Position numbers and translations under genes: made by a program. DNA of 34,405 bases from Planctomicrobium piriforme (lineage in GTDB: Bacteria > Planctomycetota > Planctomycetia > Planctomycetales > Planctomycetaceae): contig CAMATH010000091.1 in NCBI GenBank assembly GCA_945860955.1, forward strand, positions 1-34,405, written 5' to 3'. Position 1 is the first letter of the stretch. Every line of letters starts with the position of its first letter. Positions 1 through 34,405 of the stretch are shown here, one piece after another. Below the pieces are notes generated by a model. That model saw only the letters and a list, made by a program, of their open reading frames with translations. It was not told the DNA's origin and made no database searches.

Positions 1-149
1 CCGAAGCGACTGCGACCCCCGCACCCGAGACCGGATAATGGCAGCGGCCTGAGGCAACTTCTCCACCTCCGTAAACTCGCGCACTCAATCGACGCCTGCG
101 ACGAGCGCCGCCGGACCGCGCGCCGACCGCGGGGTTATTGAGCAGTTAC
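1..149 (+). mobile_element. Right end of an IS66-like insertion sequence (partial)
   Basis: The sequence ggggttattgagcagttac at 131-149 is the exact reverse complement of 34260-34278. Read outward, the terminus begins GTAA, as IS66-family ends do. A short open frame at 3-38 ends in a stop, as the tail of a transposase would, and 39-130 is noncoding. The element continues left of the window. The first eight bases after it (150-157, tattcatc) differ from those before the right-hand copy (34252-34259), so the two copies look like separate insertions. The IS66 assignment is inference from the terminus and from the start of the transposase in the right-hand copy. Confidence 0.6.
3..38 (+). CDS. 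C-terminal tail of IS66-like transposase (partial)
   Basis: This is the only frame entering the window that stops shortly before the IS terminus. It encodes EATATPAPETG followed by TAA at 36-38. A Pro/Ala/Thr-rich tail and a stop about 110 bases before the terminal repeat are plausible for an IS66 transposase. Only eleven residues are visible, so no catalytic residue can be checked. The frame would be confirmed or rejected by the sequence left of the window. Confidence 0.35.
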   Translation, partial: EATATPAPETG

Positions 150-319
150 TATTCATCCCCGTTCGGGGAGGGCTGCACGTTCCGCGCCCGCGTCCCCGGA
201 TGGGGGCTGAATTTTGTCTTGCAGTAGATGACCCAGTCGCCAGTCTTAATCGTTTGGCTCGCCACGCGATGCTCCTTCAGAGACGTGAGAACGCAGAGTT
301 CATTGTTGCGATCGAACAC
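150..319 (-). pseudogene. Small conserved planctomycete protein, 3' end lost to IS insertion
   Basis: The minus frame encodes about 56 residues, starting VFDRNNELCVLTSL from a GTG at 319 and containing GDWVIYCKTKFSPHPG. It ends NGDE followed by TAG. The last base of that stop is the first base of the IS terminus (149), so the insertion itself made the stop. From memory, related short planctomycete proteins read GDxYSY and continue for several dozen residues, which fits a TA(T/C) tyrosine codon cut at this point. No clear Shine-Dalgarno sequence precedes the GTG, and an in-frame ATG at 529 inside the neighbouring gene is less likely. The function is unknown. The product is probably truncated and non-functional. 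Confidence 0.55.
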
Positions 320-384
320 ATCGGCGTCTACTGGCGTTTTTACAATTTTTTTGTCCCTTTGGCGCGACAACGTCCTTGGCCGAC

Positions 385-432
385 AAAAAAAGAAGCCGAC
401 TGTGGCTCCCGCAGAACGGAACCACAGCCGGC
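385..432 (-). terminator. Rho-independent terminator of the DUF3352-like gene
   Basis: On the minus strand an 11-bp stem (422-432 with 395-405, one mismatch) is followed within three bases by a run of seven T residues (complement of 385-391). It lies about 65 bases after the stop codon of the gene at 496-2295 and before the truncated small gene, so it should separate the two transcripts. Confidence 0.75.
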
Positions 433-495
433 AATCGCAATCAAACAGGTTTTTTGGGAAACGATGCGAATCCACCGCTCCGTGAGGAACCGTCC

Positions 496-2295
496 TCAGT
501 CCCCACCCTTCAGACTGAAACTCGTCCAATGCAGTCCCTTGGGGTCGACCACCATGTAACTGCCCGTCGGCGAGGTGTATTTCTTCAGTGCCTCGAAGTC
601 GGGGAGCTTGGAAAAGTCGAGATTGAAGTCCATCTGCTGTGACAGAGCCTGTTCGAGCATGCCGCTCTTAAAAACTTCGAGCGACTGCTTGAACTGCAGG
701 TCACCCCGGCTGAATCCAATCGACGCGGCTCGGGCGGGGAATCGTGACGCAACCTTTTTGTAAACCGCCGAGTCCGAGAGCCGTTCGCGATCACCCAGGC
801 CACGAATCACTTGTTCGAGCGCGGTCACCTCGAACGCGATCATCAGCCGCTGTTCAACCACGGCGATCCCGACACTCGAATCACCGTCATCCGCCCCATC
901 TCCGCCAGCCTGCAACTGGGTGAGGTTGGGAACTCCCAGTTGTTGCAAGGCGTTCGCGGGAATCGAGATTTCGTAGAGGGTTTCACCCTGAAATTCGCGT
1001 TGTTTTCCCGGGAATCCCTCGATCGCGGCGATCCGCGCCAGAACCCCCTTCATGGCCGGGGCGTTGCGGAGTTCCAGGGCCAGCAACATCCGCTGGCGGG
1101 CGGCGGCTCCTTCTCCCACCTGATCGCTGAACGACTGGTACGATCCGGTCAACTGGTCGATCAGGTCCTTCCTGAGGTGCAGCCGGCCGGTCTCGGCATT
1201 CTGTGCGATATCGTCCAGCGTCCGTCCGGTGCGTCCGGGACCAGCGAACATGTCCACCAGCGATTCCACGGTGGTATACGCCTTCTCAAGATTCCAGCGG
1301 GTCGAAGAAAAGCCCCCGACATCGCTCGCCACCCAGGTGGGGGGACCGAGCGCCCCATCGTCGAACTGCATGATGTTCATCACACCCCGGGGTGTGGGTT
1401 CGATGTACATGAAGGTATGGCTGACTCCATCAAAGTCGCCACGCACCATATCAAACGAACCGCCCATGCCGCGGAATTTGTCGACCCCCACCTGTTGCAC
1501 GACTCCCATCGCCACCGCCGCCTGGAAGGCCATCTGCGGATCCGAGGAGAGCGCCCCCTTGACGATCGACAGGGGATCGACAAACCAGGCTCCCAACGGT
1601 GCCGACTCGGAACCTTCACCTTGGCAACGGTCGGCGATGTACTTGAATGTCTCGTTGTCGGCGAAAGTCTCGGAATGCTGGCCGTCCCACCGGGCGAGCA
1701 CGGTCCGCAGGGCATCGGTATGGGTGGTGAAGACCAGCGTGCTCCCCTTAATCGCGTATGCGGGAGCCAGTTTGACCGGGGAGTCATTCGCGGGAACCTG
1801 AATCAGAAACGCCGGGCTCCCTTCGATCTCTTCTTCCACCCGCTTGATCCCTTGTTCTTCCCACGCCCGCTGAACGCGATCCAGTACCTTGCGGAACGAT
1901 TCCTCGCGCCCCGTGAAGTCGACGAACGTCACGAGGGCGAACTGCCCCGCATTGGGACCCAGCGTCACCGCGAACGACAGCTCGCCTTGCGGTACCGACA
2001 GCAGTTCGTCCACCGTAAAACCCGCTTCCGACTCGAAATGCTTCAAGCCGTCGGCCACTTTACTATGCAATTCCCCCAGGAACGGCTGCATCGCCGGGTC
2101 GTGCAGCATCTGGCCAAACATCGACTGGTTGAAACCCGACCGAAACTCCGCCATGTTCCGAATCGAGAAGTAGGCGACAGTCCCCTTGGGCAGGCGACGG
2201 GCGTCGGCGACTTCCTCGGCAGAACAGAGAGCGGGAAACGAAAGCACAAGCGCTGAAAAAATCCACAGCGTGTGGAAGCGAATGCGGGCAGACAT
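496..2295 (-). CDS. Secreted DUF3352-like protein
   Basis: The 599-residue protein has a clear N-terminal signal peptide (basic MSARIRFH, a hydrophobic stretch to about residue 22, likely cleavage after ALCSA). The mature part begins with LPKGTVAYFSIRNMAEF and goes on in the alternating style of planctomycete DUF3352 proteins, with 'FAVTLGPNAGQFALVTFVD' near residue 115. No catalytic motif is visible. The start at 2295 is supported by AGGGTGA about nine bases upstream, and a strong terminator follows at 385-432. It appears monocistronic, since the ferredoxin upstream has its own terminator. A role in the periplasm or cell envelope is inferred from the signal peptide alone. The family name is from pattern recognition; this is a real gene of unknown function. 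Confidence 0.85.
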   Translation of the reverse strand: MSARIRFHTLWIFSALVLSFPALCSAEEVADARRLPKGTVAYFSIRNMAEFRSGFNQSMFGQMLHDPAMQPFLGELHSKVADGLKHFESEAGFTVDELLSVPQGELSFAVTLGPNAGQFALVTFVDFTGREESFRKVLDRVQRAWEEQGIKRVEEEIEGSPAFLIQVPANDSPVKLAPAYAIKGSTLVFTTHTDALRTVLARWDGQHSETFADNETFKYIADRCQGEGSESAPLGAWFVDPLSIVKGALSSDPQMAFQAAVAMGVVQQVGVDKFRGMGGSFDMVRGDFDGVSHTFMYIEPTPRGVMNIMQFDDGALGPPTWVASDVGGFSSTRWNLEKAYTTVESLVDMFAGPGRTGRTLDDIAQNAETGRLHLRKDLIDQLTGSYQSFSDQVGEGAAARQRMLLALELRNAPAMKGVLARIAAIEGFPGKQREFQGETLYEISIPANALQQLGVPNLTQLQAGGDGADDGDSSVGIAVVEQRLMIAFEVTALEQVIRGLGDRERLSDSAVYKKVASRFPARAASIGFSRGDLQFKQSLEVFKSGMLEQALSQQMDFNLDFSKLPDFEALKKYTSPTGSYMVVDPKGLHWTSFSLKGGD

Positions 2296-2448
2296 GCGAA
2301 TTCACCCTGAACAAAGGTAAAGGAAAGCGACCGATGGGATTCCCGGACTCGAAAGTGCCCGCAGCCGGGGGACGGTTTTGCGGGAAACGGACGTATCGTC
2401 CATGATACCGCCAAACAGACAACGCGGTTTCACCAGGAACCGTCAACG

Positions 2449-2480
2449 AAAACAGCCCCGGGCCAGTCGGCACGGGGCTG
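2449..2480 (-). terminator. Terminator downstream of the ferredoxin gene
   Basis: CAGCCCCG (2453-2460) pairs with CGGGGCTG (2473-2480), giving an 8-bp GC-rich stem with a 12-base loop. On the minus strand it is followed by TTTT (complement of 2449-2452). It lies about 110 bases after the ferredoxin stop. The rest of 2296-2591 shows no gene. Confidence 0.6.
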
Positions 2481-2591
2481 AACACTGCAAAAGAATGCCA
2501 CAACGGCCCCGCAAGCCATCATTCAATGACTTTGACGCAGGTTGTGTGGAGGCCTGATGGCGAATCGACACGCCAAGCCCTGCAAATACTA

Positions 2592-2876
2592 CTAGACCAG
2601 CGGATCCTTCTTCGAGTTGATCCCGGGGCAGGAAAGGGCCATCTCCGCATTGAGAGCCTTATAATCGCCCCACATCTTGTCCCCTTCGTTCGGAAGGTTG
2701 TCTTCGTGGAAAATCGCTTCCACGGGACATTCGGGAACGCACGCCTCGCAGTCGATGCATTCTTCGGGGTGGATGTAAAGCATCTGTTCCCCTTCGTAGA
2801 AGCACTCCACCGGGCAAACGACAACGCAGTCGGTGTACTTGCATCCGAAGCAGGGTTCTGCAACGACGTGGGCCAT
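2592..2876 (-). CDS. fdxA: 7Fe ferredoxin ([3Fe-4S][4Fe-4S]), FdxA type
   Basis: The protein has 94 residues. Cysteines fall at 9, 12, 17, 21, 25, 40, 43, 46 and 50, which is the Azotobacter ferredoxin I pattern shifted by one. C9, C17 and C50 would bind the 3Fe cluster and C21, C40, C43 and C46 the 4Fe cluster, while C12 and C25 would be free. GCKYTDC and [17 protein letters not shown] are typical of FdxA. It is a soluble one-electron carrier, and its partners here are unknown. An in-frame ATG upstream at 2969 exists, but 2876 is chosen because AGAGG lies about ten bases before it and the homologous N-terminus begins at MAHVV. It is divergent from 3118-4431 and appears to be transcribed alone. 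Confidence 0.93.
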
Positions 2877-3117
2877 GACGATCAACCTCTTCTCGAATTC
2901 CTCGGCCACGAACCCCTCGCGGCCTTGCTGTTCGCGCGAATCGTAGTCCTGAAGTGTTGAATGTGTCAAGCGACCAGATGCCGCGAATTCCCGTTCGTGG
3001 GAGGGTTCACACGCTCCGCTTCATTTCTTCAAGAAATCGCTCTGGAGCTGTTTTTCGCTCTTTGCTAGATTCCCGCCCCCTCTCTCTCCGCGGATCCAGG
3101 AAGGACCCAGACGCGTC

Positions 3118-4431
3118 ATGGACGATCTCCGCCCACTCTTCCCGGCTGTTATCGCTGTTTCATTCACTTTGCTGGCGTTCGGTGCTCCCTTGCCGGCACA
3201 ACAGCCCAAAGTCGGTGCCACCAAATCCCAACCGGCCAAACCGGGGGCGACCGCACCAGCAACCAAGCCGAAGCCCTCCACCGAGCCGGCGGGAACCGCG
3301 ACGAGCGGTACCAAGAAAAAGTCGCCCGTTCGCCAAGTCGAGGGAACCGATGACGACATTGAAGCCCCCAACCCCCGGCCCAAGGCCCGACGGACAGAAT
3401 CCGACGAGGACGAAGCTCCCGCCCGGATCCCGGCCCGACGTTCCCTTCCTGCCCGAACCTCTGTGGACGACGGCGACGATCGACGTCGCCCCGCGGGGGA
3501 TGAGCCCCCCCAAGGGGGAAATCGCCTCCCCCGCCCCGCCGCGGAGCCACTGCGGATCCAGAAGCTGAGTCCCGAACTGGAGCAGATCCTGAAGGAGTGG
3601 GAACGCCACACCGCCAAGATTCAAAAGTTGGAGGGGGACACCCGCTACCGCGAGATTGACAAAACGTTTTCGAAAGAGTTTCGAGCCGAGGGCAAATTCG
3701 CGTTCGAAGCCCCCGACCGTGGCAATTACGAGCTGCGACCTGTGAAGATCGCCAAAGGTGAAGTCAGCGCCGTCAAAGACGACGACAAGATCCCTTATGA
3801 ATTGAAACCCAAAGACGCTGAGCGCTGGGTCTGTACCGGTTCCCAGATCATCCAGATCAACGAGGCGCAGAAGACCTACGATCTCGTGGAAATCCCGGAG
3901 GAACGACGGGGTGATCGCATCATCGACGCGCCTCTTCCGTTCCTGTTCGGAATGAAGGCCGAACAGGCGAAGCAGCGGTATCAGATCGAACTCGCCAAGC
4001 AGACGGACCAGGACATTGTGCTGCAGCTCCGGCCCAACTGGTCGGGCGACGCGGCGAACTGGAGTAAGGCGACCGTCGTCATCAGCAAGTCCAACTATCT
4101 CCCCCGCGAAGTGCGATTGATCGCCCCGGGGGGAACATCAATGCGGGTCCACACCTTCGACAACATCAAGGTCAACAGCGACAGCATCTTCCGCAGTCTG
4201 TTCGGCGACGACCCGTTCAAACCGAAGTTGAAGAATTATAAGGCGGTGGTCAGCTCGGCCCCCGAAACGCCGGCCGTCGCCGACCGCACACCGGCGGCCA
4301 ACGCCAAAGCCAAACCCGCCTCGGCGGAAACCGCCGCTGGCAAACCCAACACCCCGAAAAAGGGCGATCCCCCGCCGCGGACGGCGGACGCGGGAGAGAA
4401 AAGGAAGCCCACGTCGGGAACGAAGAAATAG
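3118..4431 (+). CDS. Secreted TIGR03009-like planctomycete protein
   Basis: The 437-residue protein has a signal peptide (hydrophobic about residues 9-22, likely cleavage near PLPAQ). A disordered Pro/Lys/Ala/Arg-rich stretch runs to about residue 140. A folded domain from SPELEQILKEWERHTAKI (about 150) to LKNYKAV (about 377) resembles TIGR03009, a planctomycete extracellular domain with a LolA-like pattern of strands. A second low-complexity tail of Ala/Lys/Pro follows. There is no enzyme motif. By analogy it could bind lipid or an envelope component, which is inference. The gene is divergent from the ferredoxin and convergent with the DUF1501 gene downstream. The long charged linkers at both ends suggest a tether or surface location. 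Confidence 0.85.
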   Translation: MDDLRPLFPAVIAVSFTLLAFGAPLPAQQPKVGATKSQPAKPGATAPATKPKPSTEPAGTATSGTKKKSPVRQVEGTDDDIEAPNPRPKARRTESDEDEAPARIPARRSLPARTSVDDGDDRRRPAGDEPPQGGNRLPRPAAEPLRIQKLSPELEQILKEWERHTAKIQKLEGDTRYREIDKTFSKEFRAEGKFAFEAPDRGNYELRPVKIAKGEVSAVKDDDKIPYELKPKDAERWVCTGSQIIQINEAQKTYDLVEIPEERRGDRIIDAPLPFLFGMKAEQAKQRYQIELAKQTDQDIVLQLRPNWSGDAANWSKATVVISKSNYLPREVRLIAPGGTSMRVHTFDNIKVNSDSIFRSLFGDDPFKPKLKNYKAVVSSAPETPAVADRTPAANAKAKPASAETAAGKPNTPKKGDPPPRTADAGEKRKPTSGTKK

Positions 4432-4508
4432 TGGGCCAGACAAAACTGTGAACGCCATCGCCCCGCCGCCGCAAATCTTGATCGCGGTCACCCGGGCGAT
4501 GGCGAATT

Positions 4509-4525
4509 CCGAAATCGAATTTCGG
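4509..4525. terminator. Possible hairpin between convergent genes
   Basis: CCGAAAT and ATTTCGG form a perfect 7-bp stem with a CGA loop in the 129-base gap between two convergent genes. No T-run follows on either strand, so termination is only suggested by the position. Confidence 0.25.
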
Positions 4526-4560
4526 GGAAATGCCGCGTTTCTGCCATGTGAGGAAATTGC

Positions 4561-6051
4561 CTATGCCAAAATCGCCTCGATCGGTTTGCCGAAGTCGAGA
4601 TCAAGCCGCTTGCGGCCGGGGATTTCCAGCCGTCGGGGATCGAGTCCCAGTTGGTGCAGCACGGTGGCATGAATGTCGGTGACGTAGTGCCGGTCTTCGA
4701 CGGCGTGGAAGCCGATTTCGTCGGTGGCTCCGTGCGCGATGCCTCCCTTGATGCCCCCACCCGCCAAAACGACCGAGAAACCATACGGGTGATGGTCGCG
4801 TCCGTCGGATCCCTGAGCCCCGGGAGTTCGGCCGAATTCCGTCCCGATGACGATCAGCGTTTCATCGAGCATACCGCGCTGCTTGAGGTCGGCGATCAGG
4901 CCGGCGATTGGCTGATCGATCTGTCCGCAGAGGCTGCTGTGCCCCGCCTTCAATCCACCATGTGCGTCCCACGCGCCGGCACCACCGTTGGATCCGTGGA
5001 AAATCTGAACGAAGCGCACCCCTTTTTCCACCATCCGCCGGGCGGCGAGACACTGTTCGCCAAACACTTTGGTGGTCCCGTTGTTGAGTCCGTATCGCTC
5101 CTGGGTCGCCTGCGTCTCCTGACCGAAGTCCACCACATCGGGAACGGCGGTCTGCATGTGGTACGCCAGTTCGTACGACTTGATGCGGGCAGTAAGCGCC
5201 TGATCGTCGGGATATTCGACCGCCGACAGCCGATTCAGCCGCCCGAGCAGCGCGAACGAGTCGGCCTGTTCCTCCCGGTACACATCCGGTCCAGGTGAGG
5301 TGAACGGGAGCGGGTTCTTCGGATCAACCGCCAACTGCACCCCCGCATGTTCCGGGCCAAGATAGTTCGCGCCGTGCGCGCCAATCCCGCCGCAACAGTC
5401 GGCGATGGGTGTCCCCATCACCACAAACTGCGGCAGGTTTTCGTTCAGGGTTCCCAGGCCGTAATGGACCCACGAGCCAATCGTGGGGTACTGCCCCTCC
5501 AGCACGTGTCTGCCAGTGTGGAACTGAAGCTGAGCCCCGTGGTTGTTGTCGGTCGTCCACATTGAACGGACGATCGCCAGGTCGTCGGCGTGCTGGGCGG
5601 TGTGCGACCACCAGTCGGCGATCTCCAACCCGCTCTGCCCGTATTTCTTGTAACCCACCTGCAACTCGTACAGCTTGGGATGCACCTTGTGCAGCCCCTC
5701 GACCAGCTCCCTCAGGTTCTTTTTGAGGTAGGGAGATTCCAGCGTCGATTTGTACGGGGACTCTTCAAACGTCTTCCCCGCCCACTTGTTGAGTTCGGGT
5801 TTGGGGTCGAACGACTCCATCTGACTCATTCCCCCCACGAGGAAGATCCAGATGACGCTCTTCGCCTTCGGCCGGTGATGTGGTTGTCCCGTGCTGGGAC
5901 TCCAGCCATTCGTCGACTCGGCCCGCGCGACCCCATCCTTCGCGAGCATCGCACCCAGCGCGACTCCGGTGAATCCCATACCCACGTCGGCCAAAAATGC
6001 GCGACGGCTCGTGTGATGGGGAACAGGGGCGGGGCGACGGGAGGCGGACAT
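4561..6051 (-). CDS. DUF1501 protein, Tat-exported
   Basis: The 496-residue protein opens with a twin-arginine signal, [19 protein letters not shown] (residues about 15-33). The DUF1501 body follows, with [20 protein letters not shown] near residue 65, an aspartate/histidine-rich core ('[13 protein letters not shown]' near 350), [10 protein letters not shown] (about 404) and GRDHHPYGF (about 418). DUF1501 belongs to the alkaline phosphatase/sulfatase-like fold and is expanded in planctomycetes. It is usually paired with a DUF1549/DUF1553 cytochrome protein, but no such partner is present here. The substrate is unknown. It is a single gene in minus orientation, divergent from the large cytochrome lipoprotein across a 467-base gap. 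Confidence 0.92.
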
Positions 6052-6518
6052 GGCGAGAACTCCTGAACGGCGGGGACGCTGGCTTCCAGTATACTACCAG
6101 GGCGAGCTGGTGTGTACCGCGAATACGCGAGTGTCGCTCTGAGGTGATGAAACTTCGGACTTGACGCTCGAGATTTCCGGGTTGAAAGTTCGTATTCTCC
6201 AGATCGACATCCGAGAAAAGAACCTGTTCATCCCTTTCATCCTGTCCTAAAAAAACCCTCGAACCGTGGAATTCGGTCAGTCGGCTCGGAGAATGGAAAC
6301 GACGGACGGAAAAGATTTGACAGGATGAAGAGGATGAAAGGGATGAACAGGATGAGGCGCTCCGCCGACTCGATCATTGGCGAAATTGCCGACCGTCACG
6401 CTATTCTACCGATTCGTACTGAGCGTCGCCCCACTTTGCTGGTCGGGTCGATTCGCTCCATTGTCCGCCCATTCGCACCGTGTGTCTCGCACGGCGCGAA
6501 CTTGTCGCGAGGTCGTTC
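6052..6518. other. Long divergent intergenic region
   Basis: This is the gap between the divergent DUF1501 gene and the cytochrome lipoprotein gene. I see no convincing coding region. It holds a perfect inverted repeat (6223-6243 and 6331-6351, listed separately) and presumably the promoters of both flanking genes, though no strong -35/-10 pair stood out. Confidence 0.6.
6223..6351. repeat. Perfect 21-bp inverted repeat, 87-base spacing
   Basis: Positions 6223-6243 are the exact reverse complement of 6331-6351. Each arm is built from the short motif GGATGAA/GGATGAAC, and additional copies of the motif lie beside the right arm (6319-6330). Similar tcatcctgttcatcc units are scattered in many bacterial genomes as intergenic repeats (recollection, not searched). 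The arms could form a cruciform or an RNA stem between the divergent genes. Confidence 0.7.
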
Positions 6519-9500
6519 ATGCTGCCCGCCGTCGCCCCTCCGTCGTTGATCCGCAGATTCTGGAACCTCGTCGGTGTCGCGATCACCGTTTCGCTGTTGA
6601 GTGGGTGCGGTACACAGACCACTCCTCTCCCCGCGAATCCGTCGCGCGGAACCGCAGTCGGAGGAGTGACTGAGAGTCCTGTTGCTTCCACTCTTGGGAA
6701 GACAACGGAAGCAGCCAATCCCCAGGAACGCGAACAGGCATCCGCCAACGACGAGACGGTCGCGACCGATTCATCGGCAGACGCGAATACGGACGCGGCG
6801 GAAACGGGTGCCACGCCCGATTCCGATTCGAAAGAAACTGCGGTTGCCGTCGCGGCTCCCGCCGCCCCACCCAAAACGGGTGCCGGAAAGGATGTCGATC
6901 CCACGTCCGGCGGGCGCTACGAGTTTCGCGCCGAACACGACCCCAACGGGATCGGCAAGTTCTACAAAGGGCGAGAAATCGCGTACGTTATGGGATTCGC
7001 GGGGGCTCCCTGGCTCGAACGTCCGGAACGTGAGCGGGAAGAGGCGACTTCGAAAATGATCGAATCGCTGGAGCTGAAGCCCGGAATGACCATCGCCGAC
7101 ATCGGTGCCGGCTCGGGTGTGATCTCATTGCAAATGGCCGAGAAAGTGCTGCCCGGCGGCCGCGTGATCGCCGTCGATGTGCAGCAGGAAATGCTCGATT
7201 TGCTACAAAACAAACTGAAACTGAAAAATGTCGAAAATGTCGACCTGCTGCTGGGGACCGAAAAGTCCCCCCGCCTCGATGCCAACAGTGTCGATCTGGC
7301 GATCATGGTCGACGTCTACCACGAACTCGAATTTCCGTACGAGATGATGCTCGAGCTGTCGAAGGCGATGAAGGTCGGTGGCCGCATCGCGTTTGTGGAA
7401 TTTCGGCTCGAAGATCCGAATGTGCCGATCAAGCTCGTTCACAAAATGTCGCAGGCGCAGGTGAAACGAGAGGTCAGTGATCCCGCGCTGTTCCTGCGGT
7501 ACAAGAAAACCATCGACGTGCTTCCCTGGCAGCATGTGGTCGTTTTCGAAAAAGCCGGGCACGATGGTGGCTTCAGCACGCTGCCCGATACGCAGGTCGA
7601 AACGGTGAAATTGCCAACGCCCGAAGAGGCGATTCAGCTCACCCGGCTTCCCGAAGGCTTCAAGGCGCAACTGTTCGCCCACGAACCGGAAATCCGCCAG
7701 CCGATCGCGATCACCACCGATGAACGCGGCCGCCTGTGGGTCGCCGAGAACTATTCGTACGCCGAGAGCGCGGTCAACTTCGCCGCCGACCAGTACGATC
7801 GCATCGTCATCCTGGAAGATACCGACGGCGACGGCAAGCATGACAAGCGGACGGTGTTTCATGACCGCATCAAGAAACTGACGAGCGTCGAGGTCGGTTA
7901 CGGTGGCGTTTGGGCACTCGCCGCCCCGAACCTGTTCTTCATTCCCGATCTCGATGGCGACGACATTCCTGATTCCGACCCCATCGTCGCGCTCGACGGA
8001 TTCGACGACGCCGCCGTCCGGCACAATATCGTCAACGGTCTCCGCTGGGGGCCCGACGGCTGGCTCTATGGCCGGCATGGAATTCTCGCGACCTCGGAAG
8101 TGGGCCGGCCTGGCACGTCCGATTCCCAGCGCACCCGGCTCAACTGCTCGGTCTGGAAGTACCACCCGTTGCGACAGGAGTTCGAAGTCGTCGCCCACGG
8201 AACGACCAATTCCTGGGGACACGACTTCGATCAGCACGGCGAATTGTTCTTTATCAACACGGTGATCGGGCACTTGTGGCATGTGATCCCCGGTGCGCAT
8301 TTCCGCAGAATGTACGGCAGCGATCTGACGCCTCGCACTTATCAGCTCATCGAACAGACGGCGGACCACTTCCACTGGGACACGCGCGAGACCTGGAGCG
8401 ACATCCGCAAAGGGGTGACCGACACGACGTCGGCGGCCGGTGGCGGGCATGCCCACTCGGGACTGATGTTCTACCAGGGTGACAACTGGCCCGCGGAATA
8501 TCGCAACAACATGTTCGCCATCAATCTGCACGGCCGGCGACTCAATCGCGACCTGATGGAGCGAGAGCAGGCGGGCTACGTCGCGCATCACGCGAATGAC
8601 TTTGTGTTCTTCGACGATCCCTGGTTCCGGGGACTCGATTTGATCACCGGTCCCGATGGCGGCGTGTTTGTCGCTGACTGGAGTGATATCGGAGAATGCC
8701 ACGACAACGACGGAATTCACCGTGGATCGGGGCGAATCTACAAGATCACGTACGGCGACCCCAAACCGGTGAAGGGACTGAACCTCGCGAAACTCACCAG
8801 CGATCAACTCGCCGAACTGCAATTGCATCCCAACGCCTGGTATTCCCGACAGGCCCAGCGGCTCTTGGCAGAACGGGCGTTTCGCGGGCAGGATCTGGAA
8901 CACGCGCCCGTTCGACTGGCGGCGGTTCTGGCCGATCATTCCCAGGACGTCACCCGCCGACTCCGCGCGCTGTGGACGTTGCATGCGATGCACAAGTTGT
9001 CTGTTGAAGATCTGATCGAACTGCTCGCCGATTCCGACGAACACATTCAGGCCTGGGCCGTCCAGCTTCTGGTCGATCTGGAGACTCCGAGCGATGCCAC
9101 AGTAGATGCGTTGACGACGCTCGCCACCAACGCCAAGGGAGGGTTGCCACTGCTGCACCTGGCCGGGGCGCTTCAGAAAATCGGCGTCGAACACCGCGCC
9201 CAGATCGCCACAGCGCTCGCGTCCCATGGCGAATTCGCCAATGACCGGGCCTTGCCGCTGATGATCTGGTATGGATTGGAGCCAGCGGTTCTTGATTACC
9301 TGGGAGAGAATCGAGACCCATTGTTCCGGTCGAGCAAATTGCCGCACTTGCGCAAGTTCATTGCCCGTCGGATCACGGAAGAGATCGAACGCCGACCCAC
9401 AGACGTCGAATACGTCGTTTCGCTGTTGGGGCCGGCCGGGGCGGACTCGGCCGTCGCGGCACTCGACGATGCGTCGCGGGTGGAAGTCCTCACGGGAATG

Positions 9501-10553
9501 ACCGAGGCCTTGCGCGGTTGGCGCAAGGCTCCCCGCCCCGCGAATTGGGACGCGATCGCCGCCCAACTCGCCACGAGTGAGAATGCGAAAGTCGTGGAAC
9601 TGACCCGCGACCTGGCGGTGATCTTTGGCGATGGTCGGGCGGTGGATGAACTGCGGGCGATCGTCACCAACGGCATGGCGGATCCCGAGTCGCGCCGGCA
9701 GGCAATTCGGGCGCTCGCCGAGAGTCGCGCGGAGGGACTGGCGGCGCTCTGCCACCAGGTACTGACCGACCGCGCAGTTGATGGAGAAGCGATTCGCGCG
9801 CTGGCGATTGTCGACCATCCCGAGAGCGCGGGACGGATTCTGTCGGTGTATCCGCGGCTCGATCCAGAAACCCGGCAACTGGCGATCAACACGCTGTCGT
9901 CCCGCCCTGTGTCGGCCGCCATCCTGCTCGACGCGGTCGTGCAGGGGAAAGTCCGCCGACAGGACATCTCGGCGTATTACGCCCGCCTCATCCGCAGTTT
10001 TGGTGACGAGGCCCTCTCGAACAAGTTGACCGAGGTGTGGGGCGAGACCCGCGAGACAGCGGCGGACAAGCAACTGCTGGTGACAAAATACAAAGACCAA
10101 CTGTCGGCGGATAAACTCGCCAAAGCGAATCTCTCCGCCGGCCGAGCGTTGTTCAACAAGACCTGTGCGACCTGTCACGTGCTGTACGGCCAAGGCAAAT
10201 CAGCAGGCCCCGACCTCACCGGTGGCAATCGCAAGAATCTGGATTACCTGCTGGAGAACATCGTCGACCCCAACGCCTCGGTCGCGGTCGACTTCCGCAT
10301 GTCGGTGATCGCATTGAAGGATGGCCGAAATCTGAACGGTGTCGTTGTCGAGCGTCTGGAAAAGGCGTTGGGAGTTCAGACACAAACCGAACGGATTTAT
10401 GTAGCGAAGGACGACATCGACGAAATGAAACGGACGGAGTCGTCGCTGATGCCGGAGGGACTGTTGGGAACACTGACCGAAGAGCAGATCCGGGATCTGG
10501 TCGGGTATTTGCAGTCGAGGCAGCAAGTGGCTCTGCCGGAGGGGGGACAGTAG
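6519..10553 (+). CDS. Lipoprotein fusing a methyltransferase, PVC dehydrogenase, HEAT repeats and cytochrome c
   Basis: The 1,344-residue protein begins at ATG 6519, preceded by GAGG six bases upstream; a GTG at 6480 is less likely. A hydrophobic segment ends in the lipobox LLSGC (about residues 26-30). After a Thr/Ala/Pro-rich linker, a Rossmann methyltransferase domain carries SAM motif I DIGAGSGVIS at about 194. From about 377 comes a PVC membrane-bound dehydrogenase propeller (LPEGFKAQLFAHEPEIRQPI), ending near GPDGGVFVADWSD (about 711). HEAT-like helical repeats follow (about 760-1150), then cytochrome c with CATCH at 1216-1220 and the PVC heme-binding C-terminus. The dehydrogenase-cytochrome half implies periplasmic oxidation of a sugar or alcohol. 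The methyltransferase half is odd for an exported lipoprotein. The substrate is unknown. Confidence 0.9.
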   Translation: MLPAVAPPSLIRRFWNLVGVAITVSLLSGCGTQTTPLPANPSRGTAVGGVTESPVASTLGKTTEAANPQEREQASANDETVATDSSADANTDAAETGATPDSDSKETAVAVAAPAAPPKTGAGKDVDPTSGGRYEFRAEHDPNGIGKFYKGREIAYVMGFAGAPWLERPEREREEATSKMIESLELKPGMTIADIGAGSGVISLQMAEKVLPGGRVIAVDVQQEMLDLLQNKLKLKNVENVDLLLGTEKSPRLDANSVDLAIMVDVYHELEFPYEMMLELSKAMKVGGRIAFVEFRLEDPNVPIKLVHKMSQAQVKREVSDPALFLRYKKTIDVLPWQHVVVFEKAGHDGGFSTLPDTQVETVKLPTPEEAIQLTRLPEGFKAQLFAHEPEIRQPIAITTDERGRLWVAENYSYAESAVNFAADQYDRIVILEDTDGDGKHDKRTVFHDRIKKLTSVEVGYGGVWALAAPNLFFIPDLDGDDIPDSDPIVALDGFDDAAVRHNIVNGLRWGPDGWLYGRHGILATSEVGRPGTSDSQRTRLNCSVWKYHPLRQEFEVVAHGTTNSWGHDFDQHGELFFINTVIGHLWHVIPGAHFRRMYGSDLTPRTYQLIEQTADHFHWDTRETWSDIRKGVTDTTSAAGGGHAHSGLMFYQGDNWPAEYRNNMFAINLHGRRLNRDLMEREQAGYVAHHANDFVFFDDPWFRGLDLITGPDGGVFVADWSDIGECHDNDGIHRGSGRIYKITYGDPKPVKGLNLAKLTSDQLAELQLHPNAWYSRQAQRLLAERAFRGQDLEHAPVRLAAVLADHSQDVTRRLRALWTLHAMHKLSVEDLIELLADSDEHIQAWAVQLLVDLETPSDATVDALTTLATNAKGGLPLLHLAGALQKIGVEHRAQIATALASHGEFANDRALPLMIWYGLEPAVLDYLGENRDPLFRSSKLPHLRKFIARRITEEIERRPTDVEYVVSLLGPAGADSAVAALDDASRVEVLTGMTEALRGWRKAPRPANWDAIAAQLATSENAKVVELTRDLAVIFGDGRAVDELRAIVTNGMADPESRRQAIRALAESRAEGLAALCHQVLTDRAVDGEAIRALAIVDHPESAGRILSVYPRLDPETRQLAINTLSSRPVSAAILLDAVVQGKVRRQDISAYYARLIRSFGDEALSNKLTEVWGETRETAADKQLLVTKYKDQLSADKLAKANLSAGRALFNKTCATCHVLYGQGKSAGPDLTGGNRKNLDYLLENIVDPNASVAVDFRMSVIALKDGRNLNGVVVERLEKALGVQTQTERIYVAKDDIDEMKRTESSLMPEGLLGTLTEEQIRDLVGYLQSRQQVALPEGGQ

Positions 10554-10590
10554 GCCGAGTTTCTTGGCGACTGGGGTAGCAATTGCCCCC

Positions 10591-10645
10591 GAGCCGCGCC
10601 CGTCAGAAAGCGGACAACGGGTACCGCGTTTTGACGGGCGTGGCT
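10591..10645 (+). repeat. Long hairpin element, copy A
   Basis: The palindrome gagccgcgcccgtcag...gacgggcgtggctc has a loop reading CGGACAACGG and TACC. It lies in the gap after the cytochrome lipoprotein and ends 47 bases before the ATG of the small zinc-ribbon gene. It matches copies B (11243-11300) and C (18784-18840) in the same orientation. It may be a REP-like extragenic palindrome, a terminator of the upstream gene or a 5' UTR structure. Confidence 0.75.
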
Positions 10646-10692
10646 CTGCGTGAAGAACTAGCGATCGGCCGCGTCGAATATTTTGAACCACA

Positions 10693-11205
10693 ATGTCCCG
10701 CAAGAAAAAGCGTCGCAATAACAACCCGGGGCACTACTGCTGGGCGTGCGACTGTTTCCGGGCCAATGAGCGATTCAGTGGCAAGGGGCACAGTCAACAT
10801 GTGTGCAAGGAGTGTTGGCGACTCGGGGCTGCCGAGTCGAGTGTCCTCCAGACGCTGCGGACGCTCGAGAACGCGGTGACCGATGATGGCGGAACGATGC
10901 GCCGTTACCGCCCGTTTATCCGTCGGCAACTGAATCACGACGATCTGCGGGTTCGCGCATTCGCCGAGGAAGTCCTGCGGGGCGTCCCTGTGGGGAACCA
11001 CGTTGTGGCACTGACCGAAGAGGAGTTCTTATTGTGTCGTGACGAGCATTGGGAAGACACCGCACCGCAATGGTTGATTAACAAGATCTATGTGTCTTCG
11101 GATGACGGCGAAGAGGATAACGAAGACGATGACGATGACACCATGGACGAATCCGAATTCTGCGAAACCGAACCCGATTTCGATGACATCGTCTTTGGGT
11201 GGTGA
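10693..11205 (+). CDS. Small zinc-ribbon protein with acidic tail
   Basis: The 170-residue protein has three visible parts. The first is a very basic N-terminus (MSRKKKRRNNN). The second is a zinc ribbon with C16-x2-C19 and C38-x2-C41, followed by a helical segment to about residue 110. The third is a strongly acidic tail rich in Asp/Glu (about 134-168). No signal peptide is seen, so it is predicted cytoplasmic. I do not recognise the family. The basic head and zinc ribbon suggest nucleic-acid or ribosome contact, which is inference only. It is bracketed by hairpin copies A and B. No Shine-Dalgarno sequence is evident before the ATG. Confidence 0.8.
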   Translation: MSRKKKRRNNNPGHYCWACDCFRANERFSGKGHSQHVCKECWRLGAAESSVLQTLRTLENAVTDDGGTMRRYRPFIRRQLNHDDLRVRAFAEEVLRGVPVGNHVVALTEEEFLLCRDEHWEDTAPQWLINKIYVSSDDGEEDNEDDDDDTMDESEFCETEPDFDDIVFGW

Positions 11206-11242
11206 CCCACAGCAAGGATCAAAGTCTCCAGTCACTCCAGGG

Positions 11243-11300
11243 AGAGCCGAGCCCGCCAGGAAGCGGACAACGGCTACCACTTCCTGCCGGGCTCGGCTCT
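11243..11300 (+). repeat. Long hairpin element, copy B
   Basis: A 21-bp stem with a single mismatch (11243-11263 with 11280-11300) encloses a loop that carries CGGACAACGGCTACC. It is the best-preserved copy. It starts 38 bases after the stop of the zinc-ribbon gene and ends 54 bases before the ATG of the esterase gene. It shares its loop and the trailing ctctgcgt with copy A. Confidence 0.85.
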
Positions 11301-11354
11301 GCGTTAACATCAGTCCGGTCACCAGTCCCGTTCCTTGAATGGAGTCCCGCACGC

Positions 11355-12530
11355 ATGTTCGCACCTGACAATCGCCTTCCTGGCATCGCGATTCTGGCAA
11401 TCGTTGCTGCGGCACTGATCGTCGCGCTCCCCACGGTCGAAGCGGTGGCTGACGATGCCGAGAAGCACGAATGGAAATACTCGCCCGAGTTGCTCCGCCC
11501 GTTCTGGCTGGGGGATACCGTTCAGGGGGAATCTGTGCTGTTCAATCGGGATGAAGCGGGGGGCGGGGCGCGTGCCCAATTGCTGTTCCCGGTGACGAAA
11601 GTCCTCGCGGTTCGGAATTCCGCCCAGGAAACAACGTATGAAGAAGGCCGCGACTACACCTGGAAACCCGGCTCACGCGAAATCGTGTTGCCACCCGGAT
11701 CGCGAATCACTGCGAGTCTTCCCCAAGACATGCGCCGCCCCGCGAAGTCGCAGAAATACGAACTGACCCATCGCGACGGCAATGGCGAGATCTTTTTTGG
11801 CGGACTGCTCGAGTACCACGCGCTGCAAACCAGCGTCACCTACTCCCACGGACCCGTCGAGTGGAAAGCCGCCACCCCGAAATTCGCGGCGAAGCAACTG
11901 CCGCGCACGATCGCGCGACTCAAAGAGCATAAGCCAACCACAATCGTCCTGCTGGGTGACAGCATCTCGTCCGGCTGTAACGCGTCGGGTTGGGGAGGCG
12001 GGCCCCCCTACCAGCCCCCCTTTCAAGACCTGTTCCGACAGCACTTGGCCGAGTCGTACAAGGCACCGGTCGAACTCAAAAACCTATCCGTTGGTGGTCG
12101 CGATTCGGCGTTTGGGCTGACGTTGGCCGACAAGGTGGCTGCGGAAAAGCCCGACTTGGTGATTCTGGCCTTCGGCATGAACGACTCGGCGGGCCGACCC
12201 GCGAAGGAGTTCCAGGGATTCATCGAACAGACGATGGCGAAAGTCCGCGAGACGGTTCCCGAGTGTGAGTTCATTCTGGTCGCGACCATGCTGGGGAACC
12301 GCGACTGGGTGCGGCTGAAGCACGAGCTGTTCCCGGAATACCGAGACGCGCTCGCGACTCTGGTGGGACCGGGGGTGGCATTGGCTGACCTGACTTCGAT
12401 CTGGACCGCGATGTTCGAACACAAGAAAGACTGGGATCTGACCGGCAATGGGGTGAATCACCCCAACGATTTCGGACATCGCATCTACGCATCGGTGCTA
12501 TCAGCATTGCTGATTCCGGAAACGAAATGA
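11355..12530 (+). CDS. Secreted SGNH/GDSL-family hydrolase
   Basis: The 391-residue protein starts at ATG 11355, with GGAG about ten bases upstream; an in-frame earlier start at 11199 would run through hairpin B and is rejected. A signal peptide spans about residues 1-30. An N-terminal beta domain (about 35-180) precedes the SGNH domain. Catalytic blocks are visible: GDS with Ser203, the Gly block NLSVGG, Asn276 in GMND, and D372-x2-H375 in HPNDFGH. This is the layout of carbohydrate esterases that remove acetyl or acyl groups from polysaccharides, acting outside the cytoplasm. The following propeller gene lies 111 bases downstream and may be co-transcribed. Confidence 0.9.
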   Translation: MFAPDNRLPGIAILAIVAAALIVALPTVEAVADDAEKHEWKYSPELLRPFWLGDTVQGESVLFNRDEAGGGARAQLLFPVTKVLAVRNSAQETTYEEGRDYTWKPGSREIVLPPGSRITASLPQDMRRPAKSQKYELTHRDGNGEIFFGGLLEYHALQTSVTYSHGPVEWKAATPKFAAKQLPRTIARLKEHKPTTIVLLGDSISSGCNASGWGGGPPYQPPFQDLFRQHLAESYKAPVELKNLSVGGRDSAFGLTLADKVAAEKPDLVILAFGMNDSAGRPAKEFQGFIEQTMAKVRETVPECEFILVATMLGNRDWVRLKHELFPEYRDALATLVGPGVALADLTSIWTAMFEHKKDWDLTGNGVNHPNDFGHRIYASVLSALLIPETK

Positions 12531-12641
12531 CGTGGCTTCAGCCACTTCATCCGTTTTCAATTGTCATTGCCGATCCACCACGGTACTCTCGCGTTTTGAG
12601 ACGACTCCTCACCGGAAAAAGCCCGACTAGGACTTTGGTCA

Positions 12642-14132
12642 ATGAACATTCGACTGTGTTGGCTGCTGCTGCTTGGCGTGATCGCCGCGAACGCGATTCC
12701 CGCGACCCGAGTCCGGGCAGAAGAGAAACCTCCCGTTGAATCCGACTACTATCGGATCACGACGTTCGAGGTTCCCAAGGATGTGGTGCTGGAAGCCTCG
12801 GCGTTTCAACTGATGCCCGACGGCAAACTCGCCGTCGCCTCCCGGCGGGGCGAGATCTGGATGGTGACCGACCCATTTGCCAAAGAGGTCAAGGCGAGTC
12901 AGTTCAAGCGATTCGCGCATGGACTGCACGAAGTGTTGAGCCTCGCCGAGCGTGACGGTTGGCTCTACCTGGTGCAGCGGAGCGATGTTTCCCGGGTGAA
13001 AGACACCGACGGAGACGGCGTCGCCGACCTGTTCGAAGTCGTGAACGACGAGTGGGAAATCTCGGGCGACTACCACGAATACGCGTTCGGTTCGAAATTC
13101 GACAAAGAGGGAAACCTGTGGGTTGTGCTGTGTCTCACCGGCTCGTTTTCCAGTGATGTGAAATACCGCGGCTGGTGCGTTCGCATCACACCGGAGGGCA
13201 AACTGATCCCCACGACCAGCGGGGTTCGCTCTCCCGGCGGAATCGGGGCGAATCTCGCCGGCGACATTTTTTACACCGATAACCAGGGTCCCTGGAACGG
13301 CACTTGCGGGCTGAAGCATTTGATCCCCGGGAAATTCGTCGGTCACCCTGGTGGGTTCAAGTGGTACAACTTCGCCGAGTCGTTCATTGGCAAGGCTCCG
13401 CGCGAACCCGAGAGCGGCAGTCGCTTCATGATCGAGGCGAAGAAGATTCCCGAATACGAACCGCCCGCGATTTTGTTTCCGTACGACAAGATGGGAAAAT
13501 CGGCCGCTGGCGTCGCTGCGGACTCCTCGAACGGCAAGTTCGGGCCATTCGCGGGCCAGGTGTTCGTCACGGATCAGTCGTTCAGCACGGTGATGCGGTG
13601 TGATCTGGAAAAAGTGCAGGGACATTACCAAGGGGCCTGCTTTCCGTTCCGGGAGGGATTCGGTTCGGGATCCCTCGGATTGGAAATGACCGCGAACGGG
13701 AGCCTGTTTGTGGGGGGGACCAACCGTGGCTGGGGCTCGCGTGGCAACAAGCCGTTCGCGGTCGAGCGACTCGACTGGACGGGAAAGGTTCCTTTTGAAA
13801 TCCAGACGATGCGGGCCAAGCCCGACGGTTTCGAGCTGACGTTCACCGAGCCGGTCGACACGCAAAAGGCGAGTGATCCCGCGTCGTACACGATGGAAAC
13901 GTACACGTACATTTTCCAGGCGTCGTACGGCAGCCCGGTGGTCGATCAGGCGACGGCGAAGATTGAGAAGGCGACTGTTTCCCCGGACCGCAAAAGTGTT
14001 CGGCTCAAGGTCGTCGGCCTGCAGGAAGGACACATCCACGAACTCCATGCGAACGGCGTCCGATCGGAACAGGGGCTGCCGTTGCTGCATCCGCAGGCCT
14101 ATTACAATTTGAATTACCTGGCGAAGGAGTGA
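12642..14132 (+). CDS. Secreted PVC-type beta-propeller (dehydrogenase-like), no cytochrome
   Basis: The 496-residue protein has a signal peptide ([20 protein letters not shown], cleavage near RVRA). The propeller includes '[20 protein letters not shown]' (about 49-68), a [16 protein letters not shown] calcium-type loop (about 122-137), and repeated 'G-N-L-W' blades as in glucose/sorbosone dehydrogenase-like proteins. The C-terminal 120 residues (about 375-496) look like an Ig/SwmB-like fold. Unlike 6519-10553 and 14833-17937 it has no CxxCH motif, so any oxidation would need an external electron acceptor. It is downstream of the SGNH esterase and convergent with the Maf gene, 26 bases away. 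The substrate is unknown. Confidence 0.85.
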
Positions 14133-14158
14133 GGTCCGTGGCAGACGATCGGCCCGGT

Positions 14159-14836
14159 TCACGAAGGCGGGCCGAGTATCTCCAACAACGACTCCAGCGG
14201 CAGCCCGACGACGTTACTCAAACTCCCGCGCAATTGTTTGAGGAACACGCTTGCGACTCCCTGGATCGCGTAACCTCCCGCTTTGCCGCGAGATTCTTCG
14301 GTCGACAGGTACCAGTCGAGCCACGACGCGACATCGCTTCGGAACTCAACCTCGGTCCGACAAATCCGTTCGATCCGTTGACCACCGGGAAACCGAACGT
14401 ACAGGTCGGATAACGCCCAATGGGGCCGGACCGCGTAGTAGCGGGTGAACCACTCCGTGACGACACTCCGCCAGTCCGGCGTGTCCGGCGGTTGCCCCAG
14501 CACACGCAACAGACCCGCGTCATCCTGAACGACAATCACCGTGTCGGCCGCCACAATCACCGCGTCTTGCAGCATGCCGTGAATTTGGCACAGTTCCGTC
14601 ACCGTATCGAGCTTTTCCAGCGCGATGGTCGAAATCCGGCGTTCAATCGCCGGCCAGGTATGCAGCCCCTCAAACCCCAATTCGTCCGCATGGGGCGGAG
14701 GCAGGACGTCAATTCGGGCACCGGGCACCAGACCCGCCAATAACTCGCGCCGCCTGGGCGATCGCGAGGCGAGGATGAAATGCCGCCATTTCAACCCCCC
14801 CGCCGGGATCCGCACCCGGGCGTCCGTCGCGTTCAC
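14159..14836 (-). CDS. Maf-like nucleotide pyrophosphatase
   Basis: The 225-residue protein carries the Maf family marks: LASRSPRRRELL (about residues 22-33), AADTVIVVQDD (about 95-105) and 'RGKAGGYAIQG' (about 183-193). These residues form the nucleotide-binding pocket in Maf/YhdE enzymes, which hydrolyse non-canonical or canonical nucleoside triphosphates to monophosphates in the cytoplasm. It is slightly longer than the usual 190-200 residues because of a segment around 'WFTRYYAVRPHWALSD'. The start is a GTG at 14836 that overlaps the TGA of the upstream cytochrome gene (GTGA), so translation is probably coupled. Pairing a housekeeping cytoplasmic enzyme with a secreted cytochrome is unexplained. 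Confidence 0.88.
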   Translation of the reverse strand: MNATDARVRIPAGGLKWRHFILASRSPRRRELLAGLVPGARIDVLPPPHADELGFEGLHTWPAIERRISTIALEKLDTVTELCQIHGMLQDAVIVAADTVIVVQDDAGLLRVLGQPPDTPDWRSVVTEWFTRYYAVRPHWALSDLYVRFPGGQRIERICRTEVEFRSDVASWLDWYLSTEESRGKAGGYAIQGVASVFLKQLRGSLSNVVGLPLESLLEILGPPS

Positions 14837-17800
14837 TTCGAACCCTTCAGGAATGCCAGCAGGTCCGCCAGATCCTGCTCCGTCAGTTGTTGATCCAAAC
14901 CGGAAGGCATCACCGAAACCGTTCCCGGCCGAATCTCTTCGATGTCGTCCCGCGAGATCCGCACTTCCTCTTTGGGAGCGATTGTCAGCACCACGCCATC
15001 GGGGCCTTCCGACCGCACATTCCCCGAATACGGCTTACCCGCCTTCGTCACGATCACCACCGGTTCATAACTCCGGACGAACGTCAGGCTGGGAAACAGA
15101 ATGGATTCCAACAGATCTTGTTCACCGCGGACGCCGCCAATCCGTGTCAGGTCGGGCCCGACGCTCCCCCCCAGATATCCCATCGCATGACAGACAACAC
15201 ACGCCGTCTTGTTGCCATGGAAGATTGCCTGACCCCGGCGGACGTCACCGGTCTTCGTCTTCAGACTCTCCATCACCGCAGCCAGTTTTTCCTTCTGCCG
15301 GCCCGCCTCGGCGTTCAACCGGTCATACAGGGGCTGCGCGGCCGCCTGAACTTCTGCGGGGAATTTGGCGAATGTCGCCTTGAGTGCGTCGACCCGCAGG
15401 CTGTTCATCGCCGTCGACTCGTTCAGGCCGGCAACCAGCGCGTTCCCCACCGCGGGGTCGGTCTGATCCTTAAACACCGACAACAACCGATCGGCCTCCA
15501 AAGGGCCGACCGAAGTCATCAATCGGGCGATTTCAATCAACTGAGCCGGGTTCAACTTCGACCGTGTCGCCACTTCGACGGCGGACAAACGCTGCGCGAC
15601 CTCCGCTTCCCCCCGTAACGGTTCGACCACCAACGCGAACAACCCCTCGTCCAGTTCGCCCGGACCGCCCGGGGCGGCGGCCAGCGCCTGCCGCCGGAAA
15701 CTGGCGTCCAGCGTCGCGTCACGAGCCACGGCAACAGCGGCCGCCGTCAGTTCTGGCAGCCCCGCCTTCGGGGCGCTGATTGCGCGGGTCGCCGCGATCG
15801 CCAGCGCTTTGTTCTCGGCACTGCCGGAAGTCAGAACCCGTGTGAGTCCCGTTCCCCATGTCGCGGGCATTTCCGCGAGCGTCGCCTTCGACATCGATTG
15901 GAGCGCCAGTGACAAACTCGCGCCTGCGGGAGCCTCAGCCATGAGTGCGTCGGCCAGCACCTGCTGGACTTCGGCCGCTCGCGCGAACTTCGCCAACAAG
16001 TCCACCAAGACCGTCTGGTCCGCCTCGGGAAGGTCGGGGGTATTCAATCGGGTTTTGAGGAAGTCGGCGAGCGCCGGGCCCCATTCCGGGCGTCTCCCGG
16101 CGATCCAGACCGCGGTTTCTCGCAACAGCGGTTCGGGACTGGCGAGAAGCTGCGCAACCGACTCCGGCTGCAATCCTCCCCCCTCCATCTGGTCGAGCGA
16201 AACCAAAGCCGCCCGTGCCACCCGGGGATTGGGATCGGTCAACGAAGACTCCACCAACCGGGGGGCGGCCAAGTCGATCAAGGCAAAAGTGATCGAATGC
16301 TCGAGGAATCGGTCGTCGCCAGCCGCCTGGGCGGCATCCAGCAACGGCCGGACCGCTCGACCGTCGTTCAGCCGCCCCAGCGCTTCGGCCGCCACTCGGC
16401 GGTTTTGAGCCGACGGATTTCGCAGCATCTCGATCAAAGGGGTCAGAGCCTCCGGATCGCGCGACAGGCTGACGGCATGGCCCGCGGCTTGCCGAACGGT
16501 TTCGTCGGAATTGCCCAGGGCTGTGCGAATCGCCTCTCGGGCCTGGGGATGGTCGATCTGCGACAGCACCCGCACGGCGCGCAACCGAACGCGCGGCTGG
16601 GATGAATTCAGCAACTCCGCCAGCGGCGCGACCGCGTTGAATCCCGCGTCGATTAGTGTTTGAGTCGCCCAGTGACGAACGGCGGGGCGGCGGTCGGCGA
16701 GAAACCGGGCCGCGCCCGAGCCGAGCTTGTCAAACGAAATCCGCAAGCCGCGCGGGTCGTCGATTTTCGGCGCATCGGTCTTGCGAATGCGGTAGACCGC
16801 TCCCAAAACATCCGGCTTCCAAAGCTGAGAGGTCGGGCAGCAGAGTTTGTACCAGCCGCCGGTATCCACCACGATCAGACTTCCGTCCGCATCTTCAAAC
16901 ACGTCGGTCGGATGGAAGTCGAGGCTGTCGGAAACCAGGAAATCGGTGTCGCGCGTCGAAAAGGTCGCTCCCGCGGGCAACAGCTCGTGGCGGGTCACCT
17001 TGTGCATGTTGAACAGACAGGCGAACAGATTGTCGCGATAGTCTTCACCAAGAACGGCGGCGTCATAGCGGGTCAGACCACACGGAGCGGCCGCCCCCAG
17101 ATGCAGCAACGTCGGCATGACGTCGCCCGTTCGAGGAGCCGACTCCATCGGCGCGTGAACCTTGCCATAGACCCCACCATAAACCGCATGGAGCAGCCCA
17201 TCCCGTTTTCCGCCCCCGGGATGCTGCAAGAACGTTGTGGTGAAGATCCGCTCGCCACCGGCCGTGAATGCGACATCCACCGGGTTGTCCATACCGCCCG
17301 TCATCACCGGCTCGATTCCGGTTCCGTCGACACGGCGACGCAGAATGTGAGACGCTTTGGACACCAGCGGCTCCCGCCCCTGGCGTTCATACGTTTGCTC
17401 GGCCCAGGCTCCTTTGCACCAATAGATCAGGCCGTCCGGACCCAGAAACGGGCCATGCATATCGTTGGCGCAGCCCGTGAGCGTATGCCCCTGGTACCAC
17501 TCTTCCCGAACGTCGGCGACCCCATCGTCGTCGGTGTCGGTGAACTTCCACAAGCTCGGGGGGGCGGCAACATAGAGCGAACCACGATGCCACAACGCGC
17601 CTTCAGGGAACATCAGTTTGTCGGCGAACACAGTCGAGCGGTCGAATATGCCGTCGCCGTCCTCGTCGCTCAGGCAGACAATCCGATGCGGCCGGGTGAC
17701 GAGTTGCTGATCGACTTTGTCGTTCGTTCCCGAAGAGTCGGTCAGATAGAGTCGCCCCCGTTCGTCGAAGTCGCCACTGATCGGACGCTCGACCAGTCCC

Positions 17801-17937
17801 GGGCCGGCGATCTGCTCGATGGTGAGCCCATCGGGCAACCGAAACCGTTGGCCGTTGAGTTCCACCTCGCCAGCCAACGCCAGATCGGCGAAAAGTGATA
17901 GACTCAGCCCCAAGGCGAACAACGTGCGTGCGAACAT
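14833..17937 (-). CDS. Secreted PVC dehydrogenase with HEAT repeats and cytochrome c
   Basis: The 1,034-residue protein starts at MFARTLFALGLSLSLFADLA (ATG at 17937). An in-frame ATG at 18057 would add 40 unconvincing residues. A signal peptide is followed by the PVC dehydrogenase propeller (FRLPDGLTIEQIAG near residue 32 to about 420). HEAT-like repeats follow (about 420-850) and then a cytochrome domain with CVVCH at 913-917 and the PVC heme-binding C-terminus ending LADLLAFLKG. It should act in the periplasm, passing electrons from an unknown sugar or alcohol to the heme. It shares its architecture with the C-terminal two-thirds of 6519-10553. Its stop overlaps the Maf start by four bases. 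No strong Shine-Dalgarno sequence is visible. Confidence 0.9.
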   Translation of the reverse strand: MFARTLFALGLSLSLFADLALAGEVELNGQRFRLPDGLTIEQIAGPGLVERPISGDFDERGRLYLTDSSGTNDKVDQQLVTRPHRIVCLSDEDGDGIFDRSTVFADKLMFPEGALWHRGSLYVAAPPSLWKFTDTDDDGVADVREEWYQGHTLTGCANDMHGPFLGPDGLIYWCKGAWAEQTYERQGREPLVSKASHILRRRVDGTGIEPVMTGGMDNPVDVAFTAGGERIFTTTFLQHPGGGKRDGLLHAVYGGVYGKVHAPMESAPRTGDVMPTLLHLGAAAPCGLTRYDAAVLGEDYRDNLFACLFNMHKVTRHELLPAGATFSTRDTDFLVSDSLDFHPTDVFEDADGSLIVVDTGGWYKLCCPTSQLWKPDVLGAVYRIRKTDAPKIDDPRGLRISFDKLGSGAARFLADRRPAVRHWATQTLIDAGFNAVAPLAELLNSSQPRVRLRAVRVLSQIDHPQAREAIRTALGNSDETVRQAAGHAVSLSRDPEALTPLIEMLRNPSAQNRRVAAEALGRLNDGRAVRPLLDAAQAAGDDRFLEHSITFALIDLAAPRLVESSLTDPNPRVARAALVSLDQMEGGGLQPESVAQLLASPEPLLRETAVWIAGRRPEWGPALADFLKTRLNTPDLPEADQTVLVDLLAKFARAAEVQQVLADALMAEAPAGASLSLALQSMSKATLAEMPATWGTGLTRVLTSGSAENKALAIAATRAISAPKAGLPELTAAAVAVARDATLDASFRRQALAAAPGGPGELDEGLFALVVEPLRGEAEVAQRLSAVEVATRSKLNPAQLIEIARLMTSVGPLEADRLLSVFKDQTDPAVGNALVAGLNESTAMNSLRVDALKATFAKFPAEVQAAAQPLYDRLNAEAGRQKEKLAAVMESLKTKTGDVRRGQAIFHGNKTACVVCHAMGYLGGSVGPDLTRIGGVRGEQDLLESILFPSLTFVRSYEPVVIVTKAGKPYSGNVRSEGPDGVVLTIAPKEEVRISRDDIEEIRPGTVSVMPSGLDQQLTEQDLADLLAFLKGSK

Positions 17938-18094
17938 GACGGAACCGACTCGCGCGTGGTGAACCGAAACCCAAATCGAACCGATGGGTTCCGACCTGTG
18001 ATGCGGAACCCGCGGTTCGGACGGAGCATACCCGCCCCACCCATTTTGCGACAGCATCCCGGCAGGCGTTGTTCACACCCGAGAGCGCGATCCT

Positions 18095-18565
18095 CTACGA
18101 GCGCGGCGACTCTAACCGCGCGTCGGGAACTGATTCCGGCTCCGAGACAATCAACTCCCCCTTACACGCCTTGCACGCGATACGGACATCCAGGTACTTC
18201 TGGGACATCCGCAGCCGTTCGTTGCAGTGCGGACAGTAGACATACAACGCCAGCTTGTTCGAAGACGCCGGGTCATCCAGCCGAAACCGAAACCCCGCCT
18301 GGCAATGCTTGCAGGTCACTTTCCGGCCGACGAATTGCTTGTTGATCCGCAGTTCCCGCTGGCAGCTTGGGCATGGGATGTAGTACCCCCGGATCGGCAA
18401 CGTGACGTGCGCCGCGATCTCTTTTAATGGTACAAACGCCGGGATTTCGATGCTGTCGGATTCGAAATCCGAATTCAGCATCGCTCGGCAATTTCGGCAA
18501 TGGATCAACCGTTCGGGCATGTCGTCGCCACAAACGGGGCATGGTCCGCCAGGCCAGGGGGGCAT
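18095..18565 (-). CDS. Triple zinc-ribbon protein
   Basis: The 156-residue protein has three CxxC-pair zinc ribbons: CPVCG with CRNC (about residues 9-31), CPSCQ with CKHC (about 66-88) and CPHCN with CKAC (about 110-132). No signal peptide or membrane segment is seen. The ATG at 18565 has AGAGGA about nine bases upstream, so the longer frame from 18748 is rejected. Such proteins in planctomycetes are usually uncharacterised; nucleic-acid or protein binding is possible. It lies about 160 bases upstream of the cytochrome gene on the same strand and may share its transcript. Confidence 0.8.
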   Translation of the reverse strand: MPPWPGGPCPVCGDDMPERLIHCRNCRAMLNSDFESDSIEIPAFVPLKEIAAHVTLPIRGYYIPCPSCQRELRINKQFVGRKVTCKHCQAGFRFRLDDPASSNKLALYVYCPHCNERLRMSQKYLDVRIACKACKGELIVSEPESVPDARLESPRS

Positions 18566-18888
18566 CAGAATTCCTCTTGAATCGAGACCCAAGGCAGCCG
18601 TGTCGACACGGTCGCATTGAAAGTCATTTATAAAATCCGAACAGGGGGATTGGCAAGTTCGGTGCCAAAAATGGAGGTTTGCGGTGCCGAAATTCAACCC
18701 CGAATTGTCGTGTGGTTTTCGATCCACACGCCCGTCACGTTTCGCCAAAGTACGCAGCGTGGCGAAAAGTGTGAAATGGAATTCGAGCCGGCCCCACCAG
18801 AATGCGGTGATCGGTTACCGTTTCCTGACGGGCGCGGGGCGGAATGCTCACACTCGCCCAGACTGGCGCATTTCACTACGCCAGAACA
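18566..18888. other. Intergenic region with hairpin copy C
   Basis: This gap separates the giant propeller gene (stop at 18889) from the zinc-ribbon gene, both on the minus strand. Apart from the degenerate hairpin element at 18784-18840 I see no gene, RNA or repeat in it. Confidence 0.6.
18784..18840 (+). repeat. Long hairpin element, copy C (degenerate)
   Basis: It aligns to copies A and B along its length (gagccggccccaccag, then gcggtgatcggttacc, then tttcctgacgggcgcgg) but with a weaker stem and an altered loop. It lies between two minus-strand genes, so here it is in the opposite orientation relative to transcription. It is placed 48 bases after the stop of the giant propeller gene. Confidence 0.6.
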
Positions 18889-21800
18889 CTACGGAGTGTT
18901 CAGTTTTGCCTCAGTGGGCTTCGCTTCGGTCGGCTTTTCTGGTGCCGGCGTTTCGGCCGCCGGCTTCGCTTCCACCTTGGGTTCGGGCTTGGTGTCGTCG
19001 GCCGCAGGTTTGTCGGCAGGTTTCGCCTCCCCGGCCGGTGCGGCTTCTGGCTTCGTCGGTTCTGGTTTGGGCGGTTCTGGCTTCTTCTCGCCCGCTTTTT
19101 CCGGTTCCGGGGTCGCCGCCGGTCCCGGCTTCACGGCACTGGCTGTCTCGTCCGTCGCGTACAACCGGGTGCGGTCGTTCCATCCGCGCAACTCCAGATA
19201 CCGCTCCTGCGCGTTGATCGCCAGGCTGCGGAATCCCGGCTGCTGTGCCGACTTTTCGTCCAGCAGCTTCGTCCCCGACAGCTTGTCGATCGCGATCAGG
19301 TGCATCGACCAGAAATTCGCCATTCCCTTGTTCTCGAATTTCCGGGTGACGAACAGCATCAACGGCATGAACTCGAACCGCTCCAGCAACAGATTCTGGC
19401 CCAGCACCGTCTGCTTCCACCGCACCTTTCCATCCCGCGCGTTAAACGCCTGCACCAGTCCATTCACCCGCACATACGGAAGTTGTTCGTTGTAGTAATT
19501 CGCCTGTCCGCCGGGCTTGTTGACAATCAAATACACCGTGTCCGGGTCCGAGAAGACGAACAGCTCGTTTTTCGCCTTCACATCTGTCTCGGCGATCTCC
19601 AGAACCTGTTGTTTGCCATCCTCCAGATCGACGATCGTCAGCTTGCTTTCCTTGATCTCTTTCGTCGGCGGCTCCAACACGGCGAGCCGTTCCGAATCGA
19701 TCACGGAAGCGAGCGCCCCCTTTCGCAACGCCAGTTTCCAACGATCGGTTCCTGAGACCGGATCGAAGCGGCGCATCTCCAACCCCGATTCAAACGTCCC
19801 CTGCAGGATGAAATCGTCACCACACGCCATGAGCGCTTTCGACTGCAAGTCTTTCAGTTTGGGAACTTCCACCCGCTTGCCGTCGATCAATCGCATCGCC
19901 GCCGGTCCCGCCGGGCCACGTCCCCGGGCATTCGGCACAGCGCTGATCCCCATCATCGCCATTTGTTGCTGCTGCTGAGGATCGAGCGAACCCAGGTACA
20001 GCACCCGATTCCCCCCGGTAACATTCATCCCGACCCGCGATCCCTGCATCGTCCAGCGGACCTCTCCCGTGTCGAGATCCAGCACTGTCAGATTCCTTCG
20101 CCCCAGCAGGCAAACCACCTCGTCGCTCGCCATCGCGAACGCTCCGTGGAGTTGGGGCAACTGAATCGGCTGGCGATTCCCCCCCGAAGAGATCGTCCGC
20201 ATCGCCAGGAATGGCGTCTGTTGCCGATTGTAGTATTGCCCGGAATTGCGCGAGTCGAGCGTTCGCGTCCACAAGACCCGGCGTTCCAACGGCGAAATGC
20301 AGTTCAGCACTCCCTGACTCAACATCACCAGACGGTGGCCACTCGCTTTACCAAACGGAATCCCGCCGTCGGCACCATTGGTCGATGTGCGTAAGGGATG
20401 CGACCAGAACGAAACCTCGTCCTGACCGTCAATCACCTCCAGTCGCTGCGACTGGGGATCGACATCGAATCGGTAACGGCCGAAGAACGGCGTGCGGGGC
20501 GATAGACCCGTCAGTTCCTGTGTGACATAGTTCTGGTAGTTGGCCGCCATCCGTTCCACTTTGATCCCGGCAGCCCGCCATCCCAGCTCTCTGCGAGCGG
20601 TCGCCGGCGCGGGAATCTCCGTCAGAAGTGCCTCGGCCACCTGCTGCCCGGTTCGTCCCGGTGCCAGCTCAACCTCTTTCCAGCGGAAACCCAGATCGGT
20701 CGCGATCACACGAGCATCGTCCGGCAGTCCAAACTCATTGAGCAGCCGCGCAAGCTGTTCGGCCGCCTGAGCGGCGCGCGGAGCGTCCGCAGTTCGAATC
20801 ACACGCCGCAATTGCGCTTCGGCCATCACGAAATTGCGATCGGCCGCGAAGTCGGCGGCGAATTTCAGTCGGACCGAAATCCCCGCAGGATGTTCCGGAA
20901 ATCGCATGAGAAACCGGCGACGGTCATCGGGACTCCCCTGCAGCGCCACCTCAGCAAGTTGTTCCACCCGGGTCACAATTCCAGCGCGCTCCCCTTCCGG
21001 CACCGCCGAGAGCAGATCGATGATCTTTCCCGCGACCCACAAGTCGGCCCGAACCATCACGCCTGGAGTTTCCTCCTGAGGCACCAGCCGGCCCCCCGAA
21101 TCGTCTGCCAGTTGCAGGTACGCGTCAAACGCGCGCACGTATTCCTGCCCCGCCAGATAACGGTCGGCCTGCAAACGTCGCAGCATCAGCGTCTCATCCG
21201 GACCGGCAACCAGCTTCGCCAATTCCTCAATGCTGGCGTCGGTCTCGGGTCGGGTGAAGTCGGCCCGAATCACGGCGGCCAGTGTCGAGACCAGGTTTCC
21301 CCGGTGCCGTTTTTGATCGGCCGGGGCAAGCTGGTCCGCCGGCACTTTGTGCAGCAGTCCCAGCGCCTGGTCGAATTCACGCTGCAGCAGGGCGATGTCC
21401 GCTTCTCGCAACAGCGCCACCGGATCGTTGGGATTCGCCCCCTTCCGTCGGGCGATTTCTTCAACCACCGCTTCCTTTTGTTCAAACGCCGTCAAGCCAA
21501 ACGGATCGATGGACAACAGCATCCCCCGGCACATCAGCAGGTTTCCCACCCCGCCCGGCTGGTTGTCGGGGAGATAGGTCTTGTTCGACACTTCCCCCGT
21601 CGTGAGGCTGAAGGTCCAGACCTCGCCGCCAGCAAGCGGAAGATGATAATTCCCCTCGGCGGCGACACCGCGCCCCGACGGGAGCGTGTGCTTCAGCGAC
21701 CAGGCGATCTCGCCATTCGCGACACGATACGCCACCGTGGTGTCGCGTCCGACGGTGATGGCCAGTCCGTCGAAGACGCCAGCGAGATACATGCCCGCAC

Positions 21801-24066
21801 CCCGGGGTTTGGCCCAAAGTTCTTTGCCGGTCGACTGGTCAACGCAGTACAGCGTCTGCACCTGGGGGTCGGTCGGTGTGTAAATCACCCGTCCGCCCGA
21901 AGTGATCGGGGGAGCCGCGTGCCAGACGGTCGACAACCCGAACTGCTGCACCATCTGCCCCATCTCGGACCCGTCGGGACCGAGGTTGCGGGGGGCGTTG
22001 GGTCGGGGAGGACGGAAGCCCCACACGACCGAATGCGTTGTCCGATCGACCGCCACCAGCCATCCGACGGTCGTCGGGCAAAAGATCAGACCGTTTTCAA
22101 GCGCCGGCTGGGCGGCGAACCAGCGCCGGCCAATGTCCTTTTCAATCCCCGTGTCGGCATACGCGATCAGTTGCGACCACAGTTCGGCACCGGACGCAGG
22201 ATCGAGGCATAACAGCCGAATCTGGCCGGATCGATCCCCAGTGGTCGATTCCCCGATCACATACATTTCGGACCCGTCGAACACCGGAGGGCCAAACAGG
22301 AAGTAACCCGCCAAAGGCAGGTCAAGTTCTTCTCCGTTGGCGCTTCCTCCCACTTCCCACAACGGCCGACCGGTTCTCAGATCGTAGGCGGTCAAGCGGG
22401 TGCCGACACTGGGGCCGGTGTCGGCGTTGGGATTGAACCAGGTCTGACCCGGTTGCTGGTTGGTGAGGAATTGCGAGTCCTCGACGATAAACAACCGCAC
22501 GCCGTCGGAACTCAACAGTCCAAAGTTGGCGTTTCGGAACAGCAGGTGACACAGCGGTGCCCCCTCACCCATGCCGACGTTGTATCCAAAACCGCCCCCG
22601 TTCCAGCCTCCGAAGAAGCCCCCCCGCATCACCATGCCGTTGAAGTTCGGCTGCGCCATCTGTTGACCCGAAAGCAATCGGTCGAGCGTCTGCTGTTCCA
22701 TCGACGACCAGATCGGTCTCCCCGATTCGACGTCGACCACCTGAACACCATGCAGCGTGCGGTAGGCGACCAGTCCATCCACCAGAATCGGATTGATCAC
22801 GGGAATCGGTCCCGATTGGCTGTCGGCGAGATCCTCCAGCAGGTTGGTGATCTGATCCCGAACCGGTTCGCTGTCGGTCAACCGGTGATGCCAACGGGCC
22901 AGCAGCAGGGGGCTGCCGCCCCGTTGTCGACCGGTTCGGGCCGCCGTTCCGTAGTTGACGGGCCAATTCGATTGCGGTCCCGAATCGAGCGAAAGGGGAG
23001 AAGCACTCGCCTGCCACCAGGGAGCGGCGTCGCGGGGCTTGCCCCCCACGACCGCACGTTGCGTCCCCACGTCATCGACCAGCTTCTGAGCCGAGTCACC
23101 GAGCGCGGCACTCTTCAGCGCGTAGGCGGCCTTCAATTTCCACTGCGGATCCTCGGTCAAGGGGGGGCGGGAATTCCAAAGTGCCTGGAACCAGCGGGCG
23201 GCGGAAGCGTATTCGCCCCGTTCGAGATGGTACGACCCCAATCGATTGGCCGCCTCGTAACCGGCCGGCGTGTGAAAATAGCCCCGCGCGACTTTGCCCA
23301 GTCCGGCCGGCCGACCCGAACGAATCGCCTCGTTCAACAACTGCTGCGCCAGTCCACCAAACTGAACCCGGTATTGCTCCAGCATGTCGGGAGGAGCTTC
23401 GCCCCGCAACCGGTCCGCCGCTCCGCGCAAGGAAACCCATGTTCCGCCAGCGTCGAGGTACAGCGAGTCTTCCGGCAGCTCGCTCACCTTCTGCAGTAAC
23501 TCGAGCGCCGACTTCCATTCTCCCGCTTTCGCCTGGGACTGCGCTTTCATCATCCAGTTCGCCCCCTTGCTGTCATACGGAGCGGTCGCGTCTTTGGGAT
23601 GCTTCGGTGAAGCCGCCTTGTTCGCCGGCACAGGTTCGGTCGTGGCTCCGGGAATCGCCGGAGCTCCCCGCGCGGGCTGCATCGAACGGATAATCAGATC
23701 GGTCAACGGGTTCCGCGGCTTGGGCTTTTGCTTCTTGTCACCCTCCGCAGGCTTCTCCCCCTCTTTCTTCTTCTCTTCCCCTTCCTTCTTCTCTTCCGCC
23801 TCCTCTTTCTTCTCTTGCCCGTCTGCGGGCTTTGCCTCTTCGCCGTCTTTCGCACCCTGCCCCTTCTCGACAGGTTTCGCCACTTCGGTCTCAGGCTGAA
23901 CCTGAGGCTCATCCCCCCAGGCACCGGCTGCCGCCAGCGCACTCCAGGCGCACAAGCAGACCACCAGCCAACGTGGCCCGCCGACTGCCAAGCGAACGGC
24001 ACCGCGCCCCACTGTGTGCGTCATCAGGGACGAATCCGCAATTTCACTTCGAGCAAACTCAATCAT
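18889..24066 (-). CDS. Giant secreted PQQ-propeller/TPR protein
   Basis: The protein is about 1,725 residues. The start at 24066 is chosen because GAGG lies seven bases upstream; 24024 and 24186 are alternatives. A hydrophobic signal (about 33-50, 'WLVVCLCAWSALAAAGAW') precedes a Lys/Glu-rich low-complexity stretch (about 55-130). TPR-like helices follow (about 150-330), then a first PQQ/BamB-type propeller (about 370-870) with blades such as GELAWSLK-like and 'STGKELWAKPRG', a second TPR block (about 880-1150) and a second propeller (about 1190-1620). The tail repeats Pro/Glu/Ala/Lys units. PQQ-like propellers bind partners or cofactors outside the cytoplasm; nothing shows a catalytic PQQ site here. 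A scaffold role is inferred. Confidence 0.88.
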   Translation of the reverse strand: MIEFARSEIADSSLMTHTVGRGAVRLAVGGPRWLVVCLCAWSALAAAGAWGDEPQVQPETEVAKPVEKGQGAKDGEEAKPADGQEKKEEAEEKKEGEEKKKEGEKPAEGDKKQKPKPRNPLTDLIIRSMQPARGAPAIPGATTEPVPANKAASPKHPKDATAPYDSKGANWMMKAQSQAKAGEWKSALELLQKVSELPEDSLYLDAGGTWVSLRGAADRLRGEAPPDMLEQYRVQFGGLAQQLLNEAIRSGRPAGLGKVARGYFHTPAGYEAANRLGSYHLERGEYASAARWFQALWNSRPPLTEDPQWKLKAAYALKSAALGDSAQKLVDDVGTQRAVVGGKPRDAAPWWQASASPLSLDSGPQSNWPVNYGTAARTGRQRGGSPLLLARWHHRLTDSEPVRDQITNLLEDLADSQSGPIPVINPILVDGLVAYRTLHGVQVVDVESGRPIWSSMEQQTLDRLLSGQQMAQPNFNGMVMRGGFFGGWNGGGFGYNVGMGEGAPLCHLLFRNANFGLLSSDGVRLFIVEDSQFLTNQQPGQTWFNPNADTGPSVGTRLTAYDLRTGRPLWEVGGSANGEELDLPLAGYFLFGPPVFDGSEMYVIGESTTGDRSGQIRLLCLDPASGAELWSQLIAYADTGIEKDIGRRWFAAQPALENGLIFCPTTVGWLVAVDRTTHSVVWGFRPPRPNAPRNLGPDGSEMGQMVQQFGLSTVWHAAPPITSGGRVIYTPTDPQVQTLYCVDQSTGKELWAKPRGAGMYLAGVFDGLAITVGRDTTVAYRVANGEIAWSLKHTLPSGRGVAAEGNYHLPLAGGEVWTFSLTTGEVSNKTYLPDNQPGGVGNLLMCRGMLLSIDPFGLTAFEQKEAVVEEIARRKGANPNDPVALLREADIALLQREFDQALGLLHKVPADQLAPADQKRHRGNLVSTLAAVIRADFTRPETDASIEELAKLVAGPDETLMLRRLQADRYLAGQEYVRAFDAYLQLADDSGGRLVPQEETPGVMVRADLWVAGKIIDLLSAVPEGERAGIVTRVEQLAEVALQGSPDDRRRFLMRFPEHPAGISVRLKFAADFAADRNFVMAEAQLRRVIRTADAPRAAQAAEQLARLLNEFGLPDDARVIATDLGFRWKEVELAPGRTGQQVAEALLTEIPAPATARRELGWRAAGIKVERMAANYQNYVTQELTGLSPRTPFFGRYRFDVDPQSQRLEVIDGQDEVSFWSHPLRTSTNGADGGIPFGKASGHRLVMLSQGVLNCISPLERRVLWTRTLDSRNSGQYYNRQQTPFLAMRTISSGGNRQPIQLPQLHGAFAMASDEVVCLLGRRNLTVLDLDTGEVRWTMQGSRVGMNVTGGNRVLYLGSLDPQQQQQMAMMGISAVPNARGRGPAGPAAMRLIDGKRVEVPKLKDLQSKALMACGDDFILQGTFESGLEMRRFDPVSGTDRWKLALRKGALASVIDSERLAVLEPPTKEIKESKLTIVDLEDGKQQVLEIAETDVKAKNELFVFSDPDTVYLIVNKPGGQANYYNEQLPYVRVNGLVQAFNARDGKVRWKQTVLGQNLLLERFEFMPLMLFVTRKFENKGMANFWSMHLIAIDKLSGTKLLDEKSAQQPGFRSLAINAQERYLELRGWNDRTRLYATDETASAVKPGPAATPEPEKAGEKKPEPPKPEPTKPEAAPAGEAKPADKPAADDTKPEPKVEAKPAAETPAPEKPTEAKPTEAKLNTP

Positions 24067-24298
24067 CGCAACCTCGTCGGCCGGAATCGGCAACAGCAGG
24101 CCTGAAATCGGCCTGCGGACGACTCTTCTTTCCCCGCGCGGTTTTACGGCCCTGCGGTGCATCAATTGTCGGGCTGGCTGGGCCAAAACGCAAGATCGAT
24201 TGGCAAGACAACTGGCGAGCGGTCAATCCACCGGTTAAATTGAAGTTCGTTGATTTCAAGTTGCGTCCCCGGTGGTCCTGGTGGAACCAGGTTTCGAG

Positions 24299-24769
24299 AT
24301 GCAGTGTCCTTTCTGCCGATTGAGCGAAACTCGCGTGATCGACTCGCGCGCCAGCGACGAGTTTGTCATCCGTCGGCGGAGGGAGTGTCTCAGTCTGAAG
24401 TGTGGCAAACGCTTCACGACCTACGAAAAGATCGAAGAGACTCCACTCAAGGTCATCAAGAAAGATGGCACGCGGGTTCCATTCGACCGGTCGAAGATTT
24501 TTGTCGGTTTGGAAAAAGCCTGCTACAAACGCCCCGTCAGCTCGGAGCAGATCGAACGGATTGTCGCCCGTGTCGAAGAGGAAATCTACCAGGATTTCGA
24601 ACGCGAAGTGCCGTCTCGATCGATTGGAGAACTGGTCTTCAAACTGCTGCGCGAAGTCGACCAGGTCGCGTTTGTACGATTCGCCTCGGTGTACCGCGAA
24701 TTTCAGGACGTCAACGATTTTGTCGACGAGCTGGAGCCGATTCTGCGTGAGTCGGGGCGCATCGAATGA
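24299..24769 (+). CDS. nrdR: Transcriptional repressor NrdR
   Basis: The 156-residue protein starts at MQCPFC (ATG 24299). It has the NrdR zinc ribbon ([26 protein letters not shown]) and the ATP-cone domain ([18 protein letters not shown] to about residue 145, with [10 protein letters not shown] and [13 protein letters not shown]). NrdR binds NrdR boxes and represses ribonucleotide reductase genes according to the ATP/dATP state. The second cysteine pair is spaced C-x4-C (CLSLKC), whereas E. coli NrdR has C-x2-C. Its stop overlaps the sigma-factor start (ATGA at 24766-24769), so the three genes are probably translationally coupled. No nrdA/nrdJ gene is in the window. Confidence 0.95.
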
Positions 24770-25344
24770 CCGCGCTCAATGACGCCGAGATCATGTGCCA
24801 GGTGCAGTCGGGCGAGGTGGCCCAGTTCGATCTCCTGGTCGACCGCTACCGTCCGGCGCTATTGCGGGTCGCGAAGAGCAAACTCGGCAATCACAGTTGG
24901 GCGGAAGACGTCGTTCAGGAGACGTTTCTGGCGGCATTCGTATCACGACACACGTATCGGCCACAATTCGCGTTCCGTACCTGGCTGTGGACAATTCTGC
25001 TGAACCTCTGCCGCAAGCAATGGAAACGGTCCGCGAGTCGGCCCCAAAGCGAATCGCTCGACCATGTCGAGGAATCCGCCGAGTCTGCGTGGCCGGTCTC
25101 GAACGAAGAGGACGGTTTGGCGCGCATGCTGGCGCTCGAGCGTCGGACCGAAGTTGAGTCCTTGTTACAACGGTTGAGTGAGCCACAGGCCGACGCGCTT
25201 CGCTTGCGTTTTTTTGGTGAACTCCCGTACGAAGAGATCGCGGCGACTATGGGATCGAGCCTGAGCGCCGCCAAGCAACGCGTGCGGTTCGGCCTCGAAA
25301 AACTGGCCGCCATGCTGCACGAACAGTCAGGAGGGTCGACATGA
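24766..25344 (+). CDS. ECF-family RNA polymerase sigma factor
   Basis: The 192-residue protein has sigma region 2 ([20 protein letters not shown], then [14 protein letters not shown] and '[18 protein letters not shown]', residues about 21-87) and region 4 ([23 protein letters not shown], then '[20 protein letters not shown]', about 137-184). A charged linker lies between them. The size is normal for ECF sigma factors, with no C-terminal extension. It is placed between nrdR and the anti-sigma gene, with ATGA overlaps at both ends (24766-24769 and 25341-25344). Control by the next gene's product is expected from the family. The target promoters are unknown. Confidence 0.93.
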
Positions 25345-25883
25345 CCTGCGACGACGCGTTTGAACTGTTGACCGGATCGCACACCGATCGCCCTGAGGAG
25401 TTGCAGGCCCATTTACACTCCTGCTCCCGCTGTTGCCAGATGCGCGAAGTGCTGGCGCCGGCTGTCGCGCTGTTTGACCGTTCGGTTGGCGACGACCACC
25501 AGTCTCCCGATCGCGACGAACGCACCGCGACGCACCCGCGATCGAACTCGACGTGGACCGATGTCGCCCGCGTCGAAGCGGCGATTCGTGCGTCCCATCA
25601 GTCGCCATCGACAGCCGGCCGATTCCGGTTCGCCCCTCTCGGGTTGTCTCAAATCGCTCGCAGTGCCGCGCTGGTCCTCCTGGGCGCCGTCACCGCGATC
25701 GGCTGGATGGAAAGCCGCCATACTCCGCCCGCCGCGAATGGCGTCGCGGGTGTGCCGGAGATTTGCAATCGGGCACTGGCGGCGAAGTTGGCGGGTGCTG
25801 GTGGGGCGACGCCGCAAGCCCTGCAGTTGGCCGCCTCGTGCATCGCCTGTCATCACGACGACCGAATCGACACCACTCGTTGA
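25341..25883 (+). CDS. ZAS-type membrane anti-sigma factor with CxxCH motif
   Basis: The 180-residue protein has a zinc-binding anti-sigma motif H24-x3-C28-x2-C31 (with C3 near the start), a disordered linker, one membrane segment at about residues 105-123 ('ARSAALVLLGAVTAIGWM') and a short outer part of about 57 residues. That outer part contains C167-I-A-C170-H171, the c-type heme attachment signature. Binding of the ECF sigma factor by the ZAS domain is family knowledge. Heme or redox sensing by the outer domain is inference. The alternative is that CIACHH binds another metal or is fortuitous. It overlaps the sigma gene by ATGA and precedes the propeller gene by 46 bases. Confidence 0.8.
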   Translation: MTCDDAFELLTGSHTDRPEELQAHLHSCSRCCQMREVLAPAVALFDRSVGDDHQSPDRDERTATHPRSNSTWTDVARVEAAIRASHQSPSTAGRFRFAPLGLSQIARSAALVLLGAVTAIGWMESRHTPPAANGVAGVPEICNRALAAKLAGAGGATPQALQLAASCIACHHDDRIDTTR

Positions 25884-25929
25884 CCACCACCCGTTCATTG
25901 TTCTGGTTGGGGACCGCCGACAATCGCTC

Positions 25930-27558
25930 ATGAAACACCTCCTTCCCGCGTTGCTTGTAATCGTTGGAGTCTCCTGGAGCGCGGTGGCGCAGGAACCGCC
26001 GGCTGTCACCCCCATCGGTTCCCGCCGCGAGCTGTTTGTCGAAGAGGGGCTGATCGAATCGCTCACAGGCAAGGCCGAACTGCGTCTGCATCATCCGACC
26101 CCACGCGAAGTCGTCATTGAACACAACGAGCCCTGGGAAGGGAGCGGCTGTGTGTATCACAGCGTGTTTCAGGATGGCAATCTCTACCGCATGTACTACG
26201 CGGCAGGTCAGCTCACCGTCACCGAACAGGGAGTCAACGCGGGGACACACGGGCAGTTCTGCTGTTACGCCGAGAGTGATGACGGACTTCACTGGCGAAA
26301 ACCGAAACTGGGTCTGCACGAGTTTCAGGGGAGCAAAGCGAACAACATTGTGATGGTGCGGGAGCAGGTGGGGGATGCGGTTTCCGAACCGGGCGAGCCG
26401 GCGGTTTTCAAGGATGAAAACCCGAATGCGCCCGCCGACGCGCGGTACAAGGCGCTGCTCCCCGCGAACCTCCGCCCCGCCGACAACCGCCGGGGGTTGC
26501 TGGCGTTCAAATCTCCCGACGGATTGCACTGGACCGCGATGAGTGACCGGCCGATCCTGACCGACGGCGCGTTCGACTCACAGAATCTCGCGTTCTGGGA
26601 TCCGACCGCCGGTCTGTACCGCGCGTATTGGCGGTACTTCACCAAAGGGGGACACGACGACATCAAGACGTGGAATCCCCAGGGGGACCGCGCGATTCGT
26701 ACCGCCACCTCGAAGGACTTTCTCCACTGGGAGAACCAGCGCGATCTCCGCTATTTCGATTCTCCTTCGGAGCAGCTCTACACCAACCAGGTCAAACCAT
26801 ACTACCGCGCGCCGCACCTGCTCATCGGTTTCCCCTCGCGCTATGTCGAACGGGGGCATCGAGATCCCAAGGGGCACGAAGCCCGCGAGAGCGGAACACC
26901 CGACCGCATTCGCAAGTGGTCGTCTTCGCTCAAGGCGCTTCCCGAACGCCAGAACCGCGAATGGCGGGCGAAAGCGAGCGAACGCTATGGTCGGGCGATC
27001 ACGGAAGGGTTGCTGATGGCGAGCCGGGATGGTGTCGCCTTCAAACGCTGGAACGAAGGCTTCCTCCGCCCCGGGATCGAACGCCCGGGAACGTGGAACT
27101 ACGGGCAGCAGTTCATCGCCTGGTCTCCCGTTGAAACTGCGGGGACGTGGGAAGGATCGCCGCGCGAACTCTCGTTCTATGCGGTCGAAAGTTATTGGAC
27201 GGATGACAGCGATCTGCTCCGCCGGTACACACTTCGGCTCGACGGCTTCGTGTCGGCGCAGGCTCCGATGAGCGGTGGTGAACTGGTCACGCGGCCGATC
27301 ACCTTCACGGGAAGCCGGCTGTCGTTGAATCTCGCGACATCCGCCGCCGGCTCGGTGCGGGTCGAGATTCAGGACGCGAACGGGAAGGCGATCCCCGGTT
27401 TCACGCTCGACGACTGTGAAGAACTGTTTGGGGACACCCTCGAACGGGATGTGGTCTGGACAACCCAGCCCAACTTGGCCGCACTCAAGAACCGCCCCGT
27501 CCGGTTGCGGTTCGAGCTGCGCGACGCCGACCTGTTTTCGTATCAGTTTGGAGAATGA
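25930..27558 (+). CDS. Secreted glycoside-hydrolase-like (GH32/43-type) propeller protein
   Basis: The 542-residue protein starts at ATG 25930, with a signal peptide (MKHLLPALLVIVGVSWSAVAQ). Blade motifs recur: 'NLYRMYYAAGQ', 'CYAESDDGLHWRKPKLG', 'LAFKSPDGLHWTAMSD' and 'TATSKDFLHWENQRDL'. These S-x-DGLHW elements are seen in five-bladed propellers of the GH32/43/68 superfamily. The carboxylate catalytic residues cannot be assigned by eye. A C-terminal beta domain (about 430-542, 'GSVRVEIQDANGKAIPGF') could bind sugar. It is 46 bases after the anti-sigma gene and may be in the same operon. Substrate and activity are unknown, and a non-catalytic propeller is also possible. Confidence 0.82.
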   Translation: MKHLLPALLVIVGVSWSAVAQEPPAVTPIGSRRELFVEEGLIESLTGKAELRLHHPTPREVVIEHNEPWEGSGCVYHSVFQDGNLYRMYYAAGQLTVTEQGVNAGTHGQFCCYAESDDGLHWRKPKLGLHEFQGSKANNIVMVREQVGDAVSEPGEPAVFKDENPNAPADARYKALLPANLRPADNRRGLLAFKSPDGLHWTAMSDRPILTDGAFDSQNLAFWDPTAGLYRAYWRYFTKGGHDDIKTWNPQGDRAIRTATSKDFLHWENQRDLRYFDSPSEQLYTNQVKPYYRAPHLLIGFPSRYVERGHRDPKGHEARESGTPDRIRKWSSSLKALPERQNREWRAKASERYGRAITEGLLMASRDGVAFKRWNEGFLRPGIERPGTWNYGQQFIAWSPVETAGTWEGSPRELSFYAVESYWTDDSDLLRRYTLRLDGFVSAQAPMSGGELVTRPITFTGSRLSLNLATSAAGSVRVEIQDANGKAIPGFTLDDCEELFGDTLERDVVWTTQPNLAALKNRPVRLRFELRDADLFSYQFGE

Positions 27559-27866
27559 AGTCGGAACGGAACTGGCGAGTCGCCGTTGGCATCGTCATTC
27601 CCGGGGGACTGTTTGCGAATCGAGTGCGACTCGACCTCCAGCACCTGTTTGACCCCCGGCTCCATCACCTTTTGCAATTCCACAAGCGCCCCCAGCCCAC
27701 CGACAGACGACTGCTTTCGTCTGTAGTAGATCCAGCCGTCTTCTTCGAGCCGCAACAGCCAGGCGTCGACGCGAAGCAACACCCGCCGCCCCAACCACCA
27801 GACGGCCGGCAGCGCACCTAGCGCCGCCAGCCAGAGAATCGTTTCGGGCGCTAAGGAACTGTTCAC
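27543..27866 (-). CDS. Small membrane protein, unknown function
   Basis: The frame encodes about 107 residues from a GTG at 27866. It has a membrane segment (about residues 6-26, 'ILWLAALGALPAVWWLGRRV'), then RVDAWLLRLEEDGWIYYRRK and a polar C-terminus ('KVMEPGVKQVLEVE'). The frame extends to an ATG at 27917, but that codon lies inside the REP-like palindrome, so the GTG is preferred. The 3' end overlaps the propeller gene by 16 bases in convergent orientation. I do not recognise the family. The coherent membrane topology supports a real gene. Confidence 0.6.
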   Translation of the reverse strand: MNSSLAPETILWLAALGALPAVWWLGRRVLLRVDAWLLRLEEDGWIYYRRKQSSVGGLGALVELQKVMEPGVKQVLEVESHSIRKQSPGNDDANGDSPVPFRLHSPN

Positions 27867-27913
27867 GATCAAGTCCGTGGTTTTGACGAGTTCATCGCGG
27901 CGCAGCCGCCGTT

Positions 27914-28009
27914 GCATCCCGAATGGGATGCAAGACAGTAGCCGGGGGTCGGAGCGCAGCGCAGACCCCCGGAATGCCGCGTGTCACGCACCGCATCCTG
28001 AAGGGATGC
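27914..28009. repeat. REP-like element with three hairpins
   Basis: Three stems follow each other: GCATCCC/GGGATGC (27914-27931), CCGGGGGTC/GACCCCCGG (27942-27950 with 27964-27972, 13-base loop) and GCATCC/GGATGC (27993-28009). The outer two are near-copies of each other, framing the central GC hairpin. Such modules with gcatccc...gggatgc resemble scattered extragenic palindromes in planctomycete genomes (recollection). It fills most of the gap between the small membrane gene and the second DUF1501 gene. Confidence 0.7.
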
Positions 28010-28050
28010 CAGAATCGTGTTGGGTGTTTTGACTTGTTTATTGGCGGGCA

Positions 28051-29373
28051 CTAAGCCCATTCCCGCACCGGTTCAGCTTCGATCAGGCGAATCGGGCGGC
28101 CGTCGGAAGCCTGAACCACCAGATCCAGCGGCAGACCCAGCTTGTGGTAAATCGTCGCCACCACCTGCTCGGTGGTGTATTCGTTCTGCGAAGGAGCGCT
28201 TCCCTGATCGTCGGTCGCGCCGATCACCGTTCCTCCAGGAATGCCGGCACCGGCCATCACGACGAAGCCAGCCGTCGCCCAGTGGTCGCGGCCACTCGCC
28301 GAATTGATCTTGGGTGTCCGCCCGAAGTCGGTCATCCAGACGACCAGAGTCGTATCGAGCATCCCCTGCTGCTCCAGGTCGGCCAGCAGCGCGGGCAGGC
28401 CCTGGTCGACCGCAGGCATCAAGCCGGTCTTCAGCGCGTTGAAACAATCTTGATGGTTGTCCCACGACGGATCGCTCACGGTCACGAACCGCACACCCGA
28501 TTGGACCAGCCGCCTTGCAAGCAGCATCCGTTGTCCGAACCGGTTGCGACCGTAGCTGTCGCGCAGTTTGGCGTCTTCGCTCGCCAGGTCAAACGCCCGC
28601 TTGGTTTCCGGGGCGGTGATCATATTGAGTGCCGCTTTGTAGTGTTCGTCGACCGCGTCGAACGCCTTGGGCTGCAGGTCGGCTTTCCGCTGCAGCGCGT
28701 CAATCGACGCCAGCATCTGCTTGCGGCGGTCGACCCGCTTCAATTCCATATTGAGCGGGGGGGTGATGTCGCGCACGCTGAACTTCGCGTCGTTCGCGTC
28801 GGCGTGAATTTCGAACGGCATATGTTCCAGCCCCAGCACCCCCGAGGTGCCGCCGTTGAACGTCCGGTCGACGTACGCCCCAAGCTGAATGAACGGCGGC
28901 AACGCCGACTTGAACCCCTGCTGTTGGCTGATGACCGAGCCGACGCAGGGATAGGTGAGCGACGGATTGGGAAGCCGACCCGACATGCAGTACTGGTCGG
29001 CGAACCCGTGACTGCCATTCTTCGGGTTCCAGCTTCGCAGCAGCGAGAAACGATTCAGCTCCTGCGCCATCTTCGGGCAGATCTCGGTGAACTTCACCCC
29101 CGGGACGGTGGTGTCGATCACGCCGAACGGCCCCTTGACGCTGACCGGAGCTTCGGGTTTCGGGTCCAACGTGTCGTGGTGACTGGTTCCGCCCAGCGTC
29201 CAGACGAAGATGCAACTGATCTCCTTTGCCGGCCCTCTTTCCGCCGCGCTCGCCTGGTGCTTTAGCAGCAGAGGCAACGTCAGCCCCAGCCCTCCCAGGC
29301 TCCCGATCTGCAAAAACGAACGTCGATCGACCCCTTCGCAATTGCGGGCCGTTCCAGGAGAGAGGTTGAGCAT
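28051..29373 (-). CDS. Second DUF1501 protein, Tat-exported
   Basis: The 440-residue protein has a Tat signal, DRRSFLQIGSLGGLGLTLPL (about residues 16-35). The DUF1501 body includes IFVWTLGGTSHHDTLDPKP (about 55-73), 'NPKNGSHGFADQYCMSG' (about 116-132), VTVSDPSWDNHQDCF (about 296) and MTDFGRTPKINSASGRDHW (about 347). It is about 55 residues shorter than the copy at 4561-6051 and only distantly similar, so it is not a recent duplicate. No DUF1549/DUF1553 partner gene is adjacent. The substrate is unknown. Confidence 0.92.
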   Translation of the reverse strand: MLNLSPGTARNCEGVDRRSFLQIGSLGGLGLTLPLLLKHQASAAERGPAKEISCIFVWTLGGTSHHDTLDPKPEAPVSVKGPFGVIDTTVPGVKFTEICPKMAQELNRFSLLRSWNPKNGSHGFADQYCMSGRLPNPSLTYPCVGSVISQQQGFKSALPPFIQLGAYVDRTFNGGTSGVLGLEHMPFEIHADANDAKFSVRDITPPLNMELKRVDRRKQMLASIDALQRKADLQPKAFDAVDEHYKAALNMITAPETKRAFDLASEDAKLRDSYGRNRFGQRMLLARRLVQSGVRFVTVSDPSWDNHQDCFNALKTGLMPAVDQGLPALLADLEQQGMLDTTLVVWMTDFGRTPKINSASGRDHWATAGFVVMAGAGIPGGTVIGATDDQGSAPSQNEYTTEQVVATIYHKLGLPLDLVVQASDGRPIRLIEAEPVREWA

Positions 29374-29567
29374 GGTCGTCAGACCCGGCGGGAAGAAATG
29401 GGGCGGGAATCGTGGGTGGGGTCGACCATCCGCCGACCGCTTCGATCGGCGAACAGATCAACACCAAATGATACATCCGGCATCAGGGCCGCGCCAAGTC
29501 CCGTTGTCGGGAGCCGGTGGGAAGTGTTTTTGGGTGGGTGGGTACGACCCAGGGGACACAGCGACCG

Positions 29568-29820
29568 TCTCCAGGTGCATTTCACACGATTCCGTTTTTT
29601 TCGCCAATGCCACCCGCCGGCTACATTCCTTCGCTGGCTCAACGCCGATGCCGAACCGAAGCCGAGGGAGAAACCGACCGAACAGAAGCCCGACAGACCG
29701 AAGACGCCCGACGAAGTGTGTGACCTGATTGTCGGGATCGCGAAGGAGGCCGGCTGGGGCACCACCCGGATCCTCGGCGAACTTCGAAAACTCGGCATCC
29801 GGAGTTCATCCACAGCCCAC
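29568..29820 (+). pseudogene. Decayed integrase/transposase fragment
   Basis: The plus frame reads 'PPATFLRWLNADA', then a Lys/Pro/Glu-rich linker, 'PKTPDEVCDLIVGIAKEAG' and WGTTRILGELRKLGI. This is the N-terminal helix-turn-helix pattern of planctomycete rve-type integrase-like transposases (from memory, 'GWGYTRILGELKKLGI'). The expected continuation into a DDE catalytic core is absent; the frame loses its resemblance after 29820. It has no convincing start codon and is best read as a relic of an old insertion. Confidence 0.5.
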
Positions 29821-29940
29821 CGAACACCTTGCGTCGGCGAGAGGGGTTGTGATAGGCCCGCGTATTTCCGTCGTTTTCGTATTTTTACAGGGTGGATTGC
29901 CGAGATCATGGAGTCATTCATCAAGGCGCATCTATGGAAG

Positions 29941-29969
29941 TTGTGGAATGTCCGTCAATCTGATATCAT
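29941..29969 (+). promoter_or_regulatory. Candidate sigma-70 promoter of the cold-shock gene
   Basis: TTGTGG (29941-29946) and TATCAT (29964-29969) are 17 bases apart, the optimal spacing. The -10 matches the consensus at five of six positions. Transcription would start near 29976, giving a leader of about 70 bases before the ATG at 30048. Confidence 0.4.
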
Positions 29970-30047
29970 GGAACCCGTGAGGTAATCCCGGGGCCGATTG
30001 CGGTCCCACTTCCTCATAAACCTGCTTTCTGCGAGAGTTGCGATCGA

Positions 30048-30245
30048 ATGCCTGAGGGTAAAATCAAGAGGTTGACTGACAAGGGTTTCGGGTTCATTGA
30101 AACCGGATCCGACACGGACATGTTTTTTCATTCGTCGAATGTCGAAGGTGTGACTTTCGACCAGCTCCGTGAGGGGCAGAAGGTCAGCTACACTGCAGGT
30201 CGCGGTCCTAAGGGTCCCCGGGCTGAGAACGTCCGCCCCGTATAG
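30048..30245 (+). CDS. Cold-shock domain protein
   Basis: The 65-residue protein is a complete cold-shock domain. It has RNP1 KGFGFIE (residues 12-18) and RNP2 MFFHSS (25-30), with K5 and aromatic residues in the usual RNA-facing positions. Cold-shock proteins bind single-stranded RNA and DNA and melt structure in mRNA. The N-terminus MPEGKIKRLTDKG matches the planctomycete form. It is transcribed alone, with its own candidate promoter and a strong terminator (30278-30311). Whether it responds to cold cannot be told from the sequence. Confidence 0.95.
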   Translation: MPEGKIKRLTDKGFGFIETGSDTDMFFHSSNVEGVTFDQLREGQKVSYTAGRGPKGPRAENVRPV

Positions 30246-30277
30246 GGCCGTTGTTCGGCATGATCTGAAGAATCAAG

Positions 30278-30311
30278 GCAGCCGACGGACATCCGTCGGC
30301 TGCTTTTTTTT
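30278..30311 (+). terminator. Strong rho-independent terminator after the cold-shock gene
   Basis: An 11-bp perfect stem (30278-30288 with 30293-30303), with a four-base loop and eight T residues (30304-30311), lies 33 bases after the stop codon. It also separates this gene from the convergent ankyrin gene. Confidence 0.93.
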
Positions 30312-30391
30312 CGCGATTGTCAGATCCTCCCACGACCCTGACTCGATGACGGCAATTGTCGCCGCAGGAACGCCGGGAACATGATCCGAGT

Positions 30392-31732
30392 TCAATGTTT
30401 GCGTCGTCGCACTTCGTGCTGACGCAGGAGTTCAAGAATCGCGATACGGGCCGGATCGGTCGACTCTGCCAGTGCTGACCGCTCGCCGGATTGAATTCGC
30501 CCGGGATCGGCTCCGGACTCAAGCAGCAGCTCGACTCCGTCACGATCTCCGTGAAAGACTGCGAATTGTAACGGAGTTGTCCCTGTGACAGTTCCGATAT
30601 CCACTGCAGCTTTTCGCTTCAGCAACGACCACATGATACGTGTGTCGCCCCGCTGTGCCGTCTCACTGAGTGGCGTGCCGCCATTGTGGATCTGCTGCAC
30701 ATCGGCACCCTTCGCGATCAGCAGTTCTGCGAGTTCCGTGTGACCGTGGGCCAATGCCCAGTGAATTGGCGCTCCCCACAGTTGCTCTGTAGGATCGACG
30801 CCGCTCCGTATCAGGCTTTCAATCACCAAATCCCAGTCATTCTTGACCGCATCGTTCAGCAACACCGGCCATTCGCCCTCATTCACGCGACCGACAAGTA
30901 CGTCGACGAGCGACCGGTGCCGCCGACGTATGGCATGTGCAAGCATCTGATTGAACGGAAATGACGGCTCGTCTTGCCGTGATCCACTCTCCAGTAGGTG
31001 ATCCACGATGTCCGCATGGCCGCCGGCGAACGCAAAATGCATCGGTGTGAAGCAGCCGGCGTGCAGGCCGGCAATAAACTGAAGTTTTGTGCGGGCGTGA
31101 ATGTCGGCTCCATTTGCCAGCAGGAACTCGACCGCCTCACGTCGACCGTGGAGAGCCGCAATGTGCAACGCTGTGACGCCGCGAGAATCTGCCAGATTGA
31201 CCGCCGCCCCCTGTTCAAGCAACATCCGCATCGTAGAAAGTCGCGAATGCATCGCGGCCACGTGAAGGAGTGGTTGCGTGGCTGTGTCGTTCCCGCTTCG
31301 GTCGGTCAGCAATCGCGGATCGCGTTTGATCGCATCGGCAAGCGTTTCATCAAGCCCCAGGGCTGCGACGATGAGCGGCGACTCCGGCTTGGCTCCCTGT
31401 CGCCACAAGTCTTTGGCGAGTTCACGATGACCAAAGTGGACTGCCATCGTAAGGGCGGGAATGTTTCCGTAGCGGCTGCTGGCTTGATTCGGGTCTGCCT
31501 CATGAATCAGGAGAAGGCGAGTCGCTTCGCGACGATTGGTTCGCGCTGCCACGGCCAGTGCATCGCTGAGCGCAGTTGAATCCGTTCGCTTGGCAAGCAG
31601 TTCCTTCAGATCTTCAGTTCGATCTTCGACAACGGCTGAAACGAGGCTTTCGGCGTCAAAAGGCTCAGCCCAAAGTGGCGATCCCAAAAGCATCCAGAAC
31701 GCAAGGAGGTGAAACGGCGACAGCGACTGCAT
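30392..31732 (-). CDS. Secreted ankyrin-repeat protein
   Basis: The 446-residue protein starts at ATG 31732 with a signal peptide (MQSLSPFHLLAFWMLLGSPLWA). Longer frames upstream run into the tRNA region and are rejected. About ten ankyrin repeats are seen, including 'RREATRLLLIHEADPNQ', 'TMRMLLEQGAAVNLADSRG', 'HGRREAVEFLLANGADI' and 'HTELAELLIAKGADVQ'. No enzymatic domain is attached. Ankyrin repeats bind proteins; an exported version suggests a periplasmic or outer-surface interaction, which is inference. It lies downstream of tRNA-Arg on the same strand. Confidence 0.9.
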   Translation of the reverse strand: MQSLSPFHLLAFWMLLGSPLWAEPFDAESLVSAVVEDRTEDLKELLAKRTDSTALSDALAVAARTNRREATRLLLIHEADPNQASSRYGNIPALTMAVHFGHRELAKDLWRQGAKPESPLIVAALGLDETLADAIKRDPRLLTDRSGNDTATQPLLHVAAMHSRLSTMRMLLEQGAAVNLADSRGVTALHIAALHGRREAVEFLLANGADIHARTKLQFIAGLHAGCFTPMHFAFAGGHADIVDHLLESGSRQDEPSFPFNQMLAHAIRRRHRSLVDVLVGRVNEGEWPVLLNDAVKNDWDLVIESLIRSGVDPTEQLWGAPIHWALAHGHTELAELLIAKGADVQQIHNGGTPLSETAQRGDTRIMWSLLKRKAAVDIGTVTGTTPLQFAVFHGDRDGVELLLESGADPGRIQSGERSALAESTDPARIAILELLRQHEVRRRKH

Positions 31733-31869
31733 TGGCGCTCTCCGAATTGAGGTAGGCAATTCGATTCTACCGAGTCTCGCCCGGCGCAGTTGTAACGGCC
31801 GCGCAACGTTCCTGCGGATCGACGGCATGGGATCGCGGCCGGAACGCAGTGCCCGCGTTAACAATCCCG

Positions 31870-31941
31870 CGTCCCAACCCGGATTCGAACCAGGGCCTCA
31901 ACCTTCGGAGGGTTGCATGCAATCCGCTACACCATCGGGAC
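31870..31941 (-). tRNA. tRNA-Arg (anticodon CCG)
   Basis: The minus strand folds into a standard cloverleaf. The acceptor is GTCCCGA/TTGGGAC (one G-U pair). The D arm is GTGT/GCAT with loop AGCGGATT, where A20 is an arginine identity element. The anticodon stem CAACC/GGTTG encloses loop CTCCGAA, giving anticodon CCG. The T arm is CCTGG/CCGGG with loop TTCGAAT. The discriminator base is G and no CCA is encoded. It would decode CGG. Confidence 0.92.
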
Positions 31942-31943
31942 AG

Positions 31944-31973
31944 AGCCGACGACTGGATTCGCACCAGCGCTCC
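31944..31973 (-). pseudogene. 3' fragment of a second tRNA (relic)
   Basis: Read on the minus strand, the segment has a T arm GCTGG/CCAGT with loop TGCGAAT, followed by CGTCGGC, like the 3' acceptor strand of a GCCGACG-type tRNA such as tRNA-Thr. The matching 5' half is missing; instead the truncated IS630 gene begins about 30 bases away. It ends two to three bases before tRNA-Arg, as in a tandem tRNA pair. The identity is uncertain. Confidence 0.4.
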
Positions 31974-32001
31974 GTCCAGACTAAATCTTTGGGTAGAGTC
32001 G

Positions 32002-32720
32002 CTACAATTTGATGCGGGCTTTCTCGGGGGGGAACATGACGATGCTCGCCGTTCCCCGACGCTCGTATTCGTAGTCGACGGGTGTGGGGTGTGCCTGGGT
32101 CGCGGGGATCGGCACCCGCATCTCGCCAATCAGTTGCACTGGCTGCTCGTCCATACAGACCACCGGGCAGTCGGGATCGTAGGCTTTTTCGCAGGTCTCC
32201 AGCACCTCCTCCATATGCGCGACAAACTCGCCGTCTGCGTGGGGAGGAATCACCCAGTATTCGATTTTCCGCTTGGTGATTCCGTTTCTTTTAGCGTTTG
32301 CCGGACCGTCGCGGGACTGATGGATTCCACGACCTCCAGTTCTACCAACTGGTCAGCAAGTAAGCGGCGCGTCCATTGTCCATAGCCGGCTGGCGGCTTT
32401 CCCAACCGCAGTGCGATCAGTTTCGCCTCGGCGGCTCCGTCCAGCAACTTGGGAGTGGGAGGCGTCATCCGTTTCTTGCGTGCCAGAGCCGCCTCGAAGC
32501 CTTCCAGGACGAACTCCCGCCGCACATTTTCTATGGTCCGAACGCGACAACCAACGGCCTCGCTGATCTTCTCGTCCTTCCAACCCGGACCGTCGACATC
32601 TGCCTTCAGCAGGATCAGTGCCCGCCGCAGCTTCTCCGACTTAACTTTCTGGTTCTTGACAGTCGCTTCGCAGACCGAGCGTTCCTCGTCCGTGAGGCGC
32701 ACAACGTATTTCTTGAGCAT
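32002..32720 (-). pseudogene. Truncated IS630-family transposase
   Basis: Translation starts at ATG 32720 (MLKKYVVRLTDEERSVCE) with a strong AAGGAGG upstream. The helix-turn-helix part (about 150 residues, 'GCRVRTIENVRREFVLEGFE') ends in one frame near 32250. The DDE part continues in the -1 frame from a CTAAAAG site (about 32281-32290): 'KRNGITKRKIEYWVIPPHAD', then 'CPVVCMDEQPVQLIGEMRVP', which supplies the first catalytic Asp. The frame then stops at 32002 after about 80 residues. The second Asp and the Glu, normally about 100 residues further, are missing, so the element cannot be active. The DDE break lies close to the tRNA relic. Confidence 0.75.
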
Positions 32721-32753
32721 CGAAACCTCCTTGTAACCGCGGAGATTCCACAA

Positions 32754-33120
32754 AAACGCGATATTGGCAACCCGAATATTTAGATTGGACGGAGTACTAG
32801 CCTTGGGGCCATTACGAACATCCCCACGGACATTTCACCCGGTGAGATCCAGCGTCACGCACACTCGCGCGCGATGCCGTGGTCGCGATGTCGCAACTCG
32901 GTTTGGCAAAATCGTCGTTCGCGGCTCGCCCTGGCCCCGAGGGTCTCGTGTCTTTCGACGTTCAACGTGTCGCGGGACCAGCCGCCTCGTAAAGAACCAT
33001 GAGTCAGTCATCAAAGTCACCCCTGCGAATCTCAGAAACGCTACAAAACCGGCGGTCGATGTCCACCAAAGACACCGACCGCCGTCGGTTCAACACAAAT
33101 CAACAATCCCAACCAGCGAG
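32754..33120. other. Intergenic region between IS630 remnant and unknown gene
   Basis: The first 40-50 bases probably hold the 5' end of the IS630 element, but its exact terminus cannot be fixed. A candidate terminator lies at 33043-33084. No other gene, RNA or repeat is convincing. Confidence 0.5.
33043..33084 (-). terminator. Candidate terminator of the unknown gene
   Basis: CGGCGGTCG (33050-33058) pairs perfectly with CGACCGCCG (33076-33084), with a 17-base loop. On the minus strand a short T-run (complement of 33044-33047) follows. It lies 37 bases beyond the stop of the gene at 33121. Confidence 0.5.
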
Positions 33121-33957
33121 TCAGTTCCGCGAAGGTCGAATCGGACAGCCAATCGGGATCTTTTCGCGGATGTCCATCAATTCCACCGTCCAGGGGTCCG
33201 CGGGCAATTTCACAGCCTCGTGTTCGGGCGACGTCATGCCATCGTCATCACCGGCTTGTGACCGGTGACGCAACGCGGCGGCCAGTTCCTCGGCGGTCTG
33301 TTCACAAATGGGAGGTGCCGACTGTGGTGTCGCGATCCAGATCCAGAGGAACTTCGCATTTGGACTATCGCCGTTCCAGGCCGATTCGTCCGGGAACTCG
33401 CCGGTGGTTGGCGCGACGGGAATCCAGGCCGGCTCGGGGTCAATGTACATGTGCGAGAGCGACCAGCCACGTTGCGACAATTCGTACATCACCAGGTACA
33501 AAGCGCCCGGACAATCCGGAATGCACAGCCGCAACGCGGCCGTATGACGCCGCGTGAGGGCACTGCCGTCTGTCCGGCTCGCCCCCGGTTGGCGGGCCGG
33601 ACCGCCGATCGAATTGGAAGTGGAATTAATCTGTCGCTCGATCTGCGACAGATTCTGCGGCTCCCCCGACACGATCAGCGCCCCGGCGATCATGCTGTCG
33701 AGTTCGGAAGCGATCGCGTTGTTGATGTTCACTCGGCTGTTCCTCAATTGTCGCAAATCCTCCAGGAGGGCGCCCGAGTGGTTGAATCCGAACAAACTCA
33801 CACCGAGTTGAGCGTCGATCATCGTGACGGCCATATGGAAGGTCGCGGACGTCACGGGAATCGGCCGTCCGTCACGCAACAGCGTGGCGGGAGAGTGATC
33901 GATGTGCGGGGCGGCGGACGATTGCCCGGCATCTTCCAATGAAATGGATGTGCGCAT
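33121..33957 (-). CDS. Hypothetical protein, family not recognised
   Basis: The 278-residue protein starts at ATG 33957, preceded by AAAGGA with about eight bases of spacing; the earlier ATG at 34005 lacks one. The protein appears soluble, with no signal peptide or membrane segment. Visible parts are a helical N-terminal half ('LEDLRQLRNSRVNINNAIASE', residues about 85-105) and a C-terminal half with LCIPDCPGALYLVMYEL (about 166), 'SHMYIDPEPAWIPVAP' (about 190) and 'FLWIWIATPQ' (about 225). The composition is that of a real protein, and the complementary plus-strand frame is less natural. It stands alone between an IS630 remnant and an IS66-like copy, so recent acquisition is possible. Confidence 0.7.
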   Translation of the reverse strand: MRTSISLEDAGQSSAAPHIDHSPATLLRDGRPIPVTSATFHMAVTMIDAQLGVSLFGFNHSGALLEDLRQLRNSRVNINNAIASELDSMIAGALIVSGEPQNLSQIERQINSTSNSIGGPARQPGASRTDGSALTRRHTAALRLCIPDCPGALYLVMYELSQRGWSLSHMYIDPEPAWIPVAPTTGEFPDESAWNGDSPNAKFLWIWIATPQSAPPICEQTAEELAAALRHRSQAGDDDGMTSPEHEAVKLPADPWTVELMDIREKIPIGCPIRPSRN

Positions 33958-34259
33958 GTCGTGGTCCTTTGTGAGGAGAAGAGGATTCTGGACGTCATTC
34001 CCCATGCGGAGAATGCAGTCCAGGCGAGGTGTTCAACATCTCTTTGTCCGATCGTCGTCGAGTGTTGCACAGAAATTCCGGCGGTTTTGAACTCATGAAT
34101 CGCGGTGCGATCGACTGCGACATCGTCAAGATCCACAAAATTTGAAAATTGTTCACTATTTTTCGCTGCCGACAGGTCTTTCTGTTTTGGACGAGTCGGC
34201 CTGACACGCAACGCGACTCATTCCGCGACCTCCATCGACCGTTGCCAGTCCGCGCACAT
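33958..34259. other. Upstream region of the unknown gene up to the IS boundary
   Basis: This stretch is AT-richer than its surroundings and probably contains the promoter of 33121-33957. Short minus frames exist: one begins at an ATG touching the IS junction (34259) and stops at 34218, and a second overlaps it by ATGA and ends at 34156. They could be the tail of a gene cut by the IS, but they are too short to support. Confidence 0.4.
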
Positions 34260-34405
34260 GTAACTGCTCAATAACCCCTCGGAAACTGGTATTTACTCAA
34301 AGTCGGTTTTTCGGGGAATGTATGGCGCATGAGCCAGTCAGACCCCCAGCCAATCCAACCGATCGTCATCGCGGGAATCGAGATCCCGGCGGCGGAGCAG
34401 ACGCC
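34260..34405 (+). mobile_element. Left end of an IS66-like insertion sequence (partial)
   Basis: The terminus GTAACTGCTCAATAACCCC (34260-34278) is identical, in reverse complement, to 131-149. Fifty bases further a transposase gene begins on the plus strand. The element runs off the window. With the left copy it forms a direct repeat bracketing about 34 kb. Confidence 0.65.
34329..34405 (+). CDS. IS66-like transposase, N-terminus (partial)
   Basis: ATG 34329 opens a frame reading MSQSDPQPIQPIVIAGIEIP followed by AAEQT at the window end. The segment I(V/E)IxGxEIPAAEQTPL is, from memory, the N-terminal start of planctomycete IS66-family transposases that goes on into a coiled coil and zinc finger. 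Only 25 residues are visible, and none of the catalytic DDE residues. The call therefore rests on this stretch and on the GTAA terminus. Confidence 0.5.
   Translation, partial: MSQSDPQPIQPIVIAGIEIPAAEQT

Follow-up and report, generated by a model that had tools for sequence, protein, structure and literature searches.

A membrane anti-sigma factor family of Planctomycetota with a conserved CxxCH tail, a predicted heme c site

Does a CxxCH motif at the end of a membrane anti-sigma factor mark a heme sensor, and does the nrdR gene encoded with that factor belong to the same system? Planctomycetes carry many ECF sigma factors, and the signals to which these respond are mostly unknown. The window, the whole 34,405-nucleotide stretch of Planctomicrobium piriforme DNA that was analysed, contains an overlapping unit of nrdR, an ECF sigma gene and a gene for a membrane anti-sigma factor with a C-terminal CxxCH. 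The original prediction held that a c-type heme or redox signal outside the membrane is coupled to the sigma factor, in one transcript with the ribonucleotide reductase repressor.

The overlapping unit and its neighbours

All three genes lie on the forward strand. The first, nrdR (24299..24769), encodes the ribonucleotide reductase repressor, a full-length member of TIGR00244 (E 1.1e-54, above the NCBIfam cut-off) in which the zinc ribbon and the ATP cone are both present (Pfam Zn_ribbon_NrdR and ATP-cone). It is followed by the gene for an ECF sigma factor of 192 residues (24766..25344), recognised by sigma70-ECF of NCBIfam (1.8e-24) and by Sigma70_r2 and r4_2 of Pfam, and by the gene for the membrane anti-sigma factor of 180 residues (25341..25883), identified by its motifs and homologues. 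Both junctions are ATGA overlaps, exactly as had been predicted: the sigma gene starts at 24766 and nrdR ends at 24769, and the anti-sigma gene starts at 25341, with AGGAGG just 5', and the sigma gene ends at 25344. A scan of positions 24100-26000 found no sigma-70-like promoter, and in a search for a shared promoter 5' of 51 sigma genes the best two-part motif covered 4 genera, no more than was reached in three runs on shuffled data (3, 4 and 4). Upstream of the unit and divergent from nrdR lies a minus-strand ORF of 1765 residues (18889-24186), whose C-terminus is rich in lysine, proline and glutamate.

The pairing of the sigma and anti-sigma genes is widely kept. Among 57 loci from the same taxonomic family, assembled as described below, a sigma homologue lies just 5' of the anti-sigma gene in 51, and in 34 of the 57 the two genes overlap by exactly four bases under the chosen start codons. 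At one of the remaining six (L106) the locus begins at the contig start, and the other five have no adjacent sigma gene. In these five (L067, L071, L092, L093 and L095) no sigma gene was found nearby even with a profile that does find five controls, and the anti-sigma protein keeps its zinc motif and CxxCH despite the absent neighbour.

Recurring genes around the pair hint at a metabolic context for some members. Of the 57 loci, 17 have one or more of five such genes nearby, and in 13 of these 17 the set includes mtdB, assigned by PF09176 (E 1.8e-31). This gene encodes methylene-tetrahydromethanopterin dehydrogenase and belongs to tetrahydromethanopterin C1 metabolism. In 11 loci from five other genera (L063-L066, L078, L081, L094, L096, L107, L108 and L110) mtdB stands just 5' of the sigma gene and ends 626-759 bases before the start of the anti-sigma gene, and in several of them DUF447 and other recurring genes follow on the 3' side. 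Mere co-occurrence with mtdB was rejected as functional evidence, since 155 of the 170 genomes of the taxonomic family carry the gene and only its position is therefore informative; that position hints that in part of the family the sigma/anti-sigma pair is tied to tetrahydromethanopterin C1 metabolism.

Conservation of the zinc motif and the CxxCH tail

The anti-sigma protein of the window begins with the zinc anti-sigma motif H24-x3-C28-x2-C31 (25410..25433) on the predicted cytoplasmic side, crosses the membrane by a single predicted helix (residues 105-123, 25653..25709, hydropathy peak 1.68) and ends in a tail of about 57 residues. This tail contains C142 (25764..25766) and the CxxCH, C167-I-A-C170-H171 (25839..25853), a predicted covalent heme c site nine residues from the C-terminus. 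Both motifs had been read exactly in the original prediction. The protein has zero matches in NCBIfam and a single match in Pfam, under cut-off at E 0.23, so that no domain covers the CxxCH. The AlphaFold2 model (mean pLDDT 69.2, pTM 0.36) is confident for the N-terminal domain only, where residues 1-40 form helices with pLDDT 86-97; it places the membrane helix at 103-127 and the CxxCH inside a helix, 159-179, of a tail that is helical at low confidence. A Foldseek search with this model gave no match with E < 0.001, and RseA (1or7_C) reached E 8.9 at best. The Pfam zf-HC2 model matched six of ten scanned members, in each case under its cut-off, and lay above it, with neighbours, for L272. 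With H-x3-C-x2-C in a helical N-terminal domain and a gene beside an ECF sigma gene, the protein has two features of a zinc (class I) anti-sigma factor.

A search with the window protein alone in 59 relatives gave matches in 20 genomes, its own included. Five of the matches were confined to residues 1-70 (L007, L008, L013, L015 and L016; E <= 1.4e-5), and all four of these genes that are complete encode a CxxCH. The matches L021-L023 were weak (E 0.0037-0.0059) and were set aside as not recognisable members of the family. A profile, A1, matched 75 of the 170 genomes of the taxonomic family, 67 of them strongly and two with a second, weak match; the anti-sigma family is thus patchy within it. 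There were 67 same-family matches with E < 1e-19, of which 57 were fetched at length. From 58 fetched same-family loci one was dropped (L055, 29.7 bits, without CxxCH), which leaves the 57 loci used here, and 56 of these are complete, L072 being cut by a contig end.

Every one of the 56 complete homologues has the CxxCH, 43 of them once and 13 twice, so the check on planctomycete orthologues that the original prediction called for came out in its favour. Nine residues are the same throughout the 56, namely C3, H24, C28, C31, P40, C142, C167, C170 and H171, counts that lean on a profile which itself includes the CxxCH and are to that extent circular. Beyond the N-terminal domain the invariant positions are C142, C167, C170 and H171 only, and apart from these the tail is short and poorly conserved. 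Several members with two motifs (L062, L057, L069, L083 and L145) carry in addition a terminal C-L-W/F/R motif similar to that found around the conserved cysteine further upstream.

A less circular route started from the N-terminal pattern M[NT]CDxAF[DE]x[LMI], which occurred in 46 stretches of the genome collection; 38 of these were confirmed and 37 are complete, and the CxxCH is present in 37 of 37, but the tblastn confirmation ran on the whole query. Because the set of 57 already includes 36 of the 38, this is a second route and not a new set. By title 36 of the 38 are Planctomycetota, Planctomyces, Gimesia or their kin, a distribution obtained with a single pattern that was modelled on the window's family and bearing weakly on spread beyond Planctomycetota.

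As a control, other zinc-motif ORFs were read at 30 zf-HC2 loci from six genomes. Six loci had no readable motif ORF, and of the 24 ORFs read a downstream CxxCH occurred in one, itself a member of the anti-sigma family studied here, and in none of the others (0 of 23), in a sample where 9 of the 24 frames run off the end of the locus and some may be spurious. No CxxCH was found either in five weak generic zinc matches beside a sigma gene (L055, L216, L218, L219 and L220). With conservation in 56 of 56 homologues against 0 of 23 among the control ORFs, the motif is more than a chance occurrence and a genuine feature of this anti-sigma family.

When A1 was run on the class it matched 102 of 397 genomes, 57 in the window's taxonomic family and 45 outside it. 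Of the latter, 37 were read, together with three weak matches inside the family (L216, L219 and L220), and these 40 loci divide into 26 with CxxCH, ten from f11 and four weak generic matches without CxxCH (the same three and L218, which lies outside the family). Each of the 26 outside-family members combines the zinc motif and a membrane helix with two CxxCH, mostly CCxxCH and then CxxCH; as the set was selected for CxxCH, its presence there is by construction and its doubling is not. A sigma gene lies close on the 5' side in 25 of the 26. The ten f11 homologues (L189, L194-L198, L202, L205, L206 and L214) are 135-161 residues long and stop just past the membrane helix, with neither CxxCH nor tail and with no sigma gene nearby. 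Their loci share recurring neighbour genes, one of which presumably encodes an arginyl-tRNA synthetase. A second profile, A4, matched 40 of 392 genomes of the phylum; its strong matches all fell within the class, and 13 genomes outside the class gave weak matches (best 1.0e-8). The selection of the outside-family set by its CxxCH and the overlap of the pattern-based set with the set of 57 narrow the breadth that can be claimed, and the 56 of 56 is untouched by this. When 75 sigma proteins were placed in a quick tree, the single or double CxxCH required at least 4 changes, far below the number for shuffled labels; this clustering suggests that the type of tail is inherited with the sigma factor, and that the number of motifs drifts.

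Membrane topology and the heme question

Attachment of a c-type heme requires that the CxxCH lie outside the cytoplasm. All 82 CxxCH-bearing proteins have the zinc motif before the strongest hydrophobic stretch and every tail CxxCH after it. Hydropathy gave one peak above 1.5 in 81 of the 82 and no such peak in one, and the zinc side carries the more positive net charge in 67, with 8 ties and 7 reversed. From hydropathy and charge the N-in, C-out layout that heme attachment requires is thus predicted, and the outer position that the original prediction gave to the CxxCH agrees with its place beyond one predicted membrane helix throughout the 82.

In order to see what the tail resembles, a profile of 26 family members was compared with the sequences of the PDB, which gave 19 matches up to E 10. 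Sixteen of these are named as cytochromes or multiheme proteins and are aligned through the tail, two are named otherwise, and 3hug_B ('probable conserved membrane protein'), which we take to be the anti-sigma factor RslA, is matched through the zinc motif. The matches are weak and largely driven by the CxxCH itself; the best has E 1.8e-4, with no stretch of it passing alone, and the next 0.047. None of the cytochrome families of Pfam was above cut-off in any of ten scanned members. The best of their matches was Cytochrome_C7 in L190 (1.8e-4, 21.7 bits against a cut-off of 24.8), and sub-cut-off matches to cytochrome c7, c3, NapC/NirT or paired-CxxCH models were seen in five of the eight double-motif members and in neither of the two single-motif members.

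The genome of the window (G000) has a frame of at least 1396 residues in which PF05140 (ResB) and PF01578 (Cytochrom_C_asm) are both above cut-off, the ResB-like match lying at G000:C32:35261-35449 (L221) and being short, 63 of 486 profile positions. By this domain content the frame would encode a CcsBA-type heme-attachment synthase. ResB matches in similarly long frames were seen in many relatives. ResB itself passes its cut-off in 36 of 40 relatives and so does not track the anti-sigma family. Of the redox-signalling idea in the original prediction, the part that stands is the conserved CxxCH and its outer placement, and the heme itself stays a prediction.

Proposed mechanism, alternatives and known systems

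We regard it as probable that the two genes form a translationally coupled ECF switch in which the anti-sigma factor carries an extracytoplasmic c-heme sensor tail, the heme being predicted. The cytoplasmic zinc-type domain would hold the sigma factor, and the protein would span the membrane once and leave its tail of about 57 residues outside. There the CcsBA-type synthase would join C167 and C170 to one heme c, whose axial ligands would be H171 and perhaps, at the distal position, C142, the third invariant cysteine of the tail. A redox change of the heme, the binding of NO or another small ligand, or a failure of heme loading would then alter the tail, and the sigma factor would be released. 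The gene layout, the conservation, the predicted topology and the heme-attachment gene described above are the basis from which we infer that sigma is bound and heme attached, and by which ligands, signal and release step the switch would work.

Several other accounts of the same residues were weighed against it. That the CxxCH is a chance motif is a negligible prospect: in the window protein it does lie outside any Pfam domain, but it is conserved in 56 of 56 homologues, against 0 of 23 control ORFs with a zinc motif. The tail cysteines, C142 with the CxxCH or the two CxxC, could instead form a zinc site or a thiol-disulfide oxidant switch outside the membrane and bind no heme. The shortness of the tail, its three invariant cysteines and one histidine, and the likeness of the two CxxC pairs of outside-family members to a zinc ribbon would all fit, but the histidine that follows the second cysteine in 121 of the 122 CxxC motifs past the membrane helix is required by neither a zinc ribbon nor a dithiol switch, members with a single CxxCH keep it too, and none of the 19 PDB matches (E up to 10) is named as a zinc ribbon; we consider this account unlikely. 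A heme might also be bound and be constitutive, structural or concerned with electron transfer, with proteolysis or a partner protein as the true signal. Many membrane anti-sigma factors are controlled by proteolysis, and the number of CxxCH varies within the family (one in 43, two in 13), and both speak for this account, which we likewise consider unlikely; it is countered by the sets read, which hold no long-tailed member without CxxCH, and by the ten f11 proteins, in which the motif, the tail and the adjacent sigma gene are missing together.

The remaining account is that nrdR, the sigma gene and the anti-sigma gene are one unit linking the supply of dNTPs to a heme signal from outside. From the overlaps a shared transcript of the three genes is plausible, and the same order recurs in one congeneric genome (G002). 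Against this, nrdR adjoins the pair in these two genomes of one genus only, that is at 2 of the 57 anti-sigma loci, with no nrdR found at the other 55; and among 40 relatives, where nrdR was matched in 30 and its loci were read with flanks of 1.5 kb or less, a sigma gene stands beside it in 2 of the 30 and is missing in 28. Two further genomes of the same genus (G001 and G003) have nrdR without an adjacent sigma gene. In G003 the divergent upstream gene is kept, its homologue of the 1765-residue ORF adjoining nrdR with about 61% identity over 313 residues. A single unit in this sense is very improbable, and nrdR coupling as a conserved arrangement was rejected. The pairing of nrdR and sigma gene in the original prediction is thus real in the window's genome and one other and is not conserved; given its restriction to one genus, the association is probably recent or incidental, a lineage-specific neighbourhood outside the mechanism.

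The sensor reading places the protein between several known systems. Like the ASDI/ZAS factors ChrR, RsrA and RsiW, it has an H-x3-C-x2-C motif in a helical N-terminal domain and a neighbouring ECF sigma gene, and like many ASDI factors it is membrane-anchored, as a survey describes (PMC7406223); unlike them it adds an extracytoplasmic tail with one or, in parts of the family, two CxxCH and a further invariant cysteine. The words 'cytochrome', 'heme' and 'CxxCH' are absent from the text of that survey, as are 'cytochrome' and 'heme' from that of PMC8103513. The sCache_heme proteins (Tll0287, DUF3365) also carry a short CxxCH segment in a sensor outside the membrane, and PMC12889525 reports that their c heme has His and Cys as ligands and shows redox behaviour, and that NO is bound by a relative that lacks the cysteine. 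By analogy with this ligation C142 could be the distal ligand. The CxxCH there sits in a Cache fold, whereas here it lies in a short anti-sigma tail, and a Tll0287-like model was found in L057 alone of ten members, under cut-off at E 0.98; no Cache fold is seen around the CxxCH of this family. The text of PMC12889525 contains no 'sigma factor', 'anti-sigma' or 'Planctomyc'. Small multiheme cytochromes (c7, c3, NapC/NirT, NrfB) resemble the outside-family members in having two nearby CxxCH, with matches below significance or cut-off; in contrast to them the tail is fused to an anti-sigma domain, and no such family is above cut-off. Among the literature matches listed, which extended to planctomycete ECF factors and to NrdR with ECF sigma factors, none describes, judged by titles and the openings of abstracts, an anti-sigma factor with a CxxCH, heme or c-type cytochrome tail. 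The sigma/anti-sigma group may already be a catalogued ECF group.

A conserved heme c signature on an anti-sigma factor names a class of signal, namely redox state, NO or heme supply. As a wider and more tentative proposal, somewhat short of an even chance, an ECF anti-sigma family of one class of Planctomycetota may sense one of these outside the membrane through one or two covalent, Cys/His-ligated hemes c, a chemistry without anti-sigma precedent among the matches listed, and may be tied in part, by gene position, to tetrahydromethanopterin C1 metabolism. If so, covalent heme would join the sensing chemistries of anti-sigma factors, and the tail would be a further example, along with sCache_heme, of a sensor that uses a short cytochrome-like segment. 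That the tail is kept in close relatives suggests a little-studied coupling of redox or gas conditions outside the cell membrane to gene expression.
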